From: Cytophagales bacterium
GTDB lineage: Bacteria; Bacteroidota; Bacteroidia; Cytophagales; Thermoflexibacteraceae
Direction: 5' to 3'
Length of the DNA stretch: 64,000 nt
Assembly (NCBI GenBank): GCA_013299115.1
Contig: JAAFKA010000002.1
Coordinates: 62,001-126,000 of the forward strand
Shown here: positions 1-64,000 of the stretch, piece by piece
Layout: each line of letters starts with the position of its first letter
Position numbering within the stretch: the first letter of the stretch is position 1
Notes under the pieces: generated by a model
Seen by the model: only the letters and a program-made list of their open reading frames with translations
Told to the model about the DNA's origin: nothing
Databases searched by the model: none
Made by a program: the position numbers and the translations under genes

Positions 1-1
1 G

Positions 2-178
2 TTACAGCCGTTAGCCTTGCAAGTATTGCTCAATCAACGGATTCAAGAACTCAAATACCAAACTTTGATTGCACAGCAATTTGCAAATTTTGGTAACAAT
101 AGCGAAACAAAAGAGCAAAATTTTATAGCTAATTTTAGCCACGCACCCTTGCTGGCGCCGCAACCAGCTTGGTTTTAA
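2..178 (+). CDS. 3' end of an unrecognised protein gene (5' truncated by window)
   Basis: An open frame runs from base 2 to a TAA at 176-178 and encodes 58 residues ending in APQPAWF. It is open from the window edge, its codon use looks like that of neighbouring genes, and its stop overlaps the stop of the convergent gene by four bases, which is a normal arrangement for two real genes. The visible part is rich in Gln and Asn and holds no motif I recognise. The start and most of the protein lie outside the window. Confidence 0.6.
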   Translation, partial: LQPLALQVLLNQRIQELKYQTLIAQQFANFGNNSETKEQNFIANFSHAPLLAPQPAWF

Positions 179-2496
179 ACCAAATAAATTCCCATCACCA
201 GCACGTCATCTATCTGTTTGCGGTTGCTTTGGTCTTTCCATTGGTTGAAAGTTTGCAAGAAAATATCTTTTTGTTCAGGCATAGTTAATTGGTGGTGGGC
301 AAGTAATAGTTTTTTAAATCGTTGTGCCATAAACTTCTCTTTCTTTTCGCCTCCAATTTGGTCTTTGTAGCCATCGGTGGACAAATACAAAGTAGTAGGT
401 TGGCTCGTGGTGAATTTTTGTTCGGTAAAATGATTGGTTTGGTGGATACCGCCTATGGTTAGTCTGTCGGCTTTTAGTTCTATCAACTCCAGATTCTGCA
501 CATAGTACAAGGGATTAATAGCCCCCGCATACCAAACCGTTTGGGTTTTGCGGTCTATTTTGCAGAGAGCCATGTCCATACCGTCGTGGTTGTGGGTTGT
601 GTTTTGTTTCAATGTCTTTTGAATATCTTGGTGCAAAACATCTAAAATTTGGGCTACGCCTGTAATTTCTTGTTTTTCTACTATGTCGAACAACAGTTGA
701 TTGCCTATCATACTCATAAAAGCACCTGGTACGCCATGTCCTGTGCAGTCTATGACTGCCACAAGCACCTGCTCGTTGTCTAATTGGTGCAGCCAATAAA
801 AATCTCCGCTTACAATGTCTTTGGGCATGAACAAAATAAACGTATTGTTTATACCAAAAACTTCGTCAAACCGATTGGGCAAGGGCAACATAGCTTGTTG
901 TATGCGTTGGGCGTAGTTGATACTGGACAAAATATTTTTGTTTTTTGCCCCAATCACTTCATTGGCAACCTGCAAATCTTGGGCTTGCTGCACAATTTCG
1001 TCTTTTTGGATTTGCAACAACTGATTGGCTCTACGTTTTTGGTAGTAGCCAATACTCAACCCAATAAAACCCAACAGCACAAAAGTAATGAGCAAAAAAG
1101 TAATATTTTGAATCAGTTGTCGTTTTTCATTCTCTATTTTGTTCAGTTCTTTTTGTTGGGTAAGCAATTTAATTTGGGCTTGTTGCCTTTCAGCATTTAT
1201 TTTTTGGTTTTCGGTTGCGGTGGTTTGCTGGCGAATAGTTGCTTCATTCAATTCATTTTCTCGTTGCAACAGCGTAATTTGGTTGCTACTTTTTTCTGCC
1301 AACAAAGTATTTTCATATAATTTCAATTCATTAATTTGATTATCTTTTTCCAATAACGCAATTTTAGTTTGCTGTTGGGCTGTTTCATAGCTGTTTTGCA
1401 AATTGGCAATTTTTGTCAATCCTTCCTCACTCAACAGGCTGTCTTTCAGTTGGGTTTCCATGTCTTTGTAGTACAAAGCCGAGTCGAATTGGTTGTTTAT
1501 TTTGTGTGTAGCTGCCAATTCTCTGTAAATTTGTTGGCTCAATTTGCGGGTGTTGGCAAGTTTAGAAACCTTGATAGCATAGTGAAAATAAAACAAAGCC
1601 GAGTCTTTTTTGCCCAATAAGTGATAGGCTTTTGCCAATGACGAATAGTTTAACGGATTTTGTTGTTTTAGGCTTTGGTTCAGGGCAATGCTTCGGCGAA
1701 TGTAAGGCAGGGCTTCAGCAGGTGCTTGCAAACCCAAATAGGCATTGGCTATGTTGTTGGTATTCAGGGCTATACTCCGTTGGTTGTTTTTCTTTTCATT
1801 AAATTGCAAGGCTTTTTGATACAAGGCAATGGCTTGGCGAAAGTTTTTTCTTTCGTATTCTATCAAGCCCATGTTGTTCAGATTGGTGGTTTGCCCTATA
1901 TCTTGGCGTTTTTCGTTGATAGCAAAAGCCTTTTGAAAATAAACCAAAGCCTCTTCTAATTGGTTTTGGTTTTTATAGACCAGTCCAATGTTATTATACA
2001 ACAAAGCTAACCGAACTTCATCTTTTAGATTTTCTACTACTTTTAGCACTTTCAAGTACCAAGTCAAAGCCTCTACGTAATGCCCCTGTGAGAGTCGGAT
2101 ACTGCCTGCCGTAGCCTGACAATCTATAATTTCTGTGGTAAGTTTTTGATTTTCAAATAGTTGCAAAGCCGTTTGATTCAGGCTGTCTGCCACTCGAAAT
2201 TGATTTTGTCGCCAATAAATCAAGGCTTTGCGATACAGTGCCAATCCTTCACCTTTTTTGTAGCGTAGTTGTCGAGCCAAAACCAAACCTTGTTGCAAAA
2301 AGTCTTCTGCTTTTTTGACCTCCGAATTTTGGTAAGCCATGCCCAAATAAAGGTAGCTGTTTACCTTATTGGTGTCTGCGGACAAGGTTTGTATTTTTTG
2401 CAATACACTGTCTATTTTGTTAGTTTGTGCGTAGCCCTGCTGTTTGCAAAACAGCCCTAAACAGAAACAAATACACAAAAATAGACGAAATGACAT
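175..2496 (-). CDS. TPR sensor with C-terminal SpoIIE (PP2C) serine phosphatase
   Basis: The 773-residue protein has a signal peptide (about 1-24), a row of tetratricopeptide repeats (about 45-340), a long coiled coil (about 350-460), one membrane helix (about 462-485) and a cytoplasmic SpoIIE/PP2C phosphatase domain (about 525-773). The catalytic metal-binding signature appears as GDFYW and DCTGHGVPGAFMSMIG near residue 587, with DGYKD and DDVLVMG later. The layout suggests that TPR-mediated binding in the periplasm controls dephosphorylation of a serine phosphoprotein inside the cell, as in RsbU and SiaA. It lies 17 bases behind menD on the same strand and is probably cotranscribed. It is one of four SpoIIE proteins in the window. 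The substrate is unknown. Confidence 0.9.
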   Translation of the reverse strand: MSFRLFLCICFCLGLFCKQQGYAQTNKIDSVLQKIQTLSADTNKVNSYLYLGMAYQNSEVKKAEDFLQQGLVLARQLRYKKGEGLALYRKALIYWRQNQFRVADSLNQTALQLFENQKLTTEIIDCQATAGSIRLSQGHYVEALTWYLKVLKVVENLKDEVRLALLYNNIGLVYKNQNQLEEALVYFQKAFAINEKRQDIGQTTNLNNMGLIEYERKNFRQAIALYQKALQFNEKKNNQRSIALNTNNIANAYLGLQAPAEALPYIRRSIALNQSLKQQNPLNYSSLAKAYHLLGKKDSALFYFHYAIKVSKLANTRKLSQQIYRELAATHKINNQFDSALYYKDMETQLKDSLLSEEGLTKIANLQNSYETAQQQTKIALLEKDNQINELKLYENTLLAEKSSNQITLLQRENELNEATIRQQTTATENQKINAERQQAQIKLLTQQKELNKIENEKRQLIQNITFLLITFVLLGFIGLSIGYYQKRRANQLLQIQKDEIVQQAQDLQVANEVIGAKNKNILSSINYAQRIQQAMLPLPNRFDEVFGINNTFILFMPKDIVSGDFYWLHQLDNEQVLVAVIDCTGHGVPGAFMSMIGNQLLFDIVEKQEITGVAQILDVLHQDIQKTLKQNTTHNHDGMDMALCKIDRKTQTVWYAGAINPLYYVQNLELIELKADRLTIGGIHQTNHFTEQKFTTSQPTTLYLSTDGYKDQIGGEKKEKFMAQRFKKLLLAHHQLTMPEQKDIFLQTFNQWKDQSNRKQIDDVLVMGIYLV

Positions 2497-2513
2497 ATTA
2501 CTTTTGAAAACTG

Positions 2514-4301
2514 TTATAATTTTTTAAATTCCTCCCAAACTTCTTGGTTACTATCCAAATCTGTTTCTATTTCCAATAACTTGCAATTTTCGGAAGGTTC
2601 GAAAAAAGTTGGCAGAATAGTTTGCAGTTCGTCATAAGTACGGCACAGGGTATAATCTACTTCGAAATCACGAGCCGTATTTTCTGCATTCAGCCACTGT
2701 TCGGTTACAAAAAACTCGTCTGATTCGGGCAGTTTTCCAGAGTCTATGAGTTTGAAAATGCCGCCACCGTGATTATTGAGCAAGATAATGCGGAGGTTGT
2801 GGAGGTCATAAATGTTCCACAAGGCATTGCGGTCATAGAAAAATCCTATATCTCCTGTTATCAAAACGTGCAGCATATTCCTGTTGGCAAGGGCATGACC
2901 TACGGCAGTGCTAATGCAGCCGTCTATGCCACTTGTACCTCTATTGGCAGCTACCCACATATTTTGCTTTTCTTTTGGATAAACTCCCAACACATTTACA
3001 TAACGCACAGGCATAGAATTGGCAAGGTGCAAGATGCAATTTGCAGACAGACTTCGCAAAATTTTGTAAACAGCCAATAATTCCGAAAATTTGTTGTGGT
3101 CTAATAAAGCATTGGTTTTGTTGTCATTGCCCACAGTTGAGGGCAAATCAAGTGGCAAATCAAACGGATTGTTGCGAATAGGTTTGCTGAAAAACTGGTC
3201 TATGGCAAGGGCTGCTTGTTTGTCAAAACTTCGCCACAAATTGCCGTACTCCACTCTTGCCTCGTGTCCTTTCAATTTTTTTTCGGCAAGCACCCGAAAC
3301 GTATCAATCGGGTGATAATCCATCAGGTGGGTAATACTCTGAAAAGTATCTGCCAAAGCCCCAACACCTTCGGGTTGGAGGTGGAGGTGAATTTTGGGCT
3401 TGTATTTTCGCAAATAATTTTTCAGGGGTTTAGACAACACCGATTTATCGAAAGTTATCAAAAAGTCGACTGCCCCTAATTGTTCCTGAATTTCGGGTTT
3501 GGCAAGAAAAATATCGTGGTGTTTGATACCACCCTCATAATAGTGCAAATTGTTGATACAATCATTGATAACAGGCACTTGCAACTCATTAAAAAGTTGT
3601 TCTATAAAAGGGTAGCAACGATTTTGCCCCCCTACAACCAAGACTTTTTTGCTATCTTCTAAACTATTGAGCAAAAATCCACTATGGTGCGGTGCCAATT
3701 CCTTGCTTAAAAGAAACTTCTGCACATACCGCACTTGGTTGTCGGTATAAATGAGGTCGTCTTTTTTTGGATAAAAAGGTTCTCTAAACGGGCAGTTGAT
3801 ATGCACAGGACCCTGCGGCTCTGCCGTTGCCGTTAAAATAGCCTCGTTAACCAGGCGGTTGATTTGCCAAACGGCATCGGGGTGTGTATAATCCACAGGC
3901 AATTCGTAACTTGCCTTCACGTGCTTGCCAAACAAATCACGTTGGCGTATGGTTTGCCCATCGAGTTGGTCTGTCCATTCGGGAGGTCTGTCGGCGGTAA
4001 AAACCAACAAAGGAATTTGCTGAAAAAAGGCTTCGGCAACGGCAGGAGCATAGTTTAAGCCCGCAGAGCCAGAGGTGCAGCACAAGATAACAGGAGAAAG
4101 ACTTACTTGTGCCATGCCCAAAGCTACAAAACCCGCAGCCCTTTCGTCTGAAAAAGTAAAACATTGTATCCTTTCGTTGCGTACAAATGCCAACGTCAAA
4201 GGAGCATTGCGAGAGCCGGGCGACAGAACAGCCTTTTCTATGCGGTGAGCTACACAGATTTGGGCTATGTCCATAATAGGCTGAAATGGATAGGACTGCA
4301 T
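2514..4301 (-). CDS. menD: 2-succinyl-5-enolpyruvyl-6-hydroxy-3-cyclohexene-1-carboxylate synthase
   Basis: MenD is the thiamine-diphosphate enzyme that joins isochorismate and 2-oxoglutarate in menaquinone synthesis. The 595-residue length is near the family norm. Visible family marks are SPGSRNAPLTLAF at the N-terminus, SDERAAGFVALG, CTSGSAGLNYAPA and the PVHINCPFREPF stretch, followed by the central and the C-terminal ThDP-binding domain with GDIGFFYDRNALW and LNNHGGGIF. It fits an organism that respires with menaquinone. No other men gene lies nearby. It is first in a two-gene unit with the TPR-SpoIIE phosphatase 17 bases downstream; a functional link is not evident. Confidence 0.97.
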   Translation of the reverse strand: MQSYPFQPIMDIAQICVAHRIEKAVLSPGSRNAPLTLAFVRNERIQCFTFSDERAAGFVALGMAQVSLSPVILCCTSGSAGLNYAPAVAEAFFQQIPLLVFTADRPPEWTDQLDGQTIRQRDLFGKHVKASYELPVDYTHPDAVWQINRLVNEAILTATAEPQGPVHINCPFREPFYPKKDDLIYTDNQVRYVQKFLLSKELAPHHSGFLLNSLEDSKKVLVVGGQNRCYPFIEQLFNELQVPVINDCINNLHYYEGGIKHHDIFLAKPEIQEQLGAVDFLITFDKSVLSKPLKNYLRKYKPKIHLHLQPEGVGALADTFQSITHLMDYHPIDTFRVLAEKKLKGHEARVEYGNLWRSFDKQAALAIDQFFSKPIRNNPFDLPLDLPSTVGNDNKTNALLDHNKFSELLAVYKILRSLSANCILHLANSMPVRYVNVLGVYPKEKQNMWVAANRGTSGIDGCISTAVGHALANRNMLHVLITGDIGFFYDRNALWNIYDLHNLRIILLNNHGGGIFKLIDSGKLPESDEFFVTEQWLNAENTARDFEVDYTLCRTYDELQTILPTFFEPSENCKLLEIETDLDSNQEVWEEFKKL

Positions 4302-4359
4302 ACGATTTTGAGATTTTAACAGTATATTTATCTTTAGGCGAATATTTTTTAATGTTTTG

Positions 4360-4394
4360 TACGATTTTCAAGGTCTTCGACCATTGACAATGTA
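4360..4394. repeat. Degenerate copy of palindromic repeat family A
   Basis: The stretch reads TACGATTTTCAAGG, then a CTTCG loop, then CCATTGACAATGTA, an imperfect hairpin matching the family at 6248-6540, 43598-43705 and 63842-63912. Substitutions such as ATTTTC for ATTGTC show decay. It lies in the 274-base divergent gap between menD and ettA, which otherwise is plain AT-rich sequence. Confidence 0.6.
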
Positions 4395-4509
4395 GAGCTT
4401 ACGAATACAAGTTACAAATTAAAGCATTAATTGCGAATTTCCAATATAATTATGAGTTTGATAAATACTAAAAATAATCTTTAAAATACATAGTCTTACA
4501 ATTTTTTTG

Positions 4510-4517
4510 TAATTTGC
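4510..4517 (+). promoter_or_regulatory. Possible -7 promoter element of ettA
   Basis: TAATTTGC resembles the Bacteroidota -7 box TAnnTTTG with one spacer base missing, 58 bases before the ettA start. I see no matching TTTG at the expected distance upstream, so this is a weak call. Confidence 0.3.
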
Positions 4518-4575
4518 CCCCAAAATATTACACATACTCACATTATCATACAACAGCTATAATTAGCACAACTTT

Positions 4576-6237
4576 ATGAGTGAAACCATTATTTTCTCTA
4601 TGGCGGGCGTAAGCAAAATATACCCACCGCAGAAACAGGTCTTAAAAAACATTTACCTGTCGTTTTTTTACGGAGCAAAAATAGGCGTATTGGGGCTAAA
4701 TGGCTCTGGTAAGTCGTCTTTGTTGCGAATTATAGCAGGAATGGACAAAAACTATCAGGGCGAAGTTGTTTTTTCTCCCAACTACACTGTCGGTATGCTC
4801 GAACAAGAACCGCAGTTAGACAAAACCAAAACCGTATTGGAGGTAGTAAAAGAAGGGGCAAAAGAGATTGTAGATTTATTGGAGGCTTACGAAAAAATCA
4901 ATGAGGAGTTTGCAAATCCTGATGCAGACTACGAAAAACTGATGGACAAGCAAGCAAAACTACAAGACAAACTCGATGCTTGCAATGCGTGGGAACTCGA
5001 CCAACGCCTCCAACGGGCTATGGACGCCTTGCGTCTGCCCCCAGAAGATGCCTTGATAGCCAACCTTTCGGGTGGCGAAAAACGCAGAGTTGCCTTGTGC
5101 AGACTCTTGTTGCAAGAACCCGATGTGTTGTTGCTCGATGAGCCAACCAACCACCTCGATGCCGAATCGGTGCATTGGTTAGAGCAGCACCTCAAACAGT
5201 ACAAAGGCACTATCATAGCCGTAACCCACGACCGTTATTTCTTAGATAACGTAGCTGGTTGGATTTTGGAATTGGACAGAGGAGAAGGTATTCCTTGGAA
5301 GGGCAATTATTCTTCTTGGCTCGACCAAAAGCAGAGAAGATTAGCACAAGAGGAAAAATCGGAGTCTAAACGCCAAAAAACTTTAGAAAGAGAACTCGAA
5401 TGGGTGCGTATGGCACCAAAAGCACGCCAAGCCAAGCAAAAAGCAAGGCTCAACTCTTACGAAAAATTATTGGGCGAAGAAACCAGACAAAAAGAGGACA
5501 AATTGGAATTGTTTATCCCCGCTGGGCAACGATTAGGGGCAAAAGTAATAGAGGCAAAAGGCGTAACCATGGGCTTTGGCGACAAATTACTGTATGAGGA
5601 ATTGAGTTTTACGCTGCCCCAAGCAGGTATTGTGGGCATAGTAGGTCCCAATGGTGCAGGAAAAACGACTTTGTTCAAACTCATTACAGGGGCTATTCAA
5701 CCATTGAAAGGCACATTTGACGTGGGCGAAACTGTGGAGTGGGCTTATGTAGACCAAGAACACGACAACCTCGATGGCAACAAAACTGTATATGAAGTGA
5801 TTTCGGGCGGAAGTGATTTAATGAAAGTGGGCGAAAAAGAAGTCAATTCACGTGCCTACATCAGCAAGTTCAACTTTGCAGGTGGCGACCAACAGAAAAA
5901 AGTGGGGCAACTCTCTGGCGGAGAACGAAACAGGGTGCATTTGGCTATGACTTTAAAGCAAGGGGCAAATTTGCTCTTGCTCGACGAGCCTACCAACGAC
6001 CTCGACGTAAACACCTTGCGTGCCTTAGAAGAAGCCTTAGACAATTTTGCAGGTTGTGCCGTAGTCATTTCCCACGACAGGTGGTTTCTCGATAGAATTG
6101 CTACGCACTTGTTGGTTTTTGAGGGAGATTCCAAAGTCCGTTTCTTTGAAGGCAGCTTTACAGAATACGAGGAGTTTCGCAGAAAACAATTTGGCGATGC
6201 AGCACCCAAAAGACTGAAATACAAGAAGTTGCAATAA
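4576..6237 (+). CDS. ettA: Energy-dependent translational throttle protein EttA (ABC-F ATPase)
   Basis: ABC-F protein with two ATPase domains and no membrane domain. It is expected to bind the ribosomal E site and gate translation according to the ATP/ADP ratio. The first domain shows Walker A GLNGSGKSS, signature LSGGEKRRVAL and Walker B LLLDEPTNHLD. The second shows GPNGAGKTT, LSGGERNRVHL and LLLDEPTNDLD. The first domain contains the arm-type insertion rich in acidic and Lys residues (about 95-140), and a charged linker joins the two. The 553-residue length and the opening MSETIIFSMAGVSK fit EttA rather than Uup or antibiotic-resistance ABC-F proteins. It is followed directly by repeat family A and appears monocistronic. 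Confidence 0.95.
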   Translation: MSETIIFSMAGVSKIYPPQKQVLKNIYLSFFYGAKIGVLGLNGSGKSSLLRIIAGMDKNYQGEVVFSPNYTVGMLEQEPQLDKTKTVLEVVKEGAKEIVDLLEAYEKINEEFANPDADYEKLMDKQAKLQDKLDACNAWELDQRLQRAMDALRLPPEDALIANLSGGEKRRVALCRLLLQEPDVLLLDEPTNHLDAESVHWLEQHLKQYKGTIIAVTHDRYFLDNVAGWILELDRGEGIPWKGNYSSWLDQKQRRLAQEEKSESKRQKTLERELEWVRMAPKARQAKQKARLNSYEKLLGEETRQKEDKLELFIPAGQRLGAKVIEAKGVTMGFGDKLLYEELSFTLPQAGIVGIVGPNGAGKTTLFKLITGAIQPLKGTFDVGETVEWAYVDQEHDNLDGNKTVYEVISGGSDLMKVGEKEVNSRAYISKFNFAGGDQQKKVGQLSGGERNRVHLAMTLKQGANLLLLDEPTNDLDVNTLRALEEALDNFAGCAVVISHDRWFLDRIATHLLVFEGDSKVRFFEGSFTEYEEFRRKQFGDAAPKRLKYKKLQ

Positions 6238-6247
6238 GGTTAGTAAG

Positions 6248-6540
6248 TACGTTGGCAATGGTGCTTTTGCACCTTGACAATCGTATGCTTAGTGCTTCGG
6301 GTTTCTCAAAACCCGAAGTTTTGGTGTTTGTACGATTGTCAAGGTCTTCGACCCTTGCCAACGTACTTTGATGTTTGTACGTTGGCAAGGGTGCTTTTCG
6401 CACCTTGACAATCGTACAAACACCTTTGCCAACGTACTTTGTAAGTGCTTCGGGTTTCTCAAAACCCGAAGTTTTGGCTTTGGTACGATTGTCAAGGTCT
6501 GCGACCATTGCCAACGTACCAAAGCACCTTGCCAACGTAC
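6248..6540. repeat. Palindromic repeat family A, composite of several units
   Basis: This 293-base stretch is built from inverted and direct copies of TACGTTGGCAAnGGTGC, GCACCTTGACAATCGTA and their complements, with the hairpin CTTCGGGTTT/AAACCCGAAG inserted twice (6295-6318 and 6448-6471). The outer ends TACGTTGGC and GCCAACGTA are inverted. It fills the gap between ettA and the beta-barrel gene. Open frames across it on the minus strand arise from the repeats and are not genes. Confidence 0.9.
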
Positions 6541-6566
6541 TGTTAGTATTTTTAACAAACAAACCA

Positions 6567-7247
6567 ATGAAAACAAATCATTTCTTTTTTTCTTTTTTCT
6601 TTTGCTTATTCCTTACTTTGCCAACTTTTGCTCAAAAAGTAGGAATAGGTTTCAAAGCAGGTGTAAACTCTGTAACCACCAATGACACCACAACAGTCTT
6701 TACCAGATTGTCTTTTGTAGGGTTAAATTTTGGTGGCTATGGCTACTTCAAATTTAATAAATTTTTGGCTTTACAAGCCGAACTAAATTATTTAGAACAT
6801 GGCAGAAATTTGACAATTCTTTTACAAGAAGTAAATAGCAATGGTACTGTCATTGCTGTAACAGAAACCAAAATTACAGAAAGGTATGCTTATTTGCAAA
6901 TACCTTTGTTGTTGCGAGGACAAGTAGATGCTAAAAAGTTTAAGTTTTGGGGCAATGCAGGTTTGTATGGAGGGCTGTTTTTGGGTGGCAACTATAATAT
7001 TGATTACAGAATTGCAAGTTTTATACCCTCTCTTCCCACTTCTGGTAGTTTGAAAAATATAACTGCAATCGAATGGGGTTTGGCAGGAGGTTTGGGTGCA
7101 GGGTACAAGTTAGGCATTGGCTATTTGACAGTCGATGCTCGTTATACCTACGGCTTGTCGGGTATTGCTGAAACCACGCCACCCAATTATGCAGCCATAC
7201 AACACCGAAATTTTATAGGAAATTTAGGCTATTTGATAGAGCTTTAA
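6567..7247 (+). CDS. Outer-membrane beta-barrel protein (PorT/OmpX-like)
   Basis: The protein of 226 residues begins with a signal peptide rich in Phe, ending LPTFAQ at about residue 20. The mature part shows alternating hydrophobic and polar residues, with segments such as VGIGFKAGVNSV, FGGYGYFKFNKFLALQAELNYLE, LLLRGQVD and a barrel-like ending IGNLGYLIEL. This pattern fits the small beta-barrel family common in Bacteroidota (outer membrane protein beta-barrel domain). The ATG at 6567 is chosen because the signal peptide starts there; the frame extends upstream only into repeat DNA. Function beyond outer-membrane location is unknown. Confidence 0.8.
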   Translation: MKTNHFFFSFFFCLFLTLPTFAQKVGIGFKAGVNSVTTNDTTTVFTRLSFVGLNFGGYGYFKFNKFLALQAELNYLEHGRNLTILLQEVNSNGTVIAVTETKITERYAYLQIPLLLRGQVDAKKFKFWGNAGLYGGLFLGGNYNIDYRIASFIPSLPTSGSLKNITAIEWGLAGGLGAGYKLGIGYLTVDARYTYGLSGIAETTPPNYAAIQHRNFIGNLGYLIEL

Positions 7248-7307
7248 AGGGGAGTTTTGCAAGAGTGTTTAAGCAACGTAGATTACATTGAAGATAATTT
7301 ATGTTAT

Positions 7308-8378
7308 TTACACAGCTCTTCGCACAGCCAATAGCAAGTCATTGACAAAAGCTGTATCCACTTCGTCAGGCAACCCAGATTCGGCAAAAAGTTGATTGAG
7401 GCGTGCAATATCTTCTTCGGCTTGAGTAATAATAGTTTCCAAAGGTACTTTGCCTTGTCTGATTTGGAGCAAAAAATCCTTATTTGGTCTGCGAACTTGA
7501 ATAGTTTTTTCGGTGGCTATTTCCAAAGCCATATCTAACAAACGCCGACAATGCAATAAGTTTTTGCCATCTATCTGTTGCTGATGCCCCTGAATGTCCA
7601 CATAGCGTTGCGTATTGCGATTTGCCAACCAATCTACGTAACTTTTGTAGTCTTTGCAATGCAGCGAATACCCATCTTTGTTGTAATACAAAATGGCTGC
7701 GGGCTGCATAAATTTAGGCACAGCACTCAACCGCAAGGCGTTACTGTCTTCTACGGCAATGCCTTTAAAGCCTAAAGACTGCCCTGCAAAGGTCTGATTT
7801 TCACCATTTTGTGTATCGTAATACAAAGCATAGCAATCTCTAAAATGGTCGAGGGCTACCAATCCGCACCGACTTTGGTCGTATTGGTGCTGTGCCAACC
7901 ACTTAACCAACGACATAGTTTTACCTGCCTCATAAATATAAGCAAAATCTATTGGTGTTTTTCTTTCTACCCTTGTTCTCTCCCAATTCATTTTTTTGTC
8001 TAAGCCTTTCGCCTTCTTTATTTGGGCTATGGCATAGCCCCCAAAGGACTGTAAACATTTGGTAGTCAAGAACTTATGTCGTTGCTCTACTACCAAAGCA
8101 AAGGCTTTGTGTTGCACACGAATACAATCTGCGGGCATATAAAGCAACTCCAACATCGTAGGATTTGCTACTTGCAACAGTTGCAAAAAACGCCGAATTT
8201 CATAATAACACTCGTCTTTACTTTGCTCTATTTGCTCCTGATAGCCAAAACCTAACAAATCATCAGGATATTGGGCAAACACACCCTTGTAATCTACATC
8301 AGACGTAGGCGTGGCTGTGCCGTAGGCTTGACTGCCTACAACAGACTGAAACAAAAGCGTAGCACGAGGTAATTGCAT
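7308..8378 (-). CDS. Predicted nucleotidyltransferase (COG3541, YcgL-like)
   Basis: The polymerase-beta-type nucleotidyltransferase motif is clear near the N-terminus: GSQAYGTATPTSDVDYKG, with the paired Asp residues that bind metal. The rest (RRFLQLLQVANPTMLELLY, and a helical C-terminus) follows the COG3541 family of about 350 residues. The substrate of this family is not established; its members are often found with mobile or defence genes. I chose the ATG at 8378, directly before QLPRATLLFQSVVGS, although an in-frame start exists at 8414. It is convergent with the beta-barrel gene and is bordered upstream by a MITE. Confidence 0.8.
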   Translation of the reverse strand: MQLPRATLLFQSVVGSQAYGTATPTSDVDYKGVFAQYPDDLLGFGYQEQIEQSKDECYYEIRRFLQLLQVANPTMLELLYMPADCIRVQHKAFALVVEQRHKFLTTKCLQSFGGYAIAQIKKAKGLDKKMNWERTRVERKTPIDFAYIYEAGKTMSLVKWLAQHQYDQSRCGLVALDHFRDCYALYYDTQNGENQTFAGQSLGFKGIAVEDSNALRLSAVPKFMQPAAILYYNKDGYSLHCKDYKSYVDWLANRNTQRYVDIQGHQQQIDGKNLLHCRRLLDMALEIATEKTIQVRRPNKDFLLQIRQGKVPLETIITQAEEDIARLNQLFAESGLPDEVDTAFVNDLLLAVRRAV

Positions 8379-8430
8379 GAGATAAAACAAATTTTTGTAC
8401 GATAAAAAATACAAATAGTATCACAAAACA

Positions 8431-8560
8431 ATCAGAGGGTATCCGAAAAGTAAGAATGTATCACAGACTTTAGTCTATTAGTTTTTGATTATCAATGACT
8501 TATATATTTACAGACTAAAGTCTGTGGTACATAGTTTGACTTTTTCGGACAGCCTCTGAT
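8431..8560. mobile_element. MITE-like element, 130 bases, with IS1182-like terminal repeats
   Basis: The ends are inverted: ATCAGAGGgtaTCCGAAAAG on the left and CTTTTTCGGACAGCCTCTGAT on the right. Inside lies a second inverted pair around CACAGACTTTAGTC and GACTAAAGTCTGTGG. The same element occurs at 58827-59274, where another insertion interrupts it, and the GAGGCTGTCCGAAAAG end is shared with the transposase remnant at 63131-63842. It has no coding capacity. Confidence 0.75.
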
Positions 8561-8590
8561 GGGGTTATATCAGTATCAAAAAACTACTTT

Positions 8591-10063
8591 TTACATACCA
8601 AAAGCATAGTAATAATTGCTGTTGGGGGCATTTTCATAGACTCCTTCTATCATTACGCCACCTTTTTTGTCTTTCAGCAATTTCTCCACGTCATCAGCAG
8701 TTTTTACCTCCTGACGGTCTATTTTGGTAATGATAAACCCTTCACGCATATCCGTATTGTAACGAACTTTGCCAGCTTTTATGGTTTTTACCTTCACGCC
8801 ACCCTCTAATTTGAGTTTTTTGAGGTCTTTGTCGGTCAAGTTTTCAAACTCCACGCCCAGCATATCCGCCACAGTTCTTGCCTCTTTTTTCACACTTTCT
8901 TTTTTGTTGTCCCTGTTTTTGAGGGTAATTTTTAGTATTTTTTCTTTGCCACCACTCAAAACTACCAAATTAATTTCGTCACCCGGTCTGCGTCTGCCTA
9001 TCATTTCTTGCAACTGCGGCACAGTTTTGATAGCCGTATTGTCCAATTTGATAATCACATCAGCTTTTTTCAGCCCTGCATCAGCAGCAGAACCATTGGC
9101 TATGACACTATCTACATAAACTCCTTCGGAAATATTGAGTTTCAATTCCTCTGCCAATTCGGTGTTTAGGTCGCGGATATTGATACCCAAAAAGGCACGT
9201 TGCACCACGCCAAACTTCAATAAATCTTCCATTACTTTTTTGGCAATGTTGATAGGCACTGCAAAACCATAACCTGCATAAGAACCTGTTTGAGAAGCTA
9301 TGGCAGTATTAATACCAATTAAATTGCCTTTGACATCTACCAATGCCCCACCACTATTGCCAGGATTAATGGCTGCATCAGTCTGTATAAAAGACTCTAT
9401 GGGAACAGCAGATTTTTCTCTCAAAATATTGATACTTCGGGCTTTGGCACTCACTATGCCCGCCGTAACGGTAGAAGTCAAGTTAAACGGATTGCCGACT
9501 GCCAACACCCATTCGCCCACTTTTACCTCATCAGAGTTGCCCATAGGCAAAGCTACCAATTTTTCGGCTTCTACCTTGATAATAGCCAAGTCCGTAGAAG
9601 GGTCAGTACCAATCACTTTTGCCTTCAAAGTTCGGTTGTCGTGCAGGGTAACTTCCAATTCATCAGATTCGTCTATTACGTGATTGTTCGTTAGAATATA
9701 GCCATCAGGCGTAACAATAACACCAGAGCCTGTGCCTACTTGTGGTTTGTTACCTTTTTCTTCGTAGAAATCATCTCCGAAAAAGTCGCGGAACATATCC
9801 ATACTGCGGTTAGAAACAGCCTTACGGCTTTGCGTAGCCTTGATATGCACTACGGCATCAGTGGTTTTGGCAGCAGCCTCCACAAAATCTACGGGTTGCG
9901 TGCCACCCAAAATACCGACAGCCCTATACGGATTTTGCTGCGGTGTTTGCTGAAAAACGACTTCTTTCTGGTCGAAACCAGCCACTTTATATGCACCCAC
10001 ACCCACAAGACCGCCAACAGAAGCCACCAAGAAGGTAGAAAATAAATTTTTGATTGTTGTCAT
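8591..10063 (-). CDS. HtrA/Do-family periplasmic serine protease
   Basis: The 490-residue protein has an N-terminal signal or anchor helix (about 8-25), a trypsin-like domain with the triad His128 (TNNHVID), Asp158 (STDLAII) and Ser237 (NPGNSGGAL), a PDZ domain with ADAGLKKADVIIKLD, and a second, more diverged PDZ region ending at about residue 485. HtrA proteases degrade or refold damaged envelope proteins. The ATG at 10063 is chosen since it opens the signal segment; an in-frame frame extends to 10129 but has no signal-like sequence. The gene stands alone with a likely promoter box at 10118-10126. Confidence 0.93.
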   Translation of the reverse strand: MTTIKNLFSTFLVASVGGLVGVGAYKVAGFDQKEVVFQQTPQQNPYRAVGILGGTQPVDFVEAAAKTTDAVVHIKATQSRKAVSNRSMDMFRDFFGDDFYEEKGNKPQVGTGSGVIVTPDGYILTNNHVIDESDELEVTLHDNRTLKAKVIGTDPSTDLAIIKVEAEKLVALPMGNSDEVKVGEWVLAVGNPFNLTSTVTAGIVSAKARSINILREKSAVPIESFIQTDAAINPGNSGGALVDVKGNLIGINTAIASQTGSYAGYGFAVPINIAKKVMEDLLKFGVVQRAFLGINIRDLNTELAEELKLNISEGVYVDSVIANGSAADAGLKKADVIIKLDNTAIKTVPQLQEMIGRRRPGDEINLVVLSGGKEKILKITLKNRDNKKESVKKEARTVADMLGVEFENLTDKDLKKLKLEGGVKVKTIKAGKVRYNTDMREGFIITKIDRQEVKTADDVEKLLKDKKGGVMIEGVYENAPNSNYYYAFGM

Positions 10064-10117
10064 AAGATTTACAAATTTTGAACTATCAACAAAATGATAA
10101 ATTTGATTGTTTAGACT

Positions 10118-10126
10118 GCAAATATA
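10118..10126 (-). promoter_or_regulatory. Likely -7 promoter element of the htrA-type gene
   Basis: On the minus strand the sequence is TATATTTGC, a match to TAnnTTTGC, 55 bases before the start codon. A TTG lies 14 bases upstream, closer than the usual 19-21, so the -33 part is doubtful. Confidence 0.5.
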
Positions 10127-10250
10127 CAAAAAATGTTACGCAATGGAGGTTAAAGTTTGTTAAACTTGGAATTATGGGAAAGTAACGAAAAGATTGTGCT
10201 AAAAAGTGAATGATTAATTGCAAATAAAATACAAACAGCAACAAATTAAA

Positions 10251-10284
10251 ATTCGTCATACGGCTGCAAAGTCGTATGACGAAT
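10251..10284. repeat. Hairpin repeat ATTCGTCATACG, copy 1
   Basis: A perfect 12-base stem (ATTCGTCATACG / CGTATGACGAAT) encloses a 10-base loop. A second copy lies at 11139-11172. Each follows a gene of the lipoprotein array, so they may act as transcription terminators or be duplicated along with the genes. Confidence 0.8.
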
Positions 10285-10314
10285 GAAAAAATCAGATGAC
10301 CTCTGCATAAAAAA

Positions 10315-10347
10315 CTCCCTCCTACGCCCTTTCTACATAGGAGGGAG
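10315..10347 (-). terminator. Intrinsic terminator of the first lipoprotein gene
   Basis: The stem CTCCCTCCTA / TAGGAGGGAG has 10 perfect pairs and a 13-base loop. On the minus strand it is followed by a run of six T. It starts 14 bases after the stop codon. An almost identical terminator follows the third paralogue at 12218-12250. Confidence 0.85.
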
Positions 10348-10360
10348 AATTTTTAAGCTA

Positions 10361-11065
10361 CTACATTTCAAAAGGTTTGTACCAATACAACAATTGAATA
10401 GTACCCACCATTCTTTCTACTTTGCCATCTTTGCTTGCTTTGGTTTTGCAGTCTATGGCAAAGGTAGCATAAAAGCCTTGCCCATAGACTTCCTCTATTT
10501 TGATTAACTCCCATTTGCTTCCTTTTTGAGAAACCCCTTCAGTTATATAACCAAAACTATTGCTACCACTGATATCTGAATAGTCGGTTTGCGACACCAT
10601 CATAGCAAAGCCGTCAAATACATACTCCTCCTGTAAATTGACCTCCAAAGGATAGTTTCCTTTTTTGAAGAAGTTAAGTAATGCAGGATAATTGTAGGAT
10701 TTAGCAAACTGAAAACTCGTATCTTCAGGGTCTATGATAGGCATTTTAGGAGAACGAATAGAAAACATTGTTCCTATTCTATTTGTACCTTCACCTGTGT
10801 TTTTGCCAAACGTATGGAAGTGTTCTATGTAAGTAGGTACACCAGCTTTGGCACGCCAACTTCTTAACGTACGTCCTTCCCAGCCATCTTTGTTAATTTC
10901 TATATTAAAATCCTTGCCCCCAATGCTAATATTCATAGCAGACACCGTAGGATTGACAGGATAAGTGCGGACAACTGCCACAGGGGTAGGCGGTGTAACC
11001 TCTTGGGTGCAACCTACCAAAACAACAGCTAATACAAAACTGAGGTATTTCAAATATGTTTTCAT
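10361..11065 (-). CDS. Lipoprotein of a tandem paralogous family, copy 1
   Basis: The protein has 234 residues and a lipoprotein signal with lipobox VLVGC (Cys19). The mature part shares long stretches with the genes at 11200-11898 and 12265-12966: NPTVSAMNISIGGKDFNIE, NKDGW.GR, MPIIDPEDTSFQF, KSYNYPALL and KWELIKIEEVYGQGFYATF, ending with the RMVGTIQLLYWY block. I do not recognise the family. The conserved Asp/Pro loop and overall beta pattern suggest a compact extracellular domain. It is the last of the array in the direction of transcription and, unlike the other two, lacks the Ig-like partner gene directly upstream. Confidence 0.8.
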   Translation of the reverse strand: MKTYLKYLSFVLAVVLVGCTQEVTPPTPVAVVRTYPVNPTVSAMNISIGGKDFNIEINKDGWEGRTLRSWRAKAGVPTYIEHFHTFGKNTGEGTNRIGTMFSIRSPKMPIIDPEDTSFQFAKSYNYPALLNFFKKGNYPLEVNLQEEYVFDGFAMMVSQTDYSDISGSNSFGYITEGVSQKGSKWELIKIEEVYGQGFYATFAIDCKTKASKDGKVERMVGTIQLLYWYKPFEM

Positions 11066-11138
11066 TAGAATAAAGATTTTGAGTGTGAGAATAAATTATT
11101 GAGTACAAGCAGGTGAGTTACCACTTTAACAAATTAAA

Positions 11139-11172
11139 ATTCGTCATACGGTTGTAAAATCGTATGACGAAT
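11139..11172. repeat. Hairpin repeat ATTCGTCATACG, copy 2
   Basis: The same 12-base stem as at 10251-10284, with loop GTTGTAAAAT in place of GCTGCAAAGT. The loop has changed while both arms are intact, which suggests that pairing is kept. It lies 28 bases past the stop of the second lipoprotein gene. Confidence 0.8.
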
Positions 11173-11199
11173 GAAAAACAGTAATCAATGAAACTTCAC

Positions 11200-11898
11200 T
11201 TATAACGGACGGTAACGGTGTAAAACTTGTATAGTCCCTACCATTCGTTCCTTTATTAATTCTTTGGTTTTTAGGTCATTGTAGTAAATATTGCAATCTA
11301 TCTCAAAAGTTACGTACATTCCCTGCCCATAAACCTCTTCTAACTTTACTACTTGCCATTTACTTCCTGCTTGACTACCTATAAAGGTGCTGTACCCAAA
11401 GGATTCAGTAGGTTTGTTTAAATCCACCGAAGAGATAAAACACTCATACCCTGTTGTATTTTCTGTACTACGGATTGGATAGTTTCCTAACTTAAACCAA
11501 CTGAGCAAGGCAGGATAGTTATAAGTTTTATCAAACCGCAAAGTTTGGTCTTCTGGGTCCACAATAGGCATAGGTGGGGCTTTGATAGCAAAAACAATAT
11601 CTAACAAAGCACCATTTTCTCTATCTGATTTCTGAAACGAATTATACAAAATTACTTGAGTGGGTATACCTGCTTTTGCTTCCCATCCTCTATCAGACAA
11701 ACCACCCCAACCATCTTTGTTTGTAGCTACATTAAATACACGATTACCTACTTTGATATTCATGGCTGAAACAGTTGGAGGTACAGGAAATGTTTCTACT
11801 ATCACAGACTTTGTTTCTGGTGTAGCAGGTTCTTTTGAACAGGCAATTAAAACACTACCCAACAAAATAATGTAAATGAAAATGAGATATTTTTTCAT
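11200..11898 (-). CDS. Lipoprotein of a tandem paralogous family, copy 2
   Basis: 232 residues with lipobox VLIAC (Cys20). It shares PTVSAMNIKVGNRVFNV, NKDGWGGLSDRGWEAKAGIPT, MPIVDPEDQTL, KTYNYPALL, and EEVYGQGMYVTFEIDCN with copies 1 and 3. It is the most diverged of the three; for example it has KVGNRVFNVATN where the others have IG.KDFNIE.N. A remnant of the Ig-like partner gene ends 13 bases upstream, so the order partner-then-lipoprotein is the same as in copy 3. Function is unknown. Confidence 0.8.
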   Translation of the reverse strand: MKKYLIFIYIILLGSVLIACSKEPATPETKSVIVETFPVPPTVSAMNIKVGNRVFNVATNKDGWGGLSDRGWEAKAGIPTQVILYNSFQKSDRENGALLDIVFAIKAPPMPIVDPEDQTLRFDKTYNYPALLSWFKLGNYPIRSTENTTGYECFISSVDLNKPTESFGYSTFIGSQAGSKWQVVKLEEVYGQGMYVTFEIDCNIYYNDLKTKELIKERMVGTIQVLHRYRPL

Positions 11899-11911
11899 GG
11901 TTATAAGAATA

Positions 11912-12217
11912 TTAAAAGTGAATGATTAAAACTGACGACAAGTTAGGAATAGCAGAACCACACTTAGGTACTACGCAAACTCTATTGTAACGGACTCCAT
12001 TAAAATTAAAGCCCATAGTATTACCAAAAGCATTAAAGGAAAAACTACCACCACCAGTTCCGTTAGTATTAGCGTATGAAATGATGTAATCAAATCCTAC
12101 TGTTAAGCCACCCACGCTAATATCATTGTTAATATTCCAATCTGAAATGGAGAGAGAAAACCTGCCTGTGCCACTACCGAAAAATTAAGGGTACGGTCTG
12201 CTGTGGTATTCACAAAA
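11912..12217 (-). pseudogene. Truncated, frameshifted remnant of the Ig-like partner gene
   Basis: On the minus strand from 12217, the frame reads VNTTADRTLNFSVV, matching VNTTADRTVNFFVV in the intact gene at 13002-13835. About 15 codons later, at a CTCTCTCC run, the reading must shift by one base to continue as SDWNINNDISVGGLTVGFDYIISY, which matches the MGGLVPGFDYIFY region, then VCVVPKCGSAIPN matching VCIQRKCSSQTPR. Everything before VNTT is missing: the homology stops at CACAAAACT, exactly where the terminator of copy 3 begins. It looks like a deletion joint followed by decay. Confidence 0.8.
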
Positions 12218-12250
12218 CTCCCTCCTACGCCCTTTCTACATAGGAGGGAG
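12218..12250 (-). terminator. Intrinsic terminator of the third lipoprotein gene
   Basis: The stem CTCCCTCCTA / TAGGAGGGAG is identical to that at 10315-10347, including the loop. On the minus strand it is followed by TTTTG. It starts 14 bases after the stop codon of the gene at 12265-12966. Confidence 0.85.
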
Positions 12251-12264
12251 TTTTTAAGCTACTA

Positions 12265-12966
12265 CTAATCAAAAGGTCTGTAACGATACAATAGTTGAAT
12301 AGTCCCTACCATTCTTTCTACCTTATTGCCAACAGCCGATTTTACTTTGCAATCTACAGAAAAAGTGGCATAGAAACCCTGCCCATAGACTTCATCTACC
12401 TTTACCAACTCCCATTTGCTTCCATCTTGGGTGGTAGTAGAAGTTTCATAGCTGTATGAATTTTGAGGCTGGTCGTAATCCATCGACTGCATCCACAAAT
12501 AAAAACCTTGTAGTTGCAGTTGGTCTTGTACTGTTACCTGAATAGGAAACTTGCCGGGTCTAAAAAACTTGAGCAAAGCAGGGTAGTTGTATGACTTTTC
12601 AAACTTCAAAGTTGGGTCTTCGGGGTCTATGATGGGCATATTAGGCGAATTAATCGCAAACATTACATCTTTTCGCTGACTTCCATCAGGTTGTTGGATC
12701 ATTTTGGTAAAGGTATTCGAATGTTGAATGACCGTAGGAATACCTCTTTCTGCTGCCCAACTGCTTGAGGCTCTTCCTCCCCAACCATCTTTGTTGCTTT
12801 CTATATTAAAATCCTTGTCCCCTATGCTAATATTCATGGCAGACACCGTAGGATTGACAGGATAGCTACGCACCACAGGCGTAACTATAGGGGCTGCTAT
12901 ATCTTGGGCGCAGCCACCCACTACAAGGGCAAGCCCTGCAAACAGACTTACAAAATATGACTTCAT
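12265..12966 (-). CDS. Lipoprotein of a tandem paralogous family, copy 3
   Basis: 233 residues starting at ATG 12966, chosen because it opens a lipoprotein signal with lipobox VVGGC (Cys19); an in-frame frame extends to 13014 without signal character. The shared blocks are NPTVSAMNISIGDKDFNIE, NKDGWGGRASSSW, MPIIDPEDPTLKFEKSYNYPALL, KWELVKVDEVYGQGFYATF and ERMVGTIQLLYRYRP. It is closer to copy 1 than to copy 2. It follows the Ig-like gene with a 35-base gap and shares its strand, so the two are probably one transcript. Confidence 0.8.
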   Translation of the reverse strand: MKSYFVSLFAGLALVVGGCAQDIAAPIVTPVVRSYPVNPTVSAMNISIGDKDFNIESNKDGWGGRASSSWAAERGIPTVIQHSNTFTKMIQQPDGSQRKDVMFAINSPNMPIIDPEDPTLKFEKSYNYPALLKFFRPGKFPIQVTVQDQLQLQGFYLWMQSMDYDQPQNSYSYETSTTTQDGSKWELVKVDEVYGQGFYATFSVDCKVKSAVGNKVERMVGTIQLLYRYRPFD

Positions 12967-13001
12967 GATGATTTTTAAAATTTTAGAGTTATGGAAAATA
13001 G

Positions 13002-13835
13002 TTATTGAGTGCAACGTGGAGTTTGCGAACTACATTTGCGTTGGATACAGACTTTTGGAAAGTCTGCTTGATTGATTTGGATAGATTGCCCAGTAGCAAC
13101 AGCTTCTATTTCAAAAGTAGTTGTTACACCAATGGTATTGGTTTTATAAAAAATATAATCAAACCCTGGCACCAGTCCACCCATATCGGCATATAAAGAG
13201 GGTTGATTATTTGGCTCTGGTCGCCACGCAATAAACGGCGCTATGTTAGCATCGCCAACCACAAAGAAATTCACAGTACGGTCTGCTGTGGTGTTCACAA
13301 AACTTTGCCCCGATGAAAACTGAACATTAACTTTCGTAGCATTAATGGTGCTGGAGTAGCCATAAGGTACGGTAATACTGTAAAAACCACTGTTATCTGT
13401 AGTAGCTGAGTAGCTTGCAAAGCCACCTAAGCCATTAAAATTAATGCTTACACCAAGTAAACCTCTGCCGCAGTTGTTAGTAACATAGCCTGAAATGGTA
13501 ACCGTTGTAGGCTGAATATTGATTGCCAGCGAAGCACAGCAACTTTGGAAAGCACTTGCACAAGAGCCAGTAACCGACATATTCACAATCCCATTGCTTA
13601 CGTTGGCATTCCAACGGACAGTAACATAGAGTTCGGTCTGAGCCAAAATAGTACCACCCGATACTCCCCAGTTTACACTGTATCTTTTTGGCACATCATC
13701 GCAAAAGTAATCTGAATAATAGGTTTCTACTTGGTTGCTTTGCACCTGCGTCGCCCCACTAATCTGAGGGGCTATTTGTGCCTGCACGCCTTGCATAGTT
13801 CCTAAGCCCAGCATAGAGAGTGTTAAGAAGAACAC
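13002..13835 (-). CDS. Secreted Ig-like / carboxypeptidase-regulatory-like protein, probably phase-variable
   Basis: The annotated part (277 residues from GTG 13835) has a hydrophobic signal core ending VQAQ, an Ig-like domain with Cys pairs (SYFCDD, GSCASAFQSCCASL), and a carboxypeptidase regulatory-like repeat (TVTISGYVTNNCGRGLLGVSI ... SGFYSITVPYG). The GTG start would give a signal peptide without positive charges. An upstream ATG at 13932 followed by MKQKLSIFRVSPFE, and the KRYSFWLR stretch before the hydrophobic core, look like the true N-terminus, but a (TG)11 tract puts that ATG out of frame and it stops at TAG 13840-13842. One more TG unit, or two fewer, would give one 310-residue frame. 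Confidence 0.75.
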   Translation of the reverse strand: MFFLTLSMLGLGTMQGVQAQIAPQISGATQVQSNQVETYYSDYFCDDVPKRYSVNWGVSGGTILAQTELYVTVRWNANVSNGIVNMSVTGSCASAFQSCCASLAINIQPTTVTISGYVTNNCGRGLLGVSINFNGLGGFASYSATTDNSGFYSITVPYGYSSTINATKVNVQFSSGQSFVNTTADRTVNFFVVGDANIAPFIAWRPEPNNQPSLYADMGGLVPGFDYIFYKTNTIGVTTTFEIEAVATGQSIQINQADFPKVCIQRKCSSQTPRCTQ

Positions 13836-13864
13836 AAACCTAAGCCAAAAGGAATACCTTTTGC

Positions 13865-13887
13865 TGTGTGTGTGTGTGTGTGTGTGT
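13865..13887. repeat. (TG)11 microsatellite in the 5' coding region
   Basis: Eleven uninterrupted TG units followed by T. On the coding (minus) strand this is an ACAC tract that would encode alternating Thr-His. It lies between the ATG at 13932 and the signal-peptide core of the gene ending at 13002. Such dinucleotide tracts slip during replication and are a known means of on/off switching of surface genes. It is the only long microsatellite I see in the window. Confidence 0.9.
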
Positions 13888-13994
13888 CGACTCGAAAGGA
13901 CTTACACGAAAAATACTCAATTTTTGTTTCATGAGTTCATGAAGGTTTAAAAGATGAATAAAAGAGAACTACTTATCTGTTTGATAAGAAGTAT

Positions 13995-14023
13995 TTATCA
14001 GACACTTTGAAAGTGTCTGATAA
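13995..14023. repeat. Palindrome TTATCAGACACTTT
   Basis: Perfect 14-base arms with a one-base centre. Related hairpins occur at 25864-25880 (GACACTT/AAGTGTC) and 63262-63290 (TTATCCGACACCTT, imperfect). It lies upstream of the phase-variable gene and could be a terminator or an element end. Confidence 0.7.
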
Positions 14024-14504
14024 GTTTTGTGCCAAAAGCAAAGAAAGGTCTTGCTGTTTGACGGCACAAAGGTAAGGAGTTTTGAAAGAGAAATGCAAAC
14101 AAAAAGTTAAAAATGTTTATAAAAAAAACAAATTTTAACATTTAGACCAGCAAATAACAAGAGGTAAAAATTTTAATTTTTTTTCGCAATTTTAACACTT
14201 TTTTTGCCAACTCAATATATTTAAAAAAGTATCAAAAAAGTACCTTCTTATAGCTAAAAACAAAGTTTTACGAAAAAGCTATATATTTAATTAAATACAA
14301 AAAATAAATTTTTCTAAAAAACTGTTGTTTTTGAAACTTTTCGAAGATTTTGGGGGCAAAAAATGATAAATTTGAAAAATTGATAAAAAACAATTTTTTA
14401 TTTATTGAAATTTCGTTTACAGGCAGTAAAATAATAGCAAAAGAGGTTAAAGTTTGTTAAACAAATAGAAACACACCATAAAAATTTTGTATTTTTGCAC
14501 AAAA
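14024..14504. other. Very AT-rich noncoding stretch
   Basis: About 480 bases with no open frame of note and many A and T runs, between two divergent genes. Apart from a promoter-like box at 14490-14498 I see no defined site. No DnaA-box cluster or replication gene is near. Confidence 0.6.
14490..14498 (+). promoter_or_regulatory. Likely -7 promoter element of the OmpA/PD40 gene
   Basis: TATTTTTGC matches TAnnTTTGC. No good TTTG lies 19-21 bases upstream. If used, it gives a leader of about 260 bases containing the repeat block at 14521-14706. Confidence 0.45.
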
Positions 14505-14520
14505 GAGTGAAACCTTACCA

Positions 14521-14706
14521 AAGAGTGAAACCTTGGCAATGGTCGATAGACCTTGCCAATGGTTGAACGGAGGCAATCGTCAGTAGCTCTTGCCAAAGAG
14601 TGAAACCTTGGCAATGGTCGATAGACCTTGCCAATGGTTGAACGGCGGCAACGAAACTATTGGCAGGGCAAAAAAGCGGAGTGCCGCCCAGCCACTGCCA
14701 AAGTTT
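14521..14706. repeat. Repeat family C, two direct copies plus a hairpin
   Basis: Two 55-base direct copies (14521-14575 and 14596-14650) share AAGAGTGAAACCTTGGCAAT, then GGTCGATAGACC, then TTGCCAATGGTTGAACGG. Each copy folds on itself through GGCAATGGTC / GACCTTGCC. A further hairpin, AAACTATTGGCAG ... CTGCCAAAGTTT, spans 14654-14706 and recurs at 36637-36677. A diverged copy of the unit lies at 41064-41178 on the other strand. Confidence 0.8.
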
Positions 14707-14759
14707 GAGTGAACACAAACAACAGCAGGAGATTAACAATTCAAAACTTACAATTATTT

Positions 14760-16844
14760 ATGCTACGCATTTTACTTATAGCTTGTTGGGTATTTTTACA
14801 AAGTTTCTTTGCCTTTGTTGCTGTTGCCCAAAGCAAAATTATTTTCAACGACACTTTTAATGACAACAGCCGTTATTGGCGAGTCGGCGGCGATGCCGTA
14901 GGCAGGTACGCCATACAAGAAGGCAGCTACCACATAGAACACAACCTACCCAACGGCTACCGTATTCAACAAAAACCTATTTACATTCACCCCGCAAAGG
15001 ATTTTAAAATTGAGTGTATCCTTTCTAAACAACAAGGGGACGACAGGCAAGGTTTTGGGCTGGTTTGGGGTATGAAAGACGACAGTTTTTTCAATGCTTT
15101 TGAAATTACAACCAACGGCAATTACATAGTCTATAGCATAGACAACAATCAAATGAAAACCATTACCAAATGGACACCTTGTTCGGCTTTACTTGGCTAT
15201 GGGCAAAACAATACCTTGACTTTGCAACAAGTCAAACAAACTTTGTTTCTCTATATCAACGGCAAGTTGCAAGTTTCGTTTCCCAGCCCTGTGTTTTATG
15301 GCAGTGGTTTAGGGTTTATTGTGCATGGTTTCAATTCGGTTGCCATAGACGAAATCAACATTTATCAAGACGATTTGGGTAGTATCAATTTAGCAAAAAA
15401 CCTGCAATTTGACGACAAAGGCAAAGAGAATTTGGGCAACAACATCAACAGCCGTTTAGACGAATTTGCGGTACGCATAGCCCCCGATGGCAACACCTTA
15501 TATTATGTCCGCAATGGCGACCCCGCAGATTTATTTGCAGCAGGGAGGCAAGATATTTGGTATGCCACCAAACAGCCCAATGGCGAGTGGGGAGCTGCCA
15601 AACCCATGACCGAATTTTTAAATGGACAAGCAAATGCCATTATCTCCGTCATGCCCGACAACAACAAACTGATGCTGTTTCGCAACGGCAAGTTGTTTTA
15701 TATCCAACGCACTGCCAATGGTTGGAGTGGCTTGCAACCTATTGTGATTCAGAATGATTACAACAGAGGCAACTTGTCCAGCCACTGTTTTGGGGCTGAC
15801 CAAAAAACCTTGATAACTTGTGTAGAAAGGGACGAAGGCGTAGGCGGAATGGACTTGTACGTTTCTTTTTTGCAAGACGATGGCACTTTTTCTGTTCCAA
15901 AAAATTTGGGGGCTACGCTAAACACCCCAACAGACGACTTTTCGCCTTTTTTGGCTGCCGATGGCACTACGCTGTATTATGCCACACAAGGCAAGGCGGG
16001 CTACGGCAACATAGACATTTTTGTAACTCGCCGCCTCGACGATACGTGGACGAATTGGACTGAACCCCAAAATATGGGGGCTATGATAAATTCGGAGGAC
16101 TGCGAAACCAGCTTTACTATTCCTGCATCAGGAGAGTATGCTTATTTTTCTACTGTCAAGGGCAGCATAGGAGCAAAAGACATTTTCAGGATTAAGCTAC
16201 CCAAAGAGGTGCAGCCCAATCCTGTGGCTATTATTTACGGCAAGGTGCTGAACAAAAAAGACAATTCGCCTTTGAGTGCTGCCATGACCTACCTCAACCA
16301 AACCGAAGACCAAATCATAGGCAGGGCAAATGCAGACCCCGCAGGTGGAGATTACAAAATAGTAGTACCTTTGGGCAAAAAATACAAAATTTCGGCTCAG
16401 CACGAAGGATTTATAGATGCGCAGGACAGCATAGACGTAAGCAACTTGACAACTTACAAAGAAATTCAGTTAGATTTGTACCTTACGCCCTTAGAGGCGG
16501 GGCAAATAGTGAAGTTGAATGGCGTATATTTTGTACAAGGCGAAGATATGTTGTTGCAAACTTCTTACCCTGAACTCAAAAAATTGGTGAAACTCTTGCG
16601 AGAAAACCCTACAATGGAAATTCGTTTGGAGGGACATACAGACAATCAGGGTAGTAGCTACCTCAATCAAATTCTTTCCGATAAAAGGGTGAAGGCTGTC
16701 AAAAAATACTTGGTGCAGCAAGGTATAGCCGACTCACGCATACGCACACAAGGTTTTGGCGACAAAAAACCCGTTGCCGACAACAATTCGGAGGAAAACC
16801 GCAAACGAAACCGAAGGGTAGAGTTTATGATAACGAAAAAATAA
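14760..16844 (+). CDS. OmpA-family outer-membrane protein with PD40 propeller repeats
   Basis: The 694-residue protein has a signal peptide ending FVAVAQ (about residue 25), an N-terminal concanavalin/LamG-like domain (about 30-205, GFGLVWGMKDDSFFNAF), WD40-like PD40 repeats (about 225-490, with motifs such as SPFLAADGTTLYYATQGK and ASGEYAYFSTVKG), a carboxypeptidase-regulatory-like segment (about 500-580) and a C-terminal OmpA peptidoglycan-binding domain (about 590-694, EIRLEGHTDNQGS and NRRVEFMI). It probably links the outer membrane to peptidoglycan; PD40-OmpA proteins in this phylum often serve surface structures such as gliding or type IX secretion, which is only a possibility here. ATG 14760 opens the signal peptide. 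Confidence 0.88.
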   Translation: MLRILLIACWVFLQSFFAFVAVAQSKIIFNDTFNDNSRYWRVGGDAVGRYAIQEGSYHIEHNLPNGYRIQQKPIYIHPAKDFKIECILSKQQGDDRQGFGLVWGMKDDSFFNAFEITTNGNYIVYSIDNNQMKTITKWTPCSALLGYGQNNTLTLQQVKQTLFLYINGKLQVSFPSPVFYGSGLGFIVHGFNSVAIDEINIYQDDLGSINLAKNLQFDDKGKENLGNNINSRLDEFAVRIAPDGNTLYYVRNGDPADLFAAGRQDIWYATKQPNGEWGAAKPMTEFLNGQANAIISVMPDNNKLMLFRNGKLFYIQRTANGWSGLQPIVIQNDYNRGNLSSHCFGADQKTLITCVERDEGVGGMDLYVSFLQDDGTFSVPKNLGATLNTPTDDFSPFLAADGTTLYYATQGKAGYGNIDIFVTRRLDDTWTNWTEPQNMGAMINSEDCETSFTIPASGEYAYFSTVKGSIGAKDIFRIKLPKEVQPNPVAIIYGKVLNKKDNSPLSAAMTYLNQTEDQIIGRANADPAGGDYKIVVPLGKKYKISAQHEGFIDAQDSIDVSNLTTYKEIQLDLYLTPLEAGQIVKLNGVYFVQGEDMLLQTSYPELKKLVKLLRENPTMEIRLEGHTDNQGSSYLNQILSDKRVKAVKKYLVQQGIADSRIRTQGFGDKKPVADNNSEENRKRNRRVEFMITKK

Positions 16845-16860
16845 AAGGAATATAAAAAAC

Positions 16861-16910
16861 AAGTGAAATTTTAGCAATGATTATAGCTTTTAGTTTCACT
16901 TATTTTTTTT
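16861..16910. terminator. Bidirectional terminator between convergent genes
   Basis: AAGTGAAA (16861-16868) pairs with TTTCACTT (16894-16901), with extra pairing of TTTTAG/AGCTTTTA inside, followed by a run of eight T on the plus strand. It lies between the OmpA/PD40 gene and the HD-domain gene, which converge. Confidence 0.7.
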
Positions 16911-16924
16911 GTAGAATCAAAAAC

Positions 16925-17359
16925 TCACGCATGCCCCACCAACGCCAGTAATTCTCTATACACTTTGAGATATTTATTGAGTCTTAGTCTATCTCTTTCT
17001 GTAATTTGCTCATACCGCAAAACATTCATATTGTCTTGCAGGTCGTTGAGTTTCACTCGCACAGCCAACGGATTGGATTTTACTCTTTGAATATACACCT
17101 CATAATCCTCGTTGTCCGAAGTTTTGGTGATACACCGAACAGCCTCTACTATTTGCTCCGAAAAACCTTCGGCTTTCAGCATTTCTATTGTCCAGTGTGT
17201 ATCTTCCACCAAGTCGTGCAAAACCCCTACGATTTTTTCGTTGGTTGTTTTGCCTCTTTCCATAACAGAAAATACATGGGCTACATAAGGTACACCAACT
17301 CTGTCGGTCTGTCCTTTGTGGGCTGCTACGGCTATTTCTATGGCTTTTTCTAAGTTCAT
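16925..17359 (-). CDS. HD-domain protein resembling the (p)ppGpp hydrolase half of SpoT (MESH1-like)
   Basis: The 144-residue protein holds the start of the RelA/SpoT hydrolase domain: AHKGQTDRVGVPYVAHVFSV, then VLHDLVEDT with the HD pair, and KLNDLQDNM, which corresponds to the conserved ND metal site. The synthetase and regulatory domains of SpoT are absent, so it resembles small alarmone hydrolases. If active it would degrade (p)ppGpp or a related nucleotide; the substrate is inferred from the family. It lies 12 bases after glmM on the same strand and is probably cotranscribed. Confidence 0.82.
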   Translation of the reverse strand: MNLEKAIEIAVAAHKGQTDRVGVPYVAHVFSVMERGKTTNEKIVGVLHDLVEDTHWTIEMLKAEGFSEQIVEAVRCITKTSDNEDYEVYIQRVKSNPLAVRVKLNDLQDNMNVLRYEQITERDRLRLNKYLKVYRELLALVGHA

Positions 17360-17371
17360 GGTTTTATTTCT

Positions 17372-18754
17372 TTACTTAATCAACTCCTTGATATCAGAAA
17401 TAATTTTTTTTGCCAAATGTTCGGCAGTGGCTGCTGATTCTGACTCGGCATAAATCCTGATAATAGGTTCGGTATTAGACTTTCGCAAGTGTACCCATTC
17501 TTTTTCGAACTCTATTTTTACGCCGTCTATGTTGTTGATAGGCTGTTTGGCGTATTTTTGCATCACCCCAAGCAACACTTCATCTACGTTGATTTCGGGG
17601 GTCAATTCTATCTTGTTTTTCGAAATGTGATAGTTTGGATAACTTCCTCTCAATGCTTTTGTAGGCTTGCCAAATTTTGCTAAGTGTGTGAGAAACAAGG
17701 CAATACCAACTAAGGCATCTCTGCCGTAGTGCAGTTCAGGGTAAATAATTCCACCATTGCCCTCACCACCTATCACTGCATTGACTTCTTTCATTTTTTC
17801 CACTACATTCACTTCGCCAACGGCAGACGCATAATAATTGCCTCCCCATTTTTCGGTTACATCTCGCAAGGCTCTGGTCGATGACAAATTGGAAACTGCA
17901 TTGCCTTTGGTGTGTTGCAACACATAATCTGCTACCGCCACTAAGGTATATTCCTCGCCAAAAGGTGTTGCATCTTCGGACATAAAAGCCAATCTGTCCA
18001 CATCAGGGTCGACTACTATACCCAAATCGAAGTCGTGGGCTTCCATTCGGCTCGTGATATGCCCCAAATGTTCGGGCAAAGGTTCAGGATTGTGTGGAAA
18101 ATGTCCTGTTGGTTCGCAAAATAATTCGGTGATTTGCTCTACACCCAAAGCACGCAAGAGTTGAGGGACGGCAATGCCTCCCGAAGAATTGACAGCATCG
18201 ACAATGATTCTAAAATTGCGATTTTTGATTGCCTTGATGTCCACCAAAGGCAAATCTAAAATAAGGTCTATGTGCTTTTGAATATAACTTTGGTTTTGCT
18301 CATATTTGCCTAATTGCGAAATATTTGCATAGTCAAAATCTTGATTATCAGCTTTTTGCAAAATCCATTCGCCATCGGCTGCCGATATAAATTCGCCTTT
18401 GTGATTAAGCAATTTGAGTGCATTCCAGTTTGCGGGGTTGTGGCTGGCTGTTAAAATAATACCTCCTGCTGCTTTTTCCATTGCCACTGCCAACTCTACG
18501 GTGGGCGTGGTAGAAAGTCCCAAATCCAAGACATCAATACCCATGCCTTGCAGCGTAGCTGCCACTAATTGGTTAATCATTCCTCCCGACAAACGGGCAT
18601 CTCTGCCCATGACTACTTTGCGGTTGTTGCCCTGTGAGAGTATCCAAGCACTGTATGCAGATGTAAATTTAACGACATCAAGCGGCGATAAAGTGTCGCC
18701 AGCTTTGCCTCCAATAGTTCCTCTGATACCAGAGATAGATTTAATAAGAGCCAC
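17372..18754 (-). CDS. glmM: Phosphoglucosamine mutase / phosphohexomutase
   Basis: GlmM converts glucosamine-6-phosphate to glucosamine-1-phosphate for peptidoglycan and lipid A precursors. The 460-residue protein has the alpha-D-phosphohexomutase layout: GIRGTIGG at the N-terminus, the phosphoserine loop LTASHNPANW (Ser104), the metal loop DPDVDRLAF, the sugar loop GEGNGGII and the phosphate-binding RKSNTEPIIRIYAES near the end. In Bacteroidota close relatives are usually annotated GlmM, but a phosphomannomutase role cannot be excluded. It is the first gene of a two-gene unit with the HD protein. Confidence 0.88.
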   Translation of the reverse strand: MALIKSISGIRGTIGGKAGDTLSPLDVVKFTSAYSAWILSQGNNRKVVMGRDARLSGGMINQLVAATLQGMGIDVLDLGLSTTPTVELAVAMEKAAGGIILTASHNPANWNALKLLNHKGEFISAADGEWILQKADNQDFDYANISQLGKYEQNQSYIQKHIDLILDLPLVDIKAIKNRNFRIIVDAVNSSGGIAVPQLLRALGVEQITELFCEPTGHFPHNPEPLPEHLGHITSRMEAHDFDLGIVVDPDVDRLAFMSEDATPFGEEYTLVAVADYVLQHTKGNAVSNLSSTRALRDVTEKWGGNYYASAVGEVNVVEKMKEVNAVIGGEGNGGIIYPELHYGRDALVGIALFLTHLAKFGKPTKALRGSYPNYHISKNKIELTPEINVDEVLLGVMQKYAKQPINNIDGVKIEFEKEWVHLRKSNTEPIIRIYAESESAATAEHLAKKIISDIKELIK

Positions 18755-18860
18755 TTGAAAATAAAGTTAATTGTTTAGTTGCTGTTCTCTATATTTGCCT
18801 TTAGGCAAATGACCGACTATTAAGCATCATTAATCCAAAGACGAATAGACAAACGGGCAA

Positions 18861-18879
18861 CAAAAATATAGTATTTTTG
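18861..18879. promoter_or_regulatory. Back-to-back -7 boxes in the glmM / sensor-phosphatase gap
   Basis: CAAAAATA-TAG-TATTTTTG is a perfect palindrome that reads TATTTTTG (TAnnTTTG) on both strands, pointing to glmM on the left and the propeller sensor on the right. Neither side has a clear TTTG at 19-21 bases. It may be a divergent promoter or an operator. The rest of the 399-base gap (18755-19153) is AT-rich and shows no other defined feature. Confidence 0.4.
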
Positions 18880-19153
18880 TCAATAAGAAAAGTTTGATAG
18901 AGGTTTTTATTAAAGTTACCTTTTCTTAAAATTTTTGCAAAAAAATTGTTGTAAATTCAAAAAATAATTACCTTGTAAAAGTAGAATTAGGCAAACTACA
19001 AAATAAACAGACAAAACAAAGAAATAAGCTATACTAAGTCATTGATAGTCAATTATTTAGAATAGATTACAAATTTGTTCTACAAACAACAACATATAAG
19101 TAACAACAACTTCTATTGGTCTATTTTTATGTGCTGATTAACTTGCAAAGGTA

Positions 19154-22100
19154 ATGCGACCTATTTTATACTATACAGCCATTGGCTATGTCATTTTATT
19201 TTATTTTACCTTAGTTTTTGGGAGTCAAGCCCAAGAGTTAGGCAGACCTTTCGTGCAGTCTTACTATCCGAAACAATACCAAGCAGCTACCCAAAATTGG
19301 GATATTGTGCAAGATGATTTGGGTATGATGTACTTTGCCAATAACGAAGGGGTCATGCAATTCAACGGTGTAGACTGGACTGTTACGCCTGTTGCCAATA
19401 AATCTACGGTGCGAGCAGTGGACATAGACAACAACGGCATTGTCTATGCAGGTGCTATCAACGAATTTGGTTATCTCCGCCCCAGCACCACAGGAAAGTT
19501 AGAATATGTTTCCTTGTCTGTTCATGTGGCAGAAGAAGACAAAAAATTTGGTGATGTTTGGAAAACCATTGCCACACGCGAAGGAGTTTATTTTCAATCG
19601 GCTACTTATCTTTTTCGGTGGGCAAAGGGCAAAATAAAAGTGTGGAAACCCAAACGCCGTTACCAAAAAATAATGTACGTTTTAGACAGATTTTTTGTCA
19701 AAGAATTTGATAGTCCCCTGATGGAAATGGTCAATGACGAATTGGTTAATTTTAGAGATTTGGGTTTATTTGAAAAAGAGGGACTTGTCAATTTAGTACC
19801 TTATGAGGGCAGCAAAGTGCTTTGTTATAGTGCAAAGTCCTCTTTTCAAATCATAGACTTCAACCCCAAAGCAAGCAAAGAACAAGTAGTAAGCAAATTT
19901 CCAACCGAAATAGACAGTGCCTTAGTCAAACATGGTGCTTATGCTCTTGCCAAACAGCCCAACGGCAGTTTTGTAATGACTACACGCAAAGGCGGAAGTT
20001 TTATTATAGACAAAAACGGCAAACTCCTCCGCAAACTCCAAAAAGCCGAAGGAATGCACTCCGAGTCGCACTACATAAGCTATACAGACCACCAAAATAA
20101 TTTGTGGATTGGCACAAACAACGGCATCATTTATGTCGAGGTCAATGCACCTTTAACCGTTTTTACAGACAAGCAAGGTTTAGAAGGTACTGTTTATTGT
20201 ATCGCAAGAATAGATGGCACTTTGTATGCAGGCACCAGTTTGGGACTGTTTTATTTAGACAAAGCTACTAATAGTTTCAAACAAATAGAAGGATTGAGTT
20301 TTCAGGTTTGGGATATAAAACCAATGAAAATTGGTGATGAAACCAAAATAATATTGGCTGCTGCAGGGGTGTATGAACTCAAAAACAACAAACCAGTGCA
20401 AATTTTTCCCAATTCTTCCTTTGTGGTTTATCCCTCTTTGGTCAATCCACTAAGACTGTATTGCAGTGGCAGAGATTATATAGCTGCTTTGCTCTACAAA
20501 AATGGCAAATGGGAGGAGGAAGGGCGTATGAAAATGAAAGGGGACGACATTCGGTCTATTACAGAAGACAAAAACGAACAACTTTGGGCTTCGGTTAATC
20601 TGAATGGCGTGAGAAAATTTACCCTTAATGGCAGCAAATTTGATTCAACAGCCACCATAGTAAAATACGATACAGCCCAAAATATCACATTAAGAGAAAA
20701 TAAATTTTTTAAAATAGGTGGTGAAATGTTGGTTGCTACCGAAAAAGGTGTCAAGAGATACAGCCAAGAAGGAAATAATTTTGTGCCTTATACTAAGTTT
20801 GGTGCCCAATTTGGCGATGGTAGCTATACAGTATCCAATTTATTGGAAGACAACAAACGCAATGTATGGATTTTTGCCAACAAAGGCAAACAATACCTAT
20901 TAGGCGTAGCCGAATACCAAAACGATGGCAGCTACCAATGGAATCCTACACCTTATTATCGTATTCCTACAATGACCGAAGTTGTTTTTTGGGCAGACCC
21001 ACAAGAAGTCGTGTGGTTTGGTGGGTCGGAAGGGTTGTTTAGGTTTGATGGCAAAATCAAGAAAAAATATGACGACAAGCCGCGTGTTTTGGTAAGTCGG
21101 GTGTTTATTGGCGAGGATAGTGACTCTACGCTATTTGGTGGCGTGTTTTCAAAAGACTTCAAAAAGGCAGAGGGCGAAATGGTAAAAATTGTGAGTTTGA
21201 CCCAAACCAAAGAACAAGTACCCATTTTGTCATATACTTACAATTCTTTGGCTTTCTCCTACGCCATGCCCAGCTATGACGATGCCAAAGCCAACCAATA
21301 CAGCCACCAATTAGAAGGTTACGAGGAAATTTGGTCGCATTGGAGTACAGAAACCAAAAAAGAATATACCAATCTTTCAGAAGGTTCTTATATTTTTAAG
21401 GTAAAAGCACGCAATATTTACGGCATAGAAAGTGAAATTGCTACTTACAAATTCAACATTTTGCCACCTTGGTACAGGTCTGCGTGGGCATACATCAGCT
21501 ACGTAATTTTGGTAGCCTTAGCCGTTTATTTCTTTATTTGGTTCTCTACACGCAGATTGCAAAAGGAAAATGAAAAATTGGAAAGATTAGTAACCGAAAG
21601 AACAGCCCAAATAGCCCAAGCAACAGAGGAATTGGCAGCACAAGCCGAAAACTTAAAACAGGCAAATTCTTCTATTTCCTTGCAAAATAGTGAGATAAAT
21701 AAGCAAAAAGAGCAAGTAGAAAAAGCCTATACCAATGTGAGGGTATTGAGTGAAATTGGACAAAAAATTACTTCTACCTTAGATATTCAGCAAATTAGTA
21801 AGTTGGTTTACCAAAACGTAAACAGTCTTATGGACGCAACAGGTTTTGGTTTGGGGGTTTACAACGGAGAACGTAAAACCATAGACTTCAACGGCTTTGT
21901 AGAAAAAGGCGAAATCCTGCCCGACCACTACGACAGCATCAACGATGAAGGTTCTTTGGCAGTGCGTTGCCTAAAAACCAACGAAGAAATCATCATTAAC
22001 GACTACCGCCACGAATATGTACACTACATCAACCGCAAAGCAACAGCAGCCGTTGGCGATTTGCCCGCCTCTATTATCTACTTGCCTTTGCAGATAGAAG

Positions 22101-23035
22101 ACAGACCTGTAGGCGTGGTAACAGTACAGAGTTTCAAACTCAATGCCTATGACGACAACAATCTCACCATTTTGAGAACTTTGGCATCTTACATTGCCAT
22201 TGCTATTGACAATGCTCACTCTTACTACATTATAGAGGAAAAAAACAAACACATTACCGACAGTATTCGTTATGCTCGCACCATTCAGCAAGCCTCCTTG
22301 CCAGGTCGCAAACGAATGGCAGAGGCTTTGAAAGATTATTTTGTAATTTTCCGCCCAAAAGATATTGTTTCTGGTGATTTTTATTGGCTCAATCACATAG
22401 TAGAGGAAAACCCTGAAACAGGAGAAAAATTAGATGAGGTGTTTCTTGCCGTAGCCGACTGTACGGGGCATGGCGTACCCGGTGGCTTTATGTCTATGAT
22501 TGGCAATAACCTACTGAATGAAATTATCAAAATGCAACATATCTACGACCCTGCTCGTGTCTTAGAACTGCTCGACGAAGGGGTAATTTTGGCACTTCGC
22601 CAAAACGAAAAATCTAATGACGATGGCATGGATATTATGTTGTGTGCAATAGAATACAAAGGTGATGACGTAAAACTCATCATATCGGGTGCAAAAACAT
22701 CTATGTATTATGTGCGTGAGGGCGAAACAACCATTAACGACATCAGAGGAGATAACCGTTTGATTGGGGGAACAAGCCACAAAAGCAAGCCTTTCACAAA
22801 CAAAGTAGTGGAACTAAGGGCTGGCGACTTGCTCTACCTAAGCAGCGATGGCTACCCCGACCAAAATGCACCTGATGGACAAAAATTTGGCAAAGAAAGA
22901 TTTAGGGAGATGCTCATTCGCAATGCACACTTACCGATAAACGAACAGCGTATTTTGTTTGAGGAGGCACTAAGCCAACACCAACAAACTGCCCCACAAC
23001 GAGATGATATTACGGTGGTGGGAGTGAAATTGTAA
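19154..23035 (+). CDS. Two-component-type propeller sensor with GAF and SpoIIE phosphatase domains
   Basis: The 1293-residue protein has a signal peptide (1-27), a periplasmic beta-propeller of Reg_prop type (about 30-690, repeats such as NNLWIGTNNGIIYV and VVWFGGSEGLFRFDG), a Y_Y_Y domain (about 705-770, YSHQLEGYEEIWSHW), one membrane helix (about 777-797), a coiled coil, a GAF domain (about 870-1022) and a SpoIIE phosphatase (about 1035-1293; GDFYW, DCTGHGVPGGFMSMIG, SSDGYPD, DDITVVG). The extracellular half is that of hybrid two-component systems that sense glycans or other polymers, but the output is a serine phosphatase instead of a kinase. It is monocistronic or leads into the Rpn gene 42 bases downstream. 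Confidence 0.93.
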   Translation: MRPILYYTAIGYVILFYFTLVFGSQAQELGRPFVQSYYPKQYQAATQNWDIVQDDLGMMYFANNEGVMQFNGVDWTVTPVANKSTVRAVDIDNNGIVYAGAINEFGYLRPSTTGKLEYVSLSVHVAEEDKKFGDVWKTIATREGVYFQSATYLFRWAKGKIKVWKPKRRYQKIMYVLDRFFVKEFDSPLMEMVNDELVNFRDLGLFEKEGLVNLVPYEGSKVLCYSAKSSFQIIDFNPKASKEQVVSKFPTEIDSALVKHGAYALAKQPNGSFVMTTRKGGSFIIDKNGKLLRKLQKAEGMHSESHYISYTDHQNNLWIGTNNGIIYVEVNAPLTVFTDKQGLEGTVYCIARIDGTLYAGTSLGLFYLDKATNSFKQIEGLSFQVWDIKPMKIGDETKIILAAAGVYELKNNKPVQIFPNSSFVVYPSLVNPLRLYCSGRDYIAALLYKNGKWEEEGRMKMKGDDIRSITEDKNEQLWASVNLNGVRKFTLNGSKFDSTATIVKYDTAQNITLRENKFFKIGGEMLVATEKGVKRYSQEGNNFVPYTKFGAQFGDGSYTVSNLLEDNKRNVWIFANKGKQYLLGVAEYQNDGSYQWNPTPYYRIPTMTEVVFWADPQEVVWFGGSEGLFRFDGKIKKKYDDKPRVLVSRVFIGEDSDSTLFGGVFSKDFKKAEGEMVKIVSLTQTKEQVPILSYTYNSLAFSYAMPSYDDAKANQYSHQLEGYEEIWSHWSTETKKEYTNLSEGSYIFKVKARNIYGIESEIATYKFNILPPWYRSAWAYISYVILVALAVYFFIWFSTRRLQKENEKLERLVTERTAQIAQATEELAAQAENLKQANSSISLQNSEINKQKEQVEKAYTNVRVLSEIGQKITSTLDIQQISKLVYQNVNSLMDATGFGLGVYNGERKTIDFNGFVEKGEILPDHYDSINDEGSLAVRCLKTNEEIIINDYRHEYVHYINRKATAAVGDLPASIIYLPLQIEDRPVGVVTVQSFKLNAYDDNNLTILRTLASYIAIAIDNAHSYYIIEEKNKHITDSIRYARTIQQASLPGRKRMAEALKDYFVIFRPKDIVSGDFYWLNHIVEENPETGEKLDEVFLAVADCTGHGVPGGFMSMIGNNLLNEIIKMQHIYDPARVLELLDEGVILALRQNEKSNDDGMDIMLCAIEYKGDDVKLIISGAKTSMYYVREGETTINDIRGDNRLIGGTSHKSKPFTNKVVELRAGDLLYLSSDGYPDQNAPDGQKFGKERFREMLIRNAHLPINEQRILFEEALSQHQQTAPQRDDITVVGVKL

Positions 23036-23077
23036 CATCATAAAAACTAATTGGGTTAGCAAACAAAAAACAGTTCT

Positions 23078-23947
23078 ATGAGCAAAAAACTAATTCGTTT
23101 TGATTGGGCAGTCAAAAAATTACTTCGTAACAAAGCAAATTATGTTGTATTGGAAGGTTTTTTGTCTGAATTACTATTTGATACAATTAAAATAGAGAGT
23201 ATTTTAGAAAGTGAAGGCAATCAGGAAGATGGAGAGGACAAGTATAACCGAGTTGATATTTTGACACAAAACTCTAAAAAAGAGTTAATTATTGTGGAAA
23301 TTCAAAATACTTATGAGATAGACTACTTTCATCGCATGGCTTATGGTGCAGCCAAAGCCTTAACAGAATACTTGAACTTAGGGCAAAATTACGCTACAAT
23401 TAAGAAAGTAATTTCTGTCAATGTGGTTTACTTCGATTTGGGGCAAGGCAAAGATTATGTGTACAAAGGCACAACCAATTTTGAGGGCTTACACGAAAAA
23501 GACACTTTGCAACTTTCAGCAGAACAAAAATTGGCTTTTGTTAAAAAAGAAGTTGCCGATATTTTTCCTGAATACTATTTAATCAAGGTCAATCAGTTTG
23601 ACGACATTGCAAAAGACACCTTAGACGAGTGGATTTATTTCTTGAAAAATAGCGAAGTCAAAGATAATTTCAAAGCAAAAGGATTGGCGGAAGCAAAAGA
23701 TGTGTTGGACATTATGCGGCTCAACAAAGAGCAACAATATGGCTACAATCGTTATTTAGATTACTTACACCTCAAAGCAAGTGAAATATTTTCGTTGAGA
23801 ATGGCAGCAGAGGCAAGAGTAAGAAATCAAAATTCTATTGAAATTGCAAAAAAACTCATCAAACGAAATTTGACCAACATGGAAATTGCGGAAGATACTG
23901 GTTTAACTATCAAACAGATAGAACAATTACGCAATGAAAAAGAGTAA
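23078..23947 (+). CDS. Rpn-family PD-(D/E)XK nuclease (recombination-promoting nuclease/putative transposase)
   Basis: The 289-residue protein opens with FDWAVKKLLRNKANYVVLEGFLSELL and carries the nuclease core RVDILTQNSKKELIIVEIQN (Asp, then Glu-x-Gln, the variant seen in this family) followed by YFHRMAYGAAKALTEYL. The C-terminus is a helix-turn-helix-like tail, MEIAEDTGLTIKQIEQLRNE, which is typical. E. coli RpnA-type proteins promote RecA-independent recombination; the role in Bacteroidota is unknown. A second, diverged member lies at 45348-46202. It sits between the propeller sensor and pyruvate kinase with no sign of IS ends. Confidence 0.88.
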   Translation: MSKKLIRFDWAVKKLLRNKANYVVLEGFLSELLFDTIKIESILESEGNQEDGEDKYNRVDILTQNSKKELIIVEIQNTYEIDYFHRMAYGAAKALTEYLNLGQNYATIKKVISVNVVYFDLGQGKDYVYKGTTNFEGLHEKDTLQLSAEQKLAFVKKEVADIFPEYYLIKVNQFDDIAKDTLDEWIYFLKNSEVKDNFKAKGLAEAKDVLDIMRLNKEQQYGYNRYLDYLHLKASEIFSLRMAAEARVRNQNSIEIAKKLIKRNLTNMEIAEDTGLTIKQIEQLRNEKE

Positions 23948-23995
23948 ATTACAATTAATCGAGTAACTGAAAAAGAAAACCACAACACTTTTATT

Positions 23996-25426
23996 ATGGT
24001 AAATGCCGTTTTTAACAAGACCAAAATAGTTGCCACTATTGGACCTGCCTCCAATACGAAAGAGAAAATCTTAGAATTGATGATAGCAGGCGTAGATATA
24101 TTTCGTCTCAACTTTTCGCATGGCACGTATGAAGACCATGGGCAAGTTGTCAAATTTATCAGAGAACTCAACGCAAAGTTTCAATTCAATGTAGGTATTT
24201 TGCAAGACCTTCAAGGACCCAAAATAAGGTTACGAGCCTTAGAAGCAGAGTTTTATGAGGTCAGTACAGGCGAAACTATGGTATTGGCATACGAGGAGGG
24301 CAAAGGCACACGCGAAAGATTTACAACGACCTACAACTTGGCACAAGACCTCAAAGTAGGCGACCCCATTTTGATAGACGATGGCAACATAGAACTCCGC
24401 TGTACCGAAGTTATCCGCAACGAAGTACACGCAGAAGTGATTTACGGAGGCAAAATAAAACCCAAAAAAGGTATCAATTTGCCCAATACCTACGTTTCCG
24501 AACCTTCTTTGACTAAAAAAGACAAAGAGGATTTAGTTTTTGGTTTGGATAATGACGTGGACTGGGTGGCTTTGTCTTTTGTTCGGGCAGCTTCGGATAT
24601 TATGGAGTTGAAAAATATTATCAAAGACAGTGGCAGGGCTACCAGAATTGTTGCCAAAATAGAAACACCTTATGCCCTCAAAAACATAGACGACATCATA
24701 GACATTTCTGATGCCTTGATGGTGGCGAGGGGAGATTTGGCAGTAGAAGTACCAATGGAAACCGTACCTGTTTGGCAGAAAAATATGATACGCAAGTGCA
24801 ATGCAGCAGCAAAACCTGTAATTGTGGCTACGCAAATGATGGAAAGTATGGTTACAAACTCCCGACCTACCAGAGCCGAAGCCAGTGATGTGGCAAATGC
24901 AGTGGTGGATGGTGCAGATGCTGTGATGCTCAGTGCAGAAAGTGCAAGTGGAAAATATCCTGTGGAAACTGTGCAGGCTATGGTAAAAATCATTAGTGCC
25001 ATAGAAAGAGAAGTGCCAGAGATTTACCAAAAATTTTATGAAGAGTCGAGGTTTGCCGTAGATTTTTATAGCAGCCACTTGATTAGCAATTCTTGTAAAT
25101 TGGCAAAAGAAATAGGAGCAAAAGCTATTTTATCACTCACCAAGTCGGGTTATACAGCTTTCCGTTTTTCGAGCCACCGCCCAGAGGCAAATATCTTTAT
25201 CTTTACCAAAAATCGCAAATTGCTTACCCAACTCAACTTGGTTTGGGGAGTTCGTTGCTACTACTATGAAAGCAACGACTCGGCAGATGGTATTTTTGAG
25301 GATACAGAAAAAATATTGGTCAATGCTGGTTTTCTTTCTAAGGGAGATATGTACCTTACAACGGCAAGTATGCCTGTGATAGAAAACAAACACACTAATT
25401 TGGTGAAAGTTGGCGTGGTAGATTAA
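23996..25426 (+). CDS. pyk: Pyruvate kinase
   Basis: Pyruvate kinase makes pyruvate and ATP from phosphoenolpyruvate and ADP in glycolysis. The 476-residue protein shows the family marks in order: KIVATIGPAS, FRLNFSHGTYEDH, LQDLQGPKIRL, DWVALSFVRAASDI, the catalytic-Lys region ARIVAKIETPYAL with Lys before IE, and SDALMVARGDLAVEVP plus the ATQMMESM active-site block. The C-terminal allosteric domain is present. It starts 48 bases after the Rpn gene and is followed by two large hairpins. Confidence 0.97.
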   Translation: MVNAVFNKTKIVATIGPASNTKEKILELMIAGVDIFRLNFSHGTYEDHGQVVKFIRELNAKFQFNVGILQDLQGPKIRLRALEAEFYEVSTGETMVLAYEEGKGTRERFTTTYNLAQDLKVGDPILIDDGNIELRCTEVIRNEVHAEVIYGGKIKPKKGINLPNTYVSEPSLTKKDKEDLVFGLDNDVDWVALSFVRAASDIMELKNIIKDSGRATRIVAKIETPYALKNIDDIIDISDALMVARGDLAVEVPMETVPVWQKNMIRKCNAAAKPVIVATQMMESMVTNSRPTRAEASDVANAVVDGADAVMLSAESASGKYPVETVQAMVKIISAIEREVPEIYQKFYEESRFAVDFYSSHLISNSCKLAKEIGAKAILSLTKSGYTAFRFSSHRPEANIFIFTKNRKLLTQLNLVWGVRCYYYESNDSADGIFEDTEKILVNAGFLSKGDMYLTTASMPVIENKHTNLVKVGVVD

Positions 25427-25430
25427 AGAA

Positions 25431-25475
25431 ATGCTCAGAACTAACTTTTCTCTAAAAACTGTTAGTTCTGAGCAT
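25431..25475. terminator. Large hairpin after pyk
   Basis: A perfect 15-base stem, ATGCTCAGAACTAAC / GTTAGTTCTGAGCAT, encloses a 15-base loop and begins four bases after the pyk stop. No strong T run follows on the plus strand, so it may be a processing or stability hairpin as well as a terminator. Confidence 0.65.
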
Positions 25476-25504
25476 TACATCTGTGGTACTGCTCAAAAAA
25501 CAAT

Positions 25505-25594
25505 AGAGTTTATGAATAAATTTTTGTTATGAGTTTTGAAAAAAGATGTCATTTTTCAAAAAATGACATCTTTCGAAAATTATTCATAAACTCT
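25505..25594. terminator. Nested cruciform between convergent pyk and DUF3098 genes
   Basis: An outer perfect 15-base pair of arms (AGAGTTTATGAATAA / TTATTCATAAACTCT) encloses an inner hairpin AAAGATGTCATTTTT / AAAAATGACATCTTT. The plus strand then runs into TTTTTT. A related GATGACATCT hairpin lies at 55314-55346. The most likely role is a bidirectional terminator. Confidence 0.75.
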
Positions 25595-25608
25595 AATAAT
25601 TTTTTACG

Positions 25609-25815
25609 CTATTTTTTATCTTTATGAAAAATAGCAAAAAATTGGATAATAAATCCCGCCATAATAACCACAGGGGCTAAAGTAAGTCCCAAAAAGCCAA
25701 AACCATGTGGGGCTGTTTCTAAGGACATGATAACTAAACCCAAAAACAAAACAGCGATGCCGATGAGCATCAGTTGGTAATTGCGTTTGCCGAAAGCAAA
25801 AGGAGTTGGTTTCAT
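25609..25815 (-). CDS. DUF3098 small membrane protein
   Basis: The 68-residue protein has an N-terminal PFAFGKRNYQLMLIGI block, two membrane helices (about 14-32 and 42-62) and a basic end HKDKK. This is the DUF3098 family of Bacteroidota, often encoded next to cell-division ftsX/uppP genes, which are not seen here. Function is unknown. A promoter-like box lies at 25910-25918. Confidence 0.85.
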   Translation of the reverse strand: MKPTPFAFGKRNYQLMLIGIAVLFLGLVIMSLETAPHGFGFLGLTLAPVVIMAGFIIQFFAIFHKDKK

Positions 25816-25909
25816 AAAATAAATGAGCTAATAAAATGAGCATATAAGTGGATAAATTTATTGGACACTTCGAAAGTGTCTGATAATTGGCTTTCTTACT
25901 TATATGGCT

Positions 25910-25918
25910 GCAAAGATA
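25910..25918 (-). promoter_or_regulatory. Likely -7 promoter element of the DUF3098 gene
   Basis: The minus strand reads TATCTTTGC, a match to TAnnTTTGC, about 95 bases before the start codon. No TTTG lies at the usual distance upstream. Confidence 0.45.
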
Positions 25919-26043
25919 GGAGTTTATATGTGGCTGTAATTTTTTTTACAATTTTTTTTATAATTTTTTGCAAAAAAATGGGCAAAATGTTTAAAATTTA
26001 CTTTCTTGCACAGAGTTCTATTTTGTTACCAAAACCTACCACC

Positions 26044-26616
26044 ATGACACATTTAGCAGGTTGGTCTTTACACGATTATTACAAGAATATTAATAGAGCT
26101 AATACGTTGGTTTTTTATAAGGGGACTTTTGACGAAAAAATAATTGCCGAAATTAGCCAAAAAATCAAAAGACTACTCCATAATAATCCGTATTTAAGCA
26201 AAAAAGTCTTCTCTGTCTTTATAGAGTTGGCTCAAAATATCTCGTTTTATTCGGCAGAAAGAAATGTGATTAACAGAAAGGAAAGTTCAGGCGTGGGACT
26301 TATCATGTTGGAGGATTTTCCTCAACACTACACCCTCACAACGGCAAACCTCGTATCTACGAGGGATACTTTGCGGTTGGCTGCTAAATGCGAAACTATC
26401 AACTCTTTATCTCGTGAAGATTTGCGGGCTTTTAAACGCAGACTCCGCAACCAGCCTTCCTCACACAGAGATAGTGGAAATATAGGGCTGATACAGGTGG
26501 CATTATTAGGCACAGGGGAACTAAGAATAGACCTTACTAATATCAACGAAAACTTATCTTTCTTTACTTTAGCCCTCGACATCTCGAAGGAAGTACAGGA
26601 AGACGAAAATAATTAA
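26044..26616 (+). CDS. SiaB-family protein kinase (DUF6272)
   Basis: The 190-residue protein is an HATPase-like fold: IFIELAQN-type motif (SVFIELAQNISFYSAER, about residues 57-73) holds the Asn of the ATP-binding N-box, and the segment SSGVGLIML resembles the G box. In Pseudomonas SiaB phosphorylates the DUF1987 protein SiaC. The DUF1987 gene follows here after 52 bases, supporting the assignment. I chose ATG 26044 (MTHLAGWSLHDYY); the frame is open to 25861 but that part overlaps hairpin and low-complexity sequence. The SiaA phosphatase and SiaD cyclase are not adjacent, though four SpoIIE phosphatases lie in the window. Confidence 0.8.
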   Translation: MTHLAGWSLHDYYKNINRANTLVFYKGTFDEKIIAEISQKIKRLLHNNPYLSKKVFSVFIELAQNISFYSAERNVINRKESSGVGLIMLEDFPQHYTLTTANLVSTRDTLRLAAKCETINSLSREDLRAFKRRLRNQPSSHRDSGNIGLIQVALLGTGELRIDLTNINENLSFFTLALDISKEVQEDENN

Positions 26617-26668
26617 ACCGAATTGCTACAAAACTTCACCTTGAATCCGACCAAACCAGCTAAAACAC

Positions 26669-27052
26669 ATGGAAAATTTAGTCATTACAGGCAATAGCAA
26701 TATTTATCTTATTCCGCAAGTCAATTTTGATGCCTCCACAGGCGTATGCGAAATTGTAGGCGAATCTTATTTGGAAGAAACCAAAGACTTTTATGCAAAA
26801 TTGGTGAAATGGTTGCAAGATTATATGTTTCAAGTCAAAGGAGATATTACCCTCTCGGTCAAATTGACCTACTTTAACACCAGCACCTCGCGTTGTTTGC
26901 TCGATATTTTTCGTATGCTCAAAAGCTACCAACTCCAAAAACACAATGTAACAGTGAATTGGTATGTGCGAAAAGAGGAGGATTTTACAGTGGAGGAAGT
27001 AGAGGATTTTATTGCTAATTCGGGGCTAATGATTAATCAGGTGTTGTATTAA
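26669..27052 (+). CDS. SiaC-like phosphoprotein (DUF1987)
   Basis: The 127-residue protein has the DUF1987 layout: FDASTGVCEIVGESYLEET, then FYAKLVKWLQDYM, and the core KLTYFNTSTSRCLLDIFRML. In SiaC the phosphorylated Thr lies in the equivalent NTSTS stretch, here at about residues 71-75. The unphosphorylated form in Pseudomonas binds and activates the diguanylate cyclase SiaD. No GGDEF gene is visible here, so the partner must be elsewhere or different. It is cotranscribed with the SiaB-like kinase and ends before a strong terminator at 27102-27140. Confidence 0.9.
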   Translation: MENLVITGNSNIYLIPQVNFDASTGVCEIVGESYLEETKDFYAKLVKWLQDYMFQVKGDITLSVKLTYFNTSTSRCLLDIFRMLKSYQLQKHNVTVNWYVRKEEDFTVEEVEDFIANSGLMINQVLY

Positions 27053-27101
27053 ACTTTAGAACAGACTTTAGTCCGTTTTGTAAGGTTTGTTTGCGGGGTG
27101 C

Positions 27102-27140
27102 AAAAACCTCACAAGGTTTCTAAAACCTTGTGAGGTTTTT
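27102..27140. terminator. Intrinsic terminator after the SiaB/SiaC pair
   Basis: An 18-base perfect stem, AAAAACCTCACAAGGTTT / AAACCTTGTGAGGTTTTT, with a three-base loop, ends in GTTTTTG. Its right arm overlaps the -33 element of the next promoter. Confidence 0.85.
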
Positions 27141-27169
27141 GTTTTTGATTAGAATAAAATTTATTTTTG
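27138..27169 (+). promoter_or_regulatory. Consensus promoter of the HsdS-histidine kinase gene, possibly leaderless
   Basis: TTTG (27138-27141), 20 bases, then TATTTTTG (27162-27169): a full match to the Bacteroidota consensus. The -7 box is centred seven bases before the start point, so transcription would begin at or beside the ATG at 27173. Confidence 0.65.
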
Positions 27170-27172
27170 GGA

Positions 27173-28477
27173 ATGGAAAAGACAATAAAAGAAATTCTTA
27201 AACATTCTATTAGGGGCAAAGCATACGCCAAAGATTTGGTTTACAGTAAATTGCCTGATGCCATTCCTTATGTGGGTGTGAGTGATTTATCGAAAAGAAC
27301 AGAAAATTTTAACTTAGATATTTCCAAAATAGACCGAAAAATAGCACCAGAGAAGGCACAAAAACTTGTCGACTTTTCGGCTATTTTAGTAAGTTTAATT
27401 GGTACAAATTTAAAACCCACTTATTTTAAATACGAAGGGCAGCCTATCATTACAAGTTCTGATATTATAGCCCTGCAATTTGAAGAACACATCAGCCCAG
27501 AGTTTATTATCATTCAGTTATATTCGAGGTATGTTGAAATCCAAACCCAAATGTTGGTAAGTGAAACCACCATACCTCGTATTCATACAGATGATTTTTT
27601 TAATATCAAACTTATTATTCCTTCGCTTGAAGAACAACAACGCCAAGTTGTAAAATTTTTGTTAGCTGAAAAAGAAAAAGCAAATATAGAAATTACAGAA
27701 GCTAAAGAGGAAATTAAAATTACAGAATATGAACTCATAGCAAGCGTGGCACATAGCTTTAAAAACAAGCTAAGCCCTATTGTGATGGAATATGCTATTC
27801 TGCTCGACCTTTTGCATGAAATAGCACAACAAAAAAAGCCCTTGAATTTTGAGGATTTGGTAAGACCTATTTTGGAGGGAGATACCCAAGATGACATAGA
27901 AACAATAGGTACATTGGCAAATAGAATAGACAGAAGTTTAAAAACATTGCCCAAAGTTTTTAATGATTTTAGAATATTGCAAAAAGAAATATTACAAAAA
28001 GAAATAGTTAATTTGAGCCAATACTTGAAAGCAGCAACCAAAAATTATGCTTCAAATTTGTACAAAATACAAATCATACCATCACCAAAAAAATTGCTTG
28101 TGAGTATAGACAAGGAGGCTTTTCAGAGTGTATTAGAAAATTTGATAGACAATGCTGTTACGCATGGATTTAAAGACAAAGCCTTACATTATGTGATTTG
28201 TTTTGATATTTCAGCACCAATTCATGTAACACCAGATGGCGAAAAATTTGCTAAAATGATTTATAAAGACAATGGTGTTGGTTTCATTGCAAACTATGGT
28301 TTGGACGACTATAAAACTTTTGGTAATAAATCTGTCTATTCCAAAGGTTCAGGCATTGGTGGTTTCATTGTCAATAAAATGATTGAACTGCACAAAGGCA
28401 GTGTACGTTTTTTAGCTATTTCGGAAGAAAATTCTTTTAGGACACAAATAGAAATTTTATTACCTTTGGAAGATTAA
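27173..28477 (+). CDS. Fusion of a type I restriction specificity (HsdS) domain to a histidine kinase
   Basis: The N-terminal 165 residues form one HsdS target-recognition half: IPYVGVSDLSK, AILVSLIGTNLKPTYF, ITSSDIIALQF, then the typical end TTIPRIHTDDFFNIKLIIPS followed by LEEQQRQV and a coiled coil. The C-terminal part is a histidine kinase: H-box ASVAHSFKNKLSPI (His194), N-box ENLIDNAVTHGF (about 327), DNGVGF (about 366) and GSGIGGFIVNKM (about 392). No membrane helix is present, so it is cytoplasmic. The response regulator gene follows after 10 bases. No HsdM or HsdR gene is nearby. A DNA- or protein-sensing kinase built on a restriction domain is inferred; its role is unknown. Confidence 0.85.
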   Translation: MEKTIKEILKHSIRGKAYAKDLVYSKLPDAIPYVGVSDLSKRTENFNLDISKIDRKIAPEKAQKLVDFSAILVSLIGTNLKPTYFKYEGQPIITSSDIIALQFEEHISPEFIIIQLYSRYVEIQTQMLVSETTIPRIHTDDFFNIKLIIPSLEEQQRQVVKFLLAEKEKANIEITEAKEEIKITEYELIASVAHSFKNKLSPIVMEYAILLDLLHEIAQQKKPLNFEDLVRPILEGDTQDDIETIGTLANRIDRSLKTLPKVFNDFRILQKEILQKEIVNLSQYLKAATKNYASNLYKIQIIPSPKKLLVSIDKEAFQSVLENLIDNAVTHGFKDKALHYVICFDISAPIHVTPDGEKFAKMIYKDNGVGFIANYGLDDYKTFGNKSVYSKGSGIGGFIVNKMIELHKGSVRFLAISEENSFRTQIEILLPLED

Positions 28478-28487
28478 CTTATTCTTT

Positions 28488-29438
28488 ATGCAAACTATTC
28501 ATATTCTCCAAGTTGAGGACAATGTAGCACACCGCAAGCAATTTAGAACTTTGGCTTGGCGTTTGGGCAACAAACAAAATTTAGAAGTTATTGTTACATC
28601 TTTTGACAATCTCAAAGAAGGCTATGCCGAATTAGAAAAAAATATAAGCAAATATAAAGCATTAGTTTTAGATGCAAAATGTATTATTGACAAAGGCGAA
28701 AATGAAAGTTTTGAGTTTTTGCCCAAAGCACTTAGAGAATTGACCGAAATTAATCGCAAAACAGGTCAAATTCACTTGCCTTTTGCCATTAATACAGGCT
28801 ATTATGGCTACAACGAAGTAAAAATTTTTATGAGAGAAATAGCCGAACAAGGCGGACAACTATTTGATAAGTCTGACGAAGAAAATATGCTTGCTTTTTT
28901 GTTTGCAGAAATAGCTAAGTTAGAAAACACAAAAATAGAGAAACAATACGCCAATGTTTTCGAACTATTTGAGTTAGGTTTTATGCCTCCAAATCCAACA
29001 GATTGCAGACAAAAACTATTGAAAATCCTCAAAAATATAGATAATCCTGCGGAAAACATAGCTATTTTGCAAGACGCAAGGGTAATACAAGATGAAATTT
29101 ATAAAATTTTACAGCAATCTAAAATTAACGGATTATCGAGGAGTTTTAGCTTTATGGAGAAAAATAAATTTTTATCAGGTAACGAGGATTTTGTAGATAG
29201 TAATGACAAAAGAAAAGGTAAACAGCCAACTACAACAGTTTACCAAACGCCAGCACTTTCCTATTTGGCTTCGAATGTTAATCAAATTTGCAGTGCTTTT
29301 GGCAATCACTCCACTACAAGACCAGAAAATGTAGAAGTAAAATATTGGGAAGTGCCAAGCAACTATGCTGTAAAAAGTGTGGTTTTTGCCCTATTGGAAC
29401 AACTCCTTTGGTTTAAAGAATTGATGAAAACTAACTAA
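28488..29438 (+). CDS. Response regulator-like protein, partner of the HsdS-histidine kinase
   Basis: The first 135 residues look like a receiver domain: acidic pair Glu10-Asp11 (ILQVEDN), likely phosphoacceptor Asp62 (LVLDAKC), and a Lys-containing QLFDKSDEE loop near the end that would correspond to the conserved Lys. The remaining 180 residues are mostly helical and match no DNA-binding or enzyme domain I recognise, so the output is unknown. A 20-residue stretch around NKFLSGNEDFVDSNDKRKGK is probably a disordered linker. It is read in the same transcript as the fusion kinase and ends at a hairpin. Confidence 0.7.
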   Translation: MQTIHILQVEDNVAHRKQFRTLAWRLGNKQNLEVIVTSFDNLKEGYAELEKNISKYKALVLDAKCIIDKGENESFEFLPKALRELTEINRKTGQIHLPFAINTGYYGYNEVKIFMREIAEQGGQLFDKSDEENMLAFLFAEIAKLENTKIEKQYANVFELFELGFMPPNPTDCRQKLLKILKNIDNPAENIAILQDARVIQDEIYKILQQSKINGLSRSFSFMEKNKFLSGNEDFVDSNDKRKGKQPTTTVYQTPALSYLASNVNQICSAFGNHSTTRPENVEVKYWEVPSNYAVKSVVFALLEQLLWFKELMKTN

Positions 29439-29455
29439 AAAACATAGGTATTGTA

Positions 29456-29474
29456 GTGTGGGCTTTGCCCACAC
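29456..29474. terminator. Hairpin after the response regulator gene
   Basis: GTGTGGGC / GCCCACAC with a TTT loop lies 18 bases past the stop. It has no long T run. It separates the kinase pair from the TPR-CHAT gene. Confidence 0.6.
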
Positions 29475-29514
29475 ATTGTAATTTACGTTAAGAACTAACA
29501 ACTATTTTACCTTC

Positions 29515-32235
29515 TTGCCAAAACATTTATTCATTTATTGGGGGTGTTTTGCTTGGTGGCTACTCACCTTTCCCACCGCAACTTTTGCACAAGATTGGAA
29601 GTATTGCAACAAGCAAGCTGAAAAAAATTATGCAGCAGGCAAACTGCAACAGGCTATTTTTTGGGCTGAAAAAGCCACCAATGAAATAGAAAACAAATTT
29701 GGTTTGCAAAATCCCGATTATTCTTTTGTCCTCGATAATCTGGCGAAACTCTACGTAGAAACTGGGCAATACGAAAGAGCCGAACAACTTTACACCGAAA
29801 TCAGAAACACAAGGCTAGCGGTTTTGGGTAGCAACCACTTGGATTATGCCACCGCCTTAGACAACTTAGCCTTAGTCTATCAACTCATGGGTGCTTATCA
29901 CAAAGCTGCACCTATCTTGCTCATTTCCAAACAGATAAGAGAACAAAATGCAAGCACCTTGCACCCCGACTATGCTCACACCTTAGACAATTTGGCTTTT
30001 CTCTACGAACAATTAGGCTTGTACGAAAAAGCAGAAAATTTTTATTGGCAGGCAAAGGAAATCAAGGCAAAAGTTTTGGGCAAAAAAAGTACCGACTATG
30101 CCAATACGCTGTATAGTTTTGCTGAATTGTACGCCTTGCAAGCCCAATATGACAAAGCCGAAGCCTTGTATGACGAGTGTTTGAAAATTACGCAAAAAAT
30201 AGAGGGCAAGCAAAGTATGGGTTATGCCACCGCCTTAGACGGATTGGCAGCTTTGTATGTAAAGCAAAAAAAATATGCAGAGGCAAAGCCCTTGTTGGCA
30301 GCAAGTATGCAAATTACCGAGCAGCTTTACGGCACAGCACACCCCGATTATGCCCTGAATATCAACACCTTAGCCTACATAAACAGCAAGGAAAAAGACT
30401 ACGAACAAGCCGAAAAATTGTATAGGCAAAGTTTGGCAATTTTAGAAAAAGCTTTGGGCAAACACCACATTTATTACACCAATACCTTGTTTAGTTTGGC
30501 GGTTTTTCAGGAGGAGCAGGGCAACTGGGCAGCAGCCGAAAGTTATTACCGATTGGTATTAGACAAAAAACAAGAGGAAATTACCAAATTGTTTCCTGTA
30601 TTGAGTGAGGCAGAAAAATTGAGTTTCTACAAAAATATCAAACAGTTTTTCAATACTTTTCATAGTTTTGCTCTGAAATATAGCAAAGAAAAACCAACTA
30701 TTTTGTGCAAAGTATTTGAAAATCAATTACTTATCAAAGGTTTGTTGTTCGACAATTCGCAACGCCAACGCCATGCCATTTTGCAAAGCAAAGATAGTAC
30801 ACTCACCAATTTGTATTTTAGGTTGAAAGAGCAAAAAGAAAAATTGGCAGCTATTTTTTATACAGATACCAAAACTTTTAGGGCTACGGAGCAGCAAAAA
30901 CTTATTCAAACCAAAGAAACAGTAGAGCAGGAAGTAGAAACGACAGAAAAATTATTGGCAGGAGAGTTGCAAAAAAAAGGATTGCAAAGTATTGATAACC
31001 AGAATTTTATAGATTGGAAAAGTTACCAATCACAGTTGCAAGTCAATGAAGTGTTGGTCGAATTGGTAAGAGTACCGAATGAGCAAAATCCTGAAAGTCT
31101 TGCTTACCTTGCCCTCATCATGACGCCTGAAACCAAAGAAGCCCCGATTGCCTTGCTTTTGTCTAACGGCAACACCCTCGAAGGCAGTGCGTTGAAATTT
31201 TACCAATATTCTCTGCTCGACCAACGGACAGACCACGAGTCTTATCAGCATTATTGGTTGCCTATCCGCAAAGTGATTGAGGTGTTTACCCAAAACCAAC
31301 GCCAGCCCAAAGTTTATATTTGTCCTGATGGGGTCTATCACCAAATCAATTTGCATAGTTTGTTGAATGTAGAAACAGGCAATTATTTGATAGATGAACA
31401 GCCCTTGACTTTGCTCACCAACAGCAAAGATTTATTGCAACAGGCTGATAAACAGGCAAATAAATTGACAAATAACTTGACAAATAATTTGGCTATGACC
31501 ATAGACAATGCCCTTTTGTTGGGTTGCCCTGCTTATGATTTGCCCGCAGTTGTTACAGAATTGCAAGCCATAGATACGTTGCTACGGAGCAACAAAAAAA
31601 TTTCTACTGTCTTATTGAATGAAAAAGCAACCAAACAAGTGTTGAAAAATTTGCAACCAACTTCCTTGCTACACATAGCCACGCATGGTTTTTTTGGCAA
31701 ATTGCCTACTTTTGGCGGGGAGTCGTTGGCGGCTACCACCACCGAAGTTGCCAATAGCACTCACCCTTTGCTGCATTGTGGCTTGATTTTGGGCAAACCC
31801 AACCCCAATGAAACAGTAAACGAAAATACAGAGAAAAATAAGGACAAAAACGAAGAAAAAAACGGAAACGAAACTGCAAAAGCCAATGAAACAGCCGACC
31901 AGATACTCACTGCTTACGAAGCTATGAATTTGCCTTTGACCCAAACGCAGTTGGTCGTGTTGTCGGCTTGCGAAACAGGCAGAGGCGAAATTCACGAGGG
32001 CGAAGGAATTTATGGTTTGCAACGTGCTTTTTTGGTGGCAGGTACGCATACATTGCTCATGAGCCTATGGAAAGTAAACGACAGAGCCACCCAATTGTTG
32101 ATGACTCATTTTTACGAAAATTTGCTTACTCACCAACTTTCGCCTGCCCTTGCTTTGCAAGATGCCCAGAAAAAATTGCGTGAAAAATATGCTCACCCTT
32201 ATTTTTGGGCTGCGTTTGTGGTGGTGAATAGGTAA
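29515..32235 (+). CDS. TPR-CHAT protease (caspase-like)
   Basis: The 906-residue protein has a signal peptide ending TATFAQ, about eight tetratricopeptide repeats (about 30-350; the repeated unit is ...YA.TLDNLA.LY...G.Y.KAE.LY), a helical region and a CHAT peptidase domain (about 600-905). The catalytic His is in LLHIATHGFF (about 724) and the Cys in LVVLSACETGRGE (about 819). A low-complexity Asn/Glu/Lys insert (about 765-795) lies between them. The start is a TTG at 29515: there is no ATG or GTG between it and the upstream in-frame stop at 29479-29481. A secreted CHAT protease of unknown target is inferred. Confidence 0.88.
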   Translation: MPKHLFIYWGCFAWWLLTFPTATFAQDWKYCNKQAEKNYAAGKLQQAIFWAEKATNEIENKFGLQNPDYSFVLDNLAKLYVETGQYERAEQLYTEIRNTRLAVLGSNHLDYATALDNLALVYQLMGAYHKAAPILLISKQIREQNASTLHPDYAHTLDNLAFLYEQLGLYEKAENFYWQAKEIKAKVLGKKSTDYANTLYSFAELYALQAQYDKAEALYDECLKITQKIEGKQSMGYATALDGLAALYVKQKKYAEAKPLLAASMQITEQLYGTAHPDYALNINTLAYINSKEKDYEQAEKLYRQSLAILEKALGKHHIYYTNTLFSLAVFQEEQGNWAAAESYYRLVLDKKQEEITKLFPVLSEAEKLSFYKNIKQFFNTFHSFALKYSKEKPTILCKVFENQLLIKGLLFDNSQRQRHAILQSKDSTLTNLYFRLKEQKEKLAAIFYTDTKTFRATEQQKLIQTKETVEQEVETTEKLLAGELQKKGLQSIDNQNFIDWKSYQSQLQVNEVLVELVRVPNEQNPESLAYLALIMTPETKEAPIALLLSNGNTLEGSALKFYQYSLLDQRTDHESYQHYWLPIRKVIEVFTQNQRQPKVYICPDGVYHQINLHSLLNVETGNYLIDEQPLTLLTNSKDLLQQADKQANKLTNNLTNNLAMTIDNALLLGCPAYDLPAVVTELQAIDTLLRSNKKISTVLLNEKATKQVLKNLQPTSLLHIATHGFFGKLPTFGGESLAATTTEVANSTHPLLHCGLILGKPNPNETVNENTEKNKDKNEEKNGNETAKANETADQILTAYEAMNLPLTQTQLVVLSACETGRGEIHEGEGIYGLQRAFLVAGTHTLLMSLWKVNDRATQLLMTHFYENLLTHQLSPALALQDAQKKLREKYAHPYFWAAFVVVNR

Positions 32236-32289
32236 AATTATTTTATTGTGGAACTGAAAAATAACAAAATAAGTGGTAAGATAACGAAT

Positions 32290-32321
32290 TTTGTTGGGTT
32301 GTAAAAAAGTGAGTAATTTTG
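32290..32321 (+). promoter_or_regulatory. Consensus promoter of the gene at 32376
   Basis: TTTG (32290-32293), 20 bases, then TAATTTTG (32314-32321), a full match to the Bacteroidota consensus. The start point would be about 32325, giving a leader of about 50 bases. Confidence 0.65.
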
Positions 32322-32375
32322 TTTGTAAATAAGCTATGAAATTAATAACTTAGCACGAAATATTTATATCTTGTT

Positions 32376-33104
32376 ATGTATAAATTTGGAATAGCAATAG
32401 ATAATAGTGATAAACTATATAGCCCTGATAATGGTTTACCCTTTCAGGACTTTGCTATGCTATTAACTAAAATGCAAAAAGCACTTGGTACTGACAACCC
32501 AGCTTTGTGTGTTTCTGCTATTACACATGGTTCTTATAAAATTGAATTCAGTAGTAATCAACAATCAGATAGTGATAAATTTGAGGAAATACACAAAAGG
32601 GTAGCTACTGAAGAATGTGAGTTGTTACCAGATAATGAGAGAGAATATGCAACTTTTATAGACAAATTGATTACCAAAAGACAAGTTTTTTTTAAGCCTT
32701 ATACAGAAAAATGGCAAGGTAGTATTACCGAAATAAGTAAAGTAAAAGAAAAGGATTTTTATTATTTACAAGACCAAATACAGGGTGTTATACGAGAAAT
32801 CAGTGCAGCAGAGGAAAACAAGAAAGGACATATTAAATTAAAAAATTTCTCCTATCGAATTTTTATTACAGAGTTGCAAGATGAAGTATTGAAAAAATTT
32901 TACAAAAGTAGCCCTTTGCTCTTTACGTTACGTCAGCGAATACATATACACAAAGACAGCATTATAGATGCTACACTATTGTCATTTGTAGATACGGAAA
33001 AGGGGCTATTTACTGATAAAATAGACAGACTTATAGAAAACGAAGGAGATTTATTTCCTATGGTGCTTAATGGGCAGCAGGCTAAAATACAATTCTTTCC
33101 ATAA
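32376..33104 (+). CDS. Hypothetical protein overlapping a broken PIN gene
   Basis: The 242-residue protein is not recognised. It is rich in Lys, Glu and Ile, has no signal peptide or membrane helix, and contains a central segment (about 105-165) of alternating charged residues. Its DNA is more AT-rich than that of its neighbours, which hints at transfer. It overlaps by 35 bases the start of a PIN-domain reading frame (33070-33414). Overlap of this kind is typical of translationally coupled pairs such as toxin-antitoxin genes, so it may be the partner of that PIN protein; this is inference. Confidence 0.6.
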   Translation: MYKFGIAIDNSDKLYSPDNGLPFQDFAMLLTKMQKALGTDNPALCVSAITHGSYKIEFSSNQQSDSDKFEEIHKRVATEECELLPDNEREYATFIDKLITKRQVFFKPYTEKWQGSITEISKVKEKDFYYLQDQIQGVIREISAAEENKKGHIKLKNFSYRIFITELQDEVLKKFYKSSPLLFTLRQRIHIHKDSIIDATLLSFVDTEKGLFTDKIDRLIENEGDLFPMVLNGQQAKIQFFP

Positions 33105-33414
33105 GGATATTGCATTACACCATAATAGTTTATTCAAAACTCTTGACACCAAAGATATAGCACGTAGTAAAACATTATTTCCTAATGACCATAAGTTAGG
33201 TAGAGAATAGATAAGTAAAGATATGCTATTGATAGCTACTGCAAGTTATCTACAAACAGATTTAATATTAACAGCCGATAAACACGATTTTAAGCCTTTA
33301 GCTGATAAAATGGGAGTCTTTTGTCAAGCTGTTTATAGAGAAAATTTTAAAATAATAGAAGAACTTTCATTATTTGATGAAAATAACAAACAAAAGAAAA
33401 TAGAACTTATTTGA
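33070..33414 (+). pseudogene. PIN-domain gene interrupted by an in-frame TAG
   Basis: From ATG 33070 the frame encodes MGSRLKYNSFHKDIALHHN and continues to LGRE, then TAG at 33208-33210, then without a frame change ISKDMLLIATASYLQTDLIL and TADKHDFKPLADKM to a TGA at 33412-33414. The last part is the C-terminal half of a PIN ribonuclease domain (acidic ADKHDF motif). The total of 113 sense codons is near the usual PIN length, and the single stop codon is the only defect. A shorter product could begin at ATG 33223 but would lack the first catalytic Asp. The N-terminal part does not show a clear LLDTN motif, so the family call rests on the C-terminal half. Confidence 0.6.
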
Positions 33415-33455
33415 TATTTTTATTGCCAAAAAACACCAAAAACTTATTAAAAACT

Positions 33456-36218
33456 ATGCGTTTTATTTATTGGTTGGCTTTGTGCCTTTTGGGAATTGTC
33501 AATACAAGTTGGGGACAAAGTGCCAAGTCTGTTTGCAAGCAGTTGGCAGAGAAAGAATTTGACAAGGCTAAGGAAAGGATAGAAAAATTGCGTACCAAAG
33601 ACACCTTTCATTTGGGGGCTTTGTACCTAAATAGTTTGTATTTTTTGGATTCTACCAACCGCAGGTTTCAGATAGACAGTGCCTATTTGCTCACAAATTT
33701 GGTATTAGCAAAATATGCAAACCTAAATAGTATGGACAAAATCCAAAAAGAGCAACAGCAAGATTTGACAGAGGCAGGGCTTACTCCGCAAAAAGCCTTG
33801 TTGCAAAAGCAAAAAATAGAGGGTGATGTGTTTGCTTTTACCGAAAAGAAAGACAATACAGTGGTTGGTTGGCAGCTTTACCTCCAAAAATATCCAACAG
33901 CTAAACAAGTACAAGAAGCCACCGAAAACAGGGATAAATTGGCTTTTGCCTTTGCTCAAAAAGAAAATACGTTTCAAGCCTACCGTTTGTTTATGGACAA
34001 ATATCCACAAGCAACCCAATACAGCGAGGCAAAACAACGCTACGACCAACGCCTCTACGAAACGCAAACGGCAGATGGCAGCATAGAATCTTACGAAAAA
34101 TTTGTACGCAATAACCCCAATACGCCTTACAAGCAAGAAATTGACGATAAAATTTTTGCTCTCTTTGTCAAAGATTTTAGCATAGAAACCTACAAAAAGT
34201 TTTTGGTAAAATATCCCGACAATCAACACACAGGCAAGGCGTGGGCATGGATTTGGTATTTGACCGAAGACAAAGACAATTTTTTGAGAACCTACCCCGA
34301 CTTTCCCGCCAAAGATTTTGCAAAACAATACAGCAAATCTTTGAAAATGCCTTTGTATGCTGTTTTGGAAAAAAACAAAATGAGCATGATAGACAACGAG
34401 GGCAATGTGGCAGTGAACACACCTTTTGAGATGATGGCAGAAGAAGACCGTTGCAAAGTGATAGAAAAATATATGTTGGTTGGTGGTTTGGGCGAAAAAG
34501 CAGGGGCAATAGACAGGTTGGGCAATTTGGTAGTGCCTTTTGCTTACGATTATTTGGAATATGTGGGCAAAGGCGTATTTATAGCCGAAAAAGACAAGAA
34601 ACAAGGGGCTGTTTTTGCAGGTTTGTCTTTGCAAAAAGACCAAACAGCCGACCAAACGGCAAGTTTTGAGGTCATTCCTTGCCAATGGGACGAATTGGAG
34701 GCAGTAGGAGAAAACCAACTCTTGAAATACAAAAAAGGGCAAAAATACGGCTTGTTTTTTTACAATGGTATTCCTCTCCTCGATGCAAGTTTTGACAACA
34801 TTACCAAATTCAGGGGAGATACATTGCTCTTTGTCAAGGGCAAAGACAAAGGTTTTTATACACCAGACCAGCTTTTGACTTTGTTTCGCCAGCAAATAGG
34901 CAATACTACTACCAACGCAGCAGCTAAATCTTTGCAGTTGGCTCTGCCATTTAGTCAGTACGAAATTAGCCACAAAGTATTTCCAAAAGTTCAGTTTGCC
35001 GAAAGTTTTGGTATTTTAAACTTAGACGGTACAGCCCTTATCAAAGCAGACAAAAAACAAATCAAAGAAATTTCAACAGGTTGGTTGGTGCAGAGCCACG
35101 AGGGGCAGTGGAATTGGTACGGCTACAATGGGCAGGTGATAGGCGAAAGTTATGACGAATTGCAACCTCAACAACAAACCATAAACTATGTTACCAAAAT
35201 TTATGGTTTCACTGTTCGCAAACTTGCAAAATTTGGTGTAGCAGACCAAAATTTGAAACAAATTTTGCCCCCAGACTACGACAAAATTCAGTGGTTGGGC
35301 AGTCAGTTGGTTTTGGCTACGCAAGGAAACAAGATTTTTTTAGTAACCAAAGAAGGCAACCGAACAGAAATTGCCAATGCCAAAGACTTGACTTTCAGCC
35401 TATTGCCTCCAACAGCTACGGCAGACAGTCGGCTATTGGCAATGGTAACAAACAAAAAAAACAAAAAACAGGGAGTTATCAGCCCCGAAGGAAAATATAT
35501 TTTGCCTTTGAAGTACGATAATTTGACCCCAACGGCAAATGGTTTGCTTATTTTTTCGCAAGGCAAGCAAAAAGGTTTGCTAAATTTGGAAGGCAAAATT
35601 ATTTTGCAACCAAAATATCAACAAATTTCGTTTGCCAACCGAGCATACAGCCTGCAAGACAAAAAGAAAAAGTTTGGTTTGTATGTTTTTCGCACACCCA
35701 AATTTTTGATAGAACCGAATAGTGCAGATATTTTGCTGCCTTACAGTGATTCTTTGCTTGCCCTTACCAGCCAAAAAGGTGCTACGTTTACCCTTGCCGA
35801 CTCCAAAGGCAAGCCGCTATTGAAAGATGTGTTCAGCAAAATAGAGTTTTGGACAGACTCTGTAGCTATGGTAAAATTGGCAACAGGAGGTTGGAAACTC
35901 TATGATTTGGTAAAACGAAAATACACAGGTGATGCTTTCGATGACTTTAAATATTTGGTAAAAAATGCCAAAGAAAAAGTGCTAATCACGTACAGAGGCA
36001 AAGGTTTTGGGCTGTTGAGCAACCGCAAAGGCAATTTAATTCCCGAAGATTATTCGTTTTTGCTCAACATAGGTACAGAGGAAAATCCGTTTTATTTTGT
36101 GGAGGTCTATGTGAGTCAAGCCGAACTGCACGTCATTTTGTATATGGACAAAGATGGCAAAGTGGTTCGCAAACAGACTGTACCTCATGCAGAGTACGAA
36201 AAAATTAGTTGTGAGTAG
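33456..36218 (+). CDS. Secreted WG-repeat protein with N-terminal helical repeats
   Basis: The 920-residue protein begins at ATG 33456, which opens a signal peptide ending TSWGQ. Residues about 25-290 are helical TPR-like repeats with YXXFXXXYP-type motifs (LYLQKYPTA, LFMDKYPQA, KFVRNNPNT, KFLVKYPDN). The rest consists of WG beta-repeats, for example FGILNLDGTALI, QGVISPEGKYILPLKYDNL and KGLLNLEGKIILQPKYQQI. WG proteins in Bacteroidota are surface or periplasmic; their ligands are mostly unknown. The long antisense frame across its middle is a shadow. It seems to stand alone and is convergent with the gene at 36245-36610. Confidence 0.82.
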   Translation: MRFIYWLALCLLGIVNTSWGQSAKSVCKQLAEKEFDKAKERIEKLRTKDTFHLGALYLNSLYFLDSTNRRFQIDSAYLLTNLVLAKYANLNSMDKIQKEQQQDLTEAGLTPQKALLQKQKIEGDVFAFTEKKDNTVVGWQLYLQKYPTAKQVQEATENRDKLAFAFAQKENTFQAYRLFMDKYPQATQYSEAKQRYDQRLYETQTADGSIESYEKFVRNNPNTPYKQEIDDKIFALFVKDFSIETYKKFLVKYPDNQHTGKAWAWIWYLTEDKDNFLRTYPDFPAKDFAKQYSKSLKMPLYAVLEKNKMSMIDNEGNVAVNTPFEMMAEEDRCKVIEKYMLVGGLGEKAGAIDRLGNLVVPFAYDYLEYVGKGVFIAEKDKKQGAVFAGLSLQKDQTADQTASFEVIPCQWDELEAVGENQLLKYKKGQKYGLFFYNGIPLLDASFDNITKFRGDTLLFVKGKDKGFYTPDQLLTLFRQQIGNTTTNAAAKSLQLALPFSQYEISHKVFPKVQFAESFGILNLDGTALIKADKKQIKEISTGWLVQSHEGQWNWYGYNGQVIGESYDELQPQQQTINYVTKIYGFTVRKLAKFGVADQNLKQILPPDYDKIQWLGSQLVLATQGNKIFLVTKEGNRTEIANAKDLTFSLLPPTATADSRLLAMVTNKKNKKQGVISPEGKYILPLKYDNLTPTANGLLIFSQGKQKGLLNLEGKIILQPKYQQISFANRAYSLQDKKKKFGLYVFRTPKFLIEPNSADILLPYSDSLLALTSQKGATFTLADSKGKPLLKDVFSKIEFWTDSVAMVKLATGGWKLYDLVKRKYTGDAFDDFKYLVKNAKEKVLITYRGKGFGLLSNRKGNLIPEDYSFLLNIGTEENPFYFVEVYVSQAELHVILYMDKDGKVVRKQTVPHAEYEKISCE

Positions 36219-36244
36219 TGAAAATTTATCACTTCCGCACCTCT

Positions 36245-36610
36245 CTAATCTTCTGGATAGGGAATAAAAACGAAGTTGGTAAATTCTTTGTCCACTACAA
36301 AAAGACAGCAAAATTCATCTATATTTTTATAATTTTGCTTAAATAGTTCAATTTTTTCTATACTTACCAATTCTCTTTGCACAAATTCACTCAAAAAAGA
36401 GGCGTAATAGTGCCAAGTAGTGGCGTGTTCTTTCTTGCTGATAAGTAACTGCCCAATAGACTGGATTTCTTTGCAAATAACAAAAATAGGATATTCCGAT
36501 AGTTTGCGAACTTTAATTTGATAGGCTGTGTCTTTCAAAATATCGGCTATTTTGACAAAATCGGAGGAAATGCTACCTAAATATTTGCCATTGAGTTCTA
36601 ATTCATTCAT
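36245..36610 (-). CDS. Hypothetical protein, 121 residues
   Basis: The protein from ATG 36610 (MNELELNGKYLGSISSDF) is not recognised. It has no signal peptide or membrane helix. The segment FVKIADILKDTAYQIKVRKL followed by EYPIFVICKE suggests a small alpha/beta cytoplasmic protein, and the C-terminus has two Cys in EFCCLFV. It is on the strand of the ccrM-like and Fe-S genes but separated from them by a hairpin repeat at 36637-36677. The alternative upstream start at 36637 would run into that repeat. Confidence 0.6.
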   Translation of the reverse strand: MNELELNGKYLGSISSDFVKIADILKDTAYQIKVRKLSEYPIFVICKEIQSIGQLLISKKEHATTWHYYASFLSEFVQRELVSIEKIELFKQNYKNIDEFCCLFVVDKEFTNFVFIPYPED

Positions 36611-36636
36611 TTTTCTTGTAGGTTTGAAATAGCACA

Positions 36637-36677
36637 AAACTATTGGCAGGGTCAGGAAAAGACCACCGCCAAAGTTT
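36637..36677. repeat. Hairpin repeat AAACTATTGGCAG
   Basis: AAACTATTGGCAGGGTC pairs imperfectly with GACCACCGCCAAAGTTT around an AGGAAAA loop. The same ends occur at 14654-14706, next to repeat family C. It may also terminate transcription from the Fe-S gene. Confidence 0.65.
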
Positions 36678-36717
36678 CAAATACGACAACTCTCTTGCAG
36701 CTAATTGGATTTATTTT

Positions 36718-37044
36718 TTACACCGAAAAACTTTCGCCACAACCACAAGTGCGTGAGGCATTGGGGTTTACAAATTGAAAACCTTTGCCGTTTAAGCCAT
36801 CAGTAAAGTCCAGCGTAGTGCCGAGCAAGTAAAGCAGACTTTTTTTGTCCACCAAAATCCTGATTCCTTTGTCCTCAAATACTTGGTCTTGGTCTTTGAT
36901 ACTGTCGTCAAAGAGCAAATCGTACATCAAGCCTGAACAACCACCGCCTTTTACGGCTACTCTGATGTTGTGGTTGTTGGTTTTACCTTCTTGTTGCCTA
37001 ACCGAAATAATTTGGTCTTTTGCTTTTTCTGTTACACTAATCAT
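36718..37044 (-). CDS. A-type iron-sulfur cluster carrier (IscA/SufA/ErpA family)
   Basis: The 108-residue protein carries the three conserved cysteines, GGGCSGLMY in the middle and TCGCGESF at the end, with NPNASRTCGCG typical of the family. It carries Fe-S clusters to apo-enzymes. ATG 37044 (MISVTEKAKDQI) is the family start; an in-frame extension to 37086 has no family match. The gene starts 22 bases after the CcrM-like methyltransferase and is likely cotranscribed. Which of the A-type names applies cannot be decided from sequence alone. Confidence 0.93.
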   Translation of the reverse strand: MISVTEKAKDQIISVRQQEGKTNNHNIRVAVKGGGCSGLMYDLLFDDSIKDQDQVFEDKGIRILVDKKSLLYLLGTTLDFTDGLNGKGFQFVNPNASRTCGCGESFSV

Positions 37045-37066
37045 ATTTTTGAGTGAGTTAAAGTTG

Positions 37067-38137
37067 TTACAAATACTTTTTTGCATAGTCTTCTCGCAAG
37101 GTGTCTATGCTTACCCATTCGTTTTGGCGAAAAACATACCAAAAAGTCCAGCCGTTGTTGTTTTCTTTGCTCATCAGCGTGGCACTTACTTTGTGTATAG
37201 AGCCTACTGTTTCGTTGTTTTTGCCCGCCACTAAGGAGGCATCGGCGGCTACAACAGCCTGATGTTGCTGGTTTTTGGAGTACAAAGTTTCGCCAACTTG
37301 CACATAGTTTTTTTCTATTAAACAACCGAAAGGTACTTTTGGTTTCTTTTTTTCAATTTTATAATCTAATAAATCGAGGGGCAAAGGCTCAACGGCTGCT
37401 ATGCGTTGGGTGGCTACCTCTATGTAAAAAGGCTCACGTTCTAAACCTATGTAGTTTCGTTGGAGTTTTTTGGCTACTGCCCCCGTTGTACCACTGCCAA
37501 AAAAAGGGTCTAAAATAAGGTCGCCGACATTAGAGGTAGCCAATAAAATACGATACAACAGTTCTTCGGGTTTTTGGGTAGAATGTGCCTTTTGTCCGTT
37601 TATTTTTATCCGTTCTTTACCCTTGCAGATAGGCATTTCCCAATCACTTCGCATTTGCAGCCCATCGTTGTAGGCTTTCATAGCTTGGTAGTGGAAAGTG
37701 TAATTAGATTTGGCAGATTTGGTAGCCCAGATAAGAGTTTCATGGGCATTGTTAAACCTCGTACCTTTGAAGTTAGGCATGGGGTTGTTTTTTATCCAAA
37801 TAATATCATTGAGCAACCAAAAACCTATGTTTTGCATCACTGTTCCTACTCTAAAAATATTATGATACGTACCAATGACCCAAATAGCTCCGTCTTTCTT
37901 CAGCACCCGATAACACTCAATAAGCCATTCTTCGGTAAATTTATCATAGACTTGGTAGTTTTCAAATTGGTCCCACTCGTCATCAACCCCATCCACTTGG
38001 GTCTGGTTAGGTCTATACAAGGCATTGCGAAGTTGCAAAAAATACGGAGGGTCTGCAAAAACCAAATCTACCGACTCCGAAGGTAATTTTTTTAGGTTTT
38101 CGATACAATCTCCTAATCGTATGTTGTTTAGTTTCAT
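37067..38137 (-). CDS. CcrM-like DNA adenine methyltransferase
   Basis: The 356-residue protein follows the CcrM/M.HinfI (beta-class) order: catalytic FADPPYFLQL near residue 31, then YHNIFRVG, NPMPNFKGTRFNNAHET, the target region, HSTQKPEELLYRI and LDPFFGSGTTGAVAKKL for S-adenosylmethionine binding. Residues about 255-356 form the C-terminal RAMA-type domain of CcrM (WTFWYVFRQNEW). CcrM enzymes methylate GANTC; the close similarity suggests the same site, but specificity needs proof. No restriction endonuclease is encoded nearby, so it looks orphan. It is first of a unit with the Fe-S carrier. Confidence 0.9.
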   Translation of the reverse strand: MKLNNIRLGDCIENLKKLPSESVDLVFADPPYFLQLRNALYRPNQTQVDGVDDEWDQFENYQVYDKFTEEWLIECYRVLKKDGAIWVIGTYHNIFRVGTVMQNIGFWLLNDIIWIKNNPMPNFKGTRFNNAHETLIWATKSAKSNYTFHYQAMKAYNDGLQMRSDWEMPICKGKERIKINGQKAHSTQKPEELLYRILLATSNVGDLILDPFFGSGTTGAVAKKLQRNYIGLEREPFYIEVATQRIAAVEPLPLDLLDYKIEKKKPKVPFGCLIEKNYVQVGETLYSKNQQHQAVVAADASLVAGKNNETVGSIHKVSATLMSKENNNGWTFWYVFRQNEWVSIDTLREDYAKKYL

Positions 38138-38369
38138 TTTTTGTAATTGAAAAGTTTAAAAGTTTAGTTTACTATTAAATTTATTTAAGGTTTATTTTTA
38201 AGACTGTCCATAAAGCCAAAAATAAAGGTTTTATTCGTAAGAAAAGGTCAAAGTTTGTTAGGATTTCTTAAAAATTCTTAACTTGCTGGAAAGTTAAAAA
38301 TAAATTTACGATAGTCAATTTATTCTACCATTGACCAAATCGTAACTGACCAGCTACACCAATAAACCC

Positions 38370-39341
38370 ATGAAAATACCATTAACCTTAGGCATAGACA
38401 TTGGCGGTACGTTTACCAAATTTGGTTTTACTGACCACGATGGCAATATTTTGGAGGAAGCCTCGCTGCCCACCAATGCAAAAGACGGTGTAGATGCGTT
38501 TTTGCTCCGCCTATACGATACAGTAGCCAAAGCCTTTGAGGGGCTGAAAGACCACGCCGAACTGAAAGCCGTAGGCATAGGTGTACCCAACGGCAACTAT
38601 TACAAAGGCACAGTAGAAAATCCACCGAATTTGGGTTGGGGCAAAATTACTCCCCTTGCCGAATTGGTAAGCAAACACTACCAAATTCCTACTTTTCTCA
38701 CCAACGATGCCAATGCTGCTGCTTTGGGTGAAAAAAAGTTTGGCGTAGCCAAAAATATGAAAGATTTTGTAGTCATCACCTTGGGAACAGGGCTGGGCAG
38801 TGGCATTGTGGTCAATGGCGAATTAGTTTATGGGGCAGATGGTTTTGCAGGCGAATTGGGTCATGTAAACGTCAATCCCAATGGTAGAGTCTGCGGTTGT
38901 GGCAAAAAAGGCTGTTTGGAAACCTATGCCTCCGCCACAGGCATCAAACGGACTGTTTTTAAGTTCATGGCAGACAAAATAGAACCTTCGGAGTTGCGTG
39001 ATATTCCGTACAACCAACTCACAGGCAATATGATAACCGAGGCAGCTCTCCGCGGCGACCCCGTAGCCATTGCTGCTTTCGAGTACACAGGTAGGATTTT
39101 GGGAATGAAATTGGCAGATACAGTGGCTCATTTAAGTCCCGAAGCCATTATTTTGTTTGGGGGCTTAACCAAAGCTGGGGCTTATCTGTTTGACCCTATT
39201 CACAAACACATGGAGGAAAATATGTTTGGTATCTTTAAAAACAAGGTCAAACTCTTGACTTCGGGATTAGAAGGCAAAAATGTAGCTGTTTTAGGCTCAA
39301 GTGCTTTGGCGTGGCAAGAATTGGATAGGAAAAAAATGTAA
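38370..39341 (+). CDS. ROK-family sugar kinase (glucokinase-like)
   Basis: The 323-residue protein begins with the phosphate loop LGIDIGGTFTKFGF, has the catalytic TNDANAAALGE stretch with the Asp, the ATP loop ITLGTGLGSGIVVNGELV, the glucose-binding ELGHV and the zinc motif CGCGKKGCLETYAS. There is no N-terminal helix-turn-helix, so it is a kinase rather than a NagC-type repressor. Glucose is the likeliest substrate, but N-acetylated sugars are possible. It stands alone between divergent and same-strand neighbours and is followed by two hairpins. Confidence 0.9.
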   Translation: MKIPLTLGIDIGGTFTKFGFTDHDGNILEEASLPTNAKDGVDAFLLRLYDTVAKAFEGLKDHAELKAVGIGVPNGNYYKGTVENPPNLGWGKITPLAELVSKHYQIPTFLTNDANAAALGEKKFGVAKNMKDFVVITLGTGLGSGIVVNGELVYGADGFAGELGHVNVNPNGRVCGCGKKGCLETYASATGIKRTVFKFMADKIEPSELRDIPYNQLTGNMITEAALRGDPVAIAAFEYTGRILGMKLADTVAHLSPEAIILFGGLTKAGAYLFDPIHKHMEENMFGIFKNKVKLLTSGLEGKNVAVLGSSALAWQELDRKKM

Positions 39342-39347
39342 TAACTT

Positions 39348-39394
39348 CCCTACGTTGCACGTAGGGCTATTATTGTCCAACCTCTTCGAGGTTG
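39348..39394 (+). terminator. Two hairpins after the ROK kinase
   Basis: CCCTACGT-TGC-ACGTAGGG (39348-39366) and CAACCTC-TTC-GAGGTTG (39378-39394). AATAACT before and AGTTATT after can pair around both. The first begins seven bases past the stop. No long T run follows. Confidence 0.6.
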
Positions 39395-39400
39395 TGAGTT

Positions 39401-39432
39401 ATTCTTAGCTTAATAGCAATGGACTAAAGTCT
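39401..39432. repeat. Fragment of the MITE D terminal sequence
   Basis: The stretch TTCTTAGCTTAATAGCAATG followed by GACTAAAGTC is the reverse complement of a shortened form of the end of the nested MITE at 58883-59184 together with the flanking ACTTTAGTC target. It is a remnant or a solo end. Confidence 0.5.
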
Positions 39433-39455
39433 ATTCTACAACTAAATTATTTGTA

Positions 39456-40868
39456 ATGACAACAAAATTTTATTTTCTCACTTTATTTTGCAGCCTTTTT
39501 TTGTTAGTAGGTTGCAAAAAAACAAGTTACACAGACGTACAAAAATTGGAAACGATGCACAGTTTGTATGTGCAACCGCCATTGTCAAAACCTCAAAAAG
39601 TGTCGGATTCGTTGGCTGTTTACATAGATTACTCTTCGGGTATGTATGAGGCTATGTATGGGTCTTTGCAGGCAGTGGTTAATGAGGTGCTAACGGCTAC
39701 TCGCAGTCCTCGCACCAATTATTACAGGGCGGGGGCTACTTTTCCTTACCGCATAGACATAGAAGCAAAAGAAAATATACCTTCGGTTACGACCAACTAC
39801 GTAGAAAAAAAATCTGCCTTAGATTTGCCTCTCCAACGCATCATTAGCCGTAACGAACAGGCTGTTTACATCACAGATTTTGAGTTTGTGCCTACGGGAC
39901 AAAAAATATTTGAAGGGGCTACGCCTTCGGGCAGAGTAAAAACGTGGATAAATCCTGATGCGTGGGCTGTCGAGTATTTTGAAAAGTGGCTTGCCAAAGG
40001 CAACCGAATAGATATGTATGCTTCCAAATTTATGAGAAATGGCACACAAACGCAGTTTCTTTATACGTTGGTTTTTACGCCCAAAGACCTTGTGAATCAG
40101 CAAGAAAACAATTTGCTCTCAAGGCTGCAAGACCTCAACGGCAAGTTGTCTGCCAATCTCTATCATTTTGTTTTTCAGGCTGCTACGCAAACCCTAAGTA
40201 CCGAAACCAAGCAATATGATGCCAACAATGGCGGGTTGCACACCAGCCTTGCTCCTTTGGAGTTTGCTCGAAAACCAGCCTTAGCTTTTGAATATTATTT
40301 GTTGGGTTTCAAAGACATAGACAAATACATTGTCAATGAGGGAACAGAGAAGGACAAACGAATACTAAAAAATTTGTTTTGGAAATGTGAGGAGCAACAC
40401 CTCAAAAACCTTAAAGATTTTCAGTTTGGTGTCAAGGTATTTGACATGACCGAAACCTTTGCTGCTTACCAACAAACACAAGACCAAGAGCCACCAAAAT
40501 ACGACAAAGACCCCGAAACAGGGGACTCTACCTTAGTTTCTGGGCAAACCATGACTTTTCAATACGTGGAGGGCAGCGAAAGAACTGATATTTTTGAGAG
40601 CATTGTAAACAAAGAAACCAATGAATTGGGACTAAAAGTAAAGCCTGATTACATTAAACCGAACAAGAAAGGCGAATTGTTGCGGGTGGAGTGGCACTTA
40701 AAAGGTGCAAAATTTGAGGAGAATCCCGACCTTGCCAAAGTGCTGCAATGGAAAGACAAGGAGGGTTTTATGGTCAGGTCTTTGTACGAAAGCATCGTAG
40801 AGGCGATGAAACGAACAGAAAAAAATAATACCAAAAAGTTGCATACATATTATGTGCAGTGGCAGTAG
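39456..40868 (+). CDS. Lipoprotein with a VWA-like domain
   Basis: The 470-residue protein has a lipoprotein signal with lipobox LLVGC (Cys21). The start of the mature part, LAVYIDYSSGMYEAM, resembles the DxSxS MIDAS of von Willebrand A domains (here DYSSG), and EQAVYITDFEFV supplies a possible TD element. The rest shows no known domain; the C-terminal third contains KYDKDPETGDSTLVSG, probably a loop. It is likely an outer-surface lipoprotein. The VWA call is a structural guess. A gene with an undoubted VWA domain lies 300 bases downstream on the other strand. Confidence 0.75.
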   Translation: MTTKFYFLTLFCSLFLLVGCKKTSYTDVQKLETMHSLYVQPPLSKPQKVSDSLAVYIDYSSGMYEAMYGSLQAVVNEVLTATRSPRTNYYRAGATFPYRIDIEAKENIPSVTTNYVEKKSALDLPLQRIISRNEQAVYITDFEFVPTGQKIFEGATPSGRVKTWINPDAWAVEYFEKWLAKGNRIDMYASKFMRNGTQTQFLYTLVFTPKDLVNQQENNLLSRLQDLNGKLSANLYHFVFQAATQTLSTETKQYDANNGGLHTSLAPLEFARKPALAFEYYLLGFKDIDKYIVNEGTEKDKRILKNLFWKCEEQHLKNLKDFQFGVKVFDMTETFAAYQQTQDQEPPKYDKDPETGDSTLVSGQTMTFQYVEGSERTDIFESIVNKETNELGLKVKPDYIKPNKKGELLRVEWHLKGAKFEENPDLAKVLQWKDKEGFMVRSLYESIVEAMKRTEKNNTKKLHTYYVQWQ

Positions 40869-41063
40869 GTAATTATTTATATCTTTGTTTTTATACATTA
40901 GAGTTTATTATGATTTGTACCGTACCCTTTGGTTGGCGGGGGCTGCCTCCAATTGCAAGGTCAGTTATCTGAAAATCAACAAGTTAATTTTCTATACAAA
41001 AATTATCGTAATAACTTCTATTGGCATAATTTAGTCAATAACATCAATTTTGACTCTGCAATA

Positions 41064-41178
41064 GTTTCACTACCTCCGTTCAACCATCGGCAGGGTCTTG
41101 ACGGGGCTGCCTAAGCCACTGCCGAGGTTTCACTAATTGAGGTTTCACTTTTCTTGGTTTCACTAATTGAGGTTTCAC
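41064..41178. repeat. Diverged copy of repeat family C
   Basis: Read on the minus strand, GTGAAACCTCGGCAGTGGCT, a spacer, then CCCTGCCGATGGTTGAACGG parallel the units at 14521-14650. Two further direct repeats of ATTAGTGAAACCTCA lie at its edge. The remainder of the 312-base gap (40869-41180) holds no gene that I can support. Confidence 0.6.
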
Positions 41179-41180
41179 CT

Positions 41181-43484
41181 TTACCTCTTTGCCATCACCC
41201 TACCCAAAGCCTCTGAACACCTTTCCATTTCTGCCAATAATTTTTGCACGTCTTGGTCGGTTGCCTGAGAAAACATCTTTTTGATTTCGATAGTGGTTTC
41301 GTCCAATGATTTTTTAGCTTTTGCATAGTCTTTGTCTGCAAAAGCCTCCGCCATATTTTTCAACGCCCAATTCATTATCGCAATGCCGTAGAGTTTTTTG
41401 TCCTCTTTGGCTATCACATATTCCAACTGCCCTGTAATAGGCGACCACGACAAGGTGGCTTTGATTTCTTTTTTCACTGTTTGTTGAGTTCGCAAATCAA
41501 AATATTTGGTAATAATTGTAACAGGCTCATTTTCAATACTTTGGGCAGGGTTTACCAATGTAAATTTTACCAAAGCCAACTGGTCTGCCATGCCTGCATA
41601 AATCTTGCGAAGTTTTAGTTGTATTTTGCCTTCTCTTTTTTCGTCTAAGGGATAACCCAAAAGTTGAGCAAACAACAGTTGCTTGTTATACAGCACCTCC
41701 ACCTTCACGTCTTCGGCTATGGGCGTAAGCATACTTGCCAATTCGTCTGCAAAAATTTGTTGAATTTCGGCAGAGTTTTGCGTGAGTTCTACCATGCCGC
41801 CGCCTTGCGAAGCCAATTTTGTCATCAGGGCAGCATTATAATCTGTTCCTACGCCTACGGCAGACAATTCCAGCCCTTTGTCGTTGTGGGTTTTAGACTT
41901 GGCTATGGTTTCCACAGGATTGTCGCCGCCGTAGCCGTCAGAGAGCAAAATGAGTCGGTTGGTGCGTTTTGCCTTGTAGTTTTTTTGCAATTCGTTGTAG
42001 CCTACTTCCAATCCAGACCAAATATTTGTACCGCCATCGGCTTCGAGCAAACCAATTTGTTCGAGCAGTTTGGTTTTGTCTTGCCCCACCTGTTGGGCAG
42101 AAATCAGCACAGTTCCCTTGTCATCGAAGGCACAAAGGCTGATGATGTCCGCAGCCCGCAATTTCTCTACAAAAAGTTGCAAGGCTCTTTTGAGGTTGTT
42201 TATTCGGTCTTCGCCCCACATAGAGCCACTTTTGTCCACCACAAAACCAATATTGATAGCCTCTGTACCTTTTACTTTGTCATTGTGAGCTTCCGCAGCA
42301 AAACCCAACTGCAAAACAGCTTGGGTAGATTGGCTGTTTACTTGTCCGCAAAATTTGGCGTAAGGCAACAAAGTTTCGCCAGCTTGGGGCTTTGGAAATT
42401 GCTTTTCAAAAAAGTTTTGGAAATCCACCAAATACAAATTATCAGGCGTAGGAATAAACCTTTCAGGAAATTGCAATTTTTCTTGAGGCGAATAACTTAA
42501 AGTTTTGTTGCTATATCCAATTCCTCTATGACGAGTAAGGTTAAAAGCATCTACATTCAGTTGGTAACGAAAATTAATCAAATAGGCATCGCCTTTGGGC
42601 AACAAAAACCGAACTTTGCCCTCCGAGTCGGCTTGCCCTACATAAACTTTTTTGGTTTTTACGGCTTGCAAATACACTTCCGTATTGGCGGGGTTGCCGT
42701 TTTCGCCACCTCGCACTTGCAAAGTAGCCAAAACTCTTGCCGAACTACTGCGGTCTTCTGCGGTTAAGGTCTGGAAAATACTATCGTTTTTAGTTTTTTC
42801 GTTCACTTTGGTAGGTTCGTAAATAACCCTTGCCCACGCTGTCCAATAAGGCTTATTTGGAATGTCTATGTAGTCAAAATTGTCAATTCCATCGATGTCT
42901 ATTTGGTAGTCGTTGCCCGCAGGCACACGAAAATAGGCTGTTCCTTTGCTGTCGGTTTGGGCTACAAAACTTTTTTGGAGGGCATAGCAAGTGAGTTGCA
43001 CAGGAAAATTGGCGAGGGGTTGCTTGTTTGCCTGCACCACCTCCACCTTTGCCAGCCCTTCTTTGTCCGTAGCTTTGGTAGCAGCCGTAAAACTTTGTTT
43101 TTCGATTTGCAAATTAAGCAAAGTCCTGTCCACCGCAGGTCTGCTCACCCGCAAATAGTGTGCGTAGTCATACGTAACAGTTCGCGAAGCTGTATAATTC
43201 AGGTCTTCTTTTCGTTCAAATTGCCAATCATAATAGCCTTTGACTTGCAAAATATCGAATTGCCAAAACTTGCCACTTTTAAAACTTTGGCGGGCAGTTC
43301 CTGTTTGGTCTGTTCGGGCAGTGAGTTGCTCTTTGGTTTGCGTTTCTGTAAACAAAACTTCGGTATTTGCAACAGGTTTGCCCTGATTATCAAGCACTTT
43401 CAACGCCAAGGTATAGGTGCTTTGTGCCAAACTATTGGTAATGTACCAAAAGAAAAATAGGCAACTTAAAAAATAGGTTTTCAT
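41181..43484 (-). CDS. Secreted VWA-domain protein with carboxypeptidase-like repeats
   Basis: The 767-residue protein has a signal peptide ending SLAQS (about 1-21), three carboxypeptidase-regulatory-like beta domains in the first 330 residues (LDNQGKPVANTEVLF, QANKQPLANFPV, RGGENGNPANTEVYL), and a full von Willebrand A domain (about 400-590) with MIDAS DKSGSMWG and TNIWSG and DGYGGDN. The C-terminal 170 residues are a helical, mixed domain. VWA proteins of this layout bind metal and partners at the cell surface. No MoxR ATPase is nearby, so it is not in the usual MoxR-VWA pair. ATG 43484 opens the signal peptide. Confidence 0.88.
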   Translation of the reverse strand: MKTYFLSCLFFFWYITNSLAQSTYTLALKVLDNQGKPVANTEVLFTETQTKEQLTARTDQTGTARQSFKSGKFWQFDILQVKGYYDWQFERKEDLNYTASRTVTYDYAHYLRVSRPAVDRTLLNLQIEKQSFTAATKATDKEGLAKVEVVQANKQPLANFPVQLTCYALQKSFVAQTDSKGTAYFRVPAGNDYQIDIDGIDNFDYIDIPNKPYWTAWARVIYEPTKVNEKTKNDSIFQTLTAEDRSSSARVLATLQVRGGENGNPANTEVYLQAVKTKKVYVGQADSEGKVRFLLPKGDAYLINFRYQLNVDAFNLTRHRGIGYSNKTLSYSPQEKLQFPERFIPTPDNLYLVDFQNFFEKQFPKPQAGETLLPYAKFCGQVNSQSTQAVLQLGFAAEAHNDKVKGTEAINIGFVVDKSGSMWGEDRINNLKRALQLFVEKLRAADIISLCAFDDKGTVLISAQQVGQDKTKLLEQIGLLEADGGTNIWSGLEVGYNELQKNYKAKRTNRLILLSDGYGGDNPVETIAKSKTHNDKGLELSAVGVGTDYNAALMTKLASQGGGMVELTQNSAEIQQIFADELASMLTPIAEDVKVEVLYNKQLLFAQLLGYPLDEKREGKIQLKLRKIYAGMADQLALVKFTLVNPAQSIENEPVTIITKYFDLRTQQTVKKEIKATLSWSPITGQLEYVIAKEDKKLYGIAIMNWALKNMAEAFADKDYAKAKKSLDETTIEIKKMFSQATDQDVQKLLAEMERCSEALGRVMAKR

Positions 43485-43597
43485 TGTTTTAGTTGTTAAA
43501 TTAGTTGGAAGTTTATGCTATAAAAACAAAAAAGTCAATAGGGTTTTAGGTTATACCCAAAAAATAAAATGTTTATTTTGGGTAACTATTAAGGAAG

Positions 43598-43705
43598 TAC
43601 GTTGGCAATGGTGCTTTTCGCACCTTGACAATCGTACTTCCTTGACAATCGTACTATCTGCTTTTATACGATTGTCAAGGTGCGAAAAGCACCATTGCCA
43701 ACGTA
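43598..43705. repeat. Palindromic repeat family A, 39-base perfect inverted repeat
   Basis: The left arm begins TACGTTGGCAATGGTGC and ends GACAATCGTA; the right arm is its exact reverse complement over 39 bases. A centre of about 30 bases holds a further partial copy (TTGACAATCGTA). The repeat lies between the VWA gene and the Fic gene. The upstream 43485-43597 gap also holds a smaller ACCCAAAA / TTTTGGGT hairpin at 43555-43583. Confidence 0.92.
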
Positions 43706-43724
43706 TAAAAGTCAATAAAATTTT

Positions 43725-43732
43725 TATTTTTG
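43725..43732 (+). promoter_or_regulatory. Likely -7 promoter element of the Fic gene
   Basis: TATTTTTG matches TAnnTTTG and ends seven bases before the ATG at 43740, so the leader would be only a few bases. The upstream TTTG is not found at the usual spacing; the region upstream is the palindromic repeat. Confidence 0.45.
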
Positions 43733-43739
43733 TGGAACA

Positions 43740-44294
43740 ATGAAAAACATAGACAAAAAAAGTTTAGCAAATGCCTATCAACTATTTGAAACAGCAGAGA
43801 TAGACAAAATAGAAATTGGTACTACCAAAGGCTTGCAACAAATACATCTTTATCTTTTTGGTGGCTTGTACGATTTTGCGGGAAAATTACGGACAAAAAA
43901 CATTTCGAAAGGTGGCTTTCGATTTGCAACAGCTTTGTATTTGCAAGAAATTTTGGTAAAAATAGAGCAAATGCCTGAAAATGATTTTGAACAAATTATT
44001 GCCAAATATGTAGAAATGAACATTGCCCACCCTTTTATGGAAGGCAACGGCAGAACAATGCGCATTTGGTTGGATATGATTTTGAAAAAAAGGTTGAAAA
44101 AAGTAGTAAATTGGCAGTTTGTAAGCAAAGAACTGTATTTGCAAGCTATGGAAAGAAGTCCTATCAATGATTTGGAATTACGCACACTCTTGTTTGCAAA
44201 CCTTACAGACGAAATAGACAACAGAGAAATTATCTTTAAAGGTATCGAACAGTCTTATTATTACGAAGGATACCAAAAAGAAAATGAGGAGTAA
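43740..44294 (+). CDS. Fic-family adenylyltransferase
   Basis: The 184-residue protein contains the full Fic motif [12 protein letters not shown] at 97-108 (catalytic His97, phosphate anchor NGR) and the preceding flap [11 protein letters not shown]. Fic enzymes transfer AMP from ATP to a hydroxyl of a target protein; many are toxins held in check by a small antitoxin or by an inhibitory helix with an (S/T)xxxE(G/N) motif. No such antitoxin gene is seen beside it. A hairpin terminator follows at 44371-44403. It may be a self-inhibited type, or its activity may be controlled by a partner elsewhere. Confidence 0.9.
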
Positions 44295-44370
44295 AGAAAT
44301 TTCTTTTGTTTTTGGCACTCTGCCAATAAATTTATAATTTTACAGAAGTAGCCATTTCTACTATCTTAAT

Positions 44371-44403
44371 AACCCCGCAAGGGTTTGAAACCCTTGCGGG
44401 GTT
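44371..44403. terminator. Strong hairpin after the Fic gene
   Basis: AACCCCGCAAGGGTTT and AAACCCTTGCGGGGTT pair over 16 bases with almost no loop. It lies 77 bases after the Fic stop and directly before the lipoprotein gene. It resembles the one at 27102-27140 in form. Confidence 0.75.
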
Positions 44404-44440
44404 GGTCTTAAAACACCCAAAAATATATCCTAAACCAGCC

Positions 44441-45325
44441 ATGAAAAATATTTTTTATAGCCTCAGCCTTTTAGTAGTTGTTTGTTTTTTGTGGGGTTGC
44501 AAAGAAGACCCTATCAATTTGCCCGCCAAAGCCGACTTTGACTATACACCCAAAGACAGCATTTTGACTACGGACACACTCAAAATTATCAATAAATCTA
44601 CTCCCCAAGAAAGAATTATTGAGTACAACTGGGACATAGACGGCGATGGCAAGGTGGATTCCAAAGAAAAAAATCCAACTTTTAGGTTTCCAACCGCAGG
44701 TAGATACACCATTATCTTAACCATAAAAGGCAACAAAGGAGATTTGAGCCTAAAATCTACGGCTGTCAATGTTCGCCGCCCTGCCAACGGCACTTTAACC
44801 ATTTTCAGACGTGCCAAACTCAATGGCTTGGTACAAATTCAGTTGGACACCACCAAAAGAACAGACTCTTTGTTTTTTGCTACGCCCCCTGTTTGTGGCA
44901 AGCCAACCAAAGCCCTTACGTTTACCCTCAAAGAAGGCAGCTACGACCTCACAGCCACCTACGGAAACACAGGGGCAAAAATAACACGCAGAATAAACAT
45001 TGTGGGTGGCGAATGTAATATGCAAGAATACGCCTTTGTGATTAACACCCAATTGGGCGTAACGGTAAAAGACACCGCCAACCGAGCAGCCAATGGTGCT
45101 ATGGTGCAGTTGTTTCCTACTTACAAAGATTGGCAGAACAGAACCAACCCTGCAACCACGCCCCTCACCACCAATGCCGATGGTGTAGCTACTTTTGACA
45201 ACCTCAACCTCCGCACCCGATACTTTGTGCGGGCAAGTCGTGGCACTTTCTTGGCAGACAGCACTTCGGTTAATTCATTGACCGAAGGAGTTTTGAATAC
45301 AGTGGAGGTGAAGTTTAAAAAGTAA
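44441..45325 (+). CDS. PKD-domain lipoprotein
   Basis: The 294-residue protein from ATG 44441 has a lipoprotein signal with lipobox FLWGC (about Cys19) and a PKD domain (about 28-105) with the typical YNWDIDGDGKVDSKEKNPTF and GRYTIILTI signature. A second beta domain follows, then a carboxypeptidase-regulatory-like repeat at the end (TVKDTANRAANGAMVQLF, NADGVATFDNL). It is likely a surface-exposed binding or adhesion lipoprotein. The upstream in-frame frame to 44402 runs into the terminator and is not used. Confidence 0.85.
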   Translation: MKNIFYSLSLLVVVCFLWGCKEDPINLPAKADFDYTPKDSILTTDTLKIINKSTPQERIIEYNWDIDGDGKVDSKEKNPTFRFPTAGRYTIILTIKGNKGDLSLKSTAVNVRRPANGTLTIFRRAKLNGLVQIQLDTTKRTDSLFFATPPVCGKPTKALTFTLKEGSYDLTATYGNTGAKITRRINIVGGECNMQEYAFVINTQLGVTVKDTANRAANGAMVQLFPTYKDWQNRTNPATTPLTTNADGVATFDNLNLRTRYFVRASRGTFLADSTSVNSLTEGVLNTVEVKFKK

Positions 45326-45347
45326 GTTTATGTAAAAAAATAAGACT

Positions 45348-46202
45348 ATGGCAAAATATATTAACCCTTATACAGACTTTGGTTTCAAAAAACTTTTTGG
45401 CGAGGAAGGCAACAAAGATTTGTTGATTGATTTTCTGAATCAAATTGTGAAAACCAATCACCAAATTGCAGACTTGACTTTTCGTAACAACGAAAATATG
45501 CCCGATTTGCCTGCTGAAAGAAAGGCTATTTTCGATATCTATTGCACAGCTATTAGCGGAGAAAAGTTTATTGTGGAGATGCAAAAAGCAAAAATGCACT
45601 ATTTTAAGGACAGGAGTCTGTTTTATTCTACGTTTCCCATTCGTGAGCAAGCTACCAAAGGCGAGGAATGGGATTTTCGGTTGCAACCAGTGTATTTTGT
45701 GGCTATTTTGGATTTTATTTATGATGAGGAAACAGACAAGCAAAAGTTTTTCAGGGAAGTAGCCCTCAAAGACCAAGATGGAGATTTATTTTACGATAAA
45801 TTACATTTCAAATTTTTGCAAATGCCTTTGTTCAAAAAGAAAGAACAAGATTTGCAAAGTCAGTTTGATAAGTGGTGCTATTTTCTCAAAAATTTAGGTA
45901 GCTTTGACCATATTCCTGCGATTTTGAATGAACCTATTTTTGCAAAAGCATTTGGCACATCAGAGTTGGCCGCTATGACAGCCGACCAACGTAGGAATTA
46001 TGAACGGAGTTTGATGTACTATTTGGATATGAAAAATGTAGTGAAAACTGCGGTAGATGAAGCAGTACAAGTGGCATTAGAATCTAATACAATTGAAATA
46101 GCCAAAAACCTCATTTCATTAGGTTCTGCCACAGATTTTATTATCAAAGCCACCAACTTAACAGCAGCACAAATAGAAGAACTAAGGAAAGAAACCAAAT
46201 GA
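45348..46202 (+). CDS. Rpn-family PD-(D/E)XK nuclease (putative transposase)
   Basis: The 284-residue protein begins YINPYTDFGFKKLFGEEGN, the hallmark of the Rpn/PDDEXK_2 family, with the core KAIFDIYCTAISGEKFIVEMQ (Asp and Glu-x-Gln) followed by YFKDRSLFYSTFPIREQ. The C-terminus has an AAQIEELRKE tail like the one in the gene at 23078. It overlaps the next gene, an MFS transporter, by four bases (ATGA), so the two are translationally coupled, a surprising pairing. Known function: promotion of recombination in E. coli; here unknown. Confidence 0.9.
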   Translation: MAKYINPYTDFGFKKLFGEEGNKDLLIDFLNQIVKTNHQIADLTFRNNENMPDLPAERKAIFDIYCTAISGEKFIVEMQKAKMHYFKDRSLFYSTFPIREQATKGEEWDFRLQPVYFVAILDFIYDEETDKQKFFREVALKDQDGDLFYDKLHFKFLQMPLFKKKEQDLQSQFDKWCYFLKNLGSFDHIPAILNEPIFAKAFGTSELAAMTADQRRNYERSLMYYLDMKNVVKTAVDEAVQVALESNTIEIAKNLISLGSATDFIIKATNLTAAQIEELRKETK

Positions 46203-47446
46203 AACTATCTATTATCAATTTTGCTGTTTTTTTCAGCTACTTTATCTTTTCTGCCTTAGCCAGCAGCACTTTTATCGTAGTCGAGCAGGCTTTGTACGAA
46301 TATGCTATGGACAACCAACACGCCGAAGCAGTCCGTACTTTGTCTAACGTAGCTTATTTGATAGTAGCCGTTTTGGTAGCCCCTTTCTTGCGAAACTTTG
46401 GCTACCAACGCATTTTGATTATTTGTAGTTTATTTGCAGGATTTGCTGCCTTGCTTATGCCTTTTGGTACGAATTTTATCATTCCCAAAATCTTTTATTT
46501 TGCCGTAGGGTTGGGGTTGAGTAGCACCCGATTGATAGGTTACAAAGTGTTGAATGTACTTTCCTCCGACCAAAAATATTTTTCGGGTATTATCAATTTT
46601 TTTGAAGGTATTTTTGCTTTGGGGGCTATGCTGGGCTATGCTTCGTTTACTTTTTTGCTCAACAACAACCTTTTTCATTGGCGAAACGGCTTTGCAGTCT
46701 TGGGTTTGCTTTGTATAGTCAATGCTTTTGTGGCAATGCGAGCAGATATGACCGAAGTAAGCAAAAAATTAACCCAATTTCGCACCCGTTTGACCCTCAA
46801 AGAAATGGGAAAATCTTTGCAAGGCACAGTTTCTATGTTGCGTTATACGTTGGTTTTGTTGTTTTTGTCCATTCTGTTTTTGCTCACTTTCAACGAAAAC
46901 CAATTTGTCAAGTGGTTGCCTTTGTTTTGCTCGCAAATTCTCAATCTGCCAACCAATTTAGCTTCGCAACTCTTATATCCTATTTTGTTTGCCGTTTTTT
47001 TGGGTAGGTTGGTTGCAAGTATCTTGTTGCGAAGTATGGCACCAATTTTTTTACTCCTCTTTTGTTTGGGCGGCGTCATGGCTTTGCTTGTCGTCATCAC
47101 CCAAATTATTCAGCACCAGCCTATGGGTAGCAACCTCACTTGGGAAACCATGCCCCCTGTCATTTGGTTAGTACCTTTAATGAGTTTTTTCTGGGCGCCG
47201 ATGCAACCCACCTTATTCATCATCGTCATCAACAATGTAGAAACACAACGCTATACCAGCAAAACCACCATTTTGGGCTTGCTCATGGCATTTTCCTTGC
47301 TTTTTCAACTCCTTACCCAACACCTAACCGACTATATTTTTACTATATTTAGTATTTCGGTTGCTTTTTTTAGCTCTATTATTTTTGTGATGATTTTGTT
47401 TACAGTTATCATTCTCTTTGTCAATGATTTGAAAAAGGCAAATTGA
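46199..47446 (+). CDS. MFS-type transporter-like membrane protein
   Basis: The 415-residue protein has about 12 membrane helices and short cytoplasmic loops, with a central loop of about 40 residues (DMTEVSKKLTQFRTRLTLKEMG), which is the two-half layout of the Major Facilitator Superfamily. No signature of a known subfamily is clear, so the substrate is not predicted. It starts with the ATG of the four-base overlap with the upstream Rpn gene and ends 17 bases before the stop of the convergent penicillin-binding protein gene. Confidence 0.7.
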   Translation: MKLSIINFAVFFSYFIFSALASSTFIVVEQALYEYAMDNQHAEAVRTLSNVAYLIVAVLVAPFLRNFGYQRILIICSLFAGFAALLMPFGTNFIIPKIFYFAVGLGLSSTRLIGYKVLNVLSSDQKYFSGIINFFEGIFALGAMLGYASFTFLLNNNLFHWRNGFAVLGLLCIVNAFVAMRADMTEVSKKLTQFRTRLTLKEMGKSLQGTVSMLRYTLVLLFLSILFLLTFNENQFVKWLPLFCSQILNLPTNLASQLLYPILFAVFLGRLVASILLRSMAPIFLLLFCLGGVMALLVVITQIIQHQPMGSNLTWETMPPVIWLVPLMSFFWAPMQPTLFIIVINNVETQRYTSKTTILGLLMAFSLLFQLLTQHLTDYIFTIFSISVAFFSSIIFVMILFTVIILFVNDLKKAN

Positions 47447-47462
47447 ATGGCTTACCCCTCCC

Positions 47463-49892
47463 CTACTCCACCATCACCACCCGTACTGAGTCCCTGCCTG
47501 TTTTGGTAGAGTCTTTCAGCACCTTTACGGGGCAACTATACGGCTTGCTCATGGTTAGTCCTGTGGGCTTTTTGGTAAAACCACCTTTGGTATAGTCATA
47601 AAACCCTGCATTATAGACTCTTTCTATGTACCTGCCAAAGATAGGCATTGCCATTTTTGCCCCTTCGCCATAGTCCGAAGTGCGGAAGTGAATACTGCGG
47701 TCTTCGCCCCCAACCCACGTGCCTGTTACGAGGTCTTTCGTTACACCCATATACCAGCCGTCTGCATGATTGGAAGAAGTGCCTGTTTTGCCCCCAACTT
47801 CATGCCCCCGATGAATGTCATAACGCCACAAGCCTCCCGAAGTACCAAAAGGCTCTGTCAAACTCCCACGCAACATGGTGCGGAGCATAAAAGCCGTTTC
47901 AGGTCTGATAGCCCTTTTGCGTTTGGGGTTGGGTCTGTAAATTACTTTGCCGTTTTTGTCCTCAATTTTCGAAATTACTTGCGGTTCTGTCCAGATGCCA
48001 TCATTCATAAAGGTAGCGTAGGCTGCGGTCATTTCATAAACCGTAACGTCATTTGACCCTAAACACACCGAAGGGAAAACCTCCATCGGGCTGGTGATTC
48101 CTATTTTTTGGGCATATCTGATGACGGTTTCCACACCAATTTTTTGCGTTAGTTGTGCCGTAATCGTATTCAGCGACCTCGCCAACGCATAACGCAAGGG
48201 AATGGTGTCTAAGGAGCAGTACCAATCTGCATTGTGCGGCGACCAAGTTTTGGACTTGCCATCTTCCATATATAACACCGAAACAGGTCTGTCCACCATT
48301 TTTGTACAGGGCGACATTCCTTGTGGGTAGTCTTTGGAAGCCGTATCTAAGGCGGCGGCATACACAAAAGGCTTGAAGGTAGAACCAGGTTGGCGGCGGG
48401 CTTGCCTCACGTTGTCGTACTTAAAATATTTGTAATTAATGTCGCCCACCCAAGTTTTTATCTCACCCGAATACGGATTCATACTCATCATACCCGTATG
48501 TAAGATGTGTTTATAGTATCGCAAAGAATCGAAAGAACTCAACAAGGTATCTTTTTCTCCTCTGTCATTCCACGCAAATACGGTCATTTCTTTGGGGCTA
48601 TTCAGTAGCAACTGCACAGAGTCGGGTCTGTTGGGGTGCAATTTGCTATAATATTGAAACAATTTGCCTTTTTGCATCTCTTTTTCCAAATAGTCGGGCA
48701 ATTCTTTTCCTCGTTTATCTGTCCAAGGATTTTGCCCTCGCCAATGCTCGAAGAAACGGCTTTGCAACAACCTCATATTTTCACTCACAGATTCCTCTGC
48801 CAATTTTTGTAACCTCGAATCTATGGTAACATACACTTTTAAGCCATCAGCGTGCAAATCTAAACCTCTTTCTGCACAAATTTTTTCTAAGGTCAGCGTC
48901 AAATAGTCTTTGAAGTGCATACTTACGCCACTTTCCATTACTTCGGGGGTGTATTTTGTGCCTAAGGGCAATTTGCACAAAGAATCAACCTCTTTGTTGC
49001 TTAGGTGTTCGTATTTGGCTATTTGCCCCAAAACAGTGTTGCGTCTTTGCAAAGATTTTTGCGGATTCCGAAACGGATTGTAAGAAGTAGTAGCTTTCAA
49101 GACGCCAATTAACAAAGCAGCCTCTTGTATATTGAGGGTAGCAGGAGTTTTGTTGAAAAAAACTTTGGAGGCTATTTTTACTCCGTAGGCTTCGTTGCCA
49201 AAGTCCACCGTATTGAGATACATTTCTATAATTTCGTCTTTGGTATAATTTTTTTCGAGGTTAATTGCCGTTATCCACTCCTTCATTTTGATAATAACAG
49301 TTCCCAAAACAGGCACTTTGCCCAAATGTCCTTTCGAGGCACCTGACCGAGTTTTGAACAAATTTTTGGCTAATTGTTGGGTCAAAGTGCTGCCCCCTCC
49401 CCTATTGAAACCTACAACATTGTAAACCAAAACACCAAACAAGGCGGGCAAATCTATGCCTGAATGTTCTTCAAAACGAGCATCTTCCGTAGAAATTAGG
49501 GCTTGGGTAAGGTGGGGCGACAGTTTTTCGAAATGCACCATGCTGCGGTTTTCTCTGAAATACTTGCCAATTAGTTTTTTATCATGAGTATAAACTTCGG
49601 AGGCTAAGGGAATTTTCGGTTTTTCTAAGTGGGCTACGCTGGGCAGAGAACCAAATAAATTGAAAACATTGTATTCCACCAATTTGAAACTTACAAACAA
49701 AAACAACCAAAATCCGAAAAAAACATACCAAGCATAACGCACCATTCGTTGGTAAAACTGTTCGTTAGGCTGTGGTTTAAAAAAATTGTAAAAATTTTGC
49801 AAAGCAATCTCTGCAAATTGTTTGCCTTGTGCATACAGCAACCTGAGATGTTGCTCTAAATTTTCAGAGGAAGGATTTTTTTCAGGGGTCAT
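47463..49892 (-). CDS. Bifunctional penicillin-binding protein 1A (transglycosylase/transpeptidase)
   Basis: The 809-residue protein has a cytoplasmic N-terminus, one membrane helix (about 40-60), a GT51 glycosyltransferase domain with ISTEDARFEEHSGID and GGSTLTQQLAKNL, and a transpeptidase domain with the motifs SxxK in GSTFKPFVY, SxN in SLNTIT and KTGTSSNH. It polymerises and cross-links peptidoglycan. The start ATG 49892 (MTPEKN) is used in place of the 49919 alternative, which overlaps the upstream gene. It lies 10 bases after a SpoIIE phosphatase gene and is the last gene of the partner-switch operon, which is noteworthy. Confidence 0.92.
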   Translation of the reverse strand: MTPEKNPSSENLEQHLRLLYAQGKQFAEIALQNFYNFFKPQPNEQFYQRMVRYAWYVFFGFWLFLFVSFKLVEYNVFNLFGSLPSVAHLEKPKIPLASEVYTHDKKLIGKYFRENRSMVHFEKLSPHLTQALISTEDARFEEHSGIDLPALFGVLVYNVVGFNRGGGSTLTQQLAKNLFKTRSGASKGHLGKVPVLGTVIIKMKEWITAINLEKNYTKDEIIEMYLNTVDFGNEAYGVKIASKVFFNKTPATLNIQEAALLIGVLKATTSYNPFRNPQKSLQRRNTVLGQIAKYEHLSNKEVDSLCKLPLGTKYTPEVMESGVSMHFKDYLTLTLEKICAERGLDLHADGLKVYVTIDSRLQKLAEESVSENMRLLQSRFFEHWRGQNPWTDKRGKELPDYLEKEMQKGKLFQYYSKLHPNRPDSVQLLLNSPKEMTVFAWNDRGEKDTLLSSFDSLRYYKHILHTGMMSMNPYSGEIKTWVGDINYKYFKYDNVRQARRQPGSTFKPFVYAAALDTASKDYPQGMSPCTKMVDRPVSVLYMEDGKSKTWSPHNADWYCSLDTIPLRYALARSLNTITAQLTQKIGVETVIRYAQKIGITSPMEVFPSVCLGSNDVTVYEMTAAYATFMNDGIWTEPQVISKIEDKNGKVIYRPNPKRKRAIRPETAFMLRTMLRGSLTEPFGTSGGLWRYDIHRGHEVGGKTGTSSNHADGWYMGVTKDLVTGTWVGGEDRSIHFRTSDYGEGAKMAMPIFGRYIERVYNAGFYDYTKGGFTKKPTGLTMSKPYSCPVKVLKDSTKTGRDSVRVVMVE

Positions 49893-49902
49893 TGCACAAG
49901 AG

Positions 49903-50892
49903 TTAAAATCTAAGTCCAATTACCAATACATCATCAGTTTGGTGAATTTTTTTATTGGTAATGTCCACCCAATCATCAAAAGTTTTTTGCAATACTTTGT
50001 GTTGCTCTTCCATTGGCTTTGTGTGCATATCATAGAGCATATTGCGGAAGTTTTTAATCATAAATTTGCGTCCTTCCACCCCAAATTGGTCTTGATAGCC
50101 ATCTGAAAATAAGTACAAAGTAGTGGGCGTAGTCAAACGAAAACGGTGAAACGTAAAAGAAGCATCGCCATTGGTTGAGCCACCAATACCAAATTTATCA
50201 CCTTTTATTTCTATACAAGTAGGTTCGTGGCGGTGCTGTACTATCCGCGTTTCGTTTTCACTATTGACCAACTCGAAAATAGGCTGCACTAAAAAAATTG
50301 GATTTTTGGCTGCTGCCACTTCCACCACTTTTGCCACTGTATCAATGATGGCAAGGGACATATCCATACCATCTTGATTATCAGTATCTTGCTGGCGTAA
50401 GGCACGCATAATACCTTGATTCAGGTAGTACAAAATTTCGTCTGCCTGCAAAATATTTCGGTAAACAATGAGGTCGTCTAAAAGATTCTGCCCTAACATA
50501 CTCATAAAAGCACCTGGTACGCCATGCCCTGTGCAATCTACGGCAGCAATTACTATTTTTTGATTGCCACCAACCTGTGTCTTGTGTGGTTCTATGCGTT
50601 GACACCAATAAAAATCACCACTTACGATGTCGCGTGGGCGAAAAAACACAAAGAAGTCTTGTAGAATACTTTGCATATATTCTATTTTGGGTAACATCGC
50701 CTCCTGTATGCGTTTGGCGTATGTAATACTTGCAGTCAGATTTTGGTTGATATGTCTGGCAAGTTGCAAAGTTTCGTCTAATTCATTTTCTATGACTGTG
50801 CTGTGTTCCAATACGTTTTCGTATAGTAAACGCAACTCCTCATACGCATCTTTGAGTTCGTCATGCGAAAGTGCTGAAATGTCTTCCTGCAT
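49903..50892 (-). CDS. Cytoplasmic SpoIIE (PP2C) phosphatase
   Basis: The 329-residue protein has a coiled-coil N-terminus (about 1-60, KDAYEELRLLYENVLE) and a SpoIIE domain (about 60-329) with GDFYWCQ, DCTGHGVPGAFMSMLG, GMDMSLA, DGYQDQFG and DDVLVIGL. It has no membrane helix or sensor domain, in contrast to the other three SpoIIE proteins of the window. It is in an operon with a STAS-like (50956-51300) and an HATPase-like protein (51397-51975). By analogy with RsbU/SiaA it should dephosphorylate the STAS-like protein; that is inference. Confidence 0.88.
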   Translation of the reverse strand: MQEDISALSHDELKDAYEELRLLYENVLEHSTVIENELDETLQLARHINQNLTASITYAKRIQEAMLPKIEYMQSILQDFFVFFRPRDIVSGDFYWCQRIEPHKTQVGGNQKIVIAAVDCTGHGVPGAFMSMLGQNLLDDLIVYRNILQADEILYYLNQGIMRALRQQDTDNQDGMDMSLAIIDTVAKVVEVAAAKNPIFLVQPIFELVNSENETRIVQHRHEPTCIEIKGDKFGIGGSTNGDASFTFHRFRLTTPTTLYLFSDGYQDQFGVEGRKFMIKNFRNMLYDMHTKPMEEQHKVLQKTFDDWVDITNKKIHQTDDVLVIGLRF

Positions 50893-50955
50893 TTTTTATA
50901 AAAAATAAACACAACAGCAGTTAGGCTACTTGCCCAACAGCAATGGTCGTTTAGG

Positions 50956-51300
50956 TTAGTCAATTTGTACTTTTGCGTCTGCCCAAAGCTTAGTAAAATT
51001 CTTGAGTGATTTGTCTTGCCATGCGTAGTCAGTAGTACCCAAAAACAACAAAGAGGGCGTAAGTTTCTTTTTAAGATGCAAGATACACATACTCAATGTG
51101 GTAATACCCGAACTATTAAGGAAACTAAGTGTACGCATATCTATCGTCAATTTGGAAGGAGATTTTTCGGCACATTCCATAATAAATAGACTTACCTTAT
51201 CATATTCCATCAAGTTAGCCAACCGCATAGACCCCTCCATGACTAAAAGAGACTCAGATTCTTTAAATGTAAGTTTTGATTCGCCTGCAATAAGTTCCAT
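50956..51300 (-). CDS. STAS-like switch protein (slr1659-like)
   Basis: The 114-residue protein from ATG 51300 has the compact beta-alpha layout of an anti-anti-sigma (STAS) domain: SKLTIDMRTLSFLNSSGITT places the candidate phosphoserine at Ser63 or Ser64. It has the flavour of the slr1659 superfamily regulators found beside HATPase proteins in cyanobacteria and other bacteria. The in-frame extension to 51345 is ignored because family members begin near MELIAG. It lies 63 bases from the SpoIIE gene and 96 bases from the HATPase-like gene, so it is likely one operon with both. Confidence 0.75.
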   Translation of the reverse strand: MELIAGESKLTFKESESLLVMEGSMRLANLMEYDKVSLFIMECAEKSPSKLTIDMRTLSFLNSSGITTLSMCILHLKKKLTPSLLFLGTTDYAWQDKSLKNFTKLWADAKVQID

Positions 51301-51396
51301 TATAAATAAAGTTTTGGAATGAAAGTAAAGATAAATAATACACACAAAGTAGCTATTCGGCTACCCAGAGGGCAAAAAACAAGCTATGCGTTTCAC

Positions 51397-51975
51397 TTAA
51401 AACATCATCTGACCTTTAAGCACAGACTCACGCAAGAAGTAATAGGCTTGCACACAAACTTGATAACTTCCATCTTCAGAAGACGATAATTTCACACCTA
51501 CTTTTACAGGGAAATCTTTGAGCAACATCAACAACCCAATGCCAGAGTCTTTATCCGCAGACGATTTTTCCATCATCCGTTTCATATAGAGGTCGTCTAA
51601 ATTATAGTCTGAGTCTAAGAGTTTACCCATACTCTTTTTGAGTGCCTCAAAATTCTTTTGGTTGCACACATTTTGTACTTGCATTTTAAGAATTGTATTA
51701 TACATTTTGACCTCGATATAAATATCGGAGTCACGTTTTGTAGAATACTTGGCAGCATTTTCAATTAATTCGTTGAAAATGGTCGAGATTAGATTTTCGT
51801 CTAAAGCATCTACGTTGTAAGGATTTCTATAGAAATTTGCCACAAAATTGGACAAAGAACCACAACGCCTCCAATACGTTACCATATCTATCGGTTTTAC
51901 AATAAGTTGTAAAAACCCTTCGGCAGGTAGAGTTTCCGCAATAGCGTCATAATCTCCTATTACAATATCTTCCAT
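51397..51975 (-). CDS. HATPase-like switch kinase (slr1658-like)
   Basis: The 192-residue protein carries an N-box FNELIENAAKYSTK (Asn and Glu, about residues 70-75) and a G-like motif DSGIGLLMLLKDF, the kinase fold used by anti-sigma factors and SiaB. By analogy it phosphorylates the STAS-like protein encoded next to it, forming a partner switch. The resemblance to slr1658-type regulators is moderate. There is no sigma factor gene near, so its downstream target is not evident. It is the third gene of the operon that starts at 55136. Confidence 0.78.
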   Translation of the reverse strand: MEDIVIGDYDAIAETLPAEGFLQLIVKPIDMVTYWRRCGSLSNFVANFYRNPYNVDALDENLISTIFNELIENAAKYSTKRDSDIYIEVKMYNTILKMQVQNVCNQKNFEALKKSMGKLLDSDYNLDDLYMKRMMEKSSADKDSGIGLLMLLKDFPVKVGVKLSSSEDGSYQVCVQAYYFLRESVLKGQMMF

Positions 51976-52083
51976 GAGATTAGAATATTAGTGAAATTAG
52001 TTAATCAATGTAAAAAGAGTGAACTAAGAAGTAATGCAAAGTTGCGGTTTTATAACCTATTTTGCAACCTTCTTTGAAAATTA

Positions 52084-53535
52084 TTATAAAGGTTTACGAA
52101 AAACCTGACTTTGTACTTGAATAGAAATTTTGCACAAGGTTCGCAAGTACCAATCATCTGCCTTTTCAAAATAAGAAACCATATCGGGACGTTGGCTAAT
52201 AAAAGCAAACATTGCCCACATAGTTATCCTTCCTAAGTGCAATTTATAGCCTTCTTGCGTTGTTTTGCCTTCTTCGCCTTGATTATCTACGGTTACAGCA
52301 AAGGACTGTTCGAGTGCCAAATCGTAAATTTTGGCTAAGGCAGGCAAGTGGTTCATAATGTCCCGTTTGCCTTCATACACTTGCTTGTGCTTATGCACCA
52401 TGCGTTTAATCACTGGTGGACCATCAAAAGTATCGTCATTGACATCTACCACATACAATATGCCGTTTGGTTTTAGCACTCGATAAATTTCTTTCAGGGC
52501 TGCCTCTGGATTAGTCAAGTGAATAAACACAAAACTTGTATGGATTACATCAAAACTTGCATCAGGATAAGGCATTTCATAGACATTGCCCTGTTTCCAA
52601 TCGGTGGTGCGAAATGAAAACTTAGCATAAGACACCATTTCAGGTGAAAGGTCTAAACCCGAAAGTTGATAATCCGCCAATTTAGGGTGCTTGCTCAACA
52701 ACGAAAGATACACACCAGGTCCGCAGCCAATGTCTAATAATTTAGCAGGGGCTGTGGGCAATTCTATTTCGTCTATAATATTTACCTGTGTACTATGCAC
52801 CAACCTTGCCTGTGCCGACAAACGTGGCAACTCATCTTTGAATGACAAGGGTTTCAAATACAAGTTTTCGTTTGTATTTTTGCTACGCAACCCTTTGAGT
52901 TCAGGGTGATTGTCCAGAAAACGGTTTAAAGAAGGTGGCTCTACTTGCAAAAATGCCGAAATAACCTCTACATCACCTTTGGCTTTGTTATAAATCCGTT
53001 TTAACCTCTCCCCCTCCCCTATCAAAACTTTGATATTGCCGTTTGGCGACTCTACTTCGTGGTGTGGCTCAAAACCAAAACCTCGTTGATAAATAGGTGC
53101 TAATTTTTGGTGAACTCCCATTAAACCTATGAAAAAGTACGAAAAACCAATAGATTCATACACACCTTTCCAAATAAGCAAGCCCATGAGTTCTGATATT
53201 CTCAAATCTCTGTAAGCTGGCAAGGTAACACGCCTTGCAAACTGCACAATAAGATGCTCGGCTGGCGGTAGTTGCAACTGCTCAAAAACGGCATCATCGG
53301 GCTTGGCAAAGTAAGCACAAATGGCTGCAATGGGCTGGTTGTCGTGAAAAGCCAATAAATGTAACCCTGTTTCGTCTTTTGCAGATTTCAGCACAAAGTC
53401 GTCAAAACCTTGTCCCTCCACAAAAACTGCTTTCCGAAGGGCATAAATTTGCTCGGCATAGTCCTTAAAATCCACCCAACGGAGTTCTAAATTTTTCATC
53501 TGCGAAATTGCTTCGGCAGTTACTGTCTGTTGCAT
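52084..53535 (-). CDS. Fusion of a GNAT/FeeM-like acyltransferase to an SAM methyltransferase
   Basis: The 483-residue protein combines an N-terminal acyltransferase-like domain (about 10-170, LRWVDFKDYAEQIYALRKAV, and the conserved QFARRVTLPAYRDLRISELM) and a class I methyltransferase domain (about 230-400) with motif I LLDIGCGPGVY, LSGLDLSPEMV, FDVIHTSFVFIHL and NGILYVVDV. A helical tail follows. The acyl part resembles FeeM-type N-acyl amino acid synthases and other NAT-like folds. A modified small molecule is a possible product, but neither substrate can be named. It lies inside the SpoIIE/HATPase/STAS operon, so the switch may control it, or the enzyme may feed it. Confidence 0.85.
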   Translation of the reverse strand: MQQTVTAEAISQMKNLELRWVDFKDYAEQIYALRKAVFVEGQGFDDFVLKSAKDETGLHLLAFHDNQPIAAICAYFAKPDDAVFEQLQLPPAEHLIVQFARRVTLPAYRDLRISELMGLLIWKGVYESIGFSYFFIGLMGVHQKLAPIYQRGFGFEPHHEVESPNGNIKVLIGEGERLKRIYNKAKGDVEVISAFLQVEPPSLNRFLDNHPELKGLRSKNTNENLYLKPLSFKDELPRLSAQARLVHSTQVNIIDEIELPTAPAKLLDIGCGPGVYLSLLSKHPKLADYQLSGLDLSPEMVSYAKFSFRTTDWKQGNVYEMPYPDASFDVIHTSFVFIHLTNPEAALKEIYRVLKPNGILYVVDVNDDTFDGPPVIKRMVHKHKQVYEGKRDIMNHLPALAKIYDLALEQSFAVTVDNQGEEGKTTQEGYKLHLGRITMWAMFAFISQRPDMVSYFEKADDWYLRTLCKISIQVQSQVFRKPL

Positions 53536-53573
53536 AGCTTGTGTGAGTTAGTGTATGAGAGTGTTTAATCGTT

Positions 53574-55136
53574 TTAATTGCTCTGCCTTTTGACTACTAC
53601 CAACGAAATATCATCGAGTAATTGTTTTTTGCCAATAAAAGCATAAATTTCTTTTGTTATTTCATTCACAATTTCTTTGCTACTTTTATCCCTGTTTTTT
53701 TCCAATACTTTCATCATTCTATCTATCCCAAACAGTTGTTGTTTTTCATTTTCGGCTTCGGTAGCCCCATCTGTATAGAGGAGCATAATGTCGCCTTTGT
53801 TAAAATCAAACGAGGTTTCCTCTACAAAATCCTCAAAAGAGTCGTTAGTCAAGCCCACATACATACCCAAATCTAAGGTATCTATCTGTATGGCGTGTTG
53901 GGCATCTCTGCGGAGCAAAACCACACTTTCGTGCTGCCCAGTAATTCGCACTTTGCCTTCCTCATAGTGCAGCAAAGATAAGGTAAGATTTCGTCTGTCA
54001 TTCATACGGTCTTGTATATTTCTATACAAAATCATATTGATTTGATTCAAAGCATCTTGCAATTTGATATGTCCGCCATCGAGTAAAGAACGAATGGCTG
54101 ATTGGGTCATGAGCATCACAATACCCGACTGCAAACCGTGGTCGGTAACGTCGCCTATACCAAAATAGGTGCTGCCATCAGGTTGGGGCAATACTTCATA
54201 AAAATCTCCACCTACTTCGGTAGCTGTATCCATTCGAGCAGCTACTTCTAAGTCTTGGCACTTGTCAAAATCTCCCTGAAAAGGCAATATCATGGTTTGG
54301 ATTTGACGAGCCACGTCTAATTCCATGCCCATACGCATATTTTCACGTTCTAATTGGCTTTTTTGCTCACTGGCTATTTGTATTTTGGAGATAACTACGG
54401 GTATCACTTTAAGTATTTGTCCTATCATACCACCTTCAAAATAAGTGGGCAAAAAAGTAAGCAACAAGAAAATAAACCAAACTGCCACATATAAGCTGGC
54501 AGGTAAGGGCGTAATTTTTTCTTGTTTGGTTATCTCAAATCTTTTCAAGGCTTCGGGGTCTTGGGCTTTGAGTTTTGCCTCATAGTCCACCACTTCCTGC
54601 TTAGTCATGAGGTGATACTCAAAATCTGTTCCTCTGTTATGAAAAGCTAAATACAAGCTAATCAAGCAGATAGCAAACCAAACAACGGCAGCAGTTCGGT
54701 TAAGCACTGTACCTGTAATGAAAATAATAACAGCACTAAACGCAAAATCCTCTAATAAACTGGTCGCCGTATTGATATTGTTATGCACTACGGACAAAGC
54801 CATAAGTTGCAAGAAAATAACCGTAACCCAAGCTGTTAAGTCGTTGAATAACTTGTTGCCTTGACTATCAGAGAATAATACTTTTAAGTTATATATAGCA
54901 GACCCTCCGTTGATAAGCACCAACAAGGGCAAAATAATAAAATCTCGAGCAGGGTCAGGCAACTTACCAAATTGGATTAACTGAATAGCCCAATGTAAAC
55001 TTGCCACAAACACAAAAGTTAAGTTAATAGCTATCAGAATCTTCCGCTTAGTATTTTTAGAAGGTTGCGAAAGCAACTCTCCAGCTTCACTCAACACATC
55101 TTTTTTAGGGGAAGTATCTGTATGATTAGTTAGCAT
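53574..55136 (-). CDS. Membrane-bound SpoIIE (PP2C) phosphatase
   Basis: The 520-residue protein has six membrane helices in its first 265 residues (starting about 33-55, AINLTFVFVASLHW), a linker coiled coil, and a SpoIIE phosphatase (about 275-520) with GGDFYEVLPQPDGS, GDVTDHGLQSGIVMLM, DDISLVVV and DGATEAE. The GDVTDHGLQSG form is like that of SiaA-type and cyanobacterial SpoIIE proteins and differs from the DCTGHGVPGAF form of the other three. It is the first gene of the operon that runs to PBP1A at 47463. An inverted repeat at 55187-55221 lies before it. Confidence 0.88.
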   Translation of the reverse strand: MLTNHTDTSPKKDVLSEAGELLSQPSKNTKRKILIAINLTFVFVASLHWAIQLIQFGKLPDPARDFIILPLLVLINGGSAIYNLKVLFSDSQGNKLFNDLTAWVTVIFLQLMALSVVHNNINTATSLLEDFAFSAVIIFITGTVLNRTAAVVWFAICLISLYLAFHNRGTDFEYHLMTKQEVVDYEAKLKAQDPEALKRFEITKQEKITPLPASLYVAVWFIFLLLTFLPTYFEGGMIGQILKVIPVVISKIQIASEQKSQLERENMRMGMELDVARQIQTMILPFQGDFDKCQDLEVAARMDTATEVGGDFYEVLPQPDGSTYFGIGDVTDHGLQSGIVMLMTQSAIRSLLDGGHIKLQDALNQINMILYRNIQDRMNDRRNLTLSLLHYEEGKVRITGQHESVVLLRRDAQHAIQIDTLDLGMYVGLTNDSFEDFVEETSFDFNKGDIMLLYTDGATEAENEKQQLFGIDRMMKVLEKNRDKSSKEIVNEITKEIYAFIGKKQLLDDISLVVVKRQSN

Positions 55137-55186
55137 ATTGTATCAAAATTCAAAACACAGTAAGTTGTATTAAAAACTTTAAAGAA

Positions 55187-55221
55187 TACTTTGCAAGTAT
55201 CAATAAAGCATTTGCAAAGTA
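55187..55221. promoter_or_regulatory. Inverted repeat before the partner-switch operon
   Basis: TACTTTGCA (55187-55195) and TGCAAAGTA (55213-55221) are exact reverse complements with a 17-base centre, about 50 bases before the start of the SpoIIE gene on the minus strand. The boxes resemble the TAnnTTTGC promoter motif with one base missing. It could be an operator or an imperfect promoter. Confidence 0.45.
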
Positions 55222-55313
55222 ATAAATTTTTTGCGTTGTAAGTAAGTGCAAAAAAATCTGTTAAGCAAATTATTTTAGGAAAATAAAAAAACAACAATAA
55301 AAAGGCATTTCTT

Positions 55314-55346
55314 AAAGATGACATCTTTTCAAGAGATGTCATCTTT
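55314..55346. terminator. GATGACATCT hairpin in a divergent gap
   Basis: AAAGATGACATCT (55314-55326) pairs with AGATGTCATCTTT (55334-55346) around TTTCAAG. It is related in sequence to the inner hairpin at 25542-25573. It lies between the divergent SpoIIE and cNMP-binding genes, so a terminator role is not obvious. The 332-base gap is otherwise AT-rich with no clear site. Confidence 0.5.
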
Positions 55347-55468
55347 CACAAATTCCTTTGAAAGAGAATAAATAATTTTCTTTTTCACAAACAACTTGCT
55401 AATTTTTTTTTACCTTGCTGTGCTAAAACATCATTCATTACAATAGTGCAAAAATAGTACAAACAACT

Positions 55469-56863
55469 ATGACCAATCTCCATTTAATTAATTCTCTCAA
55501 AAAGTCTGTTTTGTTTCAGGCATTGCCCCAAAAGGCCTTAGAAGATATAGCCTCACAGGTTAAATTTAGGCAATTTTTTAAGGAGGAAACCGTCGTGTGG
55601 CAGGGCAAACCCAGCGACAGCCTGTATTTAATCGTCAATGGCATCGTAGCCGTACAACGTGCTTTGCCCAACGGACAAAACCACACCTTAGCTTATTTAA
55701 TGTCGGGCAATACTTTTGGCGAAGTGGGCATTTTGGAAAATCAGGCAAGGTCGGCTAATATTGTGGCAATGAGTGAGGTGGATACCTTAGTCATCAGGCG
55801 AAATGATTTTTTGGATATGCTCCACGAATACCCCACTTTGACTATTGAATTGGCTAAAATGCTTGCCAAATATTTGTCCGAATCTAACCGCAGGGCAGCA
55901 AGGGGAAATAAAAATGCCAAATTGATTTTGCTTTTTAATATGGCAAAAGGAGCAAGTGCCACCAGCACAGGTTGTTTTTTGGCTAAGGTCTTAGTAGAAA
56001 AAACCAAACAACGCACCTTGTTTATGGAATACCCTAATCCCCAACAAATTATAACGGATATGGGGATTAACAAAAGAACAAAAATCTACAATCACGAAGA
56101 AGGTTTTGATGTCTTGGCTTCGCTTGACGAAAACACGCACCTGCCCCATCAGGCTCGTATGACCTTGCTTTTTGACAATATTTTGAAAGAATACGAAAAT
56201 GTGATAATCACTTTGCCCGCATTGATAGACGAAAGTATAGCTTCTATTTTAGATGATGCCAACCAAATTATTTTGCTTTCGCCACCTCTCAAAGAAATGT
56301 GGCAGACCATAGAGGAGTTTAAAAAACAACTCAAAAAACATATTCGCCCAGAGGAAGCCCTACTTTTTGCCATTGCCAACCGCAACAAAGAGGACTACAA
56401 AGACCTCAAAATAGACGAGCCTTACGACTACGAAATTCCGTATATAGAACACTTCCCCTCCTTGCGAATTGCTGATGTGGCACAGTTTAGAGTGCCGTTG
56501 GAAATATTTCCTTTGCTCGATACTTTTGTAGATAGATTGGACAGAACCAACCAAATTGGTGTGTTTATCCCAACTACTTTGGACGTAAACCAAAAAATAG
56601 ACACTTCGGCTTATGTGCAGCAAACCCTCAACTTCTTAGCCGAAAGGTTTGGCGGGGCTACCAGCAAAGAAGTAAGTGGCGTGTGGAACAGCGACAAGGC
56701 AGGTTTGGTAGGCGAAAAGGTCTTTGTCGTACACACTTACGTTACGCCAAGTGCCTTGAATCAATACCTCGACGAAGTAATAGAATATGTAAAAGAACTC
56801 AAAATAGAGTTGAAACAGGAGGCTATGGCGTTGGAGGTGAATAGAAAATTGACGTTGATATAA
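55469..56863 (+). CDS. Cyclic-nucleotide-binding protein with a CpaE/MinD-like domain
   Basis: The 464-residue protein has a cNMP-binding domain at 1-140 (VWQGKPSDSLYLIVNGIVAV, GNTFGEVGILENQARSA) and, from about 155, a MinD/CpaE-like fold: AKLILLFNMAKGASATST occupies the place of the Walker A loop but lacks the Lys-Gly-Gly-Lys pattern, followed by LFMEYPNPQQIITDMGI and VIITLPALIDESIASI. It may therefore bind without hydrolysing ATP, or bind a partner. CpaE-type proteins place pili machinery, but no pilus genes lie nearby. It stands alone in the + strand between two divergent and co-directional units. Confidence 0.7.
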   Translation: MTNLHLINSLKKSVLFQALPQKALEDIASQVKFRQFFKEETVVWQGKPSDSLYLIVNGIVAVQRALPNGQNHTLAYLMSGNTFGEVGILENQARSANIVAMSEVDTLVIRRNDFLDMLHEYPTLTIELAKMLAKYLSESNRRAARGNKNAKLILLFNMAKGASATSTGCFLAKVLVEKTKQRTLFMEYPNPQQIITDMGINKRTKIYNHEEGFDVLASLDENTHLPHQARMTLLFDNILKEYENVIITLPALIDESIASILDDANQIILLSPPLKEMWQTIEEFKKQLKKHIRPEEALLFAIANRNKEDYKDLKIDEPYDYEIPYIEHFPSLRIADVAQFRVPLEIFPLLDTFVDRLDRTNQIGVFIPTTLDVNQKIDTSAYVQQTLNFLAERFGGATSKEVSGVWNSDKAGLVGEKVFVVHTYVTPSALNQYLDEVIEYVKELKIELKQEAMALEVNRKLTLI

Positions 56864-56901
56864 GTGAAACTTTTGTAACTCCTCGCCTATTTTCTAACCT
56901 T

Positions 56902-56940
56902 GCAAAGCTATGTTTTTTCACAAAAAAATAGTAGCTTTGC
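56902..56940. promoter_or_regulatory. Inverted repeat overlapping a -7 promoter box
   Basis: GCAAAGCTA (56902-56910) and TAGCTTTGC (56932-56940) are exact reverse complements with a 21-base centre. The right arm is TAnnTTTGC, the -7 box of the gene at 56956, whose start lies 16 bases downstream. The left arm is the same box facing the other way. It could be an operator covering the promoter. Confidence 0.5.
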
Positions 56941-56955
56941 TAAAACAAAACTGCT

Positions 56956-57612
56956 ATGCAAACGACAACATTTAAAAGCTGGACAAGAGATAAACTTTTA
57001 GAAGCCTTTGGCTTAAAAAGAATACCCAAAAACCCTATTTTACAGACGTGGTTATCGAGTCAGCAAGATATTACAGATTTTGAAAAGCAGAGTCTATTAT
57101 TCGACTTAGAAAAAGTTTTGCTTTATATTGACTTTTGGAATGAGGAAGAAGTCAAAATCAAAATCATTGGTACGATTGTTCGACTCATCAGTTACGACAC
57201 CCAGACTTTATCGGCTTTTGCAGACCGAAATTTAATCGGAGTAGTAGATGGTATTACTTTAACAGGAGAACCAGACCTGATGGTGGCAAGAGGTAAGCAA
57301 GAGGCAAAAACTCCTTTTTTCTTTATTCACGAGTATAAAAAAGAATTGGACAACAACAGCCCCGACCCCGCTGCACAGCTTTTAGCTGCTATGTTAGTTG
57401 CCTATGAAAATAATTTGCAAGAGCCAAAACTCAAAGAAAAACCTATTTATGGGGCTTATGTGGTGGGCAGGCAATGGTTTTTTGTCATTTTGCAAGGTAG
57501 AGAATATGCTATTAGCGACTCTTATACAGCCACCAAAGAAGATGACCTCTTAGACATTTTCCGTATTTTGAAAGCAAATAGACAACTGATTAGGGAGATT
57601 TGGGGAGAATAG
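56956..57612 (+). CDS. PD-(D/E)XK-like protein, 218 residues
   Basis: The protein has GEPDLMVARGKQEAKTPFFF followed by IHEYKKE, which fits an Asp...Glu-x-Lys nuclease core at about residues 105-130, with the remainder helical: FEKQSLLFDLEKVLLYIDFWNEEEVKIKIIG and AAQLLAAMLVAYENN. No other domain is visible. I do not recognise a closer family. Many Bacteroidota proteins of this size and type are genome-variable and of unknown function. The start follows a promoter box by 15 bases, and gcvT begins 44 bases downstream. Confidence 0.65.
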   Translation: MQTTTFKSWTRDKLLEAFGLKRIPKNPILQTWLSSQQDITDFEKQSLLFDLEKVLLYIDFWNEEEVKIKIIGTIVRLISYDTQTLSAFADRNLIGVVDGITLTGEPDLMVARGKQEAKTPFFFIHEYKKELDNNSPDPAAQLLAAMLVAYENNLQEPKLKEKPIYGAYVVGRQWFFVILQGREYAISDSYTATKEDDLLDIFRILKANRQLIREIWGE

Positions 57613-57656
57613 ATTGAAAAAAATTATCACACATAAAACCAAACATCGCATTGCTA

Positions 57657-58778
57657 ATGGAAACAAATCCAGAAATCGTAAAATTAGTACCTCTCAATGA
57701 CCTTCACATTAGTTTGGGGGCAAAGATGGTTCCCTTTGCAGGTTATAATATGCCTGTCCGTTACAGTTCAGATTTAGACGAGCATCACACAGTTCGCAAT
57801 GGCGTGGGTGTGTTTGACGTGTCGCACATGGGCGAATTTATGCTAAGAGGCAAAAAAGCCTTAGACCTTATCCAAAAAGTTACGACCAATGATGCATCGT
57901 TGCTCACCAACGGCAAAGCCCAATATTCTTGTCTGCCCAACGAAACAGGGGGCATTGTAGATGATTTGTTGGTTTACAAAATCAAAGACGAGGAATATTT
58001 ATTGGTGGTCAATGCTTCCAATATAGAAAAAGACTGGAATCATATCAAAAAGTACAATACGTTTGGCGTAGATATGCAAAATATTTCAGACGAAATGTGC
58101 CTTTTTGCTGTGCAGGGGCCTATGGCAGCAGGTGCTTTGCAAAGCCTGACTGATATAGACCTCGCAAAAATGGAATATTACACCTTCCAAATTGGTCGGT
58201 TTGCAGGGGCAAACAATGTCATTATCTCTGCCACAGGCTATACAGGGGCTGGCGGTTTTGAGATTTATGTAAACAAAGCCCAAGCCGAACAGGTTTGGAA
58301 AGAAATTTTTAGAGTGGGCAAAGCGTGGAATATCAAGCCCATAGGCTTAGGGGCAAGAGATACTTTGCGTTTGGAAATGGGCTTTTGCTTATACGGCAAC
58401 GACATAGACGACACCACTTCGCCAATAGAAGCTGGTTTGGGCTGGATAACCAAATTTACCAAAGACTTTGTTAATTCGGCTGCCATAAAAGCCCATAGAG
58501 AGCAAGGCGTAGCCCGCCGTTTGGTGGCTTTCGAAATGACTGAAAGAGGTATTCCACGTTCAGGTTATGATATTTGCAATGAGGAGGGCGAAGTAGTTGG
58601 TAAAGTTACCTCTGGCACGCAGTCGCCTACGTTGGGCAAAGGCATCGGTTTGGGCTATGTAAAAACGCCTTACAGCCGACCTGAAAGCAAACTAATTATT
58701 CCTATTCGCAAACTCGATTGCAAAGCAAGAGTGGTGAAATTGCCTTTTTTCAAAAAAAGTAGCAATATGGTGGATTAA
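57657..58778 (+). CDS. gcvT: Aminomethyltransferase of the glycine cleavage system (T protein)
   Basis: GcvT transfers the methylene group from aminomethyl-lipoate on the H protein to tetrahydrofolate, releasing ammonia. The 373-residue protein has the folate-binding GcvT domain with AGYNMPVRYSSD, GVFDVSHMGE and the conserved Asp region, LGLGWITKFTKDFVNS and the C-terminal GCV_T_C barrel with VTSGTQSPTLGKGIGLGYV. ATG 57657 lies two codons after an alternative TTG and is preferred. The other gcv genes are not in the window. It stands 44 bases after the PD-(D/E)XK-like gene. Confidence 0.95.
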   Translation: METNPEIVKLVPLNDLHISLGAKMVPFAGYNMPVRYSSDLDEHHTVRNGVGVFDVSHMGEFMLRGKKALDLIQKVTTNDASLLTNGKAQYSCLPNETGGIVDDLLVYKIKDEEYLLVVNASNIEKDWNHIKKYNTFGVDMQNISDEMCLFAVQGPMAAGALQSLTDIDLAKMEYYTFQIGRFAGANNVIISATGYTGAGGFEIYVNKAQAEQVWKEIFRVGKAWNIKPIGLGARDTLRLEMGFCLYGNDIDDTTSPIEAGLGWITKFTKDFVNSAAIKAHREQGVARRLVAFEMTERGIPRSGYDICNEEGEVVGKVTSGTQSPTLGKGIGLGYVKTPYSRPESKLIIPIRKLDCKARVVKLPFFKKSSNMVD

Positions 58779-58826
58779 GTTAATTTTTAATGTTGAACAT
58801 TCTGTTTTGAACATCATTGTAAGGAG

Positions 58827-59274
58827 GAGGCTGTCCGAAAAGTAAGAATATATCACAGACTTTAGTCAAGGACGCCTTAGTCCAATGCTATTAAGCGGGG
58901 CTGCTTAAGCTAAGAAAGCAAAACAAGTAAATTTATAATTAATTGATTATCAATAGATTAAACCATTTTTTTAAGTCTGTAGGACTGAAATATTTATAGC
59001 AAAAGTAAGCACCGACTCCTCCAAAGTGCCGTATCAGTTCCACTGCGGGCAAAATATATCGTGCCTATGGCACGCTGAAATGTAGGAATATGGCTTGCTA
59101 TAAATATTTCGTGCCTAACAGCACTTAGGCAGTCCCACTGAAAAAGACTTTTCTTAGCTTAGTCAGCCCCACTTAATAGCGTTGAACTTTAGTCTATTAG
59201 TTGTTGATTATCAACTATTTATATATTTACAGATTAAAGTCTGTGGTACATAGTTTGATTTTTCAGACAGCCTC
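58827..59274. mobile_element. MITE B, copy 2, interrupted by MITE D
   Basis: The ends GAGGCTGTCCGAAAAGTAAG and CAGACAGCCTC are those of the element at 8431-8560. The interior sequences TATCACAGACTTTAGTC on the left and CTTTAGTCTATTAGTTG through ACAGATTAAAGTCTGTGGTA on the right also match. Between 58868 and 59185 an insertion of about 300 bases separates the two halves, with ACTTTAGTC present on both sides of it. Confidence 0.8.
58883..59184. mobile_element. MITE D, about 300 bases, nested in MITE B
   Basis: The left end CAATGCTATTAAGCGGGGCT and the right end AGCCCCACTTAATAGCGTTG are inverted repeats with few mismatches, extending to TTAAGCTAAGAAA / TTTTCTTAGCTTAG. Inside is a second pair, ATATTTATAGCAA / TTGCTATAAATAT. 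There is no coding capacity. The host sequence ACTTTAGTC flanks both sides. A remnant of its end lies at 39401-39432. Confidence 0.7.
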
Positions 59275-59442
59275 ATTTTTTATAGCATTTCTTAATAAAA
59301 ATTACTATCATAGCTTATACCAAACTATAAACATTTTGCATACCTTGCAAATCAGTTTTACAAAAGCATTTTATCCCTCCACAAAGGTTTCAAATTCTTG
59401 TGGAGTCAAAAGTATTTACCACATTCACATTTACAAAAAACC

Positions 59443-61236
59443 ATGTTCAAAAAAACACTACTTTTGGTTTGCTGTTGGCTGCTTTGTCTGCCAAGCATAG
59501 CCCAACAACTTGCCTACCAAGTTTCGTTTACCGAGCCACACACGCACTATTGCGAGGTGCAAATTACCTTCGAGAACTTTAAACGGCAATCCATAGACTT
59601 CAAAATGCCTGTTTGGGCACCGGGTTCTTACTTGATAAGAGAATTTGCAAAAAGTATAGAGCAAGAAAAAGCCGTTGATGGCAAAGGCAAAGCCCTAAAA
59701 TTTGAGAAAATTACCAAAAACACATGGCGAGTTTACACCAACAACGTGGACAAAGTAGTGTTCAGTTACAAGGTTTACGCCTTTGAGTTGTCTGTTCGCA
59801 CAAGTTTTATAGATGCTGCACATGGCTACCTAAACGGAACAAGTGTTTTTATGTATCCAAACGAATTTTTGCAAGTTCCTTCGGTGCTTACTATCAAACC
59901 TCACCCCGATTGGAAGGAAATCTCGACAGGTCTTTCGCCTGTGGGCAACGACAAATTTGTGTTGAAAGTGCCTAATTACGATATTTTGGCAGATTCGCCA
60001 ATAGAATTGGGCAACCAAAAAATCTACAAATTCAAAGCAGCAGGTGTACCTCACGAAGTAGCAGTTTTTGGTGGAGGCAACTATGACGAAGACAGATTTA
60101 CATCAGATATTACCAAAATCATAGAAGAAACGACCAAAATTTTTGGAGAAAATCCTTGCAATACAGACCCATACGACCATTATACGTTTATTGTGCATAG
60201 TGTAAGTCGTGGAGGCGGCGGCTTAGAACACCTAAACTCTACTACACTCATGCAGCCCCGTTTTAGCTACCAAGGCAGTGGTTACGAAGGATTTTTGTCC
60301 TTAGTTGCTCACGAGTATTTTCACCTTTGGAATGTGAAAAGGCTAAGACCAAAACCTTTGGGACCCTTCGACTACGACAACGAAAACTACACCCGACTCC
60401 TTTGGGTGGCAGAGGGCATCACCAGCTATTACGACAACCTCATCACTTACCGAGCAGGCTATATGGAAAGTGGAAGTTATATGCAAAGCATTGTAAACGT
60501 GATAGCCAACCACGAAAACGCAGCAGGAAGTCGGGTGCAAAGTGTAGCCGAATCCAGTTTCGATGCGTGGATAAAAGGGTACAGACCAAATGAAAACACC
60601 AAAAACTCTACCATTTCTTATTACAGTTCAGGAACTGTAATGGCAAGTTTGTTAGATTTGGAGATAATTGCAGCTACCAAAGCCCAAAAAAGTTTAGATG
60701 ACGTGATGCGGACTATGTACCAAATCTATTACAAAGAGAAAAATGTAGGCTTTACAGATGAGGAATTTAAACAAGTTTGCGAAAAAATTGCGGGCAAACC
60801 TCTGGAAATTTTCAAACATATCTATTCTACCGAGCCTGTGGATTACAGCAAGTTTTTGGAAACCGCAGGGCTTCGCCTTACCAAATCTATGCAAGGTGCT
60901 ACTGTTTTGGGTGGCAATTTGGCAGACGAAGATGGCAGAATCATAGTCAAAAGTACAGACAAAGGCACAGCAGCCTACAATGGAGGACTCAATGTAAATG
61001 ACGAAATTATAGCCATAGACGGCAACCGAATGCCCTCTGCGGGTTTTGCCAGCAGCTATTTCAGTTCAAAAGAACAAGGTGAAAAGGTGCAAGTCCTCAT
61101 TAGTCGTGATAACCTCTTGCAAACTCTTACACTGACTATGGGTACATCTGGTACGTTTGGCTACCGCATGACGCGTATGGAAAGAACTAACGAAACCCAA
61201 GATGCCATTTATAGAAAATGGATGGGGGGAAAGTAA
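59443..61236 (+). CDS. M61-family metallopeptidase with a PDZ domain
   Basis: The 597-residue protein from ATG 59443 has a signal peptide ending LPSIAQ, an N-terminal beta-sandwich (PVWAPGSYLIREFAK is the M61 hallmark), a zinc peptidase core with LVAHEYFHLWNVKRLRP (HEYFH; about residue 290) and the third ligand Glu in WVAEGITSYY, and a PDZ domain (about 500-590) with NVNDEIIAIDGNR. M61 enzymes (glycyl aminopeptidase-like) cut N-terminal residues from peptides. It is probably periplasmic or secreted. Confidence 0.93.
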   Translation: MFKKTLLLVCCWLLCLPSIAQQLAYQVSFTEPHTHYCEVQITFENFKRQSIDFKMPVWAPGSYLIREFAKSIEQEKAVDGKGKALKFEKITKNTWRVYTNNVDKVVFSYKVYAFELSVRTSFIDAAHGYLNGTSVFMYPNEFLQVPSVLTIKPHPDWKEISTGLSPVGNDKFVLKVPNYDILADSPIELGNQKIYKFKAAGVPHEVAVFGGGNYDEDRFTSDITKIIEETTKIFGENPCNTDPYDHYTFIVHSVSRGGGGLEHLNSTTLMQPRFSYQGSGYEGFLSLVAHEYFHLWNVKRLRPKPLGPFDYDNENYTRLLWVAEGITSYYDNLITYRAGYMESGSYMQSIVNVIANHENAAGSRVQSVAESSFDAWIKGYRPNENTKNSTISYYSSGTVMASLLDLEIIAATKAQKSLDDVMRTMYQIYYKEKNVGFTDEEFKQVCEKIAGKPLEIFKHIYSTEPVDYSKFLETAGLRLTKSMQGATVLGGNLADEDGRIIVKSTDKGTAAYNGGLNVNDEIIAIDGNRMPSAGFASSYFSSKEQGEKVQVLISRDNLLQTLTLTMGTSGTFGYRMTRMERTNETQDAIYRKWMGGK

Positions 61237-61258
61237 AATAAAAAAAAACTCATAATTC

Positions 61259-61289
61259 TTTGTAAATATCAAAACTGTACTTATCTTTG
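61259..61289 (+). promoter_or_regulatory. Consensus promoter of the tRNA gene
   Basis: TTTG (61259-61262), 19 bases, TATCTTTG (61282-61289): a full consensus match. The start point would be near 61293, 35 bases before the tRNA. Confidence 0.8.
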
Positions 61290-61327
61290 TGCCACTTTTG
61301 AAAAGAACATAAACCAATGACTTTTCA

Positions 61328-61401
61328 GGGCTCATAGCTCAGTCGGTTAGAGCACCTGACTCATAATCAGGGGGTGCAAGGTTCGAGCCCTTGTGAGCCC
61401 A
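61328..61401 (+). tRNA. tRNA with anticodon CAT (Met, or Ile2 after lysidine modification)
   Basis: A 74-base cloverleaf: acceptor GGGCTCA / TGAGCCC, D arm GCTC/GAGC with AGCTCAGTCGGTTAGAGC, anticodon stem CTGAC... / ...TCAG with CAT at 61362-61364, and T arm GGTTCGAGCCC. No CCA is encoded. The start of the stem and loop (ACTCATAAT) fits both elongator Met and Ile2 tRNA. It does not look like the initiator (no A-form acceptor mismatch at position 1). A terminator follows. Confidence 0.95.
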
Positions 61402-61410
61402 CTTAAAATA

Positions 61411-61447
61411 AAAATCCAATTTAGTTTCTTAAACTAGATTGGATTTT
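61411..61447 (+). terminator. Intrinsic terminator after the tRNA gene
   Basis: AAAATCCAATTTAGTTT pairs with AAACTAGATTGGATTTT around CTT, followed by GTTTTTTT. It ends the tRNA transcript and may serve the convergent papain-like gene too. Confidence 0.85.
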
Positions 61448-61474
61448 TGTTTTTTTGATTTATCAAGTTATTTA

Positions 61475-63010
61475 CTACTTTTTCATCATCTCAAAAACTA
61501 CTGCCACAACAGATTGATTTTCACCTCGTTGAGAATTGAAACTAATGGTTTGTCCATCTGTAAATTGTGCTTTATTTACCAATTTATTGCCCAAAACAGC
61601 CTTGATTTTGCCCTCATAAGTGCTGGCTGCATTTTTGCTGATTTGGTCGTTTAGGGCTTTGTAGTCTAATTGTTCTTTGGAAAAAATAACAGCCATTACG
61701 TCTTTCTGCCCTACGTCGTCGAGTTGCAAAGAAAAGTCTTTTGGAAATAATCTTGTGCCTACAATTCCGCAATAAGCCGAATGTTTTTCGGTGTAAGGAA
61801 ATAATACATAGCTTGTGCCATCGGTTTCCTGTCCTATCACATAGACATAGCACTCGTCATAATTGCGAACAGCTACCTTAAATTTTACGCCTTTGGGCAT
61901 CACTTGGCTGGTTTGGAAAGTCAAACCTCCTTTGGCACTAAACGGAATGTATTGGCGGGCTTGGTTTTGAAACAGTCCAATATCTGCCTTAAATTGATTG
62001 GCTGCTGCTTTGTTGGCGGGCATGGGATACAAGCCATACGCCTCTGCATAAAAACTGTTGCAAAAATGCTCAAAATTTTTGTAACTCATCCAAAACATAC
62101 CATCACGTCCCCAATCATCTCCCCAACTGTTCATAATTTGGAAAGCACCACCTTCAAAATTATCGTCATAGCCAATGACGCACATGGCATGACCTCCAAA
62201 AGCTGCTGCTTCGCCATCATCTACAATGTGTCCACCCATACCTTTGGCAAGGGCTGCAAAGTCTTTTTGCGAAGGTCGCCATACGCCTTCACTGCCAATT
62301 TGGTAAAAAGTGCCACCAACAGCCATGCCTACCACTACGGGAGCCCCTTGTGCTATGTTTTGCTTAATTGCCTCTAAATCAATACGATAATCGTCATGTT
62401 TGAGGGTCAAACGGTTGTAACCCTTCATCTTAAACTGCTCTGCCTGTTGAAACAGCGTATTGTTGGGTTGGCGGCTGCAATCCTCGTCAGAGTAGGGAAA
62501 TGTTTGGAGAGAAACTGCCCCTTGGTCGGTCAATTTGTCTAAGGTTTTGCCTATGTGTGTGCCTGTGCAGTTGCCTCTGGTTAGTTGGTTATAGACAAAT
62601 GCAGGGCTAAAAGCTATGCTGTTGGGGTCTGTTTGGGTAGCCCTTGCTCGGTTTATGGTCATGGCTGCGTAGGCACAAGCCCATGCTGTGCATGAGCCTT
62701 GACTGCCTTGACTCAGCCTTTTGGGTGCAAACTGTTCTAAGCTAACCTTGCTCGGCGATTGGTTTTCGGGCATTCCTTTGGCAAGAGGCTCAAATACTTC
62801 GGCTTGGTCGAAAAATTCTTTTTTCAGGTCGCAGCCCTGTGCTAAGGCTTGGTTGCTCGGCGTGGAGTTGTCTTTCTGCTCTGTTTGATTGGTTTCTGCG
62901 GTTGTCTGGGCTTCGTTGGTAGCATTTTTCTTGCCTCCACAGCCTGTTGCCACTGCCAACAAAAGGCAAAGACACAAGAATAGTTTTTGGATTTGGATTT
63001 GGGTGGTCAT
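61475..63010 (-). CDS. Lipoprotein with a papain-like (C1A) cysteine peptidase domain
   Basis: The 511-residue protein begins with a lipoprotein signal, lipobox LAVATGC (Cys24), and a low-complexity linker to about residue 60. The C1A domain (about 90-330) shows Gln101, Cys107 (QGSQGSCTAW), GGHAMCVIGYDD with the catalytic His (about 264) and NSWGDDWG with the Asn (about 285). The remaining 170 residues have no known domain but include SEAYC-like beta structure. Papain-like peptidases are rare as bacterial lipoproteins, and this one is probably anchored to the outer membrane and faces outward or the periplasm. No inhibitor gene is adjacent. Confidence 0.9.
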   Translation of the reverse strand: MTTQIQIQKLFLCLCLLLAVATGCGGKKNATNEAQTTAETNQTEQKDNSTPSNQALAQGCDLKKEFFDQAEVFEPLAKGMPENQSPSKVSLEQFAPKRLSQGSQGSCTAWACAYAAMTINRARATQTDPNSIAFSPAFVYNQLTRGNCTGTHIGKTLDKLTDQGAVSLQTFPYSDEDCSRQPNNTLFQQAEQFKMKGYNRLTLKHDDYRIDLEAIKQNIAQGAPVVVGMAVGGTFYQIGSEGVWRPSQKDFAALAKGMGGHIVDDGEAAAFGGHAMCVIGYDDNFEGGAFQIMNSWGDDWGRDGMFWMSYKNFEHFCNSFYAEAYGLYPMPANKAAANQFKADIGLFQNQARQYIPFSAKGGLTFQTSQVMPKGVKFKVAVRNYDECYVYVIGQETDGTSYVLFPYTEKHSAYCGIVGTRLFPKDFSLQLDDVGQKDVMAVIFSKEQLDYKALNDQISKNAASTYEGKIKAVLGNKLVNKAQFTDGQTISFNSQRGENQSVVAVVFEMMKK

Positions 63011-63130
63011 AATAGAAAAAATTTTAGTTCTTGATTTTTTAATGTTTAATTTTGGATTTTAAGATGAATATGGATATATACACATCGGAAAGTAGTTTTG
63101 GGATTTTAATTTCAAAAATACAGCATAGAA

Positions 63131-63842
63131 GAGGCTGTCCGAAAAGTCTTTTTGCCTTCTTTTATATTTTAGGGTTTCCTTTCGTAAATTTATTTGGGTT
63201 TTAAGTAGTTAGACTTAAATAAACGACAATATTTTAAACCCTATATAGCTGATTATCAGATTTATCCGACACCTTTGAGGTGGCGGATAATTAAGTTCAA
63301 TTACTTAGTTGTAGTTTATTGTTATGGCAAAAGTAATCTTTAAACAAGAATCGGGCAAACATTTCGCCTTATTTCCTGTCAATCTTTTAGATAAAATCCC
63401 AGCAGACCATCCTATTCGGCTGGTAAACAAAGTGGTTGCTTCTTTAGACCTCAGTGCTATTATCAAGTTGTATAAAAGTGGTGGGATTTCTGCTTATCAT
63501 CCTCATAACTGGCTGTGTTGAACAAAAAATTGAAAACTCCCCCCAAGCAAATTGCCAAAGAACTGGCAAAATTGCAAGACGAACACCTGCCCAAGTTAGC
63601 CGAGTATGAGAAAAAATTGGAGACTTTGGATGACCGCAATTCCTATAGCAAAATGATGGCAATGGGTCATAATTTGAGAAAAATGGTGGCGAAAGGAGCA
63701 AAAAACCTTGTTTTTTATTTTTTGTATTTCAAAAACGACTTAGAGAAGGCTATAAACTGGAAATTGTTGCTAAACAACAACTACAAAAGGATAAACCTGA
63801 AAAATTTAATGACTAAAGAGGCTGTCTTTTCGGACAGCCTCT
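63131..63842. mobile_element. Deleted IS1182-like insertion element
   Basis: The ends GAGGCTGTCCGAAAAG (63131) and CTTTTCGGACAGCCTC (63841) are inverted repeats, and the element encloses fragments of an IS1182-type transposase. The right end also carries a GAGGCTGTC / GGACAGCCTC hairpin at 63818-63841. At about 712 bases it is well short of a full-length element of this family, so it is internally deleted. The same ends occur on MITE B. Upstream, 63011-63130 holds nothing I can name. Confidence 0.8.
63324..63811 (+). pseudogene. IS1182-like transposase remnant
   Basis: The N-terminal part, MAKVIFKQESGKHFALFPVN and KIPADHPIRLVNKVVASL, is the start of an IS1182-family transposase. It ends at a TGA at 63519-63521. 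A second frame from 63515 reads KELAKLQDEHLPKLAEYEKK and LDDRNSYSKMMAMGHNLRK, which matches the middle and the end of the same family with the catalytic region removed. So at least two internal deletions or shifts have occurred. No active enzyme can be made. Confidence 0.8.
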
Positions 63843-63912
63843 TGACAATCGTAATTAATTTAGTTTTATACGATTGTCAAGGTGCTAAAAAGCACCATTG
63901 ACAATCGTATAA
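63842..63912. repeat. Palindromic repeat family A, copy at the right edge
   Basis: TTGACAATCGTAATTAATTT then TACGATTGTCAAGGTGC, AAAAAGCACC, ATTGACAATCGTATAAAAGG is a further copy with the family's TACGATTGTCAAGGTGC core. It lies immediately beside the IS1182-like element's right end. Confidence 0.85.
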
Positions 63913-63930
63913 AAGGCAATTACTAAATAA

Positions 63931-64000
63931 TTATATTTTTTTTTTCATTCTGCTAAAAAATTCTGGGGTTACGCCCAAATAAAGGGCAATTTGCTTTTGG
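63931..64000 (-). CDS. 3' end of a Crp/Fnr-family transcription regulator (5' truncated by window)
   Basis: The minus-strand frame from the window edge reads QKQIALYLGVTPEFFSRMKKKI and stops at TAA (63931-63933). This is the end of the helix-turn-helix of Crp/Fnr regulators typical of Bacteroidota, in which the last residues are usually IALYLGITPESLSRIRKK. About 90% of the gene is outside the window. Confidence 0.75.
   Translation of the reverse strand, partial: QKQIALYLGVTPEFFSRMKKKI

What the first reader, a model, noticed from the sequence alone, without database searches (positions are those of the whole stretch)
27173..29438. Restriction specificity (HsdS) domain fused to a histidine kinase, with its own response regulator
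The protein at 27173-28477 joins one type I restriction target-recognition half to a complete cytoplasmic histidine kinase (His194, N and G boxes), and a response regulator follows after 10 bases. No HsdM or HsdR gene is present, so the specificity domain has been taken over. A kinase that senses a DNA sequence or a protein partner through a restriction module, and passes the signal to an unknown helical output domain, has no established counterpart that I know. It could be an anti-phage or DNA-status sensor.
Basis: partly seen in the sequence, partly recalled or inferred. Interest (0 to 1): 0.78.

Follow-up and report, generated by a model that had tools for sequence, protein, structure and literature searches.

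The report
Restriction-derived sensor kinase and regulator pair
Two neighbouring bacterial genes make a signalling pair whose sensor is borrowed from the DNA-reading part of a restriction enzyme; relatives of the pair sit inside several kinds of anti-virus gene clusters, which suggests a little-noticed alarm or control switch for bacterial immunity, here found on its own.

Summary
P0001 (27173-28477) is one HsdS target-recognition domain (TRD) joined to a histidine kinase with intact His, N and G boxes; P0002 (28488-29438), 10 bases on, is a receiver with an intact pocket plus an unassigned output. It is not a one-off: I collected 44 distinct loci, searching mostly its own phylum. Most relatives have a longer sensor: in 24 of 29 an HsdM profile matches the part before the TRD, usually with a degenerate catalytic motif. 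In 25 of 44 loci the pair lies near genes labelled hsdM/hsdS/hsdR; single pairs lie in BREX, type III-A CRISPR and McrBC operons. Fused TRDs are more alike than genuine HsdS tiles of the same loci (119 of 153 pairs), so they seem not tuned to each locus's own target. Best reading: a defence-associated two-component system whose restriction-derived part senses DNA, or a conserved partner, in the cytoplasm. The window copy stands alone, without the N-terminal half, its TRD still constrained. Signal, output and phenotype are inferred; structure prediction failed and then closed. A 2024 paper mentions two-component genes in McrBC operons; my searches found no description of the fusion.

The parts
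27100..27142 (+). terminator-like hairpin (20-pair stem) between the SiaC-like gene and the kinase gene
   Evidence: region read
27173..28477 (+). P0001: TRD-histidine kinase, 434 aa
27173..27670 (+). HsdS-type target-recognition domain (residues 1-166), the only TRD
   Evidence: Methylase_S E 1.3e-10 for this piece; PADLOC Specificity_I E 1.4e-12
27620..27751 (+). linker from the HsdS conserved region (P150, Q155) to the DHp His; 39 residues from Q155 to H194
   Evidence: helical nature inferred from sequence only
27752..27754 (+). His194 codon, phospho-acceptor candidate (VAHSFKNKLSP)
   Evidence: same in 33 of 33 family members
28109..28471 (+). HATPase_c domain (residues 313-433): N323/N327, D366/G368, G394/G396/G397
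28488..29438 (+). P0002: receiver plus output domain, 316 aa
28488..28877 (+). receiver domain (D11, D62, T103, K128); its end is approximate
   Evidence: pocket conserved in 32 of 32 family members
28890..29435 (+). unassigned output domain; R198 and H274 invariant, Y293 and W308 nearly so among 28 aligned copies
   Evidence: no Pfam match for the window copy
29456..29474 (+). terminator-like hairpin (8-pair stem) after the regulator gene

Best explanation
The two genes form a cytoplasmic two-component system of a defence-associated family. The sensor derives from a type I modification unit (HsdM-like domain plus half an HsdS) placed in front of a histidine kinase. Shown by sequence: TRD, kinase boxes, receiver pocket, two-gene unit, family-wide pairing, and placement of relatives in or near type I RM, BREX, type III CRISPR and McrBC loci. 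Inferred: the kinase dimer brings two TRDs together, as a dimer of half-HsdS subunits would; binding of a fixed DNA feature is passed through the HsdS helix into the DHp helix; His194 is autophosphorylated and phosphate goes to Asp62; the output domain then acts as regulator or effector of the defence response. In the window the N-terminal half is gone and no restriction genes are adjacent, so the pair works as a stand-alone TRD-driven switch, either on a remote target or directly through its output domain.
For: Domain calls. Kinase and receiver residues conserved. Kinase and regulator genes are neighbours in 42 of 44 loci (41 of 42 tabulated, plus L070); in L133 the kinase is frame-broken, in L135 it runs off the contig, and in the other two (L069, L136) the contig ends before the kinase. 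25 of 44 loci near genes labelled hsdM/hsdS/hsdR; hsdM directly follows the regulator on the same strand in 18 of 42 tabulated loci. BREX: brxA E 2.6e-52, brxB 4.6e-66, brxC 0 right behind the pair in L102. Type III-A CRISPR: cas10 E 8e-108 and a Csx1/CARF-HEPN gene and cas6 around the pair in L065. McrBC: AAA_5 and McrBC (E 8.5e-58) genes behind the pair in L067. Fused TRDs outscore the best 150-residue tiles of genuine HsdS of the same 18 loci in 119 of 153 pairs (medians 148 and 93). The window TRD is closer than its sister's to 8 of 8 outgroup TRDs (some of the eight are close kin of each other). One of 28 output regions is AlbA_2/Schlafen (E 2.3e-15) and one matches an S1/CSD domain of TOTE systems (2.8e-5), hints of nucleic-acid-related outputs.
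Against: No signal, DNA binding or phosphotransfer is shown. The linker Q155-H194 is 39 residues in 9 and 41 in 12 of 29 members, with other lengths in 8, so no single heptad register. The G1-box Asp is Asn in 30 of 33 members (kept in the window, L032 and L035), so many relatives may be weak or altered kinases. 17 of 42 tabulated loci carry no RM label, the window's sister L032 among them; their other neighbours were scanned only in part. In all-pairs comparison fused TRDs (median 126) do not outscore genuine full-length HsdS (131), which are about three times longer. Pfam Methylase_S passes its cut-off in only 3 of 13 long relatives scanned. No structure could be predicted.
Confidence: 0.55

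Rival explanations
1. The TRD is a protein dock, not a DNA reader: it binds a conserved partner (an HsdM/HsdR complex or another protein), and the kinase reports the state of that complex. (This overlaps with the main reading; the odds are not exclusive.)
For: The fused TRD does not clearly follow the variable TRDs of the neighbouring HsdS (median score 51 for 24 same-locus pairs, 43 for different loci, highest scores 81 and 119) and is conserved, as an interface would be. Genes labelled HsdM and HsdS lie in the same stretch in many relatives.
Against: The window copy and several relatives have no RM label beside them, yet the window TRD stays conserved. The genome has other Methylase_S and N6_Mtase places, but unlinked.
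Confidence: 0.25
2. The window pair is a relic: the N-terminal half was lost, the sensor is blind, and the genes drift.
For: Among TRD-bearing kinases with a complete gene it is the only one without an N-terminal half (434 residues; the others 715 to 939). No RM genes beside it.
Against: Both frames intact, all catalytic residues kept, including the G1 Asp that 30 of 33 members lack; the TRD is not accelerated; the protein starts at the domain boundary in the alignment.
Confidence: 0.1
3. An ordinary regulatory two-component system with a borrowed DNA-binding domain and no role in defence in this lineage.
For: Of the window genes scanned, the neighbours are Sia-type signalling genes, TPR-CHAT, a ROK kinase and the like, not a defence island; the sister locus L032 has no RM label.
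Against: The family as a whole often sits in defence loci.
Confidence: 0.2

Closest known systems
Type I restriction-modification specificity subunit HsdS (half-subunit) and HsdM
   Same: the window TRD matches Methylase_S and, as a family profile, solved HsdS chains; N6_Mtase is found in 8 of 13 long relatives scanned (best E 4.2e-69)
   Different: one TRD only, fused to a kinase; N-terminal half absent here, and in relatives motif IV is intact ([NDS]PP[FYW]) in 3 of 21 alignable of 29 fusions against 17 of 17 genuine HsdM
Two-component genes reported in operons of NxD McrB GTPases (eLife 2024, PMC11090510; section 7 and passages read)
   Same: the paper notes frequent two-component genes in methyltransferase-associated NxD McrBC operons; locus L067 may be such a case (its NxD motif was not checked)
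   Different: the text I read names no HsdM-TRD-kinase fusion and no such pair in type I RM, BREX or CRISPR loci, and defers the group to a later paper
Detocs (defence two-component system; recalled, only search listings seen)
   Same: a two-component relay used for phage defence
   Different: as recalled, another sensor, a nucleosidase effector and an extra receiver; no such effector domain matched here
Schlafen-RNase proteins with a minimal histidine kinase in BREX loci (PMC12839542, passages read)
   Same: histidine kinase module attached to defence loci; one regulator here carries an AlbA_2/Schlafen domain
   Different: another architecture; no TRD or HsdM-like part in the passages
Cam2 REC effector of type III CRISPR (PMC11229360, passages read)
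   Same: receiver domain in type III CRISPR loci
   Different: membrane protein without a kinase partner; here kinase and receiver are paired

Membership tests
Two-component histidine kinase | HATPase_c with N and G boxes | tested here: met
   HATPase_c E 3.4e-8; boxes conserved
Two-component histidine kinase | DHp helix with phospho-acceptor His | tested here: met
   His194 in 33 of 33; profile covers the DHp of solved kinases. No HisKA Pfam hit for P0001 alone
Two-component histidine kinase | autophosphorylation and transfer to the regulator | not testable with these tools
   needs biochemistry
Response regulator | acid pocket, phospho-acceptor Asp, Thr/Ser, Lys | tested here: met
   D11, D62, T/S103, K128 in 32 of 32
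Response regulator | match to the Pfam receiver model | tested here: inconclusive
   none for P0002; weak, under the cut-off, in two of seven homologues scanned
Response regulator | known output domain | tested here: not met
   no Pfam match for the window copy; only two weak matches to a ribosomal protein in the PDB sequences (E 0.012 and 0.013)
Type I RM specificity subunit HsdS | TRD by profile | tested here: met
Type I RM specificity subunit HsdS | free subunit with two TRDs | tested here: not met
   one TRD, fused to a kinase
Type I RM specificity subunit HsdS | encoded with hsdM and hsdR | tested here: not met
   not in the window; RM labels in 25 of 44 loci of the family
Detocs | nucleosidase effector fused to a receiver (recalled) | tested here: not met
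   no such domain in P0002 or among the families of 28 output regions
HEPN/DUF4145 (output domain) | profile similarity to HsdR DUF4145-type N-terminal regions | tested here: not met
   hhalign probability 0.1-0.2, against 0.1-0.6 for decoys; the DUF4145 name for the HsdR region is recalled

The most novel reading that the evidence does not exclude
A portable immune two-component module: a dead or altered type I methylase unit fused to a kinase reads one fixed DNA feature of invaders (or of damaged or modified DNA) and, through a dedicated regulator with a nucleic-acid-related output, switches on whichever defence system it has been plugged into: type I RM, BREX, McrBC or type III CRISPR. The window shows the module reduced to TRD-kinase plus regulator, acting alone.
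Probability: 0.3. Interest if true: 0.9.

Novelty: new variant of a known kind. Interest (0 to 1): 0.72.

Why it matters
How restriction systems sense attack and regulate themselves is largely open. A kinase whose sensor is built from a restriction enzyme's own DNA-reading parts, paired with its own regulator and placed inside several unrelated defence systems, would be a direct molecular handle on that question. Current annotation can hide it: on the Myroides plasmid the kinase fusion is called 'N-6 DNA methylase' and the regulator 'hypothetical protein'. The window copy is the smallest TRD-bearing form found and so the easiest to test.

Tried and rejected
HEPN/DUF4145 identity of the output domain: suggested by eye, but hhalign against HsdR N-terminal regions gave probability 0.1-0.2, like decoys. 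A fixed heptad linker between TRD and DHp: not supported. Fused TRD matched to its own locus's HsdS: only slightly higher scores, not tested for significance. Link to the upstream SiaB/SiaC genes: doubtful, a strong terminator-like hairpin lies between, and among the 21 family loci compared none repeated them. Link to the downstream TPR-CHAT gene: its only relative was in L042, which is not a locus of this family. Phage or viral carriage: no match to P0001 in the phage records; no P0002 relative in viral contigs (a single-protein search that finds close relatives only).

Caveats of counts. Labels HsdM/HsdS/HsdR/WYL/RtcR come from phmmer with queries taken from these loci; two of the intended label queries (in L098) were missing. 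Pfam or PADLOC checked only some genes. L132 and L062 (labels hsdM and hsdR only) are the weaker RM cases. L058/L078 and L130/L131 are near copies. In one search one fusion (L105) slipped into the genuine-HsdM set; it was removed. In one search eight of 29 fusions could not be aligned at motif IV; four of the 21 others keep PPF behind Thr or His (L061, L077, L101, L105), and outside that count L130, L131 and L134 show NPPF or SPPF by pattern, so some relatives may still be methylases. The comparison of fused and genuine HsdM is not corrected for length (medians 431 and 552 residues). Dropped rows: L036-L038 and L065 before TRD counts; L067 and, through its broken regulator, L034 before the tree, which also lacks L069 and L070. 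The chance level for RM genes nearby is rough: 7 other Methylase_S places in one 5.5 Mb genome would give about 1 of 43 for 19 kb windows. Searches for the regulator were confined to the window's own phylum, except.

Full report
The observation. P0001 at 27173-28477 is 434 residues from the ATG. Residues 2-176 match Pfam Methylase_S (E 4.4e-9) and 313-433 match HATPase_c (E 3.4e-8); the first 166 residues alone give E 1.3e-10. Type I specificity models of PADLOC reach E 1.4e-12 on residues 14-183. A profile of P0001 and 10 relatives matches solved kinases across the DHp and ATPase regions (best E 5.6e-13) and solved HsdS chains (9.4e-13 to 4e-12). P0002 begins 10 bases later. It has no Pfam hit alone, but with 31 homologues the receiver pocket is complete: D11, D62, K128 in 32 of 32, Thr or Ser at 103 in 32 of 32. 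Terminator-like hairpins lie at 27100-27142 (20 pairs) and 29456-29474 (8 pairs); the scan found 8 such sites in the region against a mean of 3.0 in shuffles.

Relatives. A search of 194 genomes of the order with P0001 gave, besides the window, long proteins (805-934 residues) whose C-terminal half matches P0001. Of six such proteins scanned with Pfam, N6_Mtase was found in two (L034 E 1.9e-52, L039 1.5e-16) and not in L032, L033, L035, L040; of seven further fusions it was found in six. Against a profile of 17 genuine HsdM from these loci, 24 of 29 long relatives score below E 1e-3; L033, L035, L040, L065 and L103 do not, and L032, the window's sister, only just (E 0.00087). The TRD in relatives rests on alignment with P0001, on PADLOC specificity models in three (L032, L057, L060), and on Pfam Methylase_S over its cut-off in L129, L102 and L060. 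Searching with regulator profiles gave 13 of 395 genomes of the phylum, 17 of 390 of the order and 14 of 395 of the class, each count including the window's genome. A named collection gave 11 loci, six of them the same as loci in hand; one of the new ones is in a Pyrinomonadaceae MAG, on a 6 kb contig that cuts the kinase off. A plasmid search gave one Myroides odoratimimus plasmid in three records. Together these are 44 distinct loci, the window included; the neighbourhoods of 42 were tabulated. Kinase and regulator are neighbours in 42 of 44 (in one of these the kinase is frame-broken, in one it runs off the contig); in the other two the contig ends.

Neighbours. In 25 of 44 loci genes labelled hsdM, hsdS or hsdR lie in the fetched stretch, usually 9-10 kb either side, 12 kb for the plasmid and less at contig ends (19 loci, six; recounted). 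In 18 loci hsdM directly follows the regulator on the same strand; in two more (L073, L104) one gene lies between. A gene labelled WYL is in the stretch in 20 of 42 loci (Pfam-checked in L039; annotated so on the plasmid), and a sigma-54 activator labelled RtcR-like in six (three were scanned with Pfam: all have the sigma-54 domain, two also touch RtcR). One pair lies in a BREX operon (L102: brxA, brxB, brxC), one inside a type III-A CRISPR operon (L065: cas10, RAMP genes, Csx1-like, cas6), one before McrB-like and McrC genes (L067: AAA_5 E 1.5e-16, McrBC E 8.5e-58), and one beside a GmrSD_N gene (L035). 17 of 42 loci have no RM label; apart from those just named, their neighbours were not scanned systematically. 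On the Myroides plasmid the order is WYL, 'N-6 DNA methylase' (the kinase fusion), 'hypothetical protein' (the regulator), methyltransferase, subunit S, two genes, subunit R.

What the sensor is. Genuine HsdM in these loci keep motif IV ([NDS]PP[FYW]) in 17 of 17 cases; the fused HsdM-like domains keep it in 3 of the 21 that could be aligned there (L058, L099, L102), of 29 in all. Four more keep PPF behind Thr or His, and three loci outside that count show NPPF or SPPF. The fused HsdM-like parts score lower against each other than the genuine HsdM of the same loci in 113 of 136 pairs, a comparison not corrected for length. The TRD behaves the other way: across the 18 loci that have both, fused TRDs score higher than the best 150-residue tiles of the genuine HsdS in 119 of 153 pairs (medians 148 and 93), although the choice of the best tile favours the genuine side. 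Over all 406 pairs the fused TRD median is 126, about that of full-length genuine HsdS (131 over 153 pairs), which are some three times longer. Fused TRDs are not clearly like the HsdS of their own locus. So the methylase part tends to lose its catalytic motif while the TRD is held rather constant: a sensor reading one common feature, rather than a spare specificity subunit. That is inference from conservation.

The window copy. It begins at the TRD boundary and lacks the N-terminal half. Its sister L032 (Bernardetia MAG; regulator identity 51%, clade support 100/98) has a long N-terminal half that is barely recognisable as HsdM. The window TRD is nonetheless closer to 8 of 8 more distant TRDs than the sister's TRD is, so constraint has continued. 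It also keeps the canonical G1-box Asp that is Asn in 30 of 33 members. I read it as a working reduced form. The tree of 40 regulators needs eight changes between RM-linked and unlinked, at least seven by its well-supported branches, so the pair moves in and out of such loci.

Mechanism. Half-HsdS proteins are known to work as dimers (recalled), and histidine kinases are dimers. A kinase with one TRD per chain would place two TRDs side by side. The HsdS conserved region (P150, Q155) is followed by 39 residues without proline or glycine to His194. Linker lengths cluster at 39 (9 of 29) and 41 (12 of 29), which does not prove one coiled-coil register. The output domain is unassigned. A HEPN-like reading was tested and not supported. 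One of 28 output regions is AlbA_2/Schlafen (L067, by my reading), and one matches an S1/CSD domain of the TOTE kind, so a nucleic-acid-related output is a reasonable guess.

Prior work. Ten full-text searches showed no paper that by its listing describes a TRD-kinase or HsdM-TRD-kinase fusion; the library lacks most subscription papers, only the top of the longer lists was seen, and one search was lost to a misread term. The nearest statement is in PMC11090510 (section 7 and passages read): methyltransferase-associated McrB GTPases with frequent two-component genes in the operon, left for a later paper. PMC12839542 (passages) mentions Schlafen RNases with minimal histidine kinases in BREX loci. 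PMC11229360 (passages) describes a receiver-domain effector in type III CRISPR without a kinase. PMC7159879 (passages) showed nothing on this. PMC8523701 (listing only) reports a histidine kinase and regulator that control CRISPR-Cas expression. Detocs is recalled.

Verdict. It is a reduced, stand-alone member of a defence-associated two-component family with a restriction-derived sensor. I rate it a new variant of a known kind (two-component signalling, restriction-derived modules), with the caveat that signal and output are untested.

Noticed in passing
L065:604-12184 (G258): A homologous kinase-regulator pair lies inside a type III-A CRISPR operon between RAMP genes and a Csx1-like gene; its kinase has no recognisable HsdM part.
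   Followed up: partly
L102:7181-15680 (G708): The pair sits directly before brxA, brxB and brxC, with an RtcR-like activator and a helicase upstream; its HsdM-like part keeps NPPF.
   Followed up: partly
L067:298-6686 (G471): HsdM-like kinase, then a receiver joined to an AlbA_2/Schlafen-like region instead of the usual output, then AAA_5 (McrB-like) and McrC genes.
   Followed up: partly
L036, L037, L038, L070: The same kinase-regulator core but no TRD; in L036, L038 and L070 the N-terminus looks like an NTPase (sub-threshold AAA hits in L036; by eye in the others), so the sensor part is swappable.
   Followed up: partly
33 kinase family members: The G1-box Asp is Asn in 30 of 33, which is odd for active kinases.
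   Followed up: no
window 19154-23035, 25861-26616, 26669-27052: SpoIIE-type phosphatase with Y_Y_Y and GAF domains, a SiaB-family kinase and a SiaC-like protein: parts of a Sia-type switch just upstream; a further protein with a sub-threshold DUF6272 match lies at 51397-51975.
   Followed up: no
window 29515-32235: TPR-CHAT protein directly downstream of the pair; not repeated at the 21 family loci compared.
   Followed up: partly
L034:8515-10909: Next to an HsdM-TRD-kinase, both the regulator and hsdM are split into separate frames.
   Followed up: no
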